Shown here: positions 1 to 64,000 of the stretch, one piece after another
Position numbering within the stretch: position 1 is the stretch's first letter
Layout: every line of letters starts with the position of its first letter
Source of the DNA: Opitutaceae bacterium
Lineage (GTDB): Bacteria > Verrucomicrobiota > Verrucomicrobiia > Opitutales > Opitutaceae
Length of the DNA stretch: 64,000 nt
Reading direction: 5' to 3'
Assembly (NCBI GenBank): GCA_016794665.1
Contig: JAEUHB010000162.1
Coordinates: 1 to 64,000 of the forward strand
Translations under genes and position numbers: made by a program
The notes under the pieces: generated by a model
Seen by the model: only the letters and a program-made list of their open reading frames with translations
What the model was told of the DNA's origin: nothing
Databases searched by the model: none

Positions 1-50
1 ACTCCTACACCGGCGCCCGGGGCTTCGGCTGCGGGGTGGGGGTTTGACAC

Positions 51-126
51 TATGTAGGGGGGGGGCCCTCCCCCCGGGGTTTTTATCCCACCAACCTTGG
101 GGGGGTGAGGGCACCCCGCCTACATC
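51..126. repeat. G/C-tract intergenic inverted repeat
   Basis: The arms atgtagg (52-58) and cctacat (119-125) are reverse complements. They enclose long G and C runs (57-80 and 99-118). The region lies upstream of the DUF1272 gene. It resembles a REP-like intergenic element. The first ~50 bases of the window could be the 3' end of an upstream gene (one plus-strand frame stays open to a TAG at 55-57), but nothing recognisable is encoded there. Confidence 0.35.
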
Positions 127-251
127 ATGCGCTCCTTGCCCGGTTTGCTTCCGGTTGGGCGATGACAACTTCGCCGCGGAAAAACGCGCGTCTGTCCCGC
201 CATCCGCGCATTCGCGCTCGCATCGGCAGAGCGCGAACTAATTTTCCCACC

Positions 252-560
252 ATGCTCGAACTCCGTCCGACCTGCGAGAACTGCAACAAACCGCTGCCGC
301 CCGCTTCGACCGAAGCGCGCATCTGTTCCTACGAATGCACGTTTTGCGCAGCCTGCGTGGAGCGCGTGCTGCTCAACGTGTGCCCCAACTGCGGCGGCGG
401 CTTCGCGCCGCGCCCGATTCGCCCGGCGAAGAACTGGAAGGGCAACAACTGGCTTGGCGCGGATCCCGCGGGCACGACGGTGAAGCATCGTCCGGTGGCG
501 GTTGCCGCGCACGCGGCGTTCGCCGCGACCTTGCGCACGATGCCACCCGAGCGACGCTAA
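252..560 (+). CDS. DUF1272 family small zinc-finger-like protein
   Basis: A 102-residue protein starting MLELRPTCENC. It carries the DUF1272 signature: N-terminal MLELRP, the pairs CENC, CSYEC, CAAC and CPNC, and then RPIRPA. The cysteine spacing suggests one or two bound metal ions. The biochemical function of DUF1272 is not known to me. The ATG at 252 is preferred over the upstream in-frame ATG at 105, because family members begin at MLELRP and the upstream residues are Arg-rich with no family similarity. The roughly 30 residues after RPIRPA are longer than the usual short tail. It is convergent with the isomerase gene ending at 591. Confidence 0.85.
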   Translation: MLELRPTCENCNKPLPPASTEARICSYECTFCAACVERVLLNVCPNCGGGFAPRPIRPAKNWKGNNWLGADPAGTTVKHRPVAVAAHAAFAATLRTMPPERR

Positions 561-590
561 GTGTAGTGTTCTCGCCAGCCAGCGACCCTG

Positions 591-1790
591 TTACGCGAAG
601 CTCCCGCCGCGCCCGATGCCTAGCTCCTTGCGGCGGCGCGCCCGATCCTTGGCCGCGGCACGCGCGTAGCCCTGACGCCGATGCTCGGCGAGCGGATCGG
701 AGGGGAGCCGGTTCGCCTTCCGCCACGATGCCAGCGCGGGCGCCACGTCGGTAAAAAACGCGCGCTTCAGGATCAGCTCGGCGTCGACGACGTTGGCCTT
801 GGCCTGCGCGCGGCGCAGCGCCGCGTGGTCGACGAGCGCGGCCTTGGCGTAGAGTTCCTGCGCCATCACGACCGTCTGGATCGTGGCCTCGATTTTCGGC
901 TTCTCGTTGTGGCACTGGTCGATCATGTAGGCGATCTTGGGCGCGCGGCCACGGTCGGCGGCGAAGGCATGGATCTCGTGGAAAATCCGGAAGACCTGGT
1001 AGGGATCGATGGAGCCCAGCGTGAGATCGTCGTCGGCGTAGCGGCGGTCGTTGAAGTGGAAGCCACCGAGCATGTCCTCGTCGAGGAGCCAGGCGACAAT
1101 CTGCTCGATGTTCTGCGCGTTGTAGTGGTGGCCGGTGTCGACGAGCACCTTGGCGCGCGGGCCGGCTTTCTTCGCGAGGAGGAAGGCCATGCCCCAGTCG
1201 GCGATGTCGGTCGCGTAGAACGCAGGCTCGAAGGGCTTGTATTCCACGAGCATCGTCTGCTTCGGGCCGAGCTTGGCGTGGCACGCGCGGAGCGCCTCGG
1301 TGAAGCGGGCCTTGCGCGCGCGGATGTCGTCCTGCCCGGGGTAGTTCGTGCCGTCGGCGAACCACAGCGAAAGGTAGTCGCTGCCGACCGCCTTGCCGAT
1401 CGCGATGGAGTCGAGGCAATGGCGGAGCGCGGCGGCGCGCACGGCGGCGTCGCCGTTGCCGAACGAGCCCCACTTGTAGCACTGGTCCTGGAAGAGGTTC
1501 GGGTTGATCGCGCCGATCTTCACGCCGTGCTTGCGCGCGAGGCGGGCGACGGCCTTGGGGTCCTGGCCGGGCTTGAAATCCCAGAGCACGTGCACCGCGA
1601 CCGTCGGGCAGCAGCCGGTGAGTGCGTGCACGTGGCCGGCGTCGGCGAGCTTGTCACCGAGGTCGATCGCGGCGGCGTCCTGGAAAAATTTCCCGAAGCG
1701 CGTGCCGGTGTCGGCAAAGCCCCACGAGGGCGTCTCGACGGCGAAGGAATCGAGCGCCTCGCGGGCGCGGCGGAGTTGGGCGGAAGTCAT
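591..1790 (-). CDS. rhaI: L-rhamnose isomerase-type sugar isomerase
   Basis: A 399-residue TIM-barrel ketol isomerase of the RhaI type (Pseudomonas/Streptomyces-like, not E. coli RhaA), expected to interconvert L-rhamnose and L-rhamnulose or similar sugars in the cytoplasm. Likely divalent-metal ligands are E183 (VEYKPFEP), D218 (DTGHHYNAQN), H245 (GGFHFND) and a later acidic residue. The ATG at 1790 was chosen because the upstream in-frame extension translates an intergenic AT-rich repeat rather than protein. The LDH2-family gene lies 56 bp upstream on the same strand, so the two may be cotranscribed. No rhamnulokinase or aldolase gene is visible. The family is confident; the exact substrate could be another deoxy- or aldohexose. 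Confidence 0.82.
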   Translation of the reverse strand: MTSAQLRRAREALDSFAVETPSWGFADTGTRFGKFFQDAAAIDLGDKLADAGHVHALTGCCPTVAVHVLWDFKPGQDPKAVARLARKHGVKIGAINPNLFQDQCYKWGSFGNGDAAVRAAALRHCLDSIAIGKAVGSDYLSLWFADGTNYPGQDDIRARKARFTEALRACHAKLGPKQTMLVEYKPFEPAFYATDIADWGMAFLLAKKAGPRAKVLVDTGHHYNAQNIEQIVAWLLDEDMLGGFHFNDRRYADDDLTLGSIDPYQVFRIFHEIHAFAADRGRAPKIAYMIDQCHNEKPKIEATIQTVVMAQELYAKAALVDHAALRRAQAKANVVDAELILKRAFFTDVAPALASWRKANRLPSDPLAEHRRQGYARAAAKDRARRRKELGIGRGGSFA

Positions 1791-1792
1791 GG

Positions 1793-1826
1793 GATTTTCG
1801 ATTTTGGATTCTCGATTTTCGATTTC
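1793..1826. repeat. AT-rich GATTTTCGATT-type intergenic repeat
   Basis: Tandem variants of gattttcg and gattttgg begin directly upstream of the rhaI-type start codon (minus strand). Similar copies lie at 11406-11435, 13104-13140, 16990-17018, 17049-17079 and 22392-22425. They are strikingly AT-rich in a GC-rich genome. Confidence 0.7.
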
Positions 1827-1846
1827 AGAGGCGCACGTCCCGGGCG

Positions 1847-2890
1847 TCACGGCAAGGCGACGCCGAGCTTGACGGTCCACGGCGTAAGCGCGGGCAGGAT
1901 CGACGGATGCAGCGTGACGCCATGCGCGAGCTGATCGCGGCGGAGCGCGAGGCCGTTTTCACCCGGCAAGCGCACGCGCGCGACGCCCGGCCGCGGGGGA
2001 GTGGCGCGGCACGCAGCGGCGACGTGCTCGGCCTGCCGCCGAAACTCCGCGGCGCCGCCGAAGTAGGCGGGGTTCATCACCTGGAGAAACACGGTGGCGC
2101 CCCACCCTTCCCGCGGATCGGCGCGGCCGTGGCCGGCGAGCGCGCCGGTCAGCGCCTCGACGAGGAGCGCGAGCGCGTAGCCCTTGTGTCCGTGATCGAG
2201 GCCGCCCGTCGGCAGGAGCGTGCCGGGCGGATTCGTGGAGAAGACGGCGGGATCGTCGCTGGGTTCGCCGGCGGCGGTGAGCGCCCACGCGCCGGGAAAC
2301 TTTTTGCCCTCGGTCTGCAGGCGTTTGGTGAGGGCGTTGGTCGTGATCGAGGCGGAGAAATCGAGCATCACCGGATCACCGGCAGTGGGCCACGCGGCGG
2401 CGATCGGGTTGGGCGTGAAGACTTCGCGCCGGCCCCCGAACGGCGCGACGCTGCACACGTTCGGATCCGAGCACGTGAGCAACACCATGAGGCCGCGCTC
2501 GGTCGCGGGCCGCAGGTAAGCCGCCAGGCACGCGATGTGGTGGCTGCGGCGGATCGCGACGCTGCAGAGGCCATTTTGCTCCGCGCGGCCCATCGCGAGA
2601 TCGAGTGCGCGCCGGATCACCCACGGACCGGGCAGCCGCTGGGCATCCCAGGTGACGGCGGCCGGAAAATCTGCGACGACGCGCGGCTCGCCGGCGTTGG
2701 TCATCGCGCCCTTCTCGATCTCGGCCAGGTAGGCGGGCAGGAGCGCGAGGCCGTGGGTCGTGTGGCCGAGCAAATCGGCCTCAACGAGGATCTCGGCGAC
2801 CGTGACGGCCTTGTCGGACTCGAGCCCCGCGCGCAGCAGCAGGTCACGCGCAAAGGCGACAAGGGCGGACGCGGGGAGGCGAGCGGACAT
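1847..2890 (-). CDS. LDH2/malate dehydrogenase family NAD(P)-dependent oxidoreductase
   Basis: A 347-residue member of the type-2 lactate/malate dehydrogenase family (PF02615: MdhA, YbiC, ureidoglycolate dehydrogenase, ComC-like). These enzymes reduce or oxidise 2-oxo/2-hydroxy acids with NAD(P)H. Visible signatures: a conserved HTTHG near residue 40, the SHHIACLAAY segment that carries the active-site histidine, the CSDPN and PFGG region, and GLDHGHKGYALALLVEALTGAL near residue 235, which is diagnostic for the family. The ATG at 2890 gives the usual N terminus; the longer open frame upstream is Arg/Ser-rich shadow sequence. The gene runs 14 bp after the TPR membrane protein and just before the sugar isomerase, suggesting a shared transcript. 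The substrate cannot be read from the sequence. Confidence 0.82.
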   Translation of the reverse strand: MSARLPASALVAFARDLLLRAGLESDKAVTVAEILVEADLLGHTTHGLALLPAYLAEIEKGAMTNAGEPRVVADFPAAVTWDAQRLPGPWVIRRALDLAMGRAEQNGLCSVAIRRSHHIACLAAYLRPATERGLMVLLTCSDPNVCSVAPFGGRREVFTPNPIAAAWPTAGDPVMLDFSASITTNALTKRLQTEGKKFPGAWALTAAGEPSDDPAVFSTNPPGTLLPTGGLDHGHKGYALALLVEALTGALAGHGRADPREGWGATVFLQVMNPAYFGGAAEFRRQAEHVAAACRATPPRPGVARVRLPGENGLALRRDQLAHGVTLHPSILPALTPWTVKLGVALP

Positions 2891-2903
2891 GCGCGGGAAA
2901 AAA

Positions 2904-4670
2904 TCAGCGCAGCGCCTCGCGGGCGAGGCGGATGTTCTCCGCGGTGCGCGGATCGCCGGGCTTGAGGCGGTCGGCGGTCTCGTAGCTGGCGAGCGCCTCG
3001 CGCGGACGGCCGAGAAGCAGGAGGACGTTGCCGAGATTGGCGTGCGCCTCGGCATCGGCCGGCCGGGCAGCGATCACCGCGCGGAACTGGGCGGCGGCGG
3101 GCTCGAGGCGGCCCGCGCGCGCAAACATAAGCCCCAGCCGCGAGCGTGCCCCGAGGTGATCGGGCGCGAGATCGAGGGCCTCGCGGAACTTGGCCTCGGC
3201 CGCGGCGAGATCGCCGTCGCGCTCCGCGAGGCGGCCGAGCTCGAACTGGGCGTCGGCGAACTTGGCCTCGTTGCGGAGCGCGGGCGAAAGACGCGCGGCC
3301 TCGGCGAGCTGAGCCGAAGCCTCGGCAAAGCGGCCGCGAGCAAGCAGCGCCACGCCCCCGTTGAACCGCGCGGGCGCATAGTCGGGTGCCAGCTCGATCA
3401 CGCGGGCGAACGCGCGGTGCGCCGCCTCGACGTCGCCGCCCGCCTGCTGCGCGAGCGCGAGGTTGTGATGCGCGCGGGCATTGAGCGGGCGCTTGGCGAC
3501 GGTGTCGCTCCAGATCGTGACCGCGTCGCGGTAGTCACGCGTGCGGAGCGCCGTGGCGCCGCCGAGGACCAGCACGACCAGCAACCCGACAGCGAGATGG
3601 CGCTGCACGAGCAGCGCAAAGCCGACAGTGAGCGCGGCGAGCGGCAGATACATGCGATGCTCGGCGAGGGTCTGGGTGACAAGCGGCACAACACTGGAGC
3701 TGGGCGCGAGGATCAGAAAAAAGGCGGCGCCGAAAAACCCGAGCACCGGCCGGCGAACGAGCGCCCATACCGTCGCCGCCAGCGCCGCCAGGACCAGCAG
3801 GCCTTGCCCCCACACTGCGCCGAGCCCGGGGGCGACGGCGGTGCCGTAGTCGAGCACGAGTGGATGGGGCCACAGCGCGAGCCGCACGTAGAGCACGAGC
3901 GCCTCAGCCTGCGTGAGCAGATAGGACCACGACGAGATGCCGCGGTTGAAACCGGCGGCGACACCACGCGAACCGCCGGCGGAAACGACGAGCGCAGCGA
4001 GGAGCAGCCACGTCGCAGCGAGCGCAAGGTAGTAGCCGCGGCGCGCGCGCCACGCCGCGGCGAAGCTGCCCGCGACAAATGTGCGGTCGAGCAGCAAGAC
4101 GACGAGCGGCGCGGTGACCATGACCTCCTTGCTGGCCATGCCAAACAGGCACGCGACGCCGGAGAGAACGAGCCAGCCGCGCGCGAAGGCATACAGCGTC
4201 AGCAGATAAAAAAATCCGCAGAGCAGCTCCGTGCGCTGGGCGATGCAGATGACGGACTCGGTTTGGAGCGGATGAAGCGACCAGGCCGCCGCCGCGATCG
4301 CGGCCGTGGGGTTGAACGTGGAAGGTTGAGCATTCGCCGATGACAGCAGGCGGCGGATGAGGCCGAAGAGCAGCAGCGTGCTCGCGGCGTGCAGCGCGAC
4401 GTTGGCGAGCCGGAAGCCGCGCGGCGACAGGCCGTGCAGCGCGTGGTCGAGGGCGAAGGTGGCGTTGACGAGCGGGCGGCCGGTGACGGCGCTGCCATCG
4501 GCCGGCGGGGCCAGCGCCGCGCGGAGGCCGCCGCGCAGCGTCGGGTTATTCACGACCGCATCGGCATCGTCGAAGAAGAACGGCGCGGCCAGCGCGCCCC
4601 AATAAGCCAGCGCGACGGCCGCCACGAGGGCGGCGCCACGTAGGGCAAGGGTGAAAGCGGCCGGGGACAC
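2904..4670 (-). CDS. TMTC-like multi-pass membrane protein with C-terminal TPR repeats
   Basis: 588 residues. The N-terminal ~380 residues are strongly hydrophobic with many membrane segments. They carry the FFDDADAVVNNPTL segment (an acidic pair after the first helix) and HPLQTESVICIAQRTELL near residue 145, both typical of the TMTC/GT-C glycosyltransferase-like family that transfers mannose from a lipid donor in eukaryotes. Residues ~395-588 form about five TPRs (A-x-NLA, PDYAPARFNGG, AEAHANLGNVLLLLGR). Acceptor and donor are unknown in bacteria. Residues ~113-120 (ANAQPSTFNP) look like translated intergenic repeat. It lies 14 bp upstream of the LDH2-family gene. Confidence 0.75.
   Translation of the reverse strand: MSPAAFTLALRGAALVAAVALAYWGALAAPFFFDDADAVVNNPTLRGGLRAALAPPADGSAVTGRPLVNATFALDHALHGLSPRGFRLANVALHAASTLLLFGLIRRLLSSANAQPSTFNPTAAIAAAAWSLHPLQTESVICIAQRTELLCGFFYLLTLYAFARGWLVLSGVACLFGMASKEVMVTAPLVVLLLDRTFVAGSFAAAWRARRGYYLALAATWLLLAALVVSAGGSRGVAAGFNRGISSWSYLLTQAEALVLYVRLALWPHPLVLDYGTAVAPGLGAVWGQGLLVLAALAATVWALVRRPVLGFFGAAFFLILAPSSSVVPLVTQTLAEHRMYLPLAALTVGFALLVQRHLAVGLLVVLVLGGATALRTRDYRDAVTIWSDTVAKRPLNARAHHNLALAQQAGGDVEAAHRAFARVIELAPDYAPARFNGGVALLARGRFAEASAQLAEAARLSPALRNEAKFADAQFELGRLAERDGDLAAAEAKFREALDLAPDHLGARSRLGLMFARAGRLEPAAAQFRAVIAARPADAEAHANLGNVLLLLGRPREALASYETADRLKPGDPRTAENIRLAREALR
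4311..4334. repeat. Repeat-like segment inside the TMTC-like gene
   Basis: On the minus strand this reads as a C/T/A-rich segment of the type CTCAACCTTCCACGTTCAAC, translating as AQPSTFN. It resembles the intergenic motifs at 12455-12472 and 14201-14231 (GTTGAG/GTTAAGAG type). It sits in a predicted loop between two membrane segments. Confidence 0.45.
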
Positions 4671-4704
4671 GGGGCGATGAACTCAGCAGAGAGGCCGGCG
4701 CCGC

Positions 4705-4737
4705 CACAAAAAAGAACTCCCTCGCGAGCGAGGGAGT
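4705..4737 (-). terminator. Rho-independent terminator of the TonB-dependent receptor gene
   Basis: A perfect 10-bp stem (4716-4725 with 4728-4737, ACTCCCTCGC/GCGAGGGAGT, 2-nt loop). On the minus strand it is followed by a U-rich run (the complement of cacaaaaaagaa). It lies 31 bp beyond the stop codon at 4769. Confidence 0.88.
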
Positions 4738-4768
4738 CCGAAGGGCCGACCAGCGAATCTGCGCTGGA

Positions 4769-7700
4769 TCAGAAGTTGAACGTCGACGTGAGCACGAAGC
4801 GCCGCGGGTCGATGATGCGGAATGCCCAGGGTGTGCCGTCGAAGTTGACCTGCGTGGGCATCAGGCGGCCGCCCTCGGTCCAGTTTTCGATGTTGAGCTG
4901 GAGCTTCCAGCCGACGCGGTTGTTCAGGATACGCCGGCTGTAGGAAATCCAGAGGTCGCTCTGGAAATCGCCGTCATCATAGACGGGACGGGTGACGTCG
5001 TTGAGGTTGATCACAGTGGGGGCGTTGCGCGGGTCGCCGACCTTGCCGTAGAAGCCGATGGCGGCCTTGGAGGCCCAGCGCGCGCTGCCGCCGAGACCGA
5101 CGCCCCTGAGCCGACCCTCGCGGAAATCGTAGCCCGTGAGGAGCGAGCCGCGATACTGGCGCTGCATGGGCGAGACGGCGCCCTCGAGCGCCTTGGCGAG
5201 CGCGACCTGCGAAACCACGACGTTGTTGTGGTAGGCCTGCGGGCTGGTGTTGCCATCGGTGTTCTCGACCCGCGCCACGCCGGCAAACCCGTAGCCGGTC
5301 CAGAAACGCGAGAGCGAGTAGCGAACGCCGGAATTGGGGTCGGTGAAATCAGGGATCTCGGGGGCCGCCATCGCTTCCCAGACGGGCTGGCGCACGGCGA
5401 GCCAAGCGTCGTATTGCGGGGCGATGTTCTTGTAGGTGGCGCGGTCGCGGGAGCCGGTGAGCTTGATGCGCCAGTTGGGGAGCGGATTGTAGGTGAGCTG
5501 AAGCTCGACGCCCTTGGCCTTGCTGTCCTGCGTGCCGCCGGAGCTCAGGCCGCTGTAGTAGTTGACCGGCAGGCGGAGGAGTTCCCAGATCTTCTGCTGG
5601 CTGGCGGTGTCGTTGACGGGATTGACGGCGTCGCTGTTCCAGTTGTTGACGGCGACGATTTGCTGGAGCGTGCGGCCGGCGGCGATGCCGTTGCGGATAC
5701 GCTGCACGGTGCTGGCCCACGGGATGCCGGTGGTGGTGTCCGAGTAAATGAGCCGGCCGAGCAGCGTGCCAGCGGCGGCCGTGCGCTCGTTCTGACTCTC
5801 GGTCTCATACCAGTTCACGCGCGCGACGAGCTTGTTGTTGAGGGCGTTGAAACCAACGCCCATCTCGCGGCCCTTGCCGGTGGGCTTGGGGAGCGGGCGG
5901 TTGAAGTAGTCCGTCTGAAACGTCGCGGGCGGGTTAAAGTTGTCCGACGTGTTGTAGTAAAACGTAAGGCTCTGGAGGAACTCGGAGGCGACGCCGCCTT
6001 CGCCCACCGTGCGCTTCACGAACGACGAATTGGCGAGCGGGCGGAAGGCGCCGCCAAGCGTCTTGGTCGAGCCGGAGAGTTTGTCCCAGCGATTGAAGCG
6101 ATTGAGGAACAGGTCCCGGTTCACGATGCCCGTGGAGTTGCGAAGGAAGAGGCGATCGTTGGAGAGCGCGGGCTCGACCACGGTGCCGTCGACGCGCGTG
6201 ATCGGGCCCGTGGTGGTGACACGCGCACGGTAGTCGTCCTGCCGCCAGCCGAGCGTGGTCACGAGCCGGTCCTGCCAGAAGTAGCTTTGCACGGCGAACT
6301 GAGTGCCCTTGACCTCGCGCTGCGTCGCGCCCTGGCCGTTGCCCGCGGGCGAGAAGAGCAGCTCCTCCTGGATCGAGGAGTTCTGGAATTGGTTCGTGTT
6401 GTAGTTCCAAACGCGCACCTGGGACGTGAACGGACCCGCCGAGCCTTGGTTGCCGTAGAAACCGGACGAGTGGCTCACGCGCGCCTGCGGGGCGCCGGGG
6501 CTGGCCAAATAGTAGTGACGCATGGTCGCGGTGCTGAGCGCCTGCTGCGTGCCGTTGGGGATGGCGAGATTGGTGACGTAGCGCAGCGTCGCATCAGCGT
6601 CGCCGGCGGTGAAGTTCATGCGCCAGCGATTGACCTGGCGGTAAACGTCCTGCTCCTGCCAGAGGCCGAGGATGCGGTGGCGGCCGAGCCAGCGGAGCCA
6701 GTTGCGGTTCTTCGTGAAGTCCTGCTCGTAGGCGAGCATGACGCGGTAGTTGTCATCCGTCTCGGGCATCACAAACGTGTCGAGACCGCCACCCGCACCC
6801 TCGTAGATGAAGGGCAAGCCGAAGTAGGCGTTGGGCGAGCCGTCGGGCAGGCGCTGATTCGTGTCGATGCCGATCGTGGCGCCCTGCAGCTGGTTGATGG
6901 TGAGGTTGCTCGTCTCCTCGATGTCCTGACGCAGCCAGCCGGCGCTGAAGTGGAGGTTGGGCAGGATGCGTTGCTCAAACTCAAGGTTGTAGTTCGCGGC
7001 CCGCTGCTTCGAGAAATTCGGCTGGAGAAGATTGTAGCGCGTCCAGTCGTAGATCGACTTGTTGGTGACGCCTGACCATTGCCAGGATCCGTAGGTGAAC
7101 GTGCGGCCGCCGATGTTGGCGGTGGGGTTCGGCAGGTTGGCCGAAGCGGTCCACATGCGATCTAGCGTGAGGAAACGCGGGTCCTGCGCGACCCAGCCGA
7201 GCGTGGCGGGCGTGGGCACGGCGGTCGCGGGGTTGGTCTGCGCCGGGGCGAAGAACTGCGGCTGGCGCGCGAAGAAGTCGACCGGGGTGCCGTTGTCGAT
7301 GCGGCGGAGCGGGCGGGCCACATCGTCACCCACAAGGCCTGCGACATAGAGCGGATTGTTGGCCACGGTGCCGAAGGCGCCGGCGCCGAGCACAGTGTTC
7401 ACCGTCGCGCTGTAGCCCGGCGAGAGGACATTGGACACGTAGGGCCCGAGCGTGCGGCCGGAGTCGAGGATCGTGACCGTGCGGGCGACGGGATCGTAGG
7501 CCGGGCGGCCGGACTGGAGCCACGGCGTGACTTGGTCGCGCGGCGTCATGAAGTTGGGCCGGTTGGCGTTGTTCTGGTAGCCCTCGGCGAAGCCGCGGAG
7601 CACGGTGTTCGCAAACGGCTTGTAGGTCACCGCGCCGTAGCCGCGGCGGTAGAGATCGCGCGAGGGCTTCCGCTCGAACTGGCGGTTGTCGTAGAGGTAG

Positions 7701-8479
7701 GCGCCATAGACCGCGAGCTTGTCCTTGATCAGCGAGCGGTTGACCGCGAGGGAGGTGCGGAAGGAGCCGTTGTGGTCGGTGCGCAGCGTGAGCGTGTTGG
7801 TGTCGCGGTTGAGCGCGGCCTGCGCGGTGTTGGTGTTGACGACACCCGCGGGCGTGCCGAGGCCGAAGAGGAGTGAGTTGGGGCCGCGCGAGATCTCGAG
7901 GGACTGGACGTTGTAGGCGTCGAACGGGATGCGGTTGTTGGTGGAGAAATTATTGATCGCGGAGTCAGGCGAAGCGAGGCCGCGGATGCGGTTGGACTGG
8001 GCGTTGGTGGTCGTCGTGCCGTCGTTGCCAAACGTGTAGCCAGCGACGGTGTCCTTGACCGTCCCGCGATCGACGAGGGATGGCGTGTAGGTGGAGGAGC
8101 CCTCGGTGCCGGCCTCGTAGCGGAAGACGTCGTTGATATCGAGCGACGCGGTGTCCTCCATCTGCTGCTTCGTCACGACGGTGATCGAGGCGGCGAGATC
8201 GGCGAGGTTGGTGTTGAGGCGCGAGCCGGCGAGCGTGTTCTCCGCGAAGTAGCCGCGGTCGCGCGTGCTATCGACGGTGAAGGGCGTGAGGCGCACCACG
8301 CCATCGGCGGTGGCGGCGAGGTCCGCGTCGCGGGCGGCTACTTCCTCGGGATCGAGGCGGCCGTTCTTATTGCGGTCGTATTTCGCGAGTTCGGTGGCGG
8401 AGGGCGCGGGTGCGGTCTGGGCCCAGGCGGAACTGGCGGCGCACAGCGCAAGCAATGGCAGGAGGCGGGCGGATTTCAT
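4769..8479 (-). CDS. TonB-dependent outer-membrane receptor with N-terminal EF-hand loop
   Basis: 1236 residues. A Sec signal peptide (residues 1-20, ending SSAWA) is followed by an EF-hand loop (residues 35-46, DRNKNGRLDPEE), a TonB-box-like strand (VVRLTPFTVDST, ~61-72) and the plug domain (NLADLAASITVVTKQQMEDT, and SLEISRGPNSLLFGLGTPAGVVN near 210). The rest is a very large beta-barrel ending in the outer-membrane sorting residue F (STFNF). It imports an unknown ligand across the outer membrane using TonB/ExbBD energy. At ~1240 residues it is much longer than siderophore receptors (~700-800), as is common for Verrucomicrobia. The gene is alone on its transcript, with a structured leader upstream and a terminator downstream. 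The ligand cannot be predicted. Confidence 0.9.
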   Translation of the reverse strand: MKSARLLPLLALCAASSAWAQTAPAPSATELAKYDRNKNGRLDPEEVAARDADLAATADGVVRLTPFTVDSTRDRGYFAENTLAGSRLNTNLADLAASITVVTKQQMEDTASLDINDVFRYEAGTEGSSTYTPSLVDRGTVKDTVAGYTFGNDGTTTTNAQSNRIRGLASPDSAINNFSTNNRIPFDAYNVQSLEISRGPNSLLFGLGTPAGVVNTNTAQAALNRDTNTLTLRTDHNGSFRTSLAVNRSLIKDKLAVYGAYLYDNRQFERKPSRDLYRRGYGAVTYKPFANTVLRGFAEGYQNNANRPNFMTPRDQVTPWLQSGRPAYDPVARTVTILDSGRTLGPYVSNVLSPGYSATVNTVLGAGAFGTVANNPLYVAGLVGDDVARPLRRIDNGTPVDFFARQPQFFAPAQTNPATAVPTPATLGWVAQDPRFLTLDRMWTASANLPNPTANIGGRTFTYGSWQWSGVTNKSIYDWTRYNLLQPNFSKQRAANYNLEFEQRILPNLHFSAGWLRQDIEETSNLTINQLQGATIGIDTNQRLPDGSPNAYFGLPFIYEGAGGGLDTFVMPETDDNYRVMLAYEQDFTKNRNWLRWLGRHRILGLWQEQDVYRQVNRWRMNFTAGDADATLRYVTNLAIPNGTQQALSTATMRHYYLASPGAPQARVSHSSGFYGNQGSAGPFTSQVRVWNYNTNQFQNSSIQEELLFSPAGNGQGATQREVKGTQFAVQSYFWQDRLVTTLGWRQDDYRARVTTTGPITRVDGTVVEPALSNDRLFLRNSTGIVNRDLFLNRFNRWDKLSGSTKTLGGAFRPLANSSFVKRTVGEGGVASEFLQSLTFYYNTSDNFNPPATFQTDYFNRPLPKPTGKGREMGVGFNALNNKLVARVNWYETESQNERTAAAGTLLGRLIYSDTTTGIPWASTVQRIRNGIAAGRTLQQIVAVNNWNSDAVNPVNDTASQQKIWELLRLPVNYYSGLSSGGTQDSKAKGVELQLTYNPLPNWRIKLTGSRDRATYKNIAPQYDAWLAVRQPVWEAMAAPEIPDFTDPNSGVRYSLSRFWTGYGFAGVARVENTDGNTSPQAYHNNVVVSQVALAKALEGAVSPMQRQYRGSLLTGYDFREGRLRGVGLGGSARWASKAAIGFYGKVGDPRNAPTVINLNDVTRPVYDDGDFQSDLWISYSRRILNNRVGWKLQLNIENWTEGGRLMPTQVNFDGTPWAFRIIDPRRFVLTSTFNF

Positions 8480-8490
8480 GGGGCGAAGGG

Positions 8491-8582
8491 GTCAGGGACG
8501 GACGCACGGCGGTTCGAACCGTGCGACGTTTCCCCATCGCTAGCCCAAGGGCCCCGCACAGCAAACGCCACCGTCCCCTGAC
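8491..8582 (-). promoter_or_regulatory. Structured 5' leader upstream of the TonB-dependent receptor
   Basis: On the minus strand, GTCAGGGGACGG (8582-8571) pairs with CCGTCCCTGAC (8501-8491), giving 11 bp with one bulged G. It closes a ~92-nt domain whose 3' end lies 11 nt before the receptor ATG. Inside it, CGCACGG/CCGTGCG (8503-8509 with 8519-8525) forms a hairpin that includes the perfect palindrome cggttcgaaccg (8510-8521). It could be a cis-regulatory RNA or an operator. No known riboswitch motif is recognised. Confidence 0.4.
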
Positions 8583-8600
8583 AGTCTGGCCCCGCGCCGG

Positions 8601-10241
8601 CTACTCGCCGAGCTTCAACGCCGCGATCCCGACAACCGCGAGCGCCGCGCACACGAGCACGAACCAATCGCCGTGCTCGGTGAAGAAAGTCTGCCGGTCG
8701 ATCCAGCGCGCGTCGCGCGTGACCTCGATGGTGCGCGAACCGCGGAAATAGACGGAGCCCTGCGCGTCCGTGACGACCGCACGCACGTGGCCAAACTCGT
8801 CGATCCAACCGCTCCAACCGGAGTTGCCGCAACGCAGCACCGGGCGCCGCGTCTCGACGGCGCGCAGCACGGCGTGGGCGGCGTGCTGATAAGCGGCTCC
8901 GCCTTGGCCGAACCAACCGTTGTTGATCACAACCACCAGCACGTGCGCCCCCGCCCGCGCGCTCGCCCGCGCGAGGTCGGGGAAAATGTCCTCGTAGCAA
9001 ATCAACGGCCCGGCGTCGACCGCCTGCCCTCGCAGCGTCAGCCGCAGTGGCGACGCGAAATCGCCCGCCGCGAAGTCGCCGCCCACCGGCACGACCTTCT
9101 CCAGCCACCCGAGCACGGGGCGCAGGGGCACAAACTCGCCAAAGGGCACGAGCCGGCGCTTCGCGTAGGCGGTCTCCGCGAGGCCCTCGCCCGGCGTGAC
9201 GACAAAGGCCCCGTTGCGCCACGCCTCGGCGGGCTGGCCACGGTTCTCCACGGCGATCGAGCCGAGCAGGAGCGGCGCGCGCGCGCGCTTCACGACGTCC
9301 TCGACGAACGCTTGCATCGAGGCGTCACCACGCACCGCCAGCGGCGTGACGGCCTCCGGCCACACGATGAGATCCGGCGCGGGGCGGCCGCGCGCCACGT
9401 CAAGCGTGGTGCGCTCAAGAATCTCGAGGATGCCCGCGGCGCGCGCGGGATCCCATTTCACGTCCTGCGGGATCGCCGGCTGCACGAGGGCGACGGAGCC
9501 GAGCGGCTGCGCGAAGCCCCGGCGGTTAAAGGCCTCCTGCATGTGCACCGAGACGCACACGAGCAGCAAAAACAGCGCGAGAAAAAACTCCTGGCTGCGT
9601 TTCCGCAGCCCGGTCGCACCCTCGCGGAAGAGCCGGTGCGCATAGGCCGCGAAGCCCAGATTCATCATCACGAGCACAAACGAGACGCCCTGCGCCCCGG
9701 TCCAGGCGCTGATTTGCAGAATCGTCGCGCGCTCCCACTGGCTTGCGGCCAGCGGCAGCCACGGGAAGCCGCCGAGCAGCCACGTGCGCGTCCATTCGAT
9801 CAGCACCCACGCCCCCGCGAGGCCGAGCACCGCGACCAGCCGCGTGAGCGTGGGCCGCCCCACCATCCGCGGCAGCACCCACCACGCCGCGAGATACCAC
9901 GATCCCACCCACCCACCCACGAATGGCCCGAGCAAAAGCAGGCCGGCCCACGTCACGTTGTGGAGCCAGCCCAGCAAAATCGTCCACGCCACGGCCTGCG
10001 CCCCGAGCATTGTCCACGCATAGACCTTTAACCGCGGGCCAGTGTAGGCCCAGAAAGCACCGGGCACGAGCATCGCATACGCGAACTCCGGCGCCTTGAA
10101 GGGCGGGAACGACACCACCGCCAGCACGATCGTGAGCACAAACACCACGGCGGCCGCGATGGACGCGCCGTGGCGCTCGAGCAGCGTCGGGCGCGGCGCG
10201 TAGGGATCGAAGTCAGCGGGAGGAGCGGAGGCGGAGGACAC
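8601..10241 (-). CDS. lnt: Apolipoprotein N-acyltransferase
   Basis: A 546-residue inner-membrane enzyme that transfers the third acyl chain from phospholipid to the N-terminal cysteine of lipoproteins. About the first 235 residues form several membrane helices with the conserved EWTRTWLLGGFPWLPLA region (~149-165). The C-terminal nitrilase-like domain has the full catalytic triad in context: E296 (VWPEAV), K361 (YAKRRLVPFGEF) and C415 (GPLICYEDIF). A final membrane helix closes the protein (WFVLVCAALAVVGIAAL). The ATG at 10241 gives a short cytoplasmic lead; the length fits the family. Neighbours suggest no functional link, but lipoproteins are relevant to outer-membrane receptors. Confidence 0.93.
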   Translation of the reverse strand: MSSASAPPADFDPYAPRPTLLERHGASIAAAVVFVLTIVLAVVSFPPFKAPEFAYAMLVPGAFWAYTGPRLKVYAWTMLGAQAVAWTILLGWLHNVTWAGLLLLGPFVGGWVGSWYLAAWWVLPRMVGRPTLTRLVAVLGLAGAWVLIEWTRTWLLGGFPWLPLAASQWERATILQISAWTGAQGVSFVLVMMNLGFAAYAHRLFREGATGLRKRSQEFFLALFLLLVCVSVHMQEAFNRRGFAQPLGSVALVQPAIPQDVKWDPARAAGILEILERTTLDVARGRPAPDLIVWPEAVTPLAVRGDASMQAFVEDVVKRARAPLLLGSIAVENRGQPAEAWRNGAFVVTPGEGLAETAYAKRRLVPFGEFVPLRPVLGWLEKVVPVGGDFAAGDFASPLRLTLRGQAVDAGPLICYEDIFPDLARASARAGAHVLVVVINNGWFGQGGAAYQHAAHAVLRAVETRRPVLRCGNSGWSGWIDEFGHVRAVVTDAQGSVYFRGSRTIEVTRDARWIDRQTFFTEHGDWFVLVCAALAVVGIAALKLGE

Positions 10242-10401
10242 GCGGGAGATGACGCGCGAACAAGGCGGACCTTAGGCCCGCCCGCAAGCCCGCCGAAAAC
10301 GACGCGGTTTTTGCGGCGGCAACGCGCCGCATTGATGGGCAGATGACCAACTCGTGCGCCCCACCAGGCCAAACCTCTCGCCGGCCCGCTCCCAGCGCCC
10401 C

Positions 10402-10629
10402 TCAGAACCGCAGGCGCAGGTTGCGGTGGGCGCAAGCGGGGCAATCCGCCACCTCGGTTCCCGCGGGCGCCGCGTAGAGGCGATCGCACCGGATGCAATG
10501 GAAGGCACAACGACGGCGCTCCAGTTCGAAGCGCCGGTGGTCCCGCCGGTCGTAGTAGAGCCACAGGCCAAGGAAGACCCCTGCGACCAGAAGGCAATAG
10601 ACGACAGTGGCAGTGGCAAACTCGAGCAT
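10402..10629 (-). CDS. Small membrane protein with C-terminal zinc ribbon
   Basis: 75 residues from the ATG at 10629 (MLEFATATVVYCLL). One membrane helix (residues ~5-26) is followed by a basic linker (YYDRRDHRRFELERRR) and a probable zinc ribbon with CIRC and CPAC pairs (plus an extra Cys four residues before the first). I do not recognise a named family. It lies between the alpha-operon terminator and lnt on the minus strand. The 160 bp between it and lnt show no clear element. Confidence 0.6.
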   Translation of the reverse strand: MLEFATATVVYCLLVAGVFLGLWLYYDRRDHRRFELERRRCAFHCIRCDRLYAAPAGTEVADCPACAHRNLRLRF

Positions 10630-10671
10630 GGAGACCGCTTGAGCGAATGACGACGCGTGCGCCGGGCGCCA

Positions 10672-10705
10672 CAAAAAAGCGCGCCGGCAAAAACGCCGGC
10701 GCGCT
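10672..10705 (-). terminator. Rho-independent terminator after rplQ
   Basis: A GC-rich 11-bp stem (10678-10688 with 10695-10705, AGCGCGCCGGC and its complement) with a 6-nt loop. On the minus strand it is followed by six U (the complement of 10673-10678). It lies 28 bp past the rplQ stop and ends the ribosomal supercluster. Confidence 0.92.
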
Positions 10706-10732
10706 CAAATCAGGAATCCTGCCGGTGGAGAA

Positions 10733-11266
10733 TCAGGCCTTGGCCTCGCCTTCGGCCGCCGGGTCGACGTCGGGCTTGGCCGAAGCGTCGGCCTTGGCAC
10801 CCTTGGCCTTGGCGGCCTTGGCCGGACGGCGCTTGCGCTTCGGGTAACCGGGATCGTCGGCCTTCACAAGCTCGATGAGGGCCATGCTGGCGGCGTCGCC
10901 GTAGGAACGCGGGCCTAGCTTGTAAATGCGGGTGTAGCCGCCGGGGCGCTTCTCGAACTCCTTGTAGGTCTCGTTGAAGAGCTTCGTGATCATGTCCTCG
11001 TCGCGCAGGTCCGCGATCGCGAGGCGGCGCAGGTGGAGGGCACGCGGCTGGAGGAGCTGCTTGCCGTCCTTCTCGATGCGCGGGATGGCGCCGGCCTTCT
11101 TGGCCTTGGTGATGACCTTCTCGATCCACGGGCGCAGGGCCTTGGCTTTCGTCAGCGTGGTCTGGATGCGACCGTGGCGGATGAGCGCGGCGCCGAGGTT
11201 GGAGAGCATCGCCTTGCGATGCTCGCGGGTGACGCCGAGGGAGGCGTGATGTTTGTTGTGACGCAT
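10733..11266 (-). CDS. rplQ: 50S ribosomal protein L17
   Basis: 177 residues. L17 signature at the start (MRHNKHHASLGVTREHRKAML) and IQTTLTKAKALRPWIEKVITKAK; it binds 23S rRNA in the large subunit. Residues ~142-177 form a Lys/Ala/Pro-rich tail (RKRRPAKAAKAKGAKA and on) beyond the usual ~120-residue core. It is the last gene of the alpha operon, 173 bp after rpoA, with a strong terminator following. Confidence 0.97.
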   Translation of the reverse strand: MRHNKHHASLGVTREHRKAMLSNLGAALIRHGRIQTTLTKAKALRPWIEKVITKAKKAGAIPRIEKDGKQLLQPRALHLRRLAIADLRDEDMITKLFNETYKEFEKRPGGYTRIYKLGPRSYGDAASMALIELVKADDPGYPKRKRRPAKAAKAKGAKADASAKPDVDPAAEGEAKA

Positions 11267-11405
11267 GGTGGTGTTCTTTCAGGACGGCCCCGATCGGCAA
11301 TCCGGTCGCAGCGTGCGGCGACGACGGACGGCGCGAGGCCAGAATGGTTTTGGTATTTTGCGGCCCTTGACCTTAGTGCGGCCCCGGATGCCCGACTGCC
11401 GGGGC

Positions 11406-11435
11406 AATCGAAAATCCGGAACCGAAAATCAAGAA
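11406..11435. repeat. AT-rich GAAAATC-type intergenic repeat
   Basis: Two variants of tcgaaaatc and ccgaaaatc in the 173-bp rpoA-rplQ gap, just downstream of the rpoA stop. They are the reverse orientation of the 1793-1826 copy. Confidence 0.6.
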
Positions 11436-11439
11436 TGCC

Positions 11440-12441
11440 TCAGGCTTCCTTCTTCGCGTCGAGGAGGCGCTCGTCGAACTTCATGCCGAGCGAGAGGCCG
11501 AGGGCCTCGAGCTTCTCCTTGATCTCGTTGAGGGACTTTTTGCCGAAGTTGCGGTATTTGAGCATCTCCTGCTCGGTCTTCATCGCGAGCTCGCCCACGG
11601 TGGTGATGTTCGCGTTGTTGAGGCAGTTCGCGGCGCGGACGGAGAGTTCGATTTCGTTGACCGACATGTTGAGGAGCTTGCGGAGCTTGTTCTGCTCCTC
11701 GCTGACCTCAGACTGTTGGTTCTCGAACTCGTATTCCTCCTGCGAGACGCGGTCGAACACGTCGAGGTGGTGCTTGAGGATGGAGGCGGATTGCTTCAGC
11801 GCGTCGTCGGGCGTGATGCGACCGTCGGTCCAAATCTCCAGGATCAGCTTGTCGTAGTCGGTGATCTGGCCGACGCGGGTGGCTTCGACGGCGTATTTCA
11901 CGAGACGCACGGGAGAGAACAGCGAGTCGACGGAGATGACGCCGATTGCCTGCTCCTCCTTCTTGTTGGACTCGCCGGGCCAGTAGCCGCGGCCGGTCTT
12001 GATCTCGATCTCGGCCTCAAAGGTCCGCTTGTGGTCGAGCGTGCAAATCACCTGATCGGGGTTGACGATGGTGATGTTGGCATCGGCCTGGATGTCGGCG
12101 GCAGTGACCGCGCCGGTCTTGGTGACTTTGATGAGGAGGGAGATCGTGTCGCGCTTCTGGGAGACGATCAGGATTTTCTTCAGGTTCAGGACAATGTCGG
12201 TGACGTCCTCGACGACGCCGTCAATCGACTGGAACTCGTGGTTTACCCCCGAGATCTTGATCGACGAAATCGCGGCGCCCTCGATGGAGCTGAGGAGGAC
12301 GCGACGGAGGGAGTTGCCGACGGTGTGGCCGTAGCCGGCCTCGAAGGGCTCGGCGATGAACTTGGCATAGGTCGGAGTGGAACCTTCCTCGACCTTGGTG
12401 AGCTTGCTGGGCAGTTCGAACTTTCCGAGGCGTTTGGGCAT
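11440..12441 (-). CDS. rpoA: RNA polymerase alpha subunit
   Basis: 333 residues, the normal length. The N-terminal dimerisation/assembly domain has EPFEAGYGHTVGNSLRRVLLSSI (~32-54), and there is a linker near residue 235. The C-terminal domain contacts UP elements and activators through two helix-hairpin-helix motifs (ELSVRAANCLNNANITTVGEL, ~265-285, and RNFGKKSLNEIKEKL, ~297-311). In the alpha operon, 49 bp after rpsD. Confidence 0.98.
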   Translation of the reverse strand: MPKRLGKFELPSKLTKVEEGSTPTYAKFIAEPFEAGYGHTVGNSLRRVLLSSIEGAAISSIKISGVNHEFQSIDGVVEDVTDIVLNLKKILIVSQKRDTISLLIKVTKTGAVTAADIQADANITIVNPDQVICTLDHKRTFEAEIEIKTGRGYWPGESNKKEEQAIGVISVDSLFSPVRLVKYAVEATRVGQITDYDKLILEIWTDGRITPDDALKQSASILKHHLDVFDRVSQEEYEFENQQSEVSEEQNKLRKLLNMSVNEIELSVRAANCLNNANITTVGELAMKTEQEMLKYRNFGKKSLNEIKEKLEALGLSLGMKFDERLLDAKKEA

Positions 12442-12454
12442 GGCGGGAGGCGGA

Positions 12455-12472
12455 GAAGTTGAGGGTTGAGAG
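12455..12472. repeat. GTTGAGGGTTGAGAG-type intergenic repeat
   Basis: A short direct repeat (gttgag, twice) in the 49-bp rpsD-rpoA gap, upstream of the rpoA start on the minus strand. It is similar to 14201-14231 and to the in-gene segment at 4311-4334. Confidence 0.45.
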
Positions 12473-12490
12473 GGTGTGGGTGGGCTGATC

Positions 12491-13102
12491 TCAGAAGCGC
12501 GAGTAGAACTCGACGATGAGCTGTTCGTTGACGTCGGCGGTCATCTCGTCGCGCGTGGGGAGACGGACGACCGAGGCCTTGAAGGTCTCGGCGTTCATGG
12601 CGAGCCAGCCGGGGACGTTGCGAATGCGGTTCTCCTCGAGGCAGCGCGTGGCGAGCTGGCGGGAGGCGGGGGCGTTCTTGACCTCGATTTCGTCGCCGGG
12701 CTGGACGTTATAGCTCGAGATGTCGACCTTGTGGCCGTTGACGCGGATGTGACCGTGGCTCACGAACTGGCGAGCCGCGGCGCGGCTCTTGGCGAGTCCG
12801 AGGAGGTAGACGGTGCTGTCGAGGCGGGTCTCGAGGAGCTGGAGGAAGCGCTCGCCGGTGACGCCACGCTCCTTCTTCGCGATCGCGAAAACGCGGCGGA
12901 ACTGGCGCTCGAGCAGGCCGTAGATATAGCGAAGCTTCTGCTTCTCGTTTAGGCCGGTGGCGTATTCGGAAACCTTGCGCTTCATCTTCGCGCCGTGAAC
13001 GCCAGGCGGGAAGGGGCGGCGTTCGTAGGCCTTGCCGGAGCCTAGGATGTGCTGGCCGAAGCGGCGGCTGATGCGGGTGGTGGGGCCGGTGTAGCGAGCC
13101 AT
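12491..13102 (-). CDS. rpsD: 30S ribosomal protein S4
   Basis: 203 residues. It starts MARYTGPTTRISRRFGQ and has the S4 RNA-binding domain at ~90-150 (RLDSTVYLLGLAKSRAAARQFVSHGH). It is a primary 16S rRNA binder and often the autogenous repressor of the alpha operon. The N terminus lacks the CxxC zinc knuckle of the C+ form, so it is the zinc-independent paralogue type. Confidence 0.97.
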   Translation of the reverse strand: MARYTGPTTRISRRFGQHILGSGKAYERRPFPPGVHGAKMKRKVSEYATGLNEKQKLRYIYGLLERQFRRVFAIAKKERGVTGERFLQLLETRLDSTVYLLGLAKSRAAARQFVSHGHIRVNGHKVDISSYNVQPGDEIEVKNAPASRQLATRCLEENRIRNVPGWLAMNAETFKASVVRLPTRDEMTADVNEQLIVEFYSRF

Positions 13103-13103
13103 G

Positions 13104-13140
13104 GAAAATTAGGATTTGCGATTTGTGATTAGCGATTCCC
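13104..13140. repeat. AT-rich intergenic repeat (degenerate)
   Basis: Degenerate gattt/gaaaat units fill the 44-bp rpsK-rpsD gap, ending 1 bp before the rpsD start codon (minus strand). No Shine-Dalgarno sequence remains in this leader. Confidence 0.5.
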
Positions 13141-13146
13141 GACCGA

Positions 13147-13791
13147 TTAGACGCGGCGGCGCTTGCGAGGGCGGCAGCCGTTGTGCGGGATCGGGGTGAC
13201 ATCGACGATGGACGTGATCTCGAGGCCGATGGCTTGGAGAGCGCGGATGGCGGAGTCGCGGCCGAGGCCGGGACCAGAGACGCGGATCTGGACGTCCTTA
13301 AGGCCATGCGACATCGCGTTGCGGGCCGCATCCTGCGCGACGACCTGGGCGGCGTAGGCGGTGGACTTGCGGGAGCCACGGAAATTGCACTTGCCGGCGG
13401 ACGACCACGCAATGACCGCACCCTTCAGGTCCGTGATGGACACGATCGTGTTGTTGAAGGAAGCGAGGACATTGGCGTAGCCGGAGGTGACGTTCTTCGA
13501 GCCCTTGGCCTTGCGCACCTTGATGACGCCAAGCTCTTCCTTGAGGAGTTCCTCGGCGGTGGGCTGGCGAGCGACGCCGTGCACCATTTCGACGGGCTTG
13601 GCCGGCGCGCCTTCGGCGGCGGGCGCGGCTGGCGCGGCGCCTTCAGCCGCTGGGATGCCGGCAGCCTTATCGGCGGCGGCCTTGAGGCCCTTGGCCTTCT
13701 TCTCGGCAGGACTCGCAGCAGCGGCAGGCGCGCCTTCAGCGGCGGGCTTCGCGGGTTTCTCTTTCTTCGGAGCGGACTTTTCTTCGGCCAT
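13147..13791 (-). CDS. rpsK: 30S ribosomal protein S11 with long N-terminal extension
   Basis: 214 residues against ~129 in E. coli. The C-terminal ~125 residues are canonical S11 ([49 protein letters not shown]). The first ~85 residues are Ala/Pro/Lys-rich low complexity. An internal ATG at 13587 ([10 protein letters not shown]) would still leave an extension of ~15-20 residues. The first ATG is kept because it lies 21 bp after rpsM and the frame is open with protein-like periodic charge, but neither start has a clear ribosome-binding site. Confidence 0.93.
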
Positions 13792-13812
13792 GTTGGGAGA
13801 GGGTTAGAGGGC

Positions 13813-14193
13813 TTACGCTTCCTTGGCCTTGGTCACACCGACGGTCTTGCGCGGGCCCTTGCGGGTGCGGGCGTTGGTCTTGGTGCGCTGGCCGCGGACA
13901 GGGAGGCTGCGGCGATGGCGGATGCCACGGTAGCAGTTGATGGCCTGAAGACGCTTCAGGTTGCCGGCGATCTCGCGGCGCAGGTCGCCCTCGAGCACCC
14001 ACTTGTGCTCGGTGATGACCTGCATGATTTTGTTGAGCTGCTCCTCCGTGAGGTCTTGCGCGCGCATATCGGGGTTAAGCCCGGCCTCCTTGACCAAAAG
14101 GTCGGCGCGCGTGGCGCCGATGCCGTTGATGTAACGGAGGGAAAACGCGACTTTCTTCTTCGCGGGGATCTCGACGCCGAGGAGACGAGGCAT
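13813..14193 (-). CDS. rpsM: 30S ribosomal protein S13
   Basis: 126 residues. It starts [19 protein letters not shown] and has [15 protein letters not shown] and the basic tail [24 protein letters not shown], which contacts tRNA and 16S rRNA in the head. First gene of the alpha part. infA and rpmJ, which often precede it, are not present in the 47-bp gap to map. Confidence 0.97.
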
Positions 14194-14200
14194 GGTGGAT

Positions 14201-14231
14201 TTAGTTAAGAGTTAGCTGTTGAGAGTTGATG
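14201..14231. repeat. GTTAAGAGTTAGCTGTTGAGAGTTG intergenic repeat
   Basis: Near-tandem units of gttaagag, gttagctg and gttgagag occupy the 47-bp map-rpsM gap. Related motifs are at 12455-12472 and 26879-26893. Confidence 0.5.
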
Positions 14232-14240
14232 GAGAAATTT

Positions 14241-15035
14241 TCAGGAGAGAACTTGAGCGGCGACGAGACGCGGAACCGTGAGGATCTCCGGGCCCGTGTC
14301 GGCGGTGAGGACGGTGTGCTCGTAGTGCGCCGACGGCGCGCCGTCGGCAGTGACGATGGTCCAGCCATCCGAGAGCGTCCGGGTCTTGTAGGCGCCGGCG
14401 TTTACCATGGGCTCGATCGCGAGAGTCATACCCGGCTTAATACGTTCACCGGTGCCGCGACGGCCGAAGTTGGGAATCTCCGGCGGCTCGTGCATCGCGG
14501 CCCCGACACCGTGCCCAACCATGTCGCGCACCACGCTGAAGCCGTGCGACTCAACATGCTGCTGGATGGTGCTGGAGATGTCGCCGATGCGATTGCCCAC
14601 CTGCGCCTGCCGGATGCCGAGGTCCAACGCCTCACGCGTGATCCGGAGAAGCTTTTCAATCAGCGGGGAAACCGGCCCGACCGGAACGGTGAACGCATTG
14701 TCACCGATGTAACCCTGATACCAGACGACCACATCCAGCGAAACGACATCACCTTCGCGGAGAACCCGACGGAGAGACGGGATACCGTGAACAACCTCGT
14801 CGTTGACCGAAATGCAAGTGTGCGCCGGGTAGCGGCGGGCACCGTGCTGGTAGCCAAAACAGGCGCTGCGCGCCCCAAGGCGGGCGATCCAGTCGCGGCC
14901 CGCTTCTTCCAAGTCCTGCGTCGTGACGCCAGGCCGGCAAAGTGGCTTGAGTTGCTCAAGCACAGTAGCGGCGACGGCACACGCCTCGCGCATCCGGGCG
15001 ATGCCGTCCCGGTCTTTGATCGGGATGCGGCTCAT
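14241..15035 (-). CDS. map: Methionine aminopeptidase type I
   Basis: 264 residues. It removes the initiator methionine from nascent proteins. The N-terminal catalytic histidine is in CISVNDEVVHGIP. Metal ligands: two Asp in DVVVWYQGYIGDNAF, His in VGHGVGAAMHEPPEIPNF, Glu in LAIEPMVNAG and Glu in YEHTVL. It overlaps the stop of the adenylate kinase-like gene by 4 bp (ATGA), which suggests translational coupling. The secY-adk-map order is classic, here with a degenerate adk. Confidence 0.97.
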   Translation of the reverse strand: MSRIPIKDRDGIARMREACAVAATVLEQLKPLCRPGVTTQDLEEAGRDWIARLGARSACFGYQHGARRYPAHTCISVNDEVVHGIPSLRRVLREGDVVSLDVVVWYQGYIGDNAFTVPVGPVSPLIEKLLRITREALDLGIRQAQVGNRIGDISSTIQQHVESHGFSVVRDMVGHGVGAAMHEPPEIPNFGRRGTGERIKPGMTLAIEPMVNAGAYKTRTLSDGWTIVTADGAPSAHYEHTVLTADTGPEILTVPRLVAAQVLS

Positions 15036-15466
15036 GCGCGGGCGAAAACAGCCGCCTCATCGAGGAGGCCGAGCGTGCGATAGTGCTGGACGACGGCGGC
15101 GGCGGCGCCCGTGCCGAGGAAGACGCTATCAAGCGTCTCCCCGCGGGCCTCGAGCCATTCGTCAAGCACCATGGCTTGGAGCAGCGTAGCCGGGAATCCG
15201 GTCAGAAGGAATCCCGCATCAGGTTTGCGCGCGAAGAACCACCGGCGCATGCGCGCCAGCAGTGAGTGTTCCGGGACGGCGGAAGCCGTCCGGCGCGAAA
15301 TCTCCCGCGCCTCAAGGCGCTGGGGAGAGACGTGCTCAATGTTCAAAGAACGGGCTCGGTGCATCAGGTTTTCGGGGAGAAAATCCGGCGAACCGAGGAG
15401 AAGGATCTTGGTCTTGGCGACGGGGCCAGAACCGACAAAGGGGTCGGAGATGCCAGCCACCGTCAC
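15032..15466 (-). CDS. Degenerate adenylate kinase-like protein
   Basis: 144 residues from a GTG at 15466, 12 bp after secY; it ends overlapping map by 4 bp. This is the adk position. Segments align with adenylate kinase: KTKILLLGSPDF with the P-loop start (ILLGxPGxGKGT), GFLLTGFPATLLQAMVLDEWL with GFLLDGFPRTxxQAxAL, and HYRTLGLLDEA with the C-terminal region. The P-loop glycines and lysine are gone, the Asp and Arg of DGFPRT are Thr and Ala, and the LID and the C-terminal third are missing. Catalysis is therefore not expected. It could be a pseudo-kinase retained for structure or regulation, or a decaying gene; the open frame and coupled overlap favour retention. A second GTG two codons on is an alternative start. 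Confidence 0.7.
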   Translation of the reverse strand: MTVAGISDPFVGSGPVAKTKILLLGSPDFLPENLMHRARSLNIEHVSPQRLEAREISRRTASAVPEHSLLARMRRWFFARKPDAGFLLTGFPATLLQAMVLDEWLEARGETLDSVFLGTGAAAAVVQHYRTLGLLDEAAVFARA

Positions 15467-15478
15467 GGGAGTAAAGAA

Positions 15479-16984
15479 CTATTTCAGAAAAGCCTTGTAG
15501 GCCCAGATACCGGTGCCGATCACGAGGAGGATGAGCATCGGGATCGCGAGCTTCATCACGGCCTCCTGGCTGAGCGCCTCACCGGTGGCACCCTGCTGCG
15601 GGTTAGCACTGCGGGAGCGGATGCGACCCTTCTTCAGGAAACCGTCGTAGTGACGCTGGAGGAGGAAGGTCTCGATCTGACGCATCGTATCGAGGATCAC
15701 GCCGACGGTGATCAACATGCCGGTGCCGCCGAAGAAATACGCGATGCGCGTGGGCACATCGAGCTCGAAGAGCAGGAAGTCCGGCATGACCGCGATAATC
15801 GTCAGAAAAACCGCGCCAGCCAACGTGAGGCGCGTCATGATGAAATCAAGGAACTGCGCGGTCGGGTCACCCGGGCGCACGCCCGGCACATAGCCGCCGT
15901 ATTTCTTGAGATCGTCGGCAATCTGGACGGGCTTGAACATTACGGATACCCAGAAATAGCTGAAGAAAAGGATAAGCGTCGTGTTAAGCGCGTAGTAGGT
16001 CCAATGACCGCGGAGAAGGTTGTCCGAAAATTCGGTGAGGAATTTCAGCTCAAAGTGCGCCCCGACCCAAGAAAGGATCTGCTGGGGGAAGAGGAGGATC
16101 GCGCTCGCGAAGATGACGGGCATAACGCCCGAGTAGTTGACCTTAAGCGGGAGGAAGGAGCTCTGCCCGCCCATGACCTTGTTGCCCACGACGCGCTTGG
16201 CGTATTGCACCGGGATTTTCCGCTGGCCCTGCACCACCATGATGATGCCCATGGTCACGATCACGAAGAGCGCGACCATGATCACGGCCTGCGGCACGCC
16301 CAAGCTGGCGCCGGAACCGACGGGACGCGTAAACAACTGCCATGTCTGTGCAGCGGCGCCGGGGATGTCGGCTAGAATACCCACCGTGATGAGGAGAGAG
16401 ACGCCGTTGCCGATGCCGCGCTGCGTGATCTGCTCGCCCAACCACATGAGGAGCATGGTGCCGGCCGTCATGAAGATGACCGAGGTGAGGAGGAAGCTCC
16501 ACTTTTCCGTCATCACGATTGGGCCAAACACGTTGATGTCGTAGCCCGGAAAGAGCCCGCCCGGATTCTGGAGCGCGAGCAGGAGCAGCGTGCCTTGGAT
16601 CAGGCAGATGATGACGGTCGCGTAGCGGGTGTATTGGGTGAGCTTTTGGCGGCCGACGTCGCCCTCTTGCTGCAGGCGGGAAAGCGCCGGCACAACCGCC
16701 GTCATCAACTGAAAGATGATCGAGGCGCTGATATACGGCATGATGCCCAGCGCGGCGATCGCGCCCTTGGTGAGCGCGCCGCCGGTGAACATGTTATAAA
16801 GGCCGATCAGGTTGCCGGCGCCGGTCGACGCTTGCTCCGCGAAAAACCTCTGCAGCGGGTAAGGGTCGATGCCGGGCAGCGGGATGATCGATGCCACGCG
16901 CGAGACGAACAGCAGCGACAGGGTATAGAAGATCCGCGAGCGCAGCTCGGGGATTTTCAGGGAATTCGCGAAGGCGGAAAACAT
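15479..16984 (-). CDS. secY: Preprotein translocase subunit SecY
   Basis: 501 residues with ten membrane helices. Signatures: IPLPGIDP, FTGGALTKGAIAALGIMPYISASIIFQL (helix 2/plug region), RGIGNGVSLLI and GVRPGDPTAQFLDFIMTRLTLAGA. It forms the Sec channel with SecE (41893-42096) and SecG. The C terminus is ~50 residues longer than E. coli SecY, with a last helix (MLILLVIGTGIWAYKAFL). Its ATG is preceded by an AT-rich repeat rather than a Shine-Dalgarno. Confidence 0.97.
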   Translation of the reverse strand: MFSAFANSLKIPELRSRIFYTLSLLFVSRVASIIPLPGIDPYPLQRFFAEQASTGAGNLIGLYNMFTGGALTKGAIAALGIMPYISASIIFQLMTAVVPALSRLQQEGDVGRQKLTQYTRYATVIICLIQGTLLLLALQNPGGLFPGYDINVFGPIVMTEKWSFLLTSVIFMTAGTMLLMWLGEQITQRGIGNGVSLLITVGILADIPGAAAQTWQLFTRPVGSGASLGVPQAVIMVALFVIVTMGIIMVVQGQRKIPVQYAKRVVGNKVMGGQSSFLPLKVNYSGVMPVIFASAILLFPQQILSWVGAHFELKFLTEFSDNLLRGHWTYYALNTTLILFFSYFWVSVMFKPVQIADDLKKYGGYVPGVRPGDPTAQFLDFIMTRLTLAGAVFLTIIAVMPDFLLFELDVPTRIAYFFGGTGMLITVGVILDTMRQIETFLLQRHYDGFLKKGRIRSRSANPQQGATGEALSQEAVMKLAIPMLILLVIGTGIWAYKAFLK

Positions 16985-16989
16985 CGGGA

Positions 16990-17079
16990 TTATCGATTTT
17001 CGATTCCAGATTCTCGGTTCGTCACGTTCGATTCAGGCGCCGGCCCGGTCGAAAATCAAAAATCGAAAATCCGAAATTA
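16990..17079. repeat. Pair of AT-rich repeats in opposite orientation between rplO and secY
   Basis: 16990-17018 carries gattttcg-type units; 17049-17079 carries the inverted cgaaaatc-type units (tcgaaaatc, atcgaaaatcc). Together they fill the 101-bp gap upstream of secY and could fold as imperfect arms around a GC-rich centre. Confidence 0.6.
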
Positions 17080-17085
17080 TGGGCG

Positions 17086-17532
17086 TCAGGCCTCGATCGC
17101 CTGGCCACCGGCCTGCTCGATCTTGGCCTTGGCGGAACCCGAGAACTTGGTGGCAGTAATCTTGAGGGCGCGCTTCAGTTCGCCATCGCCAAGAATCTTG
17201 ACGGTGGTCTCGCCAGAGCGGAGGAGGCCGGCCGCGATGAGCTGCTGCACCCCGACCTCGGTGACCGAGGCGTCGATGCGTTCAAGATCGCCGACGTTGA
17301 CGACCGGATATTCAACCCGGAAGCGGAAGTTGCTGAAGCCGCGATGCGGGAGCTTGCGGTAGAGCGGCATCTGGCCGCCTTCGAAGCCGGGGCGGATGCT
17401 GCCGCCGGAACGGGCCGTCTGTCCCTTGCCACCGCGGCCAGAGGTCTTGCCGCGGCCGCTGCCTTCGCCGCGGCCGACACGCTTGCGGCGGTGCGTGGCA
17501 CCGGGAGTATTCTTGAGTTCGTGGAGTCTCAT
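17086..17532 (-). CDS. rplO: 50S ribosomal protein L15
   Basis: 148 residues. It starts MRLHELKNTPGATHRRKRVGRG with the Gly/Arg-rich rRNA-threading segment (GRGKTSGRGGKGQTARSGG) and FEGGQMPLYRKLPHRGF. It directly follows rpsE (69 bp). The rpmD (L30) gene that normally lies between them is missing. Confidence 0.97.
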   Translation of the reverse strand: MRLHELKNTPGATHRRKRVGRGEGSGRGKTSGRGGKGQTARSGGSIRPGFEGGQMPLYRKLPHRGFSNFRFRVEYPVVNVGDLERIDASVTEVGVQQLIAAGLLRSGETTVKILGDGELKRALKITATKFSGSAKAKIEQAGGQAIEA

Positions 17533-17601
17533 TTGGTTTCCTGATTTGGCGCCCCGGGCGCAGGCGCGCGGGACTCGGAGTGAATTGAGGGAGCGGGAAT
17601 C

Positions 17602-18234
17602 TTAGCTGGCACGACGAACCGCGGTGATGGCATCCGGCAGGCGGAGCTGGCGCAAACCATCGAGCGTGGCGTGGACGACGGCGATGTGGTTCGAGGAACC
17701 CATCGACTTGGTGAGGACGTTTTTCACGCCCGCAGCCTCGAGCACCGCGCGCACGCCACCGCCGGCGATAAGACCGGTGCCGGGTGAGGCGGGCTTGAGC
17801 AAGACCCGGCCGCCGTCGGCGTGGCCGAGGACATCGTGCGGGATCGTATCGCCCTTGAGGTTGACGGAAACGAGATGCTTGTGAGCGTTCGCGGTCCCCT
17901 TTTTGATGGCGTCGGGAACCTCGTTGGCCTTGCCGTAGCCGATGCCAACCTTGCCCTTGCCGTCGCCGACAACGGCGAGGGCGGCAAAAGAGAAACGGCG
18001 TCCGCCCTTCACGACCTTGGCGCACCGGTTGATGAACACGACCTTTTCGATCATCGTCGGGCCGTCGCCCTCGGGCTTGGCGTCACGATTGTCGCGGCGC
18101 GGGCCACGGTTGCCACCAGGGCCGTCGCGGCGCGGGCCACGGTTAGGACGGTGTTCACGATGGGGACGCTCGGGAGCGGCCGCTTCGGCTACGGGAGCGG
18201 GTGTGGTTTCGGGCGCGGAATTTTCAGTGCTCAT
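17602..18234 (-). CDS. rpsE: 30S ribosomal protein S5 with Arg/Gly/Pro-rich N-terminal extension
   Basis: 210 residues from the ATG at 18234 ([10 protein letters not shown]). The S5 core begins near residue 60 ([23 protein letters not shown]) and includes [14 protein letters not shown] and [21 protein letters not shown], the region involved in decoding accuracy. The first ~58 residues form an unusual acidic-then-RG-rich tail ([20 protein letters not shown]). The longer open frame upstream was rejected because it overlaps rplR. Confidence 0.96.
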
Positions 18235-18247
18235 GCAGGGCGTGATT

Positions 18248-18616
18248 TTAGAACGTGAGGCCGCCTTCGCGGGCCGCTTCGGCAAAGGCCTTGACCTTGC
18301 CGTGATAGGGTGCGCCCGCGCGATCGAACACGACCAGGGCGAGGCCGGCGGACTTGGCCTTCTGGGCAAAGGCCACACCGAGGGCTTTGCCCCCGGCGAT
18401 GTTGGCCTTGATTTTCTGCGCCCGGAGCGCGGGATCGAGGCTCGAGAGGAACGCGAGCGTGCGACCCGCGTCGTCGTCGATCGCCTGCGCGTAAATGTGC
18501 TTGGCGGTGAAACGGACGGCGAGGCGGGGACGCGCGGCCGAGCCCTTCACCTTCTTGCGGATGCGCCAGCGGCGGTTCTGGAGGAGGCGCGCCTTCGTGG
18601 TGGTCTTGTTGCTCAT
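18248..18616 (-). CDS. rplR: 50S ribosomal protein L18
   Basis: 122 residues, the normal length. 5S rRNA-binding protein with [43 protein letters not shown] and [25 protein letters not shown]. It has a good Shine-Dalgarno (AAGGAG, 7 nt before the ATG) overlapping the rplF stop. Confidence 0.97.
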
Positions 18617-18627
18617 GGGTGGTCTCC

Positions 18628-19164
18628 TTAGGCGACGGTCTTGCCTTCCTTGCGACGAACACGCTCGCCGACGATGCGCACGCCCTTACCCTTGTAAGGC
18701 TCCGGCGGATAATAGCTGCGAATTTCAGCCGTGACCGCTCCGACGAGCTGCTTGTCGGCGCCCTCGACCTTGATCTTGGTTTGGTCGGCCACGGTAATCT
18801 TGATGCCGGCCGGCACGTTCATCAGGATCGGGTGGGAGTAGCCCAGCGCGAGATCGAGGACGCTGCCCTTCAGGTTGGCCTTGAAGCCGACGCCTTGGAT
18901 TTCGAGGTCCTTGACGTAGCCTTCGGTCACCCCCTGAACCATGCCCGCCACAATTGAGCGGGCGGTGCCGAACATGGCGCGGGCGAAACGGCTGTCGTCC
19001 GCCGGGGCGAAGGTGACTTGCTTATCGGCCACGCTGATGCGGACGGCCGGAGCGAAGGTCTTCTCGACCTTGCCCTTGGGGCCCTCGACGAGGACGGCGC
19101 CGCCATTGACGGTGACCTTGACCTTGTCCGGGATGGAAACGGGTTTTTTGCCGATGCGGCTCAT
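18628..19164 (-). CDS. rplF: 50S ribosomal protein L6
   Basis: 178 residues from the ATG at 19164 (MSRIGKKPVSIPDKVKV). Two L6 folds, ending in the family signature PPEPYKGKGVRIVGERVRRKEGK. Located at the factor-binding site near the sarcin-ricin loop. The upstream in-frame extension overlaps the intergenic region and is not family-like. Confidence 0.97.
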   Translation of the reverse strand: MSRIGKKPVSIPDKVKVTVNGGAVLVEGPKGKVEKTFAPAVRISVADKQVTFAPADDSRFARAMFGTARSIVAGMVQGVTEGYVKDLEIQGVGFKANLKGSVLDLALGYSHPILMNVPAGIKITVADQTKIKVEGADKQLVGAVTAEIRSYYPPEPYKGKGVRIVGERVRRKEGKTVA

Positions 19165-19193
19165 GATGAGTGGTGACTGAGGCGACCTTTGGG

Positions 19194-19586
19194 TCACCAG
19201 ACGTTGCAGAGGAGTTCGCCACCGGCTTTCTGGCGGCGGCAATCGGCGTCCTTCATCAGGCCGCGCGAGGTGGAGAGGATGGCGATGCCGAGGCCGTTGA
19301 GGACACGGGGAATCTCAGAGTAGCCGCAATAGCGGCGGCGGCCCGGCGTCGAGACACGCGACATGCCGGTGATGGCGGGGGCACCGTCGACATACTTGAG
19401 GCGAACGACGACCGTCTTGTGCCCGCGGGCGTCGGTGGCGATCTGGTGGCCGGCAATATAGCCTTCGGTGTGCAGGATGGCGGCCAAGCTCTCCTTGAGA
19501 TTGGAATGCGGAACGGCGCACTGGTCGAGCCGCGCCATGGACGCGTTGCGGATGCGCGTCAGGAAATCGCTGATAGGATCTGTCAT
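19194..19586 (-). CDS. rpsH: 30S ribosomal protein S8
   Basis: 130 residues from the ATG at 19586 (MTDPISDFLTRIRNA). The C-terminal signature is present as STSRGLMKDADCRRQKAGGELLCNVW. It binds 16S helix 21 and is the classical translational repressor of the spc operon. Family members usually begin at this Met. Confidence 0.97.
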   Translation of the reverse strand: MTDPISDFLTRIRNASMARLDQCAVPHSNLKESLAAILHTEGYIAGHQIATDARGHKTVVVRLKYVDGAPAITGMSRVSTPGRRRYCGYSEIPRVLNGLGIAILSTSRGLMKDADCRRQKAGGELLCNVW

Positions 19587-19665
19587 GATGGATGTTGTTT
19601 TGGCAGGCCGCGGGTCATATCCTGTGCGCAGGGTGCGCACTCACTCCCGCCAGCCAGAAATCTGT

Positions 19666-19971
19666 TTACCAAGAGGACTTCGTGACCCCAGGGATCTTCC
19701 CGGCAAGGGCGAGTTCGCGGAAGGTTAGGCGCGAGACGCCGAACTTGCGCTTGTAGCCCCGCGGGCGGCCGCTCAGGGCGCAGCGGTTGCGGATGCGGCT
19801 GGGCGCGGAGTTGCGCGGCAGCTTCTGGAGCTTGCGCTGTGCGGCGTGAAATTCTTCGTCCGAGGTGGATGGACTGATCAGGATGGCCTTCAGCTCGGCG
19901 CGCTTGGCGGCGAACTTGGCGGCAAGGGCGATGCGTTTCTTGTTACGCTCGATGGCAGATGTCTTCGGCAT
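19666..19971 (-). CDS. rpsN: 30S ribosomal protein S14 (zinc-independent long form)
   Basis: 101 residues from the ATG at 19971 ([13 protein letters not shown]). The long form ends with [38 protein letters not shown] and lacks the CxxC pairs of the short zinc form. Start chosen from family length; upstream frame rejected. The 79-bp gap to rpsH shows nothing clear. Confidence 0.97.
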
Positions 19972-19993
19972 GGCGGTCGGTAGGTGGCTTGGT

Positions 19994-20566
19994 TCAGGCG
20001 GCGGTCTTGGCAGCCGGCGCATCGGAGCGGCGGAAAGGCATCCCGAGCAAGCGGAGCAGCTCACGACCCTCTTCGTCGGTCTCAGCAGTGGTGACAAAAG
20101 TGATGTCGAGCCCCATGGTCTTCTTCACGTTTTCGACCGTGATCTCCGGGAAAATCGTGAAGTCGGTGATGCCGAGATTGTAATTGCCCTGACCATCGAA
20201 CTTGGAGGGCACCCCGCGGAAGTCGCGGATCGTGGGGAGCGCCACCGCAATCAGGCGGTAGAGGAATTCCCACATGTTGTTACCCCGGAGGGTCACGCTG
20301 CAGCCGACGATTTGGTTGGGCTTCAGCTTGAAGTTGGCGATGGCCTTCTTGTTGCGCTTTTGAATCGGCTTCTGACCCGCAATCAAGCCGAGGTCGCGGG
20401 CGATGTCGGCGATCTGGTTCTTATCCGCCTCGGAATCAATGCCGGTATTCAGGCAGATCTTCTCGAGCCGCGGCACCTCGTGAGGGTTCTTGTAACCGCG
20501 GGTCCGGGTCAGCTCGGGAATGATCTGCTCGATGTAGGCTTTCTTGAGGGATGGCGTGTAGCTCAT
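19994..20566 (-). CDS. rplE: 50S ribosomal protein L5
   Basis: 190 residues. It binds 5S rRNA and the P-site tRNA elbow. Signatures are [47 protein letters not shown] and [17 protein letters not shown] short Lys/Ala tail of ~10 residues follows. It is preceded by an unusually long 113-bp gap after rplX. Confidence 0.97.
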
Positions 20567-20679
20567 GACAGGTGGCCCGCGATACCGACCGCAGGCGGAA
20601 AAGATAGGAGATGCGTGGAAAAAAGGTCAGTAACGCAGGCGACGAGGCCGGTTGGCAAGCGTGGTTTGAGGGCGGTCGC

Positions 20680-20958
20680 TCAGGAGGTGACCGCCGCGAC
20701 GATCTTCCGGCGCTTGCTGGCGTCGTAGACCTCCTTGAGCATCAGATTGCTGACGTGGATGGAGCCCTCCCGCTCGACGATGCCGCCGGGCTGGGTCTCG
20801 CTCCGCCGTTTCTCGTGGCGTTTGATCATTGCGACGCCCTCGACGCGGGCGCGATCCTTCGCAACAATCATCTCAAGGATTTTCCCGGTCTTTCCCTTGT
20901 GGGCGCCGGAGATCACGACGACGGTGTCGCCGCGTTTGACGTGGAATCGCTTCTTCAT
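20680..20958 (-). CDS. rplX: 50S ribosomal protein L24
   Basis: 92 residues with the KOW motif (KRGDTVVVISGAHKGKTGKIL) and MIKRHEKRRSETQPGGIVEREGSIHVSN. An assembly initiator of the large subunit. It starts 2 bp after the rplN stop, so it is coupled to rplN. The 113 bp after it (20567-20679) hold no gene. Confidence 0.97.
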   Translation of the reverse strand: MKKRFHVKRGDTVVVISGAHKGKTGKILEMIVAKDRARVEGVAMIKRHEKRRSETQPGGIVEREGSIHVSNLMLKEVYDASKRRKIVAAVTS

Positions 20959-20960
20959 GC

Positions 20961-21326
20961 TCAGAGGACCTCCGGGGCAAGCGAGATGATCTTCATGAAG
21001 TTCTTTGCACGAAGCTCACGGGCGACCGGCCCGAAAATGCGGGTGCCGCGGGGATTGTTGGTGGCGTCGATGAGGACGCAGGCATTGCTGTCGAACCGCA
21101 GGTAGCTGCCATCGGTCCGGCGCACCGGGTGCCGGGTGCGGACGATGACGGCTTTGGCGACCTCACCTTTTTTGACCGTCGCGTCGGTGGTGCTTTCCTT
21201 GATGTGGACGGTGATGATGTCGCCTACGCCGGCGGTGTCCGTGTTCTGACCCATTTTGGAGATCATGGCGGCACGGCGGGCGCCGGTGTTGTCGGCGACT
21301 TCAATGATGGAGCGCAGTTGAATCAT
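20961..21326 (-). CDS. rplN: 50S ribosomal protein L14
   Basis: 121 residues, the normal length. It starts [19 protein letters not shown] and has [29 protein letters not shown] and [24 protein letters not shown]. It has a clear Shine-Dalgarno (AGGAG). First gene of the spc segment. Confidence 0.97.
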
Positions 21327-21362
21327 GGCAGGGACTCCTGTTGGTTTGATGCAGGGCAGGGC

Positions 21363-21731
21363 TCAAGCGACGGGCGCGGAAGCCTCAGCGGTGGGTTTGG
21401 TGATCTTGGTGGGCACAGCGGCGGCAACATCCGTCTCGCTGACGGCGGCGCCCTCGGCGACAACGGCCTTGTGCAAAACCCGGACGACCCGCCAGCGCTT
21501 CAGCCGGCTGATCGGGCGGGTCTCCATGACCTCGACTTGATCACCGACCGCGGTCTCGTTCTTCTCGTCGTGGACGTGAAGCACAGTCTGGCGGTTGACA
21601 ACCTTGTGGAAAAGCGGGTGCGGCCGCTTGTAGGCGACGGTGACCTTGATCGACTTGTTGCCGGAGCGGCTGGTGACAAAGCCGATTTGGACTCTGCGGA
21701 GGGAGCGGTCGGACGCGGTGGCGTTGGACAT
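21363..21731 (-). CDS. rpsQ: 30S ribosomal protein S17 with C-terminal extension
   Basis: 122 residues from the ATG at 21731 (MSNATASDRSLRRVQIGFV). The OB-fold core runs to ~residue 90 (SIKVTVAYKRPHPLFHKVVNRQTVLHVHDEKNE; DQVEVMETRPISRLKRWRVVRVL). The last ~30 residues (AEGAAVSETDVAAAVPTK and on) are an Ala/Val/Glu-rich tail beyond the usual 85-90 residues. Confidence 0.96.
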   Translation of the reverse strand: MSNATASDRSLRRVQIGFVTSRSGNKSIKVTVAYKRPHPLFHKVVNRQTVLHVHDEKNETAVGDQVEVMETRPISRLKRWRVVRVLHKAVVAEGAAVSETDVAAAVPTKITKPTAEASAPVA

Positions 21732-21744
21732 GGCGGAAGGCGGT

Positions 21745-21951
21745 TTAGGCGGCGGGCTTGGAGCCACGCTGCTTTTCGTTCAAAATGGTGAGCAGGCGGG
21801 CGATATCCTTGCGGAGCGCGCGGAACATGTGCGGTTTCTCAACTTGGCCGGTGTTCTTCCTCAGGCGGAGCTGGAGAAGCTCGTCGCGCTTCTCCTTGAT
21901 CTTGGTGTTGATCTCGGCGGGCGAGAGTTCGCGGATTTCTTTCGCATGCAT
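21745..21951 (-). CDS. rpmC: 50S ribosomal protein L29
   Basis: 68 residues. [60 protein letters not shown] is a full L29 helical hairpin. It sits near the tunnel exit. Order rplP-rpmC-rpsQ is as expected, 27 bp after rplP. Confidence 0.96.
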
Positions 21952-21978
21952 GGCGGGACGGGGACGAAGGAGGTGAGA

Positions 21979-22389
21979 TCAGGCGCGCTGGATGAAGCGG
22001 CAGTGGAAGGGCAGCTTGGCGTCGGCAAGGCGGAAGGCCTCCTTGGCGATCGTGGCGGGGACACCGGCCAGCTCGAAGAGCACGGCGCCCGGACGGATCA
22101 CGGCGACGTAGTATTCGACCGGGCCTTTGCCCTGGCCCATGCGCACCTCGGCGGGTTTCTTGGTGACCGGCTTGTGCGGGAAGACACGGATCCAGAGCTT
22201 GCCCTTGCGCTTCAGGTGGCGGGAGATCGCGACGCGGGCCGCCTCGATTTGCTGGCCGGTCATGGGTCCGCGGGTGAGCGACTGCAGGCCGAATTCGCCA
22301 AAAGCGATCGTATTGCCGCGCTTGGCGTTGCCGGCGCGGGAGCCTTTCATCCACTTGCGGTATTTGGTGCGGGCGGGTGCGAGAGCCAT
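21979..22389 (-). CDS. rplP: 50S ribosomal protein L16
   Basis: 136 residues. [42 protein letters not shown] and [30 protein letters not shown] are family signatures, including the conserved Arg region that is hydroxylated in some bacteria. Its ATG is immediately preceded by the AT-rich repeat at 22392-22425 and lacks a Shine-Dalgarno. Confidence 0.97.
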
Positions 22390-22391
22390 GG

Positions 22392-22485
22392 TGATTTTAG
22401 ATTTTGGATTTTCGATTCCCGATTGCCGCCCTGATTTTCCGGCGCTCAGCGCCCATTGGGAAATCGAGGATCAGCGCTCGAAAAC
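22392..22485. repeat. AT-rich repeat pair between rpsC and rplP
   Basis: 22392-22425 has gattttag, gattttgg and gattttcg units. 22469-22485 has looser, partly inverted units (gggaaatcgagg and on). They fill the 100-bp gap, with the main copy abutting the rplP start codon. Confidence 0.6.
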
Positions 22486-22489
22486 TACA

Positions 22490-23122
22490 TCAATTGTTGT
22501 CGGCCTCTTTTTTGCAGATCCAGCACTTGACGCCGATCTTGCCGTAGACCGTCAGCGCCTCGGCGAACCCGTAGTCGATGTTCTCGCGCAGGGTGTGCAG
22601 CGGCACGCGGCCCTTGCGCTGCCACTCGCGGCGGGCGATGTCCGCGCCGCCAAGGCGGCCGGAACACTGGATGCGGATGCCTTCGGCGCCGAGCGCCATG
22701 GCCATCTCGACCGCCTTCTTCATGGCGCGGCGGAAAGCGATGCGGCGCTCGAGCTGGAGGGCGACGTTCTCGGCGACGAGCGCCGCCTCGATCTCGGGCT
22801 TCTTCACCTCTTGGATATCAAGGAGGATCTCCTTGCCGGTGAGCTTCGCGAGCTCCTCCTTAATCTTCTCGATTTCCTGTCCCTTGCGGCCGATGACAAT
22901 GCCGGGGCGGGCGGTGTAAATCTTGACGCGGACACGGCTAGAGGCGCGCTCGATGAAGATGCGCGGCACGCTGGCCTGCTTCAATTTCTCCATCAGCTTG
23001 GAGCGGATGAGCTGATCCTCGGCAAGGAGCTTGCCAAAGTCCTTTTTCGTGGCGAACCAGCGAGACTGCCAGTTGCGGCGGACGGCGAGGCGGAAGCCGG
23101 TGGGATTGGTTTTCTGGCCCAT
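22490..23122 (-). CDS. rpsC: 30S ribosomal protein S3
   Basis: 210 residues. It starts [12 protein letters not shown] and has a KH domain ([20 protein letters not shown], ~75-94) and the C-terminal [20 protein letters not shown] and [20 protein letters not shown]. It lines the mRNA entry tunnel. 11 bp after rplV. Confidence 0.97.
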
Positions 23123-23133
23123 GGAGAGTGCGA

Positions 23134-23478
23134 TTAGGAGTTGGTCTGGCCGTCCGACAGCACGATGGTGATGTGCGACATCTTCTTGCGGCGGGGCATG
23201 GCGGTGCCGCGGGCACCGGCCTTGAAGCGCTTGAGCACGGGACCGTTGTCCACGATGGCGGACTTCACGGTGAGGCCGTCAGCGGCGAGGTTGTTATTGT
23301 TCTCCGCATTGGCGATCGCGCTGCGCAGCGTGCAAGCGATAAGGCGGGCGCTCTTGCGAGGCACGAGGTCGAGATACTGCACGGCCCACTGGGCCTTGCG
23401 ACCTTGGATGGTGCGGGCGACCTCGCGGACTTTTTTCGGGGACATCCGCGCGTTGCGGGTGATGGCTTGGACTTCCAT
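23134..23478 (-). CDS. rplV: 50S ribosomal protein L22
   Basis: 114 residues from the ATG at 23478 ([21 protein letters not shown]). The beta-hairpin reaching into the exit tunnel ends with [23 protein letters not shown]. The upstream in-frame residues (SNSSKPSPSKNERAG) are translated intergenic sequence. It is separated from rpsS by a non-ribosomal gene, which is unusual. Confidence 0.96.
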
Positions 23479-23557
23479 GTGGATAGATGATGATTCCGGT
23501 TGAACCGGCGACAGCGGACCCGACGGGCGGGGCCCTGCCCTTTCGTTTTTGCTGGGA

Positions 23558-23914
23558 CTAGGTTTTGATGAGTTTGACACTGGCGACATCGCCGGCGCGG
23601 ACGGCCCGGCGCGGCGCCAGGCTGACGATCAGGGCGGCGCTGCAAGCGGGCCGCACTTCGACCATGAGAATCTCGGCGACCTCTTCGGAACCTCGCGAGA
23701 CACGGCACACCATGCCCTGGCGCAAGCCGGCATCGAAGCCTCGGTCGAGCAGCACGAGATCGGCGACCCGAGCCGGCTGGACGGCCACTACCGCCGCGGC
23801 GGGCGCCGCCACGGCCGACGCCATGCCCAAGGACCCGAAACCGCCGAGCAAAGCCAGCACCGCCGCAGCACGGACGCGGCGGAAGGAGGAAAACGCTGGA
23901 GCGGAATTGATCAT
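23558..23914 (-). CDS. Small predicted secreted protein inserted in the S10 operon
   Basis: 118 residues, between rpsS (39 bp upstream) and rplV (79 bp downstream), same strand. The N terminus has a basic region and hydrophobic segment (RRVRAAAVLALLGGFGSLGMASAVAA), which looks like a Sec signal peptide with cleavage near residue 37. The mature part has the pattern DRGFDAGLRQGMVCRVSRG ... AEILMVEVRPACSAALIVSL ... VRAGDVASVKLIKT. This resembles the small beta-barrel unit in the C-terminal domains of MreC- and FlgT-like periplasmic proteins (G-x3-GL-x2-GM ... GD-x-V). I do not recognise a named family. A cell-envelope role is an inference. Confidence 0.6.
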   Translation of the reverse strand: MINSAPAFSSFRRVRAAAVLALLGGFGSLGMASAVAAPAAAVVAVQPARVADLVLLDRGFDAGLRQGMVCRVSRGSEEVAEILMVEVRPACSAALIVSLAPRRAVRAGDVASVKLIKT

Positions 23915-23953
23915 TGGATGCGGAGCGGGGACGTTCGGGACGACCGGGAGGCG

Positions 23954-24229
23954 TTAGATTTCCTTGCGGGTCATGCCACCGTGAGCCTTGAAGACGCGCG
24001 TGGGCGCGAACTCGCCGAGCTTGTGCCCGACCATGTTCTCGGTGACGTAGACAGCGACGAAGGCCTTGCCATTGTGGACGCTGAAGGTGTGGCCAATGAA
24101 ATCGGGAGTGATCGTCGATCGGCGGGACCAAGTCTGGATGGGCTTCTTGACGCCGGTCTTCGTCGCCTTCTCAATTTTCGCGAGCAGGTGGTAGTCGACG
24201 AAGAAACCTTTCTTGATGGAACGTGCCAT
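23954..24229 (-). CDS. rpsS: 30S ribosomal protein S19
   Basis: 91 residues. [69 protein letters not shown] are textbook S19. It binds the 16S 3' domain with S13. 18 bp after rplB. Confidence 0.97.
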
Positions 24230-24247
24230 GGTGCGGGTAAGGCAGGG

Positions 24248-25111
24248 TTATTTCCGGCCACGCGGCTTGCGGCCGTTGTGGTGGACGATGATTTGGGAGG
24301 TGGACGGCTTCTTGCGCCGGCGCGTGACAAAGCCCTTGGCGAGCTGGCCCCACGGGGAGACGAGGTGCTGGCGACCACCGCCGCCCTTTGATTTGCCCTG
24401 ACCACCGCCGTTGGGGTGATCGACCGGGTTCATCGCCATGCCGCGGACGGTGGGACGGATGCCGAGCCAGCGCTTGCGGCCGGCTTTGCCCAGCGACTGG
24501 AGGTGATGATCCTCGTTGCCGACTTCGCCGATGGTGGCCCGGCAGGTGGCGTTGACCAAGCGCAGCTCTCCTGATGGCATCTTGAGCGTGGCTTTGCCTC
24601 CCTCGATCGCGACGAGCTCAAGGCTCGAGCCCGCGCTGCGCGCGAGCTGCGCGCCACGGCCAGGATAGAGTTCCACGCAATGCACGCGGGTGGCCGGCGG
24701 TATGATCGCGAGCGGGAAGTTGTTACCGACGGTGAAGTCGTTGGTCGTCGCCTTGTCGGAAGCGATGATCGTGTCACCGACCTTCAGTCCCTTGGGCGCC
24801 ACGATGTAGGACTTGGCGTCATTGTGCTGGACCAGCGCAAGATTGGCCGTGCGGTTCGGATCGTATTCGAGCGCGAGCACCTTGCCCGGCACGTCGCGGA
24901 CCGCGCGACGGAAGTCGATAACGCGATAGAGCCGCTTGTGGCCGCCGCCGCGGTGGCGGACGGTGACGCGGCCGTAGCAATTGCGTCCACCGTTCTTCTT
25001 GAGAGGCTCGGTCAAAGAGCGCTCGGGGCGCTTCTTCGAAAGGCCGGCCTGCATGTTGAGCGCCGTGAATCGGAGCGACGGCGTGAGGGGGCGGAAAGAT
25101 TTGATAGGCAT
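24248..25111 (-). CDS. rplB: 50S ribosomal protein L2
   Basis: 287 residues. Signatures are KSFRPLTPSLRF, GRVTVRHRGGGHKRLYRVIDFRR and the C-terminal VRGMAMNPVDHPNGGGQGKSKGG, with the histidine important for peptidyl-transferase assembly. Primary 23S rRNA binder. The insertion NFPLAIIPPATRVHCVELYPGRGAQLARSAG is normal. Confidence 0.97.
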   Translation of the reverse strand: MPIKSFRPLTPSLRFTALNMQAGLSKKRPERSLTEPLKKNGGRNCYGRVTVRHRGGGHKRLYRVIDFRRAVRDVPGKVLALEYDPNRTANLALVQHNDAKSYIVAPKGLKVGDTIIASDKATTNDFTVGNNFPLAIIPPATRVHCVELYPGRGAQLARSAGSSLELVAIEGGKATLKMPSGELRLVNATCRATIGEVGNEDHHLQSLGKAGRKRWLGIRPTVRGMAMNPVDHPNGGGQGKSKGGGGRQHLVSPWGQLAKGFVTRRRKKPSTSQIIVHHNGRKPRGRK

Positions 25112-25133
25112 GGCGGTATTTCCCCGAATCGGG

Positions 25134-25418
25134 TCAGGTGAGCTCGATTTTGTCGCCGGCCTTCAGCGTCACGATCGCCTTCTTGTAGTCCGAACCGACG
25201 ACGGGGCGGCCCTGGCGGGTGCGCCCTTTCTTGCCGCGGATCGTCATGGTGTTCACCCGGCGGACAGTCACCTTGAAGGTGTCCTCGACGGCCTGGGCGA
25301 TCTGGTGCTTGTTGGCGCGGATATCCACCTCGAACGTGTATTGGCCGAGCTCGGACGAAAGCTGGTTCGATTTCTCGGTGAGGCGCAGGTGATTCAGGAT
25401 GTGGATGGCATGCGTCAT
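25134..25418 (-). CDS. rplW: 50S ribosomal protein L23
   Basis: 94 residues. [53 protein letters not shown] is canonical. Docking site for trigger factor and SRP at the exit tunnel. It overlaps the rplD stop by 4 bp (ATGA). A strong AAGGAGGA Shine-Dalgarno lies within the last rplD codons. Confidence 0.97.
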
Positions 25419-26050
25419 TTGGAATCCTCCTTGGCGCGGCTGATGATGGTTTCGAGGGCCTTGGCGCTCACGATGATTTTGGAGTAGTCGGCCAAGTCGC
25501 GGGAATTGAGCAGCCGGGCCTCCTGCAGCCAGACCCGGGCGATGTTGCGCGAGGCACGCGAGGTCTCAGCGGCAAAGGGCGCGTCCACAAGGAGGAGCCG
25601 GCCGGCCGGGGCAATCCGCCCCAAGACCTCGTTGATGGCCTTGGTCTTATTCATCGCGGGATCAAACTGCTCGATGACGGCAATCTCTCCGGCGACGGCG
25701 CGGTCGAAAAGAGCGCGGCGAAAGGCCAGCGACTTGACCTTGGAATTGATTTTTTTCGAGAAGTCACGGGGCCGGGGACCAAAGACGACGCCACCACCCG
25801 CCCAGAGGGGCGAGCGGATGGAGCCGGCGCGCGCGCGGCCCGTGCCCTTTTGGCGCCAGGGCTTCTTGCCACCGCCGCGCACTTCGCCGCGGGTCTTCGT
25901 TGAGCGTGTGCCCTGCCGCTTGTTGGCATAGATGGCAACGATGGCTTCCTTCATGGCCTGCAAGCCCTTGTCGCCTTCGAATGTGGGAATCCCCTCGAAG
26001 TCGCGCTCGGTGCTGGTCTTGCCGTCGGAACTGAAAACGGTGAGTTTCAT
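25415..26050 (-). CDS. rplD: 50S ribosomal protein L4
   Basis: 211 residues. It has the long basic loop that reaches the exit tunnel ([48 protein letters not shown]). In E. coli L4 represses the S10 operon. 15 bp after rplC and coupled to rplW. Confidence 0.97.
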
Positions 26051-26065
26051 GGCGGTCGATGCTGG

Positions 26066-26794
26066 TTATTTCTTGGCAGCGGCCGCGGGTTTCGCGGCGG
26101 CCGCGGGCTTGGCAGCCTTCTCGGCCTTGGGCGCAGCGGCGGCGGGAACCGGCGCGCTCCACTGACCCTTGATCGCGGAACGGACGATCACATCGGAGCC
26201 GTTTGAGCCCGGGATCGCACCCTTCACGAGGATGAGATTTTTCTCCGCGATAACTTTGACGATGCGCAGATTTTGAACCGTGCGGCGGTCGCCGCCCATC
26301 CGACCCGGCATGCGCTGGTTCTTCCACGACCGGCCAGGCGTCTGGCGCATGCCGATCGAACCAATCCGGCGGTGAAACATAGAGCCGTGCGAAGCGGGGC
26401 CCCCGGCAACCCGGAAGCGCTTCACGACGCCTTGGAAGCCTTTGCCCTTGCTAATGCCGATGACATCAACGAGCTGGCCTTCGGTGAAGGAATCAGCCTT
26501 GACGATGTCGCCGACCTTCAGCGTGGCGGCGCCAACGAGGCGGACCTCAGCGAGGACGCGGGGCGCCGCCTGCAGGCCGGCCTTGAGCGCATGGCCCATT
26601 TCGCCGGCGGCGGTATTCTTGGGTTTCTTCTGTGCGAAACCGATTTGGACGGCGTCGTAGCCTTCCTTGGCGGCGGTCTTGACCTGCACCACGGTGCAGG
26701 GACCAGCTTCGACGACAGTGACCGGAACGAGCACATTGAAGGCGTCGTAGACTTGGGTCATGCCGAGCTTCTTGCCTAAAATTTCGGAGAGCAT
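26066..26794 (-). CDS. rplC: 50S ribosomal protein L3 with Lys/Ala-rich tail
   Basis: 242 residues. Core: GKKLGMTQVYD, KGKGFQGVVKRFRVAGGPASHGSMFHRRIGSIGMRQTPGRSWKNQRMPGRMGG and NLILVKGAIPGSNGSDVIV. The last ~30 residues are an AAAPKAEKAAKPAAAAKP-type tail. L3 binds near the peptidyl transferase centre and starts assembly. The 148-bp gap upstream (26795-26942) has no recognised gene; the GCTAACT-type motif at 26879-26893 is the only repeat-like feature. Confidence 0.97.
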   Translation of the reverse strand: MLSEILGKKLGMTQVYDAFNVLVPVTVVEAGPCTVVQVKTAAKEGYDAVQIGFAQKKPKNTAAGEMGHALKAGLQAAPRVLAEVRLVGAATLKVGDIVKADSFTEGQLVDVIGISKGKGFQGVVKRFRVAGGPASHGSMFHRRIGSIGMRQTPGRSWKNQRMPGRMGGDRRTVQNLRIVKVIAEKNLILVKGAIPGSNGSDVIVRSAIKGQWSAPVPAAAAPKAEKAAKPAAAAKPAAAAKK

Positions 26795-26942
26795 GGGCTA
26801 AGCGGTAGGTGGATTTGGTTCCGTTGAACGGACCTACTTTAGCGAGGGGCCTGGAGGTTCCGCGAGGGGACACAGGCAACTGCTAACTGTAGAGTGGGAG
26901 AATCCGGGTGCGGATTGTTTCGAGGGTGGGTTGAGGCGGGAC

Positions 26943-27251
26943 TCAGACGTTGATCGTGATGTCCACGCCGGACGGAAGGTTCAGCTTTTTCAGCTCATCC
27001 ACGGTCTGCGCCGTGGGCTCAATGATGTCGATGAGCCGCTTGTGAGTCCGGGTCTCGAACTGCTCCATCGACTTCTTGTCGACGTGCGGGGAACGATTGA
27101 CCGAGAGCTTCTCGATGCGGGTCGGGAGCGGAATGGGGCCGGAGACACGGGCGCCGGAGCGTTTGGCGGTCTCGACGATATCCTGGGCGGACTGATCGAT
27201 TACACGATAGTCGAAGCCCTGGAGTTTGATGCGAATTCGTTGGCCTTTCAT
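26943..27251 (-). CDS. rpsJ: 30S ribosomal protein S10
   Basis: 102 residues from the ATG at 27251 ([19 protein letters not shown]). Core features: [39 protein letters not shown] and LPSGVDITI. Also the NusB partner in antitermination. 22 bp after fusA with no tuf in between; upstream frame rejected as shadow. Confidence 0.97.
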
Positions 27252-27273
27252 GGCGGAAAAAAGAACGGAGGGA

Positions 27274-29469
27274 TCAGGTGCGGGCGGGAGCCTTGGAGGA
27301 GGTCTCGACAATCTTCGCGAGAAGCGAGTTGGGCACCTGCTCAAAGTGTGACGGGGTGATGCCGGCGCTCGCGCGTCCCTTGGAGAGGGAGCGGATGTCG
27401 GTCACGTAGCCAAACAGCATCTCGAGGGGCACGAACGCGCTGATGATGCACGCTCCGGCCTTGTTCTCCATGCCTTGAATCTGGCCGCGGCGACGGTTGA
27501 TGTCGCCCATGAGGTCCCCTTGGTATTCCTCGGGTGTGGTGACCTCGACGCCCATGATCGGCTCGAGCAGGATCGGATTGGCCTTCTTCATCGCCTCCTT
27601 GAAGCCGAAGATTCCGGCCATCTTGAACGCGAGTTCGGAGGAGTCGACCTCGTGGAAGGAGCCGTCGACGATGCGGACGATCACATCGACCACGGGGTAT
27701 CCGGCGACGACCCCGTTGTTGCAGCCTTCCATGATGCCGTCCGTGGCAGGCTTGATGAATTCCTTCGGGATCACGCCGCCGACGATTTCGTTGACGACCT
27801 CGATGCCCTTGCCCTTCTGGTTGGGCTCGATCTTGACGACGACGTGGCCGTATTGGCCCTTGCCGCCCGACTGCCGGATGAACTTACCCTCAGCCTCGGC
27901 GGGCTTCATGATCGTCTCGCGGTAGGCGATCTGGGGCTTGCCGGCGGTCGCCTCGACCTTGAACTCGCGCTTCATGCGATCACGAATGATGTCGAGGTGC
28001 AGCTCGCCCATACCGGCCAAAATGGTCTGGCCAGTGTCGGGGTCCGTCTTGACGCGGAGCGTGGGATCCTCGGCGACAAGGCGCTGGAGCGCAGTGCCCA
28101 TCTTTTCCTGGTCACCCTTCGAGTTGGGCTCGATCGACATCGAGATAACGGGCTCGGGGAAGGACGGCGGCTCGAGGCGGATGTCGAAATCCTCGTCGCA
28201 CAACGTATCACCGGTGATGACGTCCTTGACGCCCACGACGGCGCAGATGTCGCCGGCGTAAGCGAGCTCGATTTCCTCACGCTCGATGGCCCGCATGAGC
28301 ACGAGCCGGGACACGCGCTCGCTGCGCCGGGTGCGGGGATTGTATACGGACATGCCGCGTGGCAACGTGCCGGTGTAGATGCGGAAGAACACGAGCCGGC
28401 CCACGAACGGATCGTTCCAAAGCTTGAACGCCAGCCCGGCCATCTTGGCCTTGTCGTTCACCACGGCCTCGACTTCCTTGCCATCGCTGTCCTGGCCCTT
28501 CATCGGCGGGACGTCGATCGGGTTGGGCAGGTAATTGACCACGCAGTCGAGCAGGCGTTGCACGCCCTTCTTCTTGAAGGCCGAGCCGGGAACCACACCC
28601 GTGAATTGAAGCGAGATGGTGGCTTTGCGAACGCCCAGCATCAACTCGTCGACGGTGATTTCCTCCCCGCCGAGATATTTCTCCGCGATGGCATCATCAA
28701 AATCGGAAACAGCCTCGATGAGCTTGTCGCGGTATTCCTTCGCTTGCGCGGCCATCTCGGCCGGGATAGGCATGGTCTTCGGGTTCAGGCCCAACTGATC
28801 GCCCGGATTCTCCTCAAAGGAGTAGGCCACGTTTTGCACGAGGTCGACCAGACCTGAGAAGTTCTCTTCCTTGCCGATCGGCAGGAATATCGGGTGCGCA
28901 TTGGCCTTCAGCTTCTCGCGCATCTCGGACACCGCGCGGAAGAAGTCCGCGCCCGTGCGATCCATCTTGTTGATGAACGCGATGCGGGGGACGCGATACT
29001 TGTTGGCCTGACGCCATACAGTCTCGGATTGCGGCTGAACACCAGCGACGGCGCAGAAGACCGCGACAGCGCCATCGAGGACGCGCAGCGAGCGCTCGAC
29101 CTCGGCCGTGAAATCCACGTGGCCAGGGGTGTCGATGATGTTGATGCGCTGCTTGATTCCCTTCCACGGGCCCCACGACGCGTTCCACGCGCAGGAAATG
29201 GCGGCGGCTGTGATTGTGATCCCGCGCTCGCGCTCCTGCTCCATCCAATCGGTGACGGTGGTTCCCTCGTGCACCTCGCCCATCTTGTGGACGGCGCCGG
29301 AGTAAAACAGGATGCGCTCGGTCGTCGTCGTCTTGCCCGCGTCGATGTGCGCGGCGATGCCGATGTTGCGCGTCCACTCGAGCGGGAACGGGCGGTCCTT
29401 GTGATTCACCGGCGAAATCTTCGCTTTGTCGGTGACGATGGTGATCTTGGGAGCGGCTGCAGCAGACAT
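27274..29469 (-). CDS. fusA: Elongation factor G
   Basis: 731 residues, ~30 longer than E. coli EF-G because of an N-terminal leader ([18 protein letters not shown]) before the GTPase domain. G1 [13 protein letters not shown]2 [14 protein letters not shown]3 [10 protein letters not shown]4 NKMDRTGAD. Domains II to V follow, with domain [19 protein letters not shown]. It translocates tRNA and mRNA. The GTPase motifs are intact. Position rpsL-rpsG-fusA is standard. Confidence 0.97.
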
Positions 29470-29489
29470 GGAAATCGGCCCGAAAAGGG

Positions 29490-29963
29490 TTACCAGCGGA
29501 GGTGGGCAAAGGCCCGGTTGGCCTGCGCCATCTTGTGCGTGTCTTCCTTCTTCTTCACAACCGAGCCCGTGTTGTTGTAGGCATCGATGATCTCAGCGGC
29601 GAGCGCGTCCTTCATCGGCATGCCCTTGCGGCCGCCGGCAGCATCAACGATCCAACGCAACGCGAGGGACTCCTGACGCTCGAACGAAATCTCCACCGGC
29701 ACCTGATAGGTGGCGCCACCGACCCGGCGGCTCTTCACCTCAAGGCGCGGACGCGCATTCTCCAAGGCGCCAAGCATCAGATCAACCGGATCCCCTTTCT
29801 CGAGTTTCTCGGAGACCTTTTCGAATGCTCCGTAGACAATGCGCTGGGCAAGGTTCTTTTTGCCATCCTTCATGATGACGTTCACGAGGTGAGCAACGAG
29901 CACGCTGTTGTAGCGCGCGTCGGGGACGGTCTGGCGTTTGTCGGCTCTGTGGCGGCGGGACAT
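29490..29963 (-). CDS. rpsG: 30S ribosomal protein S7
   Basis: 157 residues. [61 protein letters not shown] and [12 protein letters not shown] at the C terminus. Head assembly protein; the str operon repressor in E. coli. 27 bp after rpsL. Confidence 0.97.
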
Positions 29964-29990
29964 GGCGAAATCGGGTGTGGGAGCTTGAGC

Positions 29991-30371
29991 TTACTTCGCG
30001 GCCTTCGGGCGCTTGACGCCGTATTTGGAACGCGAGCGACGGCGCTTCTCGACGCCGGTTGAATCTAGGGTGCCGCGGACAATGTGGTAGCGGACGCCGG
30101 GAAGGTCCTTCACGCGGCCACCGCGCACGAGCACGATGGAGTGCTCCTGGAGGCTGTGGCCTTCGTCGGGGATGTAGGAGATGACCTCGCTGCCGTTGGT
30201 GAGGCGAACCTTCGCGACCTTGCGGATGGCGGAGTTCGGCTTCTTCGGCGTGCGCGTCATCACCTGCACGCACACCCCGCGGCGGAAGGGGTTGCGATCG
30301 AGCGCCGGAGACTTCGACTTCGCGGTCACGCGGCGGCGGCCTTTGCGCACGAGTTGGTTGATGGTCGGCAT
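29991..30371 (-). CDS. rpsL: 30S ribosomal protein S12
   Basis: 126 residues. [41 protein letters not shown] and [17 protein letters not shown]. The lysines of TPKKPNSA and RVKDLPG are the streptomycin-sensitive residues. First gene after the two terminators, so it probably has its own promoter in the 30372-30618 stretch. Confidence 0.97.
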
Positions 30372-30618
30372 GTGGGAGACGTTGGCTTGCGAGTGAGAAG
30401 AGACGAAAAGGTTTGGACGCTACTTTGTGCGGAAAGCTCGGCAAGAACTTTCTCGCGAAAAGTAACTTTAGTCGCGGCCGCACGAGTGGAGTTCGCGCCG
30501 CTGCTGTAGTGAAGCGGTCACCAGCCTGCGGGCACCGCGGATGTCCTGACGAGGAGGAACCGTGAGCTTTGCACCCGAGCCACGAACCACAAGCTCGAAT
30601 TGGCCCGCCCCTCATCAG

Positions 30619-30649
30619 GAAAAAAAACGCCCGCTCAAAAGAGCGGGCG
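30619..30649 (-). terminator. Second Rho-independent terminator between rpoC and rpsL
   Basis: A 9-bp GC stem (30628-30636 with 30641-30649, CGCCCGCTC/GAGCGGGCG), loop AAAA, followed on the minus strand by at least seven U. It lies ~107 nt downstream of the rpoC terminator. Confidence 0.88.
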
Positions 30650-30755
30650 GAAACCGATAGGAGCTAAGCTCTACACTCGATTTATTAGCGGGAGGATCTG
30701 TGACGGTGCCGGCCGCGTTCCGGCTGACAAGGCCTAGTTATGCACATTCGGTTCA

Positions 30756-30784
30756 CAAAAAAGCCGCGGTCGAAACCGCGGCTT
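30756..30784 (-). terminator. rpoC terminator with UUCG tetraloop
   Basis: A 10-bp stem (30761-30770 with 30775-30784, AAGCCGCGGT/ACCGCGGCTT) closed on the minus strand by UUCG and followed by six U. It lies 25 bp after the rpoC stop. Confidence 0.92.
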
Positions 30785-30809
30785 CTTAAGGGTTGAAACC
30801 GATGCGAAC

Positions 30810-33800
30810 TCAGCTCGCCGTCGCGGCCGCAGCCTCGGCTGGCCTTGCGTCCTCCACGGGCAGCTCGGCGCCAAACGGAAGCGTGATCTTGAGCTGCTTG
30901 TATTTCGGCAGGCCTGTGCCCGCCGGAATCAGATGACCCATGATGACGTTCTCCTTGAAGCCGCGCAGGAGATCGACCTTTCCGAGGGTGGAGGCGTCGG
31001 TGAGCACACGGGTCGTTTCCTGGAAGCTCGCGGCCGAGATGAAGCTCTCGGTCTCGAGCGAAGCCTTGGTGATGCCGAGCAGGATCGGCTCGGCCTCGGC
31101 GGGCTTACCGCCGGCCTCCTCGATGCGCTTGTTTTCCGCGAGGAACGTGGCGCGATCGACTTGCTCGCCCCAGAAGTTCTCCGTGTCGCCCGGATCGGTG
31201 ATGCGGACCTTGCGGAGCATCTGGCGGATGATGATCTCGATGTGCTTGTCGTTAATCGTCACGCCCTGCAGGCGATAGACCTCCTGCACCTGCGAGATGA
31301 GGAAGTCGTAGAGCGCGGAAGGCCCGAGGATCTCGAGGATCTCGTGCGGATCCGCTGCGCCCTCGGTCAAGTGCTGACCCTTGTGGACGACGTCACCGGG
31401 CTGCACGATGATGTGCTTGCCGGTGGCGATCAGATGCTCCTCCTCCTGCGAGGTCTCCTCGTTCTTCACGACGAGCTTGCGCTTGCCGCGCACGGTGCCC
31501 TCGAACGAAACAATTCCGTCGATACGCGACATTTCGGCCGCGTCCTTCGGGCGGCGGGCCTCGAAGAGCTCCGCGACGCGCGGCAAGCCGCCCGTGATGT
31601 CCTTGGTCTTCGACGCCTGGCGGGGAGTCTTGGCCAGCAAAGCACCGGGGGCGATGGTGTCGCCCTCGTTGACCGCGATTTGCGCACCGACCGGGATCGA
31701 GTAGGCCGCGAGCGCCTTGTTGCGGGCGTCACGCACCTCGATCTGCGGATTGAGATCCTCCTTGTGCTCGATGACGACGGTGGCGATGCGGCCGGACGAC
31801 TCGTCGAGCTCGCGCTTCACCGTGACGCCGGGGATCATGTCCTTGAAGTGCAGCGAGCCGCCTTTTTCCGAGAGGACCGGCACATTGTAAGGATCCCACT
31901 GCGCAAGCACCGCGCCCTTCTCGATCTTCCCGCCGTCGGCGACGTGGAGATAGGAGCCGACAACGATGTTGTAGACTTCGAGTTCCTTGTCATCGCCATC
32001 GAGGATCTGGATGGTGCCGGTCTTGTTGAGGGCGATGGACCCGCCGTCCGCCGTCTCGACGAGGCGCAGTCCGCGATATTTCACCTTGCCGGCGGCCTTG
32101 ACGCGGATTTCCGGCGTCTTGAAGCCACCGCTGGCGACGCCGCCAATGTGGAACGTGCGCATGGTGAGCTGCGTGCCCGGCTCGCCGATCGACTGCGCCG
32201 CGATGATGCCGACGGAGTCACCGATCTTGGCGACCTTGTTGGTCGCGGGATTGATGCCATACGACTTGGCGTCGATGCCGCCCTTGGCGATCGAGGTGAG
32301 CGGAGACATGACCTTCACGCGCTCGATGCCGACCTCGTCGATCTTGGCGGCCATCTCCTCCGTGATGAGTTCGCCGGCGCCGACGAGGATTTCGGACGGG
32401 TTGATTGGGTTGGGCACGTCGTCGCTTGAGAAGCGGCCGACGATACGCTCACGAAGGCCGACGATTTCGTCATCGCCCTCGAAGATCGCCTTCTTCCAAA
32501 CGCCGTCGCGGGAGCCGCAGTCGTCCTCCGCGATGATGACGTCCATCGCGACGTCGCACAGCTTGCGGGTGAGGTAGCCGGCGTCGGCGGTCTTAAGCGC
32601 CGTATCCGCGAGGCCCTTTCGGGCGCCGTGGGTCGAGATGAAGTATTCGAGCACGGTGAGGCCCTCGCGGAACGAGGACAGGATGGGACGCTCGATGATC
32701 TCGCCGGACGGCTTGGCCATGAGGCCGCGGGTGCCGCAGAGCTGGCGCACCTGCTGCTTGTTACCGCGGGCGCCCGAGTCCATCATGATGTAGACGGGAT
32801 TCACCTCGTTGCGGCCGTCGTTGTTCTCGAGCTTCGCGAACACCGCCTTGGCAATCTGGTCGGTGGCGCTGGTCCAGATGTCGACGACCTTGTTGTAGCG
32901 CTCGCCGTCGGTGATGATACCCTTGTTAAACTGGCCCTCGACCTCGGAGATCTTTTTCCGGGAATCGGAAACGATCTCCTTTTTCGAGTCGGGGATGATC
33001 ATGTCGTCGATGCCGATCGAGATGCCGGCCTGGAAGGCGGTCTGGAAACCGAGCTCCTTGAGCTTGTCGAGCGTCTCAACGGTGATGACGTTGCCGGAGA
33101 GCTTGTAGGTGTTGAGGATGAGGTCCCCGAGCTTGCTCTTCGGCACCGGGAAATTCACGAAGCCAAGGCCCGCCGGCCAGATCTGGTTGAAGATCACGCG
33201 GCCCACGGTGGTGCGGACGGTCTTGCGCTTGGGATCGCCGAAGACGGATTCCTTGCCAAAATCGGGATTCGGCACCTCGACCCAGTCGTGCATCTTCATT
33301 GCGCCGTCGGCCTTGGCGTAGAGGACCTCCTGCAAGCCCGAGAGCAGCGGCACGCGCTGGCTCTTGGCCGGCTTGGTGCGGGGCTCAATCGTCAGGTAAT
33401 ACGCGCCCAGGACGATGTCCTGCGACGGGGTGAGGATCGGCTTGCCGGAGGACGGCGAGAAGATGTTCGACGTCGCCATCATGAGAAGCTTGCACTCCAT
33501 GATCGCCTCGAGCGAAAGCGGCACGTGGACTGCCATCTGGTCCCCGTCGAAGTCCGCGTTGTAGGCGGTGCAGACGAGCGGGTGAATGCGGATGGCTTCG
33601 CCCTCAATGAGGATCGGCTCGAAAGCTTGGATCGACAGACGGTGGAGCGTGGGCGCGCGATTGAGCAGGACCGGGTGGCCCTTTGTGACTTCCTCAAGAA
33701 TGTCCCATACTTCCGGAGACTTCTTCTCGATCATCTTGCGGGCACCGCGGACGGTGTGCACGAAGCCGAGTTCCTTCAGGCGGCGGATGATGAACGGCTC

Positions 33801-34961
33801 GAAGAGCACCAGCGCCATCTTCTTCGGCAGACCGCACTGGTTGAGCTTCAGCTCAGGACCGATGACAATGACCGAGCGGCCGGAGTAATCGACGCGCTTG
33901 CCGAGCAAGTTCTGGCGGAAACGACCCTGCTTGCCCTTGAGCATGTCCGAGAGGGACTTCAAGGGACGGTTGCCGGCGCCCGTGACGGGGCGGCCGTGAC
34001 GGCCGTTGTCGAAGAGCGCGTCGACCGCCTCCTGCAGCATGCGCTTTTCGTTGTGAATGATCACATCGGGCGTCTTCAACTGCATCAAGTTCCGCAGGCG
34101 ATTATTGCGGTTGATGACGCGACGATAGAGGTCGTTGAGATCGGAGGTCGCGAAACGGCCGCCCTCAAGCGGGACCAGCGGACGCAGGTCGGGCGGGATG
34201 ACGGGCAGCACTTCGAGCACCATCCACTCCGGACGGCTCTTCGAGTGGATGAATCCTTGGATGACCTTCAGGCGCTTCGAGAGCTTCTTCTTGATCTGCT
34301 TCGATTTCGTCGCGCGCATCTGCTCCTGCAGCTCGGCGACGGTGGCCTCCATGTCGGTCTTCACGAGGGCATCGCGGACCGCCTCGGCGCCCATCTTGGC
34401 GACGAACGAATCGTCACCGTATTCGTCGAGCGCCTGGCGATACTCGGTGTCGGTTAGGAGCTGCTTCATCTCGAGCGGGGTCTTGCCCGGATCGATGACC
34501 ATGTAGTTCTCGTAGTAGATGACGCGCTCGAGCGAGCGCGCGGTCATGTCGAGGAGCAGGCCGAGACGGCTCGGCATGGACTTGAGGAACCAGATGTGAG
34601 CGACCGGAACGGCGAGCTCGATGTGGCCCATGCGCTCGCGGCGGACGCGCGCGATCGTCACCTCGACGCCGCAGCGATCACAGATGACGTCCTTGTATTT
34701 GATGCGCTTGTATTTTCCGCAGGCGCACTCGTAGTCGCGCACGGGGCCGAAGATCTTCTGGCAGAAGAGGCCGCCCGGCTCGGGCTTAAAGGTGCGGTAG
34801 TTGATCGTCTCGGGGTTCTTCACCTCGCCCTTCGACCATTTACGGATGGTCTCGGGGGAAGCGACCGTGATGGACACGCAGTCGAAGGCGGCGCCCTCTT
34901 CGCCAAGGGCTTCGCGCGCCTCATTCCGGGTAACAGCGGCGGTCTCGTTGGGTTGAATCAT
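30810..34961 (-). CDS. rpoC: RNA polymerase beta' subunit
   Basis: 1383 residues. N-terminal zinc ribbon ([24 protein letters not shown], ~78-101), the active-site loop [15 protein letters not shown] with the three catalytic Asp, the trigger loop/bridge region ([26 protein letters not shown]) and the second zinc site (CGSRDG ... RTFHIGG). It ends with a short Ala-rich tail. The Shine-Dalgarno AGGGAG lies 10 nt before the ATG; 52 bp after rpoB. Confidence 0.98.
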
Positions 34962-35013
34962 TTTGGTGTCTCCCTGAATTTTTGTGAAAGGATGAAGGCG
35001 GACGGAGCCACGG

Positions 35014-38793
<3,780 letters not shown>

Positions 38794-38898
38794 GGGAGTT
38801 TCCCGGTAGAGATTGCGAGACGAAGGGAGGAAGCGCCGCGGAACGGGTCAGCGGACGCGGCGGACAGCGGACGAAAGAACAGAAAACGAAAAGGCAAA

Positions 38899-38928
38899 GG
38901 ACAGGCCGCCGAAGGAGGCGGCCTGTCC
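38899..38928 (-). terminator. Attenuator-like hairpin between rplL and rpoB
   Basis: A perfect 12-bp stem (38899-38910 with 38917-38928, GGACAGGCCGCC/GGCGGCCTGTCC), 6-nt loop, followed on the minus strand by an interrupted U run (TTTGCCTTTTCG). It sits in the same place as the E. coli rplL-rpoB attenuator, so partial termination is likely. Confidence 0.75.
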
Positions 38929-38977
38929 CGTGAAAAACGGAAGTTGTGCGAGGGAAATCGCCAAGCTTCGCGGCGGC

Positions 38978-39364
<387 letters not shown>

Positions 39365-39503
39365 GATGACTGCTCCTGAGGCGGACTAGCGATTTCGGGA
39401 AATGAAACGCATTTAAGGGACGTATCCCCTAGCCTGCCCCGTTGGGATGTTTTGCTTTGCCCAGCTCGCGCCGGGAAATGGTTGCGGGTTATGGGTGATG
39501 GGA

Positions 39504-39995
39504 TCAGGCGGCGGCCGGCTGATCCTTTTTGACCTTGGCGTCGAGGACGCGGACAAAGGCGGCGGCGTTGCTCTTGAGCAGCCCGAGGAACTGCGAGCGC
39601 AGCGCGTCGAACGGCGGCAGGTCGGCGATCTTCGCGAGGTCGGCGGCGGACACGAGCTTCTTGTCGATCACGCCGACCTTGAGCTCGAGCTTCTGCTTTT
39701 CCTCGAAGAATTTCTTCAGGATTTTGGCGACGCCAGCGGCGTTCTTGCCGCCCATGACAATGGCGGTGGGACCAACGAGCGCGGACTCAAACGCAGGCAG
39801 GCCAAGCGCCTTGGCGGCGATGCGCAGCGAGGAGTTCTTCACGACGTGGAACTCCGCCTTCTCCGCGGCGAGCTTCTTGCGAAGGTCGGCGGTGTCGGCG
39901 ACGGTCACCTTGGTGAAGTTCGCGAGAATGACGTAGTCGGACTTCTTGAGGTGGTTGTCGACCTCGGCGATCAGGTATTGTTTTTCGGCTCTCAT
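39504..39995 (-). CDS. rplJ: 50S ribosomal protein L10
   Basis: 163 residues. MRAEKQYLIAEVDNHLKKSDYVILANFTKVTVADTADLRKKL, EFHVVKNSSLRIAAK and the C-terminal L12-binding helix (PPFDALRSQFLGLLKSNAAAFVRVLDAK). It anchors L7/L12 and represses rplJL in E. coli. GAGGAG Shine-Dalgarno; 11 bp after rplA. Confidence 0.96.
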   Translation of the reverse strand: MRAEKQYLIAEVDNHLKKSDYVILANFTKVTVADTADLRKKLAAEKAEFHVVKNSSLRIAAKALGLPAFESALVGPTAIVMGGKNAAGVAKILKKFFEEKQKLELKVGVIDKKLVSAADLAKIADLPPFDALRSQFLGLLKSNAAAFVRVLDAKVKKDQPAAA

Positions 39996-40006
39996 GGTCG
40001 GGCTCC

Positions 40007-40705
40007 TCAGTATTTCGAGAACTCGGTGGACGCGATCCGCACACCGGGGCTCATGCTGGACGAGATCGTGACGGACTTGATGAAGCCGGAGCCCTTGAAG
40101 GTCGCAGGCTTGGCCTTGCCCACCGCCTCGAGGACCGTGGCGGCGTTCTCCAAAATCTGCGCGGTCGTGAACGAGCGCTTGCCGACGCCGACGCCCATGT
40201 TGGCGGTCTTGTCCATCTTGAACTCCACGCGGCCGGCCTTGACGGCCTTGATGCCTGCGCGGATGTCATCGGTGACGGTGCCGGCCTTGGGATTGGGCAT
40301 GAGTCCCTTGGGACCGAGGACACGGGCGAGCGAGCGCACCTGCTTCATCGCCTCCGTCGTCGCGATGGCGACATCAAACTCAAGCCAGCCATCGGTGATC
40401 TTCTTCATGAGCTCGGCGAGGCCGGCCTCATCGGCGCCCGCGGCGAGGGCGGCAGGGGCGTCGTCCGTGAAGACAATCACACGCACCTTCTTGCCGGAGC
40501 CATTGGGCAACGGAGTCGTGCCGCGGACGTTCTGGTCGCCAGAGGCGCCGTCGACGCTCAGGCGGAAGGAGAGCTCGACGGTCTCGTCGAACTTGGCCTT
40601 GGGGAACTTGGCGAGGATTTCAACCGCTTCCTTGAGCGGGTAGTCCTTCGCGAGATCGGCCACCTTGGCGGCGGCTTGGTATCGTTTGCTGGGTTTCTTT
40701 GCCAT
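40007..40705 (-). CDS. rplA: 50S ribosomal protein L1
   Basis: 232 residues. KPSKRYQAAAKV, GTTPLPNGSGKKVRVIVF, RVLGPKGLMPNPKAGTVT and VGVGKRSF define L1, the stalk protein that repositions E-site tRNA and represses rplKA translation. AAGGAA Shine-Dalgarno. 135 bp separate it from rplK. Confidence 0.97.
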   Translation of the reverse strand: MAKKPSKRYQAAAKVADLAKDYPLKEAVEILAKFPKAKFDETVELSFRLSVDGASGDQNVRGTTPLPNGSGKKVRVIVFTDDAPAALAAGADEAGLAELMKKITDGWLEFDVAIATTEAMKQVRSLARVLGPKGLMPNPKAGTVTDDIRAGIKAVKAGRVEFKMDKTANMGVGVGKRSFTTAQILENAATVLEAVGKAKPATFKGSGFIKSVTISSSMSPGVRIASTEFSKY

Positions 40706-40840
40706 CGGTTTTCCTTGCGGTTCAAGCGGCCGGAAGGCCTCCCGCGGGTGGTTTTCTCAGGTTGCAGGGACCAGCGTGGCCGCGACGTGAAGCCCGTGAG
40801 GCGCTCGCATCGCGTCGTTGCCGGAGCCGGCGAAAAGTGT

Positions 40841-41266
40841 TCAGTCGACGACCTCGATGCCCATATTGCGGGCGGTGCCGGCGATGACCTTGATGCCAGC
40901 CTCGGGGGTGTTGGCGTTCAAGTCAGCCTTCTTGATGTTGTAGATCTCGAGCAGCTGTTTCTTGGTGACCTTGCCAACCTTGTCCTGGTTGGGCTTGGCG
41001 GAACCGCTCGCGATGTTGGCGGCCTTCTTGAGGAGGACGGAGGCCGGCGGCGACTTGAGGATGAACGTAAAGCTCTTGTCGGAAAAAACGGTGATGACCA
41101 CGGGCAGAATCATGCCGTTCTGGTCCTTGGTCCGCGCGTTGAATTCCTTGCAGAACGCCATGATGTTGACGCCTTGCGCGCCGAGCGCGGGGCCGACCGG
41201 GGGCGCGGGATTCGCGGCGCCGGCGGGCAACTGGAGGCGGATGTAACCTTGGATTTTCTTGGCCAT
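40841..41266 (-). CDS. rplK: 50S ribosomal protein L11
   Basis: 141 residues. [40 protein letters not shown] and the C-terminal [41 protein letters not shown]. Part of the GTPase-associated centre and the target of stringent-response sensing and thiopeptides. 26 bp after nusG. Confidence 0.97.
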
Positions 41267-41292
41267 GTGGAAAAGGGTTCAGCACTATGCGC

Positions 41293-41871
41293 TCACTCGG
41301 TGGAGCGCTGGACCTGCCAGTATTCGAGCTCGACGGGCGTGAATCGCCCGAAGATCGAGACGGAGACCTTGAGCTTGCCGCGGTCGGGATCGATTTCGTC
41401 GATGCGGCCGGTGAGCGACGCAAACGCACCGTCGGTGATCTTCACTTCCTCGCCCACGGCATACTGGACCTTCGGCACTTCCTTGCCGCTGGCCGCCTCG
41501 ATGCGCGAGTAGATCTCGTCGATCTCCGTCTGCCGCAGGGCAGCCGGGCGATCTCCGCCGACGAAACCGATGACGCCCGTCGTCTCCTTGACGAAATACC
41601 ACGGCTTGTTGATCAGCTTTTGGTCGTCGCCGTAGAGCTTTGCCTGGATGAAGACATAGCCCGGGTAGAGCTTGCGGACTTTCGTGGTCTTCTTGCCGCC
41701 CTTGACCTCCGAGACGACCTCAGTGGGCAGGAGAATCTCGAAGATATGGTCATCGAGTTCCTCGGCCTTCTTGAATTTCTCAATGTAGGTCTTCACCTTG
41801 TTCTCCTGGCCGGAGAGGGTGTGCAGCGCGAACCACTGGGCGCCGGGCGGAGCGATGGCGGGAGCGGGCAT
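41293..41871 (-). CDS. nusG: Transcription termination/antitermination factor NusG
   Basis: 192 residues. NGN domain (QWFALHTLSGQENKVKTYIEKF, YPGYVFIQAKL) and C-terminal KOW (VGEEVKITDGAFASLTGRIDEIDPDRGKLKVSVSIFGR). Couples RNA polymerase with Rho and the ribosome. 21 bp after secE. Confidence 0.97.
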   Translation of the reverse strand: MPAPAIAPPGAQWFALHTLSGQENKVKTYIEKFKKAEELDDHIFEILLPTEVVSEVKGGKKTTKVRKLYPGYVFIQAKLYGDDQKLINKPWYFVKETTGVIGFVGGDRPAALRQTEIDEIYSRIEAASGKEVPKVQYAVGEEVKITDGAFASLTGRIDEIDPDRGKLKVSVSIFGRFTPVELEYWQVQRSTE

Positions 41872-41892
41872 GGTGCGATGGGTCTGCGCGGA

Positions 41893-42096
41893 TTAGCTCA
41901 CCAACGAGGTGAGCAGATCGACGACCTGATAGAGGGAGAAATCACTGATGCTGGTGAAGACGCCGAGGATCACGGCGGCGGCGACGACGACGATGGTCGA
42001 GTCGCGCAGCTCCTCGCGGGTGGGCCACTGGCACTTCAGGAGCTCGCCCCAAGTTTCGCCGGCAAAAATGCGGATGCTGCGGAAAGGATTTTTCAT
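41893..42096 (-). CDS. secE: Preprotein translocase subunit SecE
   Basis: 67 residues from the ATG at 42096 (MKNPFRSIRIFAGETWGELLKCQWPTREEL). One amphipathic helix plus one membrane helix (STIVVVAAAVILGVFTSISDFSLYQVVDLL) is the minimal single-span SecE form. The start lies 11 nt after the 3' CCA of tRNA-Trp, so the mRNA 5' end is probably made by tRNA processing. Confidence 0.95.
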   Translation of the reverse strand: MKNPFRSIRIFAGETWGELLKCQWPTREELRDSTIVVVAAAVILGVFTSISDFSLYQVVDLLTSLVS

Positions 42097-42107
42097 GCGA
42101 TGGGTGC

Positions 42108-42183
42108 TGGCAGGCGCGGAGGGAATCGAACCCCCAACCAACGGTTTTGGAGACCGCTACTCTACCAATTGAGCTACGCGCCT
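42108..42183 (-). tRNA. trpT: tRNA-Trp (CCA)
   Basis: 76 nt including an encoded 3' CCA. Acceptor AGGCGCG/CGCGCCT, D-loop AGCTCAATTGGTAGAGT, anticodon stem-loop GCGGTCTCCAAAACCG with CCA anticodon, T arm GGGGGTTCGATTCCC. Lies between tuf and secE. Confidence 0.97.
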
Positions 42184-42207
42184 GTTTTTGGTCCTTTAGA
42201 CGACGCA

Positions 42208-42234
42208 GCCGAGGCTCCTAAGGGAGGCCTCGGC
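42208..42234 (-). other. Hairpin between tuf and tRNA-Trp
   Basis: GCCGAGGC (42208-42215) pairs with GCCTCGGC (42227-42234), extended by TCC/GGA. No U run follows on the minus strand, so it is more likely an RNA-processing or mRNA-stabilising element than a terminator. Confidence 0.4.
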
Positions 42235-42266
42235 GAACGCCGCCGGTTGGAGATGGGCCGGAGAAA

Positions 42267-43457
42267 TTACTCCGTGATCTCGGTGATACGGCCAGCGCCG
42301 ATGGTGCGCCCGCCCTCGCGGATGGCGAATTTCTGGAGCTTCTCCATCGCAATCGGCACAATGAGGTCGATGTCGACCGAGATGTTGTCGCCCGGCATGA
42401 TCATCTCCACGCCCTTCGGCAGGTTGACGATACCGGTCACGTCCGTCGTGCGGAAGTAGAATTGCGGGCGGTAGCCGGTGAAGAACGGCGTGTGACGGCC
42501 ACCCTCGTCCTTGGAGAGGACGTAGATTTCGGCCTTGGCCTTCTTGTGCGGGGTGATCGACTTCGGGGCGGCGAGCACTTGGCCACGCTCGATGCCGTCC
42601 TTGTCGATGCCGCGGAGGAGGATGCCGACGTTGTCGCCCGCCTGACCGCTATCGAGGAGCTTGCGGAACATCTCGATGCCGGTGACAACGGAAGTCGTGG
42701 TGTCCTTGAGGCCGACGATCTCAATCGTGTCGTTGACCTTGATGACGCCACGCTCAATGCGGCCGGTCGCGACGGTGCCGCGGCCGGTAATCGAGAACAC
42801 GTCCTCGACCGACATCAGGAAAGGCTTGTCCATCTCGCGGACGGGCTCGGCAATCTCGTTGTCGATGGCGTCCATCAGCTCGCCGATGGCCTTGTCGCCC
42901 TCAGGCTTGCCCTCGAGGGCGGCAGTGGCGGAGCCACGCACGATCTTGGCGTTCTTGCCGTCGAACTGATACTTGCTGAGGAGGTCGCGAATCTCTTCCT
43001 CGACGAGCTCAAGCAAATCCTTGTCTTCGATGAGGTCGACCTTGTTGAGCCAAACAACGATCTTCGGCACGCCGACTTGGCGGGCGAGGAGGACGTGCTC
43101 CTTGGTCTGGGGCATCGGGCCGTCGGCCGCGGAGACGACGAGGATGGCGCCGTCCATCTGCGCCGCACCGGTGATCATGTTCTTCACGAAGTCAGCGTGG
43201 CCGGGGCAATCAACGTGCGCGTAGTGGCGCTTGGCGGTCTCGTATTCGACGTGGGCCACCGCGATAGTGACGGTCTTGGTCGCGTCACGCACGGTGCCGC
43301 CTTTGGCGATGTCCGAGTAGGCCTTGATCTCGGCGAGGCCCTTGCGGGACTGCACCGCGAGGATCGCGGCGGTCGTGGTGGTCTTGCCGTGGTCAATGTG
43401 GCCGATGGTGCCGACGTTGACGTGCGGTTTCTTGCGTTCGAATGTGCCTTTAGCCAT
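42267..43457 (-). CDS. tuf: Elongation factor Tu
   Basis: 396 residues. G1 [15 protein letters not shown]3 [14 protein letters not shown]4 [15 protein letters not shown]; domains II and III normal. Delivers aminoacyl-tRNA to the ribosome. The only tuf in the window, next to tRNA-Thr and tRNA-Trp as in the tufB/secE context, not the fusA one. Confidence 0.98.
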
Positions 43458-43539
43458 GGGAGCGGATGTTTGGGATGTGAGTGAAATGTGACTTCTTGTT
43501 TTTCGTCGCAGAAGCCTGAGCCGACGTGTTTTCTGACCC

Positions 43540-43615
43540 TGGAGCCCAGAAACGGATTTGAACCGTCGACCTCCCCCTTACCAAGGGGGTGCTCTACCAA
43601 CTGAGCTATCTGGGC
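43540..43615 (-). tRNA. thrT: tRNA-Thr (GGU)
   Basis: 76 nt with encoded CCA. Acceptor GCCCAGA/TCTGGGC, D arm AGCTCAGTTGGTAGAGC, anticodon arm CCCCCTTGGTAAGGGGG with GGT anticodon, T arm ACGGTTCAAATCCGT. Located upstream of tuf. Confidence 0.97.
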
Positions 43616-43630
43616 AGAACATGGGAGTGC

Positions 43631-43670
43631 CAAAAAACGAAAAGAGCCGCCGAACGTGCGACCCGGCTCT
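43631..43670 (-). terminator. Probable terminator after the TonB-like gene
   Basis: AGAGCCG (43643-43649) pairs with CGGCTCT (43664-43670), 14-nt loop. On the minus strand it is followed by TTTTCGTTTTTTGG. It lies 40 bp beyond the stop at 43710 and only ~16 nt before tRNA-Thr begins. Confidence 0.7.
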
Positions 43671-43709
43671 GGCACCGTCAACAGCAAATTCGGCGATTCC
43701 GCCAAAATT

Positions 43710-44462
43710 CTAGGGAGCCACCGTGATCCGGTAGAATCCCGGCGGCAAGCGAGCGCCGATGCGGTGGGTTTCGGTCAAGTAGCGGCGGAAGTGGGTGTCG
43801 ACTTCGTCGACTCGAGATCCCTCCGTGAGCACGAGCGAACTGGACAAGCCCGCCGCGTCAACGGTCGCAAGAAATTCCAAAGGACCCCACGGCTTCGCCG
43901 TGCCGGGCCGGGCTGACACCGGGAGCGCTTCCACCATCACTCTCCTGCCGTCACGTGTCGCCAACACCTCGATGACTGCGCCCCGCGCGGAGACAGGGAC
44001 TACGTCCACCTGACGCCGACCGATCCCGGTCAGCGACGCGAGATCCGTCTCGACGCCGAGGCCGTCCGCGGGCCCCGCTTTGCCCGCCGGGACACCCCCG
44101 ACCAACCCAACCGGAGGCAGATCGCGCTCCGGGTGCAGTTCGGTCTCGGAGGTCTTGAAGGTGCGCGCCTCCGCGTCCAGCAGCGTGCGGCTCGGTTCGC
44201 GGCGAGGTGCGCGCAGGGCAGCATTGCGCAGGGTGGGCAGAAAAAGTGGCCGCAGGTCGCGCAGCTCAGCTTGCTGGCGGAGCAACTCGTCAGCGGGTCC
44301 AGGCTGCGCGATCTCGATTTCGGAAAGCGGCACAACCCGCGGCGTTCCCGGCAAACCCGGCGCCGGCGCGCGGAACAGCGCCGCGGCGCCGCCCACGATC
44401 CCGACGGCCACCACCGCCGAAACAATCCAGCGGTTCCGCTCCGGCATTTGCCCGGCCGCCAT
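43710..44462 (-). CDS. Single-span membrane protein, possible TonB-like transducer
   Basis: 250 residues from the ATG at 44462, one base after the ExbD stop (TAG C ATG). One N-terminal membrane helix (RWIVSAVVAVGIVGGAAALF, ~11-30) is followed by a mostly Pro/Arg/Glu-rich periplasmic stretch and a C-terminal part (GPLEFLATVDAAGLSSSLVLTEGSRVDEVDTHFRRYL ... PPGFYRITVAP) that could be a small TonB_C-like fold. There is no clear (EP/KP)n spacer and no YP motif. It is the last gene of the TPR-ExbB-ExbD operon, and the TonB assignment rests mainly on this position. I recognise no named family. Confidence 0.55.
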   Translation of the reverse strand: MAAGQMPERNRWIVSAVVAVGIVGGAAALFRAPAPGLPGTPRVVPLSEIEIAQPGPADELLRQQAELRDLRPLFLPTLRNAALRAPRREPSRTLLDAEARTFKTSETELHPERDLPPVGLVGGVPAGKAGPADGLGVETDLASLTGIGRRQVDVVPVSARGAVIEVLATRDGRRVMVEALPVSARPGTAKPWGPLEFLATVDAAGLSSSLVLTEGSRVDEVDTHFRRYLTETHRIGARLPPGFYRITVAP

Positions 44463-44463
44463 G

Positions 44464-44913
44464 CTAATGCTTCCCGGCCCCGCCCGCCACAGGCTCGGTC
44501 GCCGCGAGCAGCACTTCGAAGCCCGCCGTCGCCGCCGCACTCGCGATCTCGGTGAGCACGGCGATGGGGGCATCGGCACCGCCGCGCACGAGAAGGACCG
44601 GCTTACGATCGGCAGGCTTGGGCTGGCGCGCGAGCCAGTCCTTGAGATCGGAGAGCTTGCGCAGGCCGTCGCTCGCGTAGACTTGGCTGTGATCGACGAC
44701 ATCGACGACATGGGTCGGGGCTTTGGCACTGGATTCCGAGCCTTTGACGACCGGCAGCCGAAACCGCACCGGCAGGCCTGGCGCCAGCACGAACGGAGAC
44801 CCGAACAACGAAAAGAACAGGACGATCACGCCGGCATTCACAAAAAACACCCAGTCGAAATTCCGCGGCTCCGGGCGCAGCCGCGCGGAAAGCTCAAGCG
44901 GCCGCGTGATCAT
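44464..44913 (-). CDS. Divergent ExbD/TolR-family protein with Asn in place of the membrane Asp
   Basis: 149 residues from the ATG at 44913, overlapping the ExbB-type gene by 4 bp. One membrane helix (residues ~21-41) leads into a periplasmic domain, the ExbD/TolR layout. Aligned without gaps to the ExbD consensus (P-L-I-D ... F-V-x-x-PG), the proton-carrying Asp falls on N26 (FFVNAGVIVLFFSLFGSPFVLAPG). D20, six residues earlier at the membrane edge, is the nearest acidic residue. Proton coupling by the usual mechanism is therefore doubtful. It may use D20, be a structural partner, or belong to a separate subfamily. The C-terminal domain has PVLLVRGGADAPIAVLTEIASAAATAGFEVLLA, matching the ExbD fold. 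Confidence 0.75.
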   Translation of the reverse strand: MITRPLELSARLRPEPRNFDWVFFVNAGVIVLFFSLFGSPFVLAPGLPVRFRLPVVKGSESSAKAPTHVVDVVDHSQVYASDGLRKLSDLKDWLARQPKPADRKPVLLVRGGADAPIAVLTEIASAAATAGFEVLLAATEPVAGGAGKH

Positions 44914-45578
44914 TTTTTGCCCGCGCCGGAGGGCGGAACTTCGGCCGGCGCCGCGGGGCTGAACTCCGTCTGCAGGTAGCGCATGATCTCGTTGCCCGAC
45001 CATTCCATGTCGCGCACGATCGCGCGCACGCGGGCCGAGAGAAAGTGGTGCGCAAGGTGCGCCGGGATCGCGAGCATCAGGCTCGCCGCAGAGACAATCA
45101 GCGCCTGCCACATGCCCGCGGAGAGCGCTCCGGCCATCGCGTAGTTGCCGCCCTGCTCGAACGAGCGAAACGTCGCCATCATCCCGAGAGCAGTCCCGAG
45201 CAGGCCGACGAGCGGCGCCACCTGCGCCACGGCCGCGATCGCGCCGAGGCGCCGCTCGAGCGCCGGCAGCTCAACGATGCCGGCCTCCTGCACATGGAAA
45301 CGCATCGCTTCCGGCGGAGCGTCGGCGTGCAGCAGCGCCGCCTTCACGACCGCCGCCACGGGACCGGGCGCCTCCTCGCATACTGTGATGGCCTCGACCA
45401 GCCGGCGCTTGGCCAGGATGTTGCGGACACCCTCGACAAAGGCCTTCGCCCGAATCTGGCCGCGGTGGAGGTAGAGGATGCGCTCGACGACGAGCGCCAG
45501 GCCGAGCAAGCCCAAGCCGGCCAGCACCCAGAGCATTGGGCCGCCCCGGGCGAAAAGCGTGGAATCGATTCCGGGCAT
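44910..45578 (-). CDS. ExbB/TolQ/MotA-family channel subunit
   Basis: 222 residues from the ATG at 45578. Three membrane helices in the ExbB layout: ~14-33, ~118-138 and ~156-180. The family core APLVGLLGTALGMMATF (~121-137) keeps the channel Thr (T129), and the third helix has IVSAASLMLAIPAH, with Ser at the second conserved Thr position. Expected to form the inner-membrane motor with the ExbD-type protein and energise an envelope process. The stop overlaps the ExbD start. Alternative GTG start at 45605; no strong Shine-Dalgarno at either. Confidence 0.82.
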   Translation of the reverse strand: MPGIDSTLFARGGPMLWVLAGLGLLGLALVVERILYLHRGQIRAKAFVEGVRNILAKRRLVEAITVCEEAPGPVAAVVKAALLHADAPPEAMRFHVQEAGIVELPALERRLGAIAAVAQVAPLVGLLGTALGMMATFRSFEQGGNYAMAGALSAGMWQALIVSAASLMLAIPAHLAHHFLSARVRAIVRDMEWSGNEIMRYLQTEFSPAAPAEVPPSGAGKK

Positions 45579-45639
45579 CAAACGGTAGAGTTGGCGCGGC
45601 GCCACGCGCGCCGCAAACCAGAAAGCGCGGCGCTGCTCC

Positions 45640-48303
45640 TCATTGTCCTGGGCGCGGCGCCGGCGCGCCGAGCTGCTGGAGCCGCGCGCGCGCGATCGCG
45701 GCGCCGTGCGGCAGGTTGTTCTCCAGCACGAGCTGGTAGGCACGCCGGGCCTCGTCGAGCCGGCCGAGCTTTTCGCAGGCCTCGCCGAGATCGTTGAGCG
45801 TGCGCGCGACCCAGTATAGTCGCTTCGCCCCCGGCCCGGCCGCCGGCTTCCCGACGAAAAGGTCGTTCACCACATCGCGCCACCACACGAGGACCGCCTC
45901 GGCGGGCTTGCCCTCGCGCAGCAGGATCGCACCGAGGTTGTAGCCCGCCTCGACGCGCACGTCGAGCGGCGCGTCGACGCGGTCGCGGAGCTGCTCGAAC
46001 AAGAGCTGCGCCGCCGCCGTGTGGACGCGATCGGGATCGGAGGCGGACTGCGCGTTGCGGCACTTGGCCAGCGCAAGCTGCGCGAAGACGACGTCGGGGC
46101 GGCGCGCGAAGTTGGCCACGAGGTATTCAAACGCCCGCTGCGCCGCCGGCAGATCGTTTCGCGCCATGAAAATCTCGCCCTGCTTGAGCCGCGCCGCGAA
46201 CAGCAACTCATGATCCGCGCCCGCCTTGTCGATGAGTTCCTCGATGCGGCGGTTGGCTTCGCGCAGATTTTCCTCGCTGCCGAGGCGCTCGGAGAGCAGC
46301 GCAAGGCGGTAAAGCGCGTAGGGGAAATAGGGGTTCGCGCGGTAGTCGTCGTTGTCGGTGAGGCCGATGAGCGCGCGACGCGCCTCGACGATCTTGTCCT
46401 GGGCGGCGTAGTGCTCGGCCTCGCTGAGGTAGGAGGCGACCGCCGCGTCGGTGCGCGAGTGTTCGGCGCGCAGACGGCGCAGCGTCTCAAGCGCCGCGGC
46501 CTCGCGGCCAAGGCCGAGCTCGGCCCGGGCCTTGAGGTGGAGCGCGATGCCACCGATCCCACCCTGGAGCGCGCCCGAAACCTCGAGCGGCGCAGCGAGC
46601 AGCGCGTCGGCGAGCCGCACCGTTTCCTCGGGCTGGCCATTGTCGAAGGCGAGTTGCGCGCTCAGCCACATCATGCGCGCACGCAAATCGGCCGGCAGCG
46701 CCGCCGGATCCGGCCCGGCGAGGAGCGCCTGGACGCGCGCCTGCGCCTCGGCCGCCCGCGCGCCGCCCTGCAACTGAAGCGCCCGCGCGAGGTCCCACTC
46801 GGCCTGCCAACGGCTCACCGTGTCGAACGCCGGATCCGGCGCCAGTTCGTCGAGCACACGCGCCGCCTCGCCCGAACCGGAACGGATTTCGGCAAGCACG
46901 CGCATAAACATCAGCTCCGCGAGCCTCCGCGGCTCGAGCTCGGCGCGCAGGTCGCGAAGCACCGCGGCGATCGCGTCGGCGGCGTTGCGGAAATCCTCCG
47001 CCCGGAAAGAGGCCTCCGCCTCCAACACACCCAGATCAGTGCGGAGCCGGCCGGGCGCGGCCGAGCCCGCGCCGCCGCTATCGAAGCGCGCGCGCCGCGC
47101 GTAGTCGGCCGCGAGCCGGAACCGGTGCTGCTCCCACGCCGATTGCGTGAGCACGACGAGGGCGTGCACGCGAAGCGGCGAGAGCGGGAACTGGCGGAGC
47201 ATGGCGCTGGCGTCCGCCTCGGCACGGGCGTAGTCCTTGTCCGCAAGCGCGAATTGCGCCCGAGTGAATAGGAGATTTTCCAAAATCGGATGCGGCGGCC
47301 GCGCGGCCACGAGTCGATCCAGCTCCGCGACGAAGGCCCTCCGCTCGGGCTCCGCGCGCGAGGCCTCGGCGAGCAACTGCAGGGCCTGCCGCTGGCGCTC
47401 CGGCTTTTGCCCGCCCTCAAGCACCTGCCCGAGCGCATTGCGCCCCACCCCGGCGCGCCCGCGGTCGCCGATCAGGCCGAGCATGAAGCGCAGCTCGTCG
47501 CGCGCCGCCCGCTCCTGCGCCGGGATGGCGACGAGCACGCCCTGCAGCCGTGTGACCGCCTCCGCCTCGCGGCCCGCCAAGGCGAGCATCACTGCGTAGG
47601 AGAGTTCGAACTGATAGCCGATGGCGCGGCCGGCGTAGTTCTGGGCGTTCTCCTTGGTATTTTTCAGCTCGGCGTCGGTGGGCCGGTGGCCGAGTCGCAG
47701 CCGCACCTGCTCACCCGCGAGTTGGAAGCGTGCCCGCGCGATTTCGGTCGCCGCGGTCGTCTCGGCCTGCCGGTAGAACTGGTTCGCGCGCGTCATGTCG
47801 CGCGGCGTCGCCGTGTCCCATAATGCGCCAGTGAGAAAAGCGTGCCACGGTCGGTCAGCTTCGGGGAGCTCATCGGCCTTCAGCGCATCCCACTGCGCCT
47901 GCGCCTCGGCCCGCTTGCGAAGATAGAGCGCCGCCAGGCCCGCCCGGAGCCGCCACGGTGCGCCGCGCGGCTCCGGCACGGCGGCGAGCGCGGCCTCGGC
48001 TTCCGCCGCGCGTCCTGCGTCCAGCAGCGCCGTCGCGAGGGCCAGCCCCAGCACCGTGCGATCCGCGCCGGGCGCGGCGAGCAGATCGCGATAGCCGTCC
48101 GCCGCGATCGAGGGAAACCCAAGATCGTGCGCGCGCTCCGCCGCGGCGCGATCGAGCACGCGCGCGCCGGCCGCCGCCATCACGGGCTCGCCGCCGAGTG
48201 GCGCGGGCAGCGTCAGCGGCGGCAGCGGCGCATCCGCGGCGCGCGCCGCGATGAGCAGCCCCACCCCGATCAGCCAACGGAATTTTCCACGACACCTCGC
48301 CAC
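45640..48303 (-). CDS. Large secreted TPR protein of the ExbBD operon
   Basis: 887 residues from the GTG at 48303, which has an AAGGTG Shine-Dalgarno 8 nt upstream. A signal-like N terminus (CRGKFRWLIGVGLLIAARAADA) precedes an almost all-helical protein with many degenerate TPR and TPR-like pairs, clearest near the C terminus (VRVEAGYNLGAILLREGKPAEAV; LGEACEKLGRLDEARRAYQLVLENN). It is probably periplasmic or outer-membrane associated. It is the first gene of the operon with ExbB/ExbD/TonB-like genes, 61 bp ahead of exbB. Such TPR-plus-motor sets recall energised envelope machines (Tol-Pal, gliding Agl/Glt), but the role here is unknown. The longer open frame upstream overlaps the lemA region and was rejected. 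Confidence 0.78.
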   Translation of the reverse strand: MARCRGKFRWLIGVGLLIAARAADAPLPPLTLPAPLGGEPVMAAAGARVLDRAAAERAHDLGFPSIAADGYRDLLAAPGADRTVLGLALATALLDAGRAAEAEAALAAVPEPRGAPWRLRAGLAALYLRKRAEAQAQWDALKADELPEADRPWHAFLTGALWDTATPRDMTRANQFYRQAETTAATEIARARFQLAGEQVRLRLGHRPTDAELKNTKENAQNYAGRAIGYQFELSYAVMLALAGREAEAVTRLQGVLVAIPAQERAARDELRFMLGLIGDRGRAGVGRNALGQVLEGGQKPERQRQALQLLAEASRAEPERRAFVAELDRLVAARPPHPILENLLFTRAQFALADKDYARAEADASAMLRQFPLSPLRVHALVVLTQSAWEQHRFRLAADYARRARFDSGGAGSAAPGRLRTDLGVLEAEASFRAEDFRNAADAIAAVLRDLRAELEPRRLAELMFMRVLAEIRSGSGEAARVLDELAPDPAFDTVSRWQAEWDLARALQLQGGARAAEAQARVQALLAGPDPAALPADLRARMMWLSAQLAFDNGQPEETVRLADALLAAPLEVSGALQGGIGGIALHLKARAELGLGREAAALETLRRLRAEHSRTDAAVASYLSEAEHYAAQDKIVEARRALIGLTDNDDYRANPYFPYALYRLALLSERLGSEENLREANRRIEELIDKAGADHELLFAARLKQGEIFMARNDLPAAQRAFEYLVANFARRPDVVFAQLALAKCRNAQSASDPDRVHTAAAQLLFEQLRDRVDAPLDVRVEAGYNLGAILLREGKPAEAVLVWWRDVVNDLFVGKPAAGPGAKRLYWVARTLNDLGEACEKLGRLDEARRAYQLVLENNLPHGAAIARARLQQLGAPAPRPGQ

Positions 48304-48427
48304 GCGCGCACCTTGCGCGCGCCGCTGGAAACAATCAACCGCGTTGTAAGCAATTCCGGCTCGCGCGGACTCCCGCGCCCGGCACACTGCACCCGTCTCG
48401 CATCCGAGACCCAACCAACAACCCACC

Positions 48428-49030
48428 ATGAGCACTGCCCTCATCGTTCTCATCGCGCTCGGCGCCCTTGCCCTGATCCTGGTCCTGTGGATCGCGGGCA
48501 TCTACAACAAGCTCGTCGAGCTCCGGAACCGCTTCAAGAATGCCTTCGCCCAGATCGACGTGCAGCTCAAGCGCCGCTACGATTTGATTCCCAACCTCGT
48601 CGAGGTCGCCAAGGGCTACATGAAGCACGAGAGCACCACGCTCGAGGCCGTCATCAAGGCCCGCAACATCGCCCTCGCCGCCTCGCAGACCGCCGCGGCC
48701 AATCCCGCCGACGCCAACGCCATGAAGGGTCTGCTCTCCGCCGAGGCCGGCCTCGGCGGCGCGCTCTCGCGCCTGATGGTCGTCTCCGAGCAGTATCCGG
48801 ATCTCAAGGCCAACCAGAACATGATGCAGCTCACCGAGGAGCTGACCTCGACCGAGAACAAGGTCTCCTTCGCCCGTCAGGCCTACAACGACGTCGTCAT
48901 GGCCTACAACACCGCGCGCGAGACCTTTCCGAACGTGATCTTCGCCGGCATGTTCGGCTTCCTGCCCGCCGAGCTCTTCAAGATCGAGGACCCCTCCGAG
49001 CGCAACGCGCCCAAGGTGAGCTTCGCCTGA
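48428..49030 (+). CDS. lemA: LemA family protein
   Basis: 200 residues. N-terminal membrane helix (ALIVLIALGALALILVLWIAGIYN), then the LemA signature: YNKLVELRNRFKNAFAQIDVQLKRRYDLIPNLVEVAKGYMKHES, FARQAYNDVVMAYNTARETFPNVIFAGMFGF. A coiled helical periplasm- or cytoplasm-facing bundle. First of a three-gene plus-strand set with a DUF6941-like gene and an M48 peptidase; LemA is often linked to such membrane proteases. Confidence 0.93.
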   Translation: MSTALIVLIALGALALILVLWIAGIYNKLVELRNRFKNAFAQIDVQLKRRYDLIPNLVEVAKGYMKHESTTLEAVIKARNIALAASQTAAANPADANAMKGLLSAEAGLGGALSRLMVVSEQYPDLKANQNMMQLTEELTSTENKVSFARQAYNDVVMAYNTARETFPNVIFAGMFGFLPAELFKIEDPSERNAPKVSFA

Positions 49031-49052
49031 CCCGGCAAACCGAATCCATCGC

Positions 49053-49445
49053 GTGAAAATCGAAGTTCTCGCCCTGTGCGACTTTGCCGCCGACTACGGC
49101 GGGAAACTCAGCGTCGTCGGCCTGTTCGACTCCATCTTCGCCCGGCAGGTGCCGGCCGTGCACCCGCACTGCTGCCTCGCCGTGAAGCTGCGGTTCGACA
49201 AGGCCGAAGCCGGCCAGCACGCGCTGCGCCTCACCATCTGCGACGATGACGGCAAGGCCGTGCTCGCGCCGATGGAGCTGACCGTCAACGTCGCCATGCC
49301 ACCCGACGCGCTCACCAACACCATCCAGGTCGTGGCCAACATCGCCGGGCTCAAGCTCGACACCTTTGGCGAATACGCCATCGACCTCGCGCTCGACGGC
49401 CGGCACGAGGGGAGCACGCCGCTTTTCGTGCGGCAGGCCAAGTAG
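49053..49445 (+). CDS. DUF6941-like protein
   Basis: 130 residues from a GTG at 49053, 22 bp after lemA. It begins MKIEVLALCDFAADYGGKLSVVGLFDSIF, with HPHCCLAVKLRFDKAE, LTICDDDGKAVLAPMELTVNV and FGEYAIDLALDGR. This matches the DUF6941 pattern, a beta-rich protein of unknown function. No signal peptide or membrane segment. The lemA/M48 location suggests a linked role, but that is inference. Confidence 0.7.
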   Translation: MKIEVLALCDFAADYGGKLSVVGLFDSIFARQVPAVHPHCCLAVKLRFDKAEAGQHALRLTICDDDGKAVLAPMELTVNVAMPPDALTNTIQVVANIAGLKLDTFGEYAIDLALDGRHEGSTPLFVRQAK

Positions 49446-49483
49446 CGGCGCGGCCGCGCGCCGCCGGCAACGCCACGCCCGGC

Positions 49484-51445
49484 ATGGATTTCTTCGAGGC
49501 CCAGGCCCGCGCCAGGCAGCGCACGTCGCGGCTGATCCTGTTCTTCGCGCTCGCGGTCGCCGGCATGATTGCGGCGGGATATTTCGCCGCGATCTTCCTC
49601 CTGCACCACGCGGGCGGGCACGAGGCGGCGCAGGCGCTGCTCGGTCGCCTCGATCCGCACGCCGACTCCATCGTGCTCTGGCAGCCGGACGTGCTGGGCG
49701 TCGTCGCCGCCGGCACGCTGTTCGTCGTGGGCGCGGGCTCGCTGTTCAAGTGGCTGCAATTTTCCGGCGGAGGCGGCGCGGTGGCCGAGAGCGTCGGCGG
49801 CCGGCGCGTCGATCCGCACACGACTGAGTTCAAGGAGCGCCGCCTGCTCAATGTCGTCGAGGAGATGGCCATCGCCTCCGGCGTGCCGATGCCCGCGGTT
49901 TACGTGCTCGACGACGAACCCGCGATCAACGCGTTCGCCGCCGGGCTCACGACGAAGGACGCGGTCGTCGCGGTCACGCGCGGCACGCTGGAAAAACTCA
50001 CCCGCGAGGAACTGCAGGGCGTGGTGGGCCACGAGTTCAGCCACATCCTCAACGGCGACATGCGGCTCAACCTCCGGCTCGCCGCCACGATCTTTGGCAT
50101 CCTCGTGATCGGACTCGCGGGCCGCGGGCTGCTCTGGGGCTTGCGCCACGCACGCGTGCGAACCGACCGCGACAAGAACGGCGGCGGCCTTGTGCTCATC
50201 CTGATCGGCGTCGGCCTTGCGCTGCTCATCATTGGCTACGTCGGCTACTTCTTCGGCCGGCTGATCCAAGCCGCGGTCTCGCGCCAGCGGGAATTTCTGG
50301 CGGATGCGTCCGCCGTGCAATTCACGCGCAACCCCGCCGGCCTCGGCGGCGCGCTGAAAAAAATCGGCGGCTACGCGCTCGGCTCGAGCATGCAATCGTC
50401 CAAGAGCGCGGCAATCGGCCACTTCTTTTTCGCGCAGGGCTTCCGTTCCCATTTTGGCGGCCTCTGGGCGACGCACCCGCCCCTCGGCGAGCGCATCCGC
50501 GCGATCGAGCCGCGCTTCGACGGCAAGTTCTTCGATCCCCCCGAGGTCGTCGATGTCGGGCGGCAGTCGTTTGTCTCCGCCGGCCTTGCGCCCGCGCGGC
50601 CCGCCCCGCCGGTGCTCGCGCCAGCCGCGGCTCTCGCCGGCCTCGCTGCCGCCGGCTCACTCCCTCCCGCCGCCATCGACGCCGCGCACGACCTGCTCGA
50701 GAGCACGCCCGACCGCCTGCGCCTCGCCGCGCAGACGACCGGCGAGGCCCGGCTGCTCGTGTGCGGCCTGCTCCTCGCCGACGATCCGGCGGTGCGTGCC
50801 GGGCAGCGCAACATCGTTGGCGCCCACTACGGCGGGGAGTCCCTCCGCCAGCTCGACCAGCTCGAGTCATCGCTGCAGAGGCTCCGCCCGGAGCACAAGC
50901 TGCCGTTGCTGCAAATCGCGCTCCCCGCGCTGCGCTCGCTGCCCGCCCCCGCGCTCGGCACGTTTCTCGGCACGCTCGACGCGCTCGTGCATGCGGACGA
51001 GCACGTCTCCGCCTTTGAGTTTGCGCTGCAAAAGACCATCGCCCGCGCGCTGGCGCTCGGCCGCCCCGGCGGTGAGGTTGTGCAGATTCACTCGTTCAAC
51101 GCCGTGACCGCCGAGCTCTCCGCCGTGCTGAGCTTGCTGGCGCGCGCGGCCACGGCCGAGCCGGAGCGCGCCGCGCAGTCGTTCGCGGCCGGCGCCGCGC
51201 AGCTCCCGCTCGTCGCCGCGCAGCTGCAGTTCCTGCCCGAAAGCACCGCGACGCTCGCGCAACTCGACGGCGCGCTGGACAAGCTCGCGACCGCGAGCCC
51301 CGCCATCAAGCAACGCACGCTCGTGGCCGCCGCGCACACCGTGACCGCCGACGGCCGCCTGCTTGTCGCCGAGGGCGAGCTGCTCCGCGCCATCGCCGCC
51401 GCGCTCGATGTGCCCGTGCCGCCGCTCGGAGCGGTGGCCGCCTGA
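49484..51445 (+). CDS. M48 family membrane zinc metalloprotease with long C-terminal extension
   Basis: 653 residues. Two N-terminal helices (~18-40 and 70-90), the active site HEFSH (183-187) with the third zinc ligand E270 in REFLADASAVQF, and two more helices (~201-219, 234-258) as in HtpX. HtpX has ~290 residues; here ~330 more follow, a helical, Ala/Leu-rich segment (from ~360) with a second compact unit near the end (AAAHTVTADGRLLVAEGELLRAIAAALDVP). It probably degrades or trims misfolded membrane proteins. 38 bp after the DUF6941-like gene, in the lemA set. Confidence 0.9.
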   Translation: MDFFEAQARARQRTSRLILFFALAVAGMIAAGYFAAIFLLHHAGGHEAAQALLGRLDPHADSIVLWQPDVLGVVAAGTLFVVGAGSLFKWLQFSGGGGAVAESVGGRRVDPHTTEFKERRLLNVVEEMAIASGVPMPAVYVLDDEPAINAFAAGLTTKDAVVAVTRGTLEKLTREELQGVVGHEFSHILNGDMRLNLRLAATIFGILVIGLAGRGLLWGLRHARVRTDRDKNGGGLVLILIGVGLALLIIGYVGYFFGRLIQAAVSRQREFLADASAVQFTRNPAGLGGALKKIGGYALGSSMQSSKSAAIGHFFFAQGFRSHFGGLWATHPPLGERIRAIEPRFDGKFFDPPEVVDVGRQSFVSAGLAPARPAPPVLAPAAALAGLAAAGSLPPAAIDAAHDLLESTPDRLRLAAQTTGEARLLVCGLLLADDPAVRAGQRNIVGAHYGGESLRQLDQLESSLQRLRPEHKLPLLQIALPALRSLPAPALGTFLGTLDALVHADEHVSAFEFALQKTIARALALGRPGGEVVQIHSFNAVTAELSAVLSLLARAATAEPERAAQSFAAGAAQLPLVAAQLQFLPESTATLAQLDGALDKLATASPAIKQRTLVAAAHTVTADGRLLVAEGELLRAIAAALDVPVPPLGAVAA

Positions 51446-51446
51446 T

Positions 51447-52349
51447 CTAGGGCACCTCTTCTGCGATCGCCCAATCCGGCCAGGTCGCGCGCGAGTAGCG
51501 CTGGATTTCGGCGACCGCTGAGCGCACCGGCTCGCTGGGCTCGCCGCGCCAGAGGAGGCCCATCGTCATCGGGTCGAAACCCTCCAGCGGCAGCACCCGC
51601 ACATCACGGTGCTCGATCGCGCCGGGAATCGCGAGGTTCACGCCGTGGCCCTCGCCGTTGGCGACATAGCACGTCACGAGCTCGATTGAGGTGGCCTCGA
51701 CCGCCTGCGGCCACTGGACGCCAAGTCTCTTCAGGCCGCGCTGGAAGTTTTTCATCACCGTTGTGGTCGCCGGCAGGCCTACAAGCGGCTCGCGGACCTG
51801 CTTTTGCGCCCAGAGATCGCGCGCATCCTTGAGCGGCCACTGGCGGTGGACGAGCAGGACCAGCGGCACCCACGCAAGGCGCAGCTGCCGCAGCCGCGCC
51901 GGCGCGCGCGCGTCCACGGGCCCGATCGCAAGGTCGATCAGGCCGTCGCGGAGCCACGCCTCAAGCTGGGTCTGGTAGCCAGAGCGCATGGTCAGGCGCA
52001 GCTTCGGGTGCCGCGCCCGCACGCGTTGCATGACGGTGGGCACATGATCGCGCAGCACGAGCTCGGAGGCGCCGATGCGCAGCTCGGGCTTGGAACCGTC
52101 GCGCAGCTCTGCGGCGAGCGCATCGAGACCCGCAAAGAACGGCTGCACATGCGCGAACAACTTCTCCCCCGCGGGCGTGAGTCGGAAGGGGCTGCGCACG
52201 AAAAGCGGGCCGCCGGCGTTTTCCTCGAGCGCTCGCATCTGGCCGCTGACCGCCGGCTGCTGGATGCCATAGGGGATATGCCGCACGGCGGCGCTGATGC
52301 CGCCGTGCTTCGCCACGTAGTAGAACAGCTCGAGATGGTGGACGTTCAT
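51447..52349 (-). CDS. LysR-type transcriptional regulator
   Basis: 300 residues from the ATG at 52349 (MNVHHLELFYYVAKHGGISAAVRHIPYGIQQPAVSGQMRALEE), the winged-helix DNA-binding domain, followed by a periplasmic-binding-like effector domain (ELRIGASELVLRDHVPTVMQRVRARHPKLRL). Faces the neighbouring desaturase divergently across 163 bp, so it may control that gene. Effector unknown. Convergent with the M48 gene, 1 bp apart. Confidence 0.92.
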   Translation of the reverse strand: MNVHHLELFYYVAKHGGISAAVRHIPYGIQQPAVSGQMRALEENAGGPLFVRSPFRLTPAGEKLFAHVQPFFAGLDALAAELRDGSKPELRIGASELVLRDHVPTVMQRVRARHPKLRLTMRSGYQTQLEAWLRDGLIDLAIGPVDARAPARLRQLRLAWVPLVLLVHRQWPLKDARDLWAQKQVREPLVGLPATTTVMKNFQRGLKRLGVQWPQAVEATSIELVTCYVANGEGHGVNLAIPGAIEHRDVRVLPLEGFDPMTMGLLWRGEPSEPVRSAVAEIQRYSRATWPDWAIAEEVP

Positions 52350-52512
52350 CGCGCCCCCAGCAGAGGCAGAGGCGCAATCGAGGCAACGCTCTTCCCGCGG
52401 CCGACCATCGGTTATTCCGATTGGGCGCATCAGTTTTATCAACTCACGCCCCGCCGAGCCCGCTGATATTCTTTGGGCACCGCCGCAGGCCGCGGCGGCA
52501 AATCCATCCCAC

Positions 52513-53235
52513 ATGAAAAACCTCCTTCTTCAACTCGCCCAGGTTTGCGGCATCGTGGTCCTCGCCGACTTCGTCGCCGGCGTCATCCACTGGCTCGAGG
52601 ATGCCTACGGCACCGAAGATACCCCGGTCGTCGGCCCGCTCCTCATCCGGCCCAATATCGTGCACCACCATTTCCCTCGTTTCTTTACCCGTTTGTCTTG
52701 GTGGCAAAGCTCGTGGGACCTCGTGCTGCTCGGCGCTGTGCTCCTCGGTGCCGCCGCTTGGTGGGGACTGCTCTCGTGGCAGCTTTGGCTCTTCGTTGCG
52801 ATCAGCATCAACGCGAACCAAGTCCACAAGTGGTCGCACCGCACGCGCGCGGAGAACGGGAAGATCATTTCGTTCCTGCAGGACATCCGGCTGCTCCAAA
52901 CGCCGCACCAGCACGCCCTGCATCACACCGATCCGAAAAACACCTACTACTGCCCGATCACCAATGTGGTGAACCCCGTGCTCGAGTGGCTGCGCTTCTG
53001 GGACCGCGCCGAGTGGCTCATCGAACGCGCGACGGGCATCGCGCACCGCAAGGACACCTCCAACCGCGGCGCCGGCCCCGGCCCGGCGTGGCTCGCCGAA
53101 TACCGTCCGCTGCGAGCGGCGCCCGAGCCCGCTGCGACCGCCAAGATCGCCCCATGCAGTTGCGCCACGTGCCCCGCGCAGCGAAAGTGCGCGGCCCATC
53201 GCGTGTTGGCTCGGCCTCTGGCCGAGGCGGCGTAG
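52513..53235 (+). CDS. CarF/PEDS1 (TMEM189)-type lipid desaturase
   Basis: 240 residues. Membrane helices near the N terminus (5-25) and at ~68-88 and 91-103, plus the His-rich motif set of the lipid_desat family (PF10520): H26 in VIHWLED, H51-H53 in IVHHHFP, H105/H109 in HKWSH, and H132/H134/H137/H138 in PHQHALHH. These should bind a di-iron centre. Characterised members make the vinyl ether of plasmalogens from alkyl-ether lipids, so plasmalogen formation is the best guess. The last ~45 residues are an unusual tail with a cysteine cluster (CSCATC, plus a Cys seven residues on). Divergent from the LysR gene. Confidence 0.82.
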   Translation: MKNLLLQLAQVCGIVVLADFVAGVIHWLEDAYGTEDTPVVGPLLIRPNIVHHHFPRFFTRLSWWQSSWDLVLLGAVLLGAAAWWGLLSWQLWLFVAISINANQVHKWSHRTRAENGKIISFLQDIRLLQTPHQHALHHTDPKNTYYCPITNVVNPVLEWLRFWDRAEWLIERATGIAHRKDTSNRGAGPGPAWLAEYRPLRAAPEPAATAKIAPCSCATCPAQRKCAAHRVLARPLAEAA

Positions 53236-53248
53236 CCCAAGAACTCGC

Positions 53249-54529
<1,281 letters not shown>

Positions 54530-54725
54530 TTGGGGCCGCGAAGTTGCGGCCGAGCCACACGGGCGTCAAAGCCTGTTAATTCAACGGCATTGCGTCCCGA
54601 TGGACACGCTGCCTAGTAGACTGCCTTTCACCCCCCAGAAAAACCCCTGAAACCGCCCCGCGCGCCCAGCGTCTCTCGGCCTGAAATTACCCCGGCGTCG
54701 ATTTAACCCGAAATTTCTCAATCCC
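54530..54725. other. Divergent intergenic region, dctA / DUF1501 gene
   Basis: 196 bp carrying both promoters presumably. No repeat, hairpin or open frame is recognised. Confidence 0.4.
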
Positions 54726-56207
54726 ATGTCATCCCACCACGATTCCCACGGCCTGACCCACCCCGATTTTCCCTGCTGCGGCGTTTCGACCGACCTGGCC
54801 GACTATTTCCTCACGCGACGCCAGATGCTGAGCCGGATGGGCATGGGCCTCGGCGCCCTCTCGCTGGCCAACCTGCTCGACCCCCGCGACCTCGTCGCCG
54901 CGCCCGCCCCGAAAGGCGTGCCCGCCGGCCCGCTCACGCCGCGTCCGTCGCACTTCCCCGGCAAAGCCAAGGCCGTCATCCACATCTTCGCGCAGGGCGC
55001 GCCCTCGCACATCGACACCTGGGATCCGAAGCCGACGCTCGTGAAGATGAACGGCAAGAGCATCCCCGGCGGTGAGATTGCGCTGGGTTCGACGTTCAAC
55101 TTCTCGAAGAACGGCCAGAGCGGCCTCGAAGTCAGCGAGGTGTTCGGCAAGACCGCCGCGCACGCCGACGACCTCGCGGTCATCCGCTCGATGTGGACGG
55201 ACATCCCCGCGCACGAGGTCGCGACGGTGTTCATGAACACGGGTTCGCTCCGCCTCGCCAAGCCCAGCATGGGCTCGTGGCTCGTCTATGGCCTCGGCTC
55301 GGTGAACCAAAATCTCCCGGGCTTCATCGCGCTGCGCAGCGGCGGCCTCCCGCCCGGCGGCGCGACCAACTACCAGTCGGCGTTCCTCCCCGGTGTCTTC
55401 CAAGGCACGAGCATCAACACGCAGGCCCCCTCGGTGCCCGCGATGATCCAGAACATCCGCAACACCTACGTGAACAAGACCGAGCAGCGCCGGCAGCTCG
55501 ACTTCGTGCATCAGCTCAATGAACTTCACGCCCAGAACCTCCAGCGCGACGCCGCGCTCGAGACCCGCCTGGAGAGCTACGAGATCGCCTTCCGCATGCA
55601 GGCCGAGTCGCTCGACGCCTTCGACATCATGAAGGAGCCCGAGGCCGTGCGCGCGGCTTATGGTGTCACCACCGGCGCAGGCCGTGGCGGGGAACAGGGC
55701 AAGCAGCTCCTGATCGCCCGCCGCCTCATCGAGCGCGGCGTGCGCTGCGTGCAGGTCTGGCATACCGGCTGGGATCACCACCAGGACATCGACGGCCGCA
55801 TGCGCACCAAGGCCGGCGAGATTGATGGCCCGCTCGCCGCCCTCCTCGCGGACCTCAAGCAGCGTGGCTTGCTCGACTCGACCCTTGTCATTTGGGGCGG
55901 TGAGTTCGGCCGCAAGCCCACCCGCGACCGCAACAGCACCGACAACGACAAGGCCGGCCGTGATCACAACGCCAAGGCCTTCTCCGTCGTCATGGCCGGC
56001 GGCGGCGTGAAGGGCGGCACCGTTTACGGCGCGACCGACGAGTTCGGCGGTGCCGCGGTGAAGGACAAGGTCCACCCGCACGACCTCCATGCCACGATTC
56101 TGCAATGCATGGGCCTCGATCACACGAAGCTCACGTATCGTTTCAACGGCCGCGACTTCCGGCTCACCGATGTCGCGGGCAATGTGATCAAGCCCATCCT
56201 CGCCTGA
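54726..56207 (+). CDS. DUF1501 family protein (sulfatase-like fold)
   Basis: 493 residues. A twin-arginine-like export signal lies inside the N terminus (LTRRQMLSRMGMGLGALSLANLL, ~29-50). Family segments: IHIFAQGAPSHIDTWDPKP, WHTGWDHHQD and VIWGGEFGRKP ... GRDHNAKAFSVVMAGGGVKGG. The fold is alkaline-phosphatase/sulfatase-like; the substrate is unknown. It is followed after 2 bp by the DUF1549/DUF1553 gene, its standard partner in Planctomycetes and Verrucomicrobia. Confidence 0.92.
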   Translation: MSSHHDSHGLTHPDFPCCGVSTDLADYFLTRRQMLSRMGMGLGALSLANLLDPRDLVAAPAPKGVPAGPLTPRPSHFPGKAKAVIHIFAQGAPSHIDTWDPKPTLVKMNGKSIPGGEIALGSTFNFSKNGQSGLEVSEVFGKTAAHADDLAVIRSMWTDIPAHEVATVFMNTGSLRLAKPSMGSWLVYGLGSVNQNLPGFIALRSGGLPPGGATNYQSAFLPGVFQGTSINTQAPSVPAMIQNIRNTYVNKTEQRRQLDFVHQLNELHAQNLQRDAALETRLESYEIAFRMQAESLDAFDIMKEPEAVRAAYGVTTGAGRGGEQGKQLLIARRLIERGVRCVQVWHTGWDHHQDIDGRMRTKAGEIDGPLAALLADLKQRGLLDSTLVIWGGEFGRKPTRDRNSTDNDKAGRDHNAKAFSVVMAGGGVKGGTVYGATDEFGGAAVKDKVHPHDLHATILQCMGLDHTKLTYRFNGRDFRLTDVAGNVIKPILA

Positions 56208-56209
56208 AC

Positions 56210-58906
56210 ATGCACTCCGTCTTGAATCGCCGGATTTCGGCGGCGCTCCTCGCCGCATCGCTCGCGGCCGGGCTGCCCGCCGCAGACATGCCGGCCAATC
56301 ATCCGCCGATGGCCAAACTCTCGGCCTCAGACCTCCAGTTCTTCGAGACCAAGATTCGCCCAATCCTCGCGGACAAGTGCTACAACTGCCACAGCAAGGC
56401 CGGCGACAAGGTCCGCGGCGGCCTCCTGCTCGACAGCCGCGAGGCCCTGCTCCACGGCGGCAACACCGGCCCCGCCATCGTGCCCGGTAACCCCGACAAA
56501 TCGCTCCTGATTCAGGCCGTCCGCTACAAGGACGAGGATCTCCAGATGCCGCCGAAGGGCGAAAAACTTTCCGATCAGCAGATCGCCGATCTCACGGAAT
56601 GGGTGCGCCGCGGTGCGCCCGACCCGCGGGTGCCCGCCGTCGGCGCCAGCGGCAAATCCTACGCCGGCGTCGGCAAGAACCACTGGGCGTTCCAGCCCGT
56701 CAAGAAGCCCGCGCTGCCCGAGGTGCAGAACAAGTCGTGGTTAAAGAATCCCATCGACAATTTCGTCCTTGGGAAGCTTGAGGCCAACGGCATGACGCCC
56801 AACGCGCAGGCCGACAAAGCCACGCTCATTCGTCGCCTCTATCTCGACCTCATCGGGTTGCCGCCCCACCCAGCCGAGGTGCAGGCCTTTGCGAAGGACA
56901 CTTCTCCCGACGCCTACGCCAAGGTTGTGGACAAGCTGCTCGCCTCGCCGCAATACGGCGAGCACTGGGCGCGCTACTGGCTTGATGTCGCCCGCTACTC
57001 CGACACCAAGGGCGACGCCCGCGGCCAGGAGGACAACCGCTACCCGCACGCTTGGACCTACCGCGACTGGGTAATCAACGCGTTCAACGCCGACCTGCCC
57101 TACGACTCCTTCATCATCGCCCAGCTCGCCGGCGATTACCTCTCCGCGCACCTCGAGCAGCAGGCGCAGTCCAAGTCGAAGACCAAGACGCCCGCCGCCA
57201 AGCCCCCCGTTGCCGGCAAACCCGCCGCGGCCTCGGACGCCGCCGTGCAAATGCCCACCGTCGAGGTCACGGCCAACCGCGCCATCGACACCCGGTGGCC
57301 CCTCGCCGCCCAGGGTTTCCTCACCCTCGGCAACCAGTTCAACGGCCGCCGCGACGACATCATCGGCGACCAAATCGACGTCACCACCAAAGCCTTCCTC
57401 GGCCTCACCGTATCGTGCGCTCGCTGCCACGATCACAAGTTTGATCCCATCCCGACCAAGGACTACTACTCGCTCTACGGCGTCTTCGCCAACAGCGTCC
57501 AACCCGCCGAACTGCCAACGCTCAATGCCAAGCTCCCGCAGACACCCGAGCTGCTCGAATACGCCGCCAAATCCGCCGAGCTCGAAAAGAAACGCGTCGA
57601 GCTGACCAAGGAGCAGCAGGAGTTCCGCCGCATGATCGGCGGCAAGGGCAAGGCCAAGGCGGCCACCATGGACGTAAATCGCCGCGACAAGCAGCGCGAG
57701 CTCCAGCGCCGTGAGCGCGAGCTCTCCCGCGACATGGCCGATTTGGAGCTCACGCATCCAGGCGCGCCATCACGCGGCAACGCCCTCTACGACGTCCACC
57801 GCGTCCAACCCGGGGCCAGGTCCCGCGACTACCCTGTGCTTATCCGTGGCGAAGTCGGCAATCGCGGCGACATCGTCCCGCGCCGTTTCCTCGAAATCCT
57901 CTCGCCCGATCCCAAAAAGCGCCCCGAGTGGCACGCGGGCTCAGGCCGCCTCGAGCTCGCCAAGGCCATCGCCGATCCCAAGAACCCGCTGACCGCCCGC
58001 GTCATGGTCAACCGCATGTGGCAGCAGCACTGGGGCGCTGGCTTCGTCGAGACGCCCGACGACCTCGGGAACATGTCTTCCGCGCCGACGCATCCCGAGC
58101 TGCTCGACTGGCTCGCCGCGACGTTCGTCGAGAACAAGTGGTCCCTGAAGTCGCTCCATCGCCTCATCGTGACAAGCGCCGCCTACCAGCAGAGCAGCCT
58201 AAACAATCCGAAGTTCGCCGAGCTCGATCCCAACAACAAGCTGCTCTGGCGCTACAACCTTCGCCGGATGGACTTTGAGGAGGTCCACGACTCACTCCTG
58301 GCCATCACGGGCAACCTCGATTTGACCTACGGCGGCCGTCCCGTCGCGATCGGCAGCGAGGGCTTCGCCCACCGTCGCGCGGTCTACACGATGATCGATC
58401 GCACCAATCCGCCGGAGCTGCTCACCCAGTTTGACTTCCCAAGCCCCGACGTGCCGTCCGGGCGCCGCTACGAAACGCTCGTGCCGCAGCAGGCGCTGTT
58501 TCTCATGAACAGCCCGATGGTCATCGAGACGGCGCGCAAACTCGTCGACCGCCCCGCCTTCGCTGAACTCACCAACGATCAGGACCGCGTCGTCCTGCTC
58601 TACCTCGCCATCTTCCAACGCTGGCCGACCCGGCAGGAAGTCGATCTTGGCCTCAAATACGTCAAGTCCAACCCCGGCGGCACCGCCGTGGATCTCGCCC
58701 CGAACGAACCCGCTGCGCCCCAGAATCCCCGCGAAATGGCGCGCAACGCCGCCAAGAAGAAGGCCGTCGACATGGCGGCTCGCAAGCAGCAGGGCCGCTT
58801 CAGCACGCAGGTCGGCGGCGTCTACGAGACTTCCAAGCCCCTCGACGCGTGGACCAAGCTCGCCCACGCGCTCTTCCAATCCAACGAGGCGATCTTCTAC
58901 AACTGA
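56210..58906 (+). CDS. Planctomycete-type cytochrome c / DUF1549 / DUF1553 protein (PSD1 type)
   Basis: 898 residues from the ATG at 56210. Signal peptide (~1-24), a haem-binding C57YNCH61 in a planctomycete-cytochrome domain with DSREALLHGG and LQMPPKG, then DUF1549 (~170-390) and DUF1553 (~560-870). Expected to be a secreted haem protein, possibly in polysaccharide breakdown; the role is unproven. An Ala/Pro/Lys-rich insertion at ~320-348 and TVEVTANRAID near 350 interrupt DUF1549 before the CARCHDHKFDPIPTKDYY motif, which also has a CxxCH and may be a second haem site. The start at 56105 was rejected because it overlaps the DUF1501 gene. Confidence 0.92.
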   Translation: MHSVLNRRISAALLAASLAAGLPAADMPANHPPMAKLSASDLQFFETKIRPILADKCYNCHSKAGDKVRGGLLLDSREALLHGGNTGPAIVPGNPDKSLLIQAVRYKDEDLQMPPKGEKLSDQQIADLTEWVRRGAPDPRVPAVGASGKSYAGVGKNHWAFQPVKKPALPEVQNKSWLKNPIDNFVLGKLEANGMTPNAQADKATLIRRLYLDLIGLPPHPAEVQAFAKDTSPDAYAKVVDKLLASPQYGEHWARYWLDVARYSDTKGDARGQEDNRYPHAWTYRDWVINAFNADLPYDSFIIAQLAGDYLSAHLEQQAQSKSKTKTPAAKPPVAGKPAAASDAAVQMPTVEVTANRAIDTRWPLAAQGFLTLGNQFNGRRDDIIGDQIDVTTKAFLGLTVSCARCHDHKFDPIPTKDYYSLYGVFANSVQPAELPTLNAKLPQTPELLEYAAKSAELEKKRVELTKEQQEFRRMIGGKGKAKAATMDVNRRDKQRELQRRERELSRDMADLELTHPGAPSRGNALYDVHRVQPGARSRDYPVLIRGEVGNRGDIVPRRFLEILSPDPKKRPEWHAGSGRLELAKAIADPKNPLTARVMVNRMWQQHWGAGFVETPDDLGNMSSAPTHPELLDWLAATFVENKWSLKSLHRLIVTSAAYQQSSLNNPKFAELDPNNKLLWRYNLRRMDFEEVHDSLLAITGNLDLTYGGRPVAIGSEGFAHRRAVYTMIDRTNPPELLTQFDFPSPDVPSGRRYETLVPQQALFLMNSPMVIETARKLVDRPAFAELTNDQDRVVLLYLAIFQRWPTRQEVDLGLKYVKSNPGGTAVDLAPNEPAAPQNPREMARNAAKKKAVDMAARKQQGRFSTQVGGVYETSKPLDAWTKLAHALFQSNEAIFYN

Positions 58907-58934
58907 ACCGGTTGTCGGCTGGTCCGGAAATGCC

Positions 58935-58971
58935 AAGGCCGGCCTCGTCCATGAGGCCGGCCTTGTATTTT
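58935..58971 (+). terminator. Rho-independent terminator after the DUF1549/DUF1553 gene
   Basis: A perfect 12-bp stem (58935-58946 with 58953-58964, AAGGCCGGCCTC/GAGGCCGGCCTT), 6-nt loop, then gtatttt. It lies 28 bp after the stop. Confidence 0.85.
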
Positions 58972-59010
58972 AGCCTGGTGAAGAATTTTTCGGCCGTGGC
59001 CGCGCGTGGC

Positions 59011-59448
59011 TCAGGGCCCCGCGAGCTTGGAGGCCTCGGCGTCGTCCAGCCCGCTCGTCACCGGGTCGAGCGACTCGATGAAGCGCAGTCCGTCGCGAAA
59101 GGTCCACAGCCAGCACGCACCGTCGCGCCGATCATGCACGAGCACGAAATCGGGCGTCTTTTCCATGCCCGGGCTCACGATGCTGTATTTGCCTTGGGTG
59201 AGCGGCTCAAGCAGGCCGGGCAGGAGCGAGATCGGACGCCGGTTGTCGAGCGTCACGGTCCAGCTCCCGGCCACACCCACCGGCGTCGCGCCTTGGAAAT
59301 AGTATCCGAAGAAGCGCGGCGGCGAGTAGTGGCCCGTCGCGCGGAGGCGGCGCAATTGCAGGTCCACGGCTTCGACCAGCCCCACACGCCACGGATAATC
59401 TTCCGGCAACCGGAAACCTGGCAGGGGTATCAGAACATTCTCGCGCAT
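59011..59448 (-). CDS. Hypothetical protein
   Basis: 145 residues, not recognised. No signal peptide, membrane helix or cysteine cluster. Aromatic-rich middle (GHYSPPRFFGYYFQGATPVG) and a predicted beta-rich second half with VLVHDRRDGACWLWTFRDGL. It has a good Shine-Dalgarno (AGGAGGAG, ~12 nt upstream of the ATG), which supports it as a real gene. Its start faces sufE. Confidence 0.6.
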   Translation of the reverse strand: MRENVLIPLPGFRLPEDYPWRVGLVEAVDLQLRRLRATGHYSPPRFFGYYFQGATPVGVAGSWTVTLDNRRPISLLPGLLEPLTQGKYSIVSPGMEKTPDFVLVHDRRDGACWLWTFRDGLRFIESLDPVTSGLDDAEASKLAGP

Positions 59449-59544
59449 GATTAAAGTCGCTCCTCCTAACGGCTAGTTTCCCCCGCGCTGAACCACCCGG
59501 CAGGGGGGACTTGCCGCACCTGCGCGCGTGCGCATTTTCCCCCT

Positions 59545-59961
59545 GTGCCGCTCACGGAAAAACTGGAACTCCTCGCTAGCGACCTGGCCCTCCTGCCGGA
59601 CGCTCAGGAACGCCTCGCGGCAATTGTGGACCGCGCGCGCCGGCAGGCCCCCCTGCCCGCGGCCGACCGCAGTGATGCCCGCCGCGTGGCCGGGTGCGTC
59701 TCGGTCGTCTGGCTGGTGGGGGAACTACGCAGTGGCCGCTGCTATTTCCGCAGCGACGCCGAGTCTCCACTCGTGCGCGGTCTCGTCGCATTCGTTTGCG
59801 AATTTTTCACCGGCGCGACGCCCGCCGAGATCCTCGCGCAAGATCTCGATCCGCTCGAGGCGGTGGGGATTGCGCGTCACCTCTCGCCCACCCGCAAGAA
59901 CGGCCTCGCCGCGGTGCGCACGGCCATCAGCGCCTTTGCCCGGGACGCAGGCTCCGCGTAA
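59545..59961 (+). CDS. sufE: SufE family Fe-S cluster assembly protein
   Basis: 138 residues from a GTG at 59545. The active cysteine is C51 in VAGCVSVVWL (family: xxGCqSxVWL), where persulfide from SufS is received. Other SufE marks: CEFFTGATPAEIL and LSPTRKNGLAAVRTAISAF. No sufS is in view. TatD-type gene starts 2 bp after the stop. Confidence 0.88.
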   Translation: MPLTEKLELLASDLALLPDAQERLAAIVDRARRQAPLPAADRSDARRVAGCVSVVWLVGELRSGRCYFRSDAESPLVRGLVAFVCEFFTGATPAEILAQDLDPLEAVGIARHLSPTRKNGLAAVRTAISAFARDAGSA

Positions 59962-59963
59962 CC

Positions 59964-60812
59964 GTGCTTTTCGACGCCCACAACCACCTGCATTTCGCCG
60001 CGCTCGCGCCGCACCTTGGCCGCGTTTTCGTCGATCTGCGCGCAATCGATCTTCGGGGCGCGGTCGTGAACGGCACCTGCGAGGAAGAGTGGCCCGCCGT
60101 CTCTGCGCTCGCGCGCGAGCAAGCGTGGATCGTGCCGAGCTACGGCGTCCATCCGTGGGACGCGGGCAACCGCTCGCACGGTTGGCAGGCGACGCTGCGC
60201 TCCCGGCTCGTTGCGGAATCTGCCAGCCACGTCGGCGAAATCGGCCTTGATCGCCGGATCATTGACGACCTTTCGCCAGACGATCCACGGATCGCGGGGC
60301 TGCGCGTGGCGCCGCTCGCGGAGCAGGCGGAGGTCTTTTCGTGGCAGCTCGCGCTCGCCGCCGAGCTGAACCGGGCCGCTTCCATCCACTGCCTGCGGGC
60401 CATCGGTCCGCTGCACGAGATTCTGCGCGCCTCGCCGCGACCGGCACGGGGCTTCCTGCTCCACGCCTACAACGGCCCACGTGAGCTGGTGGAACCGCTG
60501 GCCGCACTCGGCGCATATTTCTCCTACAACGGCCGCTACCTTCATGCTCGGCACGAGGCGAAGAACCGCGCCTTTCTGGCAGTGCCGCTTGATCGCCTGC
60601 TCGTCGAGACCGATGCCCCCGCGATGGAGCTGACCGCGGCGCACGAGCGCTTCAAGCTGCCCGCCTCGGCCGAAGGCCAGCGGGTCAACCACCCCGCCAA
60701 CCTCGTTGCGGCCTACGCCGGCCTCGCCGCGCTGCGCCGCCTGCCGCTGGAGGAACTCATCACGCAGGTCGCGCGGAATTTTGCGCGTTTGTTCGGCGAG
60801 GCACGCGGGTAG
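59964..60812 (+). CDS. TatD family metal-dependent hydrolase
   Basis: 282 residues from the GTG at 59964. Metal ligands in TatD order: H6 and H8 in DAHNHLH, GEIGLDRR (~E91), IHCLRA (~H141), LLHAYNG (~H166) and LLVETDAPAM (~D216). These act as exo- or endodeoxyribonucleases in several bacteria. Translationally close to sufE, an arrangement I know from other Opitutaceae-like genomes only by resemblance. Confidence 0.88.
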   Translation: MLFDAHNHLHFAALAPHLGRVFVDLRAIDLRGAVVNGTCEEEWPAVSALAREQAWIVPSYGVHPWDAGNRSHGWQATLRSRLVAESASHVGEIGLDRRIIDDLSPDDPRIAGLRVAPLAEQAEVFSWQLALAAELNRAASIHCLRAIGPLHEILRASPRPARGFLLHAYNGPRELVEPLAALGAYFSYNGRYLHARHEAKNRAFLAVPLDRLLVETDAPAMELTAAHERFKLPASAEGQRVNHPANLVAAYAGLAALRRLPLEELITQVARNFARLFGEARG

Positions 60813-60818
60813 CTCTGC

Positions 60819-61484
60819 TCAAAACAACTCGCGTTGCTGCAGCGCCGCGCGCTTCTCCGGATCGAGCGTGCTCAGTGCGAGGAGCTGCATGGTCGAAAGC
60901 CCGGCGATCTGCGCATCGCGGGCCAGCGCGGCGAGCAGGAGCGCCCCGGCCAAGGCGTCGTAGAGCGCGGCGTGGTAACGGCGGCGGTCGGGCGGGCAGT
61001 GGCCCGCGGCGAGTCCGTCGAGTTCCACCTGCACACCCGCGGCTGCGACAAGCGACTCCAGCCGGCCCGAGTCGAACCGCGGCAGCAGCTGCGCGTAGAG
61101 CCGGGCCGTGTCGATCCACGGGCCCCAATCCGCAGTGCGCGCGCCCGGCCGCGCGAAATCCGGCACGCTGCGCGGGTAGGGCCACACGGATTTCAGCAGC
61201 GCATTCTCCACCCCCGCGTAGTGCGCCGCGAGGGGGCCCAGCTCGCGCAGGCTTGAGAAATAGGTCCACTCCTCCGCAAACGGCGCGTGTCCCGCCAGTG
61301 CCTCGGCCCGCAGCCCGTGCACCGCCGCATCCTCCTCCCGCACGCCGCCCGTCGCCCGGCAGAGCCGCGTCCGCGCCGACACAATCGCGCCGCGGAGCAC
61401 CTCGACGACGCCAAACTCAAGTATGCCCGACGCGCGGCTCCCCTCGAAATCGACGAAGAAGATCGGCTGCTCGGTCCAGGACAT
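60819..61484 (-). CDS. DEDDh-type 3'-5' exonuclease
   Basis: 221 residues from the ATG at 61484 (MSWTEQPIFFVDFEGSRAS). Exonuclease motif I D12-x-E14, motif II in TARLYAQLLP and motif III HAALYD (His, four residues, Asp) form the DnaQ-like DEDDh set. Substrate unknown; family members proofread or degrade DNA or RNA. The left arm of the palindromic repeat begins 2 bp upstream of the start codon. Confidence 0.8.
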   Translation of the reverse strand: MSWTEQPIFFVDFEGSRASGILEFGVVEVLRGAIVSARTRLCRATGGVREEDAAVHGLRAEALAGHAPFAEEWTYFSSLRELGPLAAHYAGVENALLKSVWPYPRSVPDFARPGARTADWGPWIDTARLYAQLLPRFDSGRLESLVAAAGVQVELDGLAAGHCPPDRRRYHAALYDALAGALLLAALARDAQIAGLSTMQLLALSTLDPEKRAALQQRELF

Positions 61485-61486
61485 TT

Positions 61487-61577
61487 GAAACCACGAAACA
61501 CACGAAACACACGAAAACCAAACCCGCTTTTCCCGGGGCCGGGAATTTTTCGTGTGTTTCGTGTGTTTCGTGGTTTC
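61487..61577. repeat. Perfect 31-bp inverted repeat between divergent genes
   Basis: The left arm 61487-61517 and right arm 61547-61577 are exact reverse complements, each built from tandem cgaaacaca (or its complement). They flank a 29-bp centre whose 61530-61545 also forms a hairpin (TTCCCGG GG CCGGGAA). It fills the gap between the exonuclease and HisN-like genes. A translated arm would read like (T)KHTKHTK, a sequence type I associate with Verrucomicrobia intergenic repeats. Confidence 0.85.
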
Positions 61578-61586
61578 AACCCCTCC

Positions 61587-62357
61587 GTGGATTTGTCCCC
61601 CTACCGCACCTTCATGGTCACGCTCGCCGAGGAGAGCGGCGCGTTCATCCGGCCGCACTACCGCCGGCCGGGCCTCGCCGTCGACACGAAGGCCGACGCC
61701 TCCCCCGTCACCGTGGCCGATCGGGGCGCCGAGGAACTGATGCGTGCGCGCATCACCCGGCAATTTCCCGCGCACGGCATCGTGGGCGAGGAGTTCGGCA
61801 ACGACCGCGCGGACGCCGAGTGGGTCTGGGTGCTCGATCCGATCGACGGCACCAAGGCCTTCGTCACCGGCGTGCCGCTGTGGGGCACGCTCATCGCCCT
61901 GCTGCACCGCGGGCAGCCCGTGCTCGGGTGCATCCACCAACCCGTGCTCCGCCAGCTCATGATCGGCGACGGCACGACGACCACGCTCGACGGCCAGCGC
62001 GTGCGCTGCCGCGCGACTTCGCGCGTCGAGGCTTCCACGCTGCTCACGAGCGACACGCTCAATCTCGCGAAATATCAAAACGGCCCCGCCTGCGACCGCC
62101 TGCTGGCACGGGCTCGACTGGTGCGGACCTGGGCGGATTGCTACGGCTACTTTCTCCTCGCGAGCGGCTACGCCGACATCTGCCTCGACCCCATCATGAA
62201 CCCGTGGGACATCGCCGCCCTCGTGCCCATCGTGCGCGGCGCGGGCGGGACCATCACCGACTGGCACGGCGGCGCCGCCTACCCGGCCGAGGCGACCATC
62301 GCTTGCGGCACGCCCGCGCTGCACGCGGAGGTCGTCGCGACCCTGCGCCATGGCTGA
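61587..62357 (+). CDS. hisN: Inositol monophosphatase family protein, histidinol-phosphatase-like
   Basis: 256 residues from a GTG at 61587 (VDLSPYRTF). Magnesium-site motifs: GEEFG, WVLDPIDGTKAF and ICLDPIMNPWDIAALVPIVRGAGG. The last is close to HisN-type histidinol phosphate phosphatases; inositol-1-phosphatase or related activity is possible. Start chosen because the upstream frame is the repeat. It overlaps the sensor kinase by 8 bp. Confidence 0.8.
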   Translation: MDLSPYRTFMVTLAEESGAFIRPHYRRPGLAVDTKADASPVTVADRGAEELMRARITRQFPAHGIVGEEFGNDRADAEWVWVLDPIDGTKAFVTGVPLWGTLIALLHRGQPVLGCIHQPVLRQLMIGDGTTTTLDGQRVRCRATSRVEASTLLTSDTLNLAKYQNGPACDRLLARARLVRTWADCYGYFLLASGYADICLDPIMNPWDIAALVPIVRGAGGTITDWHGGAAYPAEATIACGTPALHAEVVATLRHG

Positions 62358-63438
62358 ACGCATCCCGGCCGACGCCGCCGGCGCGCGCCAACGCTCGCGG
62401 CAGCTGCGCGACCGCGCGTTGCGCGCCGTAGGCATCCCTCTCCTCGGAATCGGTCTCCCGCGGCTGCTGGGCACCCTCGCCCCGCTCGGGCCCGACGACG
62501 CACGCTACTGGCTCGGCACCGCTTGGTTTCTCCTGCTCTCGCTTGCGCTCTGGATGGGCAACCGCTGGCTCCTCCTCCGCCTGAGCGCCCGCGCCGCCTG
62601 GACGGAGCAGCCCCGCCGCCGCCTCCTCGCGATCGCGGGGAGCATCGTGGCCTTTACACTGCCGGTCGCGGCGGCCTTCACCCTCGCGTGGTTCGCAGTG
62701 GACGCGCGGCCGGGCCTCGACTGGCCGGCTCTGGCGCTCACCCTGGCAGTGATCACACCGGCGGCCCTGCTGGTCTCGCACCTCTACGTCACCCTTTTCC
62801 TGATTCAAGATGGCCTCGAGGATCGCCTCGAACGGGAGCAGGCGGAACGGGCGAGGCTGGAGGCCGAACTCTCCACGCTGAAGAGCCAGCTCGCGCCGCA
62901 CCTGATGTTTAACTCGCTGCACACCCTCGGCGTGATGATTCGCGAGGACCCGGCGGCGGCGCGCCAGTTCAACCAGCGCCTTGCCGAGATCTGCCGCTAC
63001 CTGCTCGCTCAGATCGATCGCGAGCTCGTGCCGTTGGCCGAGGAGCTGGCGTTCCTGCGCGAATATCTCGAGTTCGTGCGGCTGCGCTTTCCCGGCAGCG
63101 TGCGCGTGACCCTGCGCGGCTTTGCCGATCCCGCCGGCACGAGCGTGCCGCCCGCGGCGCTGCAGATGCTCCTCGAAAACGCGCTCAAGCACAACGCCCA
63201 CGACGAGGGCGATCCCCTCGACATCACGGTCGACTTCGCGGGCGACACGATTCGCTTCGCCAACCCGCGGCGGCCCAGGGCGGCGGCCCCGGTGTCGACC
63301 GGCGTGGGCCTGCGCAACCTGCAAGGGCGCTGCCAGCGCACCGTGGGCCGCGCTCTCGTGGTGCACGAGAGCGAGCGGGAATTTGTCGTGCTGCTGCCGG
63401 TGCGGCGGGAAGCGAGCGCGATGGTCCGAGCCTCGTAG
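62350..63438 (+). CDS. LytS/YehU-type sensor histidine kinase
   Basis: 362 residues. Four membrane segments in the first ~150 residues, a short coiled coil (DGLEDRLEREQAERARLEAELSTLKSQ, ~154-180), then the His_kinase domain with H184 in APHLMFNSLHTL, N box LLENALKHN and GVGLRNLQGR. Such kinases usually pair with a LytTR response regulator; none is next to it here. It overlaps the phosphatase stop by 8 bp, so coupled translation is likely. Confidence 0.88.
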   Translation: MAERIPADAAGARQRSRQLRDRALRAVGIPLLGIGLPRLLGTLAPLGPDDARYWLGTAWFLLLSLALWMGNRWLLLRLSARAAWTEQPRRRLLAIAGSIVAFTLPVAAAFTLAWFAVDARPGLDWPALALTLAVITPAALLVSHLYVTLFLIQDGLEDRLEREQAERARLEAELSTLKSQLAPHLMFNSLHTLGVMIREDPAAARQFNQRLAEICRYLLAQIDRELVPLAEELAFLREYLEFVRLRFPGSVRVTLRGFADPAGTSVPPAALQMLLENALKHNAHDEGDPLDITVDFAGDTIRFANPRRPRAAAPVSTGVGLRNLQGRCQRTVGRALVVHESEREFVVLLPVRREASAMVRAS

Positions 63439-63443
63439 CGGCC

Positions 63444-63503
63444 GGTAGGGCGCGGCCTCCCCTCCGCGCCATTTGTGGCGGCGATCGGATTCGCCGCCCT
63501 ACC
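63444..63503. repeat. REP-like element with two inner hairpins
   Basis: Outer arms ggtagggcg (63444-63452) and cgccctacc (63495-63503) are reverse complements. Inside are GCGCGG/CCGCGC and GGCGGCGA/TCGCCGCC hairpins. It fills the gap between convergent genes and ends exactly at the receptor stop codon. Confidence 0.65.
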
Positions 63504-64000
63504 CTAAAAACTCACGGTCGCCGTCACGCGCGAGTTGAGCCCCGGCTGCGCGAAGCGCTGCAGGTCCGCACGGCCGCGGTCGAGTTCGCGCACGTCCTGC
63601 CAGTGCCAGTATTGGCGGTCGGTGAGGTTGAACAGGCCGGCACTGAGGCGAACATGCTCCGAAACGTGCCAATAGCCCGAGAAGTCGAACAGCGTCACGC
63701 CGCCAGGCACGAATTGCGCCGGCGTCGGCGGCCGGCCGTCCCACAGCGCGAGGATCGCGGATTTGTCGGCACGGCGCTGCGGCGCATGCGTGGTGCCGTT
63801 GAGGCGCACGCCCCACTTGTTCGCCGAGGTGTAGCTGAGCGCGCTCACCCATTTCGGCGGCTCGATTGAGTTGAGCGGCTTGTTGTCGGTGCGGTTGTCG
63901 CCCCGCGACCACGCGAAGGAGTTGGACCACGCGAAGCCGGCGAGCGCCTTTTCATAGTGGCCGAGGGGCAGCTCGACCGTCGCCTCGGCGCCGTGCACCC
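63504..64000 (-). CDS. TonB-dependent receptor, C-terminal part (runs off the window)
   Basis: 165 residues of the C terminus are visible; the gene continues past base 64000. Beta-barrel strands with YWHVSEHVRLSAGLFNLTDRQYWHWQDV and the end FAQPGLNSRVTATVSF (C-terminal F) match haem/haemoglobin-type or siderophore receptors. The M at 63998 is internal. Ligand uncertain. Confidence 0.85.
   Translation of the reverse strand, partial: VHGAEATVELPLGHYEKALAGFAWSNSFAWSRGDNRTDNKPLNSIEPPKWVSALSYTSANKWGVRLNGTTHAPQRRADKSAILALWDGRPPTPAQFVPGGVTLFDFSGYWHVSEHVRLSAGLFNLTDRQYWHWQDVRELDRGRADLQRFAQPGLNSRVTATVSF

Follow-up and report, generated by a model that had tools for sequence, protein, structure and literature searches.

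A four-gene operon, in the order TPR, ExbB, ExbD and TonB-like, lies on the minus strand of the window (the whole stretch of 64,000 nucleotides analysed here, from an Opitutaceae bacterium). The first gene (45640..48303, its GTG start at 48303 being uncertain) encodes a secreted protein of about 887 aa with weak TPR matches in Pfam. The second (44910..45578) encodes an ExbB/TolQ-type subunit of 222 aa, which scored above the cut-off of the MotA/TolQ/ExbB profile PF01618 (85 bits, E = 4.2e-24). The third (44464..44913) encodes an ExbD/TolR-type subunit of 149 aa, read from an ATG at 44913 to a TAG ending at 44464 (protein sequence MITRPLELSARLRPEPRNFDWVFFVNAGVIVLFFSLFGSPFVLAPGL...), and the fourth (43710..44462) a putative transducer of 250 aa. 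The ExbB start lies 61 nt downstream of the TPR stop, the ExbB stop and ExbD start overlap as ATGA, and the TonB-like ATG follows the ExbD stop by 1 nt; the coupling of these genes proposed in the first-pass annotation is therefore real. In NCBIfam, the TPR protein also hit PorW/SprE weakly (2.8e-6, under the cut-off), which is a lead only. PorW/SprE is a TPR lipoprotein of type IX secretion, a system powered by the GldLM 5:2 motor. Divergent from the TPR gene, on the plus strand (48428-51445), are LemA-like and M48 (HtpX-like) peptidase genes, named by eye.

The product of the fourth gene was predicted to comprise one membrane helix (residues 9-30, AlphaFold2), a linker and a C-terminal domain with a TonB/TolA-CTD fold. 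The top five VIA-align rows for this domain were all TonB or TolA C-terminal domains (Z 4.5-5.3), with unrelated rows at 3.8 or less; a Pfam search gave no match and Foldseek E values were above 1. With moderate confidence, the model thus identifies a TonB/TolA-type transducer.

Taken alone, the window ExbD fell below the Pfam ExbD cut-off (E = 0.0066), and PF02472 was matched by all 37 of 37 orthologues (E up to 0.1; best 4.5e-15). A profile built from the alignment of these 37 orthologues found solved ExbD structures using hmmsearch (7ajq_F, E = 2.3e-13; 6tyi_Y, E = 8.3e-12), and the AlphaFold2 model of the periplasmic domain matched solved ExbD domains (8pek, Foldseek probability 1.00). In both sequence and fold, the window protein and its orthologues belong to the ExbD/TolR family. 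The membrane Asp of MotB, TolR and ExbD has been described as essential and as strictly conserved. In the window protein, this proton-carrying residue is replaced by Asn: residue 26 (codon 44836-44838) paired with D25 of Escherichia coli ExbD (motif TPFID), gap-free around the site, whilst D20 paired with ExbD N19. The earlier proposal that Asn26 stands at the canonical proton-carrying position is thereby borne out and, at the level of sequence, confirmed. A misalignment, with D20 as the real counterpart of D25 and no residue missing, is exceedingly improbable: D20 is the only acid nearby, but the profile alignment to two solved ExbDs is gap-free, some orthologues carry both D20 and D26 (e.g. 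L073, RFDPVAFVDVAV) and the predicted membrane helix (22-37, AlphaFold2) begins just after D20.

Distribution of residue 26 across the phylum

Orthologues were found in 92 of the 115 relatives searched, and among the 90 loci read, the TPR protein was recognised in 84 and a fourth gene in 77. The set was then widened with other classes of the phylum and with named records, including Geminisphaera colitermitum TAV2, Cephaloticoccus capnophilus and C. primus (all Opitutaceae) and Verrucomicrobia bacterium IMCC26134. Further records were scanned with the ExbB alignment, the ExbD alignment offering no conserved stretch. This gave 187 distinct TPR-ExbB-ExbD loci readable at position 26, usually with the TonB-like gene last. 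The residue was Asn in 128, Asp in 48, Ala in five, Ser in three, Leu in two and Thr in one, in a sample weighted towards Opitutaceae, so that the counts should not be read as population frequencies. With 128 distinct loci carrying Asn26, chance or an assembly error is excluded.

A maximum-likelihood tree was inferred from ExbB and ExbD with the trait columns excluded. Parsimony placed nine losses of Asp and zero regains on the best tree, strongly supported branches forcing just three of these changes. One Opitutaceae branch accounted for 125 rows, of which 118 carry Asn, 4 Ala and 3 Ser; Asp is retained in the sister rows from this family. In comparison, Asp was read by profile in 73/73 readable other ExbD copies of related genomes, a control drawn mostly from the same genus and with a few overlapping loci. 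The first-pass annotation had suggested checking whether Asn defines a clade linked to the TPR gene, and the 125-member clade and the 187 orthologous loci support this. It had also named Asp26 homologues within the clade as a possible contradiction. Inside the clade there were none (0/125); same-operon orthologues in sister lineages do have Asp, which makes Asn the derived state and shows that the operon itself is not specific to Asn.

Residue 26 was also amongst the better conserved positions of the membrane helix. Its entropy across the 125-member clade was 0.37 bits, versus 0.9-2 for most helix neighbours, and Asn26 therefore looks, from the alignment, to be selected rather than merely tolerated. 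Close pairs within the Asn and Ala groups gave dN/dS values of 0.04-0.17 for ExbD and 0.01-0.12 for ExbB, similar to those of Asp pairs; the range of 0.04-0.17 indicates that the genes are functional.

Proton gate and transducer histidine

The window ExbB retains T129, equivalent to ExbB T148, and carries S163 at the T181 position and Q158 at the E176 position. The T148 equivalent was Thr in 48/48 Asp rows and in nearly all non-Asp rows. The T181 equivalent was Thr or Ser in 48/48 Asp26 rows. Of the 140 rows without an Asp score, 49 had a residue lacking the hydroxyl there (Ala, Val, Phe or Leu), many clade members among them. With the first Thr kept and the second position still Thr or Ser in 82/128 Asn rows, the gate has been relaxed, not abolished. 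On the tree, 22 hydroxyl losses were inferred, 19 on non-Asp branches and 3 on switching branches. None fell on Asp branches over 36.9 units of branch length, versus 19 + 3 over 43.8 units elsewhere (P = 1.4e-6, assuming losses proportional to branch length with all branches treated alike, on a rapidly built tree, some of whose branches are long). This branch-length test was used in place of an independent-pairs test of Thr loss, which yielded just three pairs and had no power.

The E176 to Gln change was rejected as part of the switch, with Gln present in 30/48 Asp-type orthologues. Other ExbB positions also differed between the groups (window numbering). Residue 119 was mostly Arg, Lys or His in the Asp type and Gln in 124/125 of the Asn clade, and residue 136 was Thr in the Asn clade and differed from the Asp type. 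Residue 162 was Thr or Ser in 48/48 Asp-type rows and Cys, Ala, Ser or Thr in the clade, and residue 166 was Gly in the Asp type and Ser or Gly in the clade.

The SHLS-type membrane His, which docks on ExbB/TolQ, is absent from the window transducer. This His, which in Asp-type transducers resembles TonB H20 and TolA H22, occurred in 28/34 transducers accompanying Asp26 and in 0/126 accompanying Asn, Ala or Ser26 within the order. The association is weaker once descent is considered: of the eight Asp-loss lineages having a transducer gene, four lost the His on the same branch and four keep it, and seven further His losses fell on Asp branches. As a strict companion of Asp loss, loss of the His is thus weakened, with L132, L133, L135, L136 and L151 keeping His without Asp. 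The TonB-like gene itself is absent in some lineages (L169/L170 and L081/L085).

A candidate non-rotating complex and its alternatives

The operon resembles several known systems. Like the Ton motor (ExbB-ExbD-TonB), it encodes adjacent ExbB-like and ExbD-like subunits, the latter with the solved periplasmic fold, and a transducer with a TonB/TolA-type C-terminal domain. It differs in the replacement of ExbD D25 by Asn, in the relaxation at ExbB T181, in the absence of an equivalent of TonB H20 and in having a secreted TPR protein at its head. As regards TolQ-TolR-TolA, the ExbB-like protein had TolQ (9avi, 8vlw) as its best sequence matches in the PDB, and a TPR protein accompanies the motor, as CpoB does there. 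However, the residue equivalent to TolR D23 is replaced, the operon is without TolB/Pal and its TPR protein, at about 887 aa, greatly exceeds CpoB in size. TPR-TolQ-TolR-TolR-vWA clusters of PVC bacteria (PMC12204202), from the same superphylum, likewise combine TPR, tolQ-like and tolR-like genes with a membrane-anchored transducer, but have two TolR-like proteins and a vWA transducer with His, whereas here there is one ExbD and a TonB/TolA-type C-terminal domain. The Asn at the proton site is shared with Campylobacter jejuni MotAB carrying MotB D22N (PMC9389320), a laboratory mutant there and the natural state of a whole clade here. Exact-phrase searches of open-access text turned up no description of naturally Asp-less ExbD proteins.

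The substitutions ExbD(D25N) and TonB(H20A) each abolish activity in E. coli (PMC11658791). Proton transport depends critically on TolR D23 and on TolQ T145 and T178, and TolA H22A fails to pull down TolQ (PMC12965293), whilst MotB D22N has been described as a mimic of the protonated state (PMC9389320). By these data, proton cycling would not be expected of the clade complex, nor the usual mode of docking of its transducer.

Residue changes, phylogeny, covariation with ExbB and purifying selection are all observed for this operon, and the Asn swap under strong selection suggests that a rotary motor became something not run on protons. Judged by analogy with the characterised motors, we lean towards a motor-derived complex, no longer coupled to protons, that lives on as a scaffold spanning the envelope without rotating. 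The operon would encode an ExbB/ExbD complex, presumably of the 5:2 type, together with a transducer like TonB/TolA and a TPR partner in the periplasm. Its ancestor would have been a proton-driven motor of the same operon, of a kind that keeps Asp26 elsewhere in the phylum. At the base of the large Opitutaceae clade, Asp would have given way to Asn, which is neutral and mimics protonated Asp, and the proton gate and the transducer-docking His may have been freed from constraint. The complex would most likely neither conduct protons nor rotate and is probably a static trans-envelope assembly by which the TPR and TonB-like components are held. Asn26 may be retained so that the two ExbD helices can pack and form hydrogen bonds inside the ExbB pore.

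The broader proposition is that a Ton/Tol-type subfamily repeatedly, and once clade-wide, became selected 'pseudomotors' that keep architecture and transducer and give up proton coupling; we regard this as evenly balanced. If true, such complexes would be similar to pseudoenzymes, which keep their fold without catalysis. A selected Asp-less clade with Asp-keeping sisters also offers a natural experiment on the roles of the 5:2 architecture besides rotation powered by protons, and on the set of partner residues linked to proton flow. For annotation, homology alone is insufficient to name an ExbB/ExbD/TonB-like operon an energiser.

An unlikely alternative is an ion-driven motor with the proton carried by another residue, either D20, ExbB Glu158 or a His in ExbB TM3. 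Strong purifying selection would fit such a motor. A search for mid-membrane carboxylates in the ExbB and ExbD segments found none common except Glu158, retained in 15/125 of the clade, and the Gln otherwise found at this position also occurs with Asp26. ExbB His174 is enriched (109/125 in the Asn clade versus 4/48 in the Asp type), and 100/125 members of that clade share D20. D20 was, however, rejected as a substitute acid: it lies outside the predicted helix, has a similar frequency beside Asp26 (31/48) and is gone in the Ala26 lineage (L029, L031, L033 and L034), which is without both D20 and D26 and, by alignment, has His174 replaced as well. The second proton-gate Thr, moreover, decays solely where Asp is missing. 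Of the two options offered in the first-pass annotation, a motor using a different acid is thus not supported, and preference now goes to one that is not proton-driven in the usual way.

It is also unlikely that the Asn-type ExbD heterodimerises with an Asp-bearing ExbD from another locus, leaving a motor that runs on one proton site. The checked genomes of the genus do have several Asp-bearing ExbDs, and heterologous TolR-like pairs have been described in PVC bacteria (PMC12204202). Yet the operon has one ExbD and its own ExbB, the paralogues are very divergent (a search with protein query P0002 gives one match per genome), and neither the ExbB Thr relaxation nor loss of the TonB-like His would be expected if protons passed this ExbB.

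Simple decay, with neutral loss once motor function became dispensable, would account for the repeated loss of Asp (nine times) and for lineages without a TonB-like gene (L169/L170, L081/L085). We consider it very unlikely given the dN/dS values of 0.04-0.17, the open reading frames throughout the clade, the retention of Asn itself in 118/125 and the conserved four-gene order.

Some lineages outside the large clade had distinctive arrangements. L132-L149 belong to other classes of the phylum; there the four-gene operon tends to be flanked by a uvrA-like gene on one side and a hisD-like gene on the other (named by eye), and several of these loci have Asn26 yet keep the transducer His. L169 and L170, from another family of the same order, combine Leu26 with ExbB pore residues AAA or AEA and have a uppS-like gene behind ExbD in place of any TonB-like gene; the proton path is lost more completely here than anywhere else in the set.
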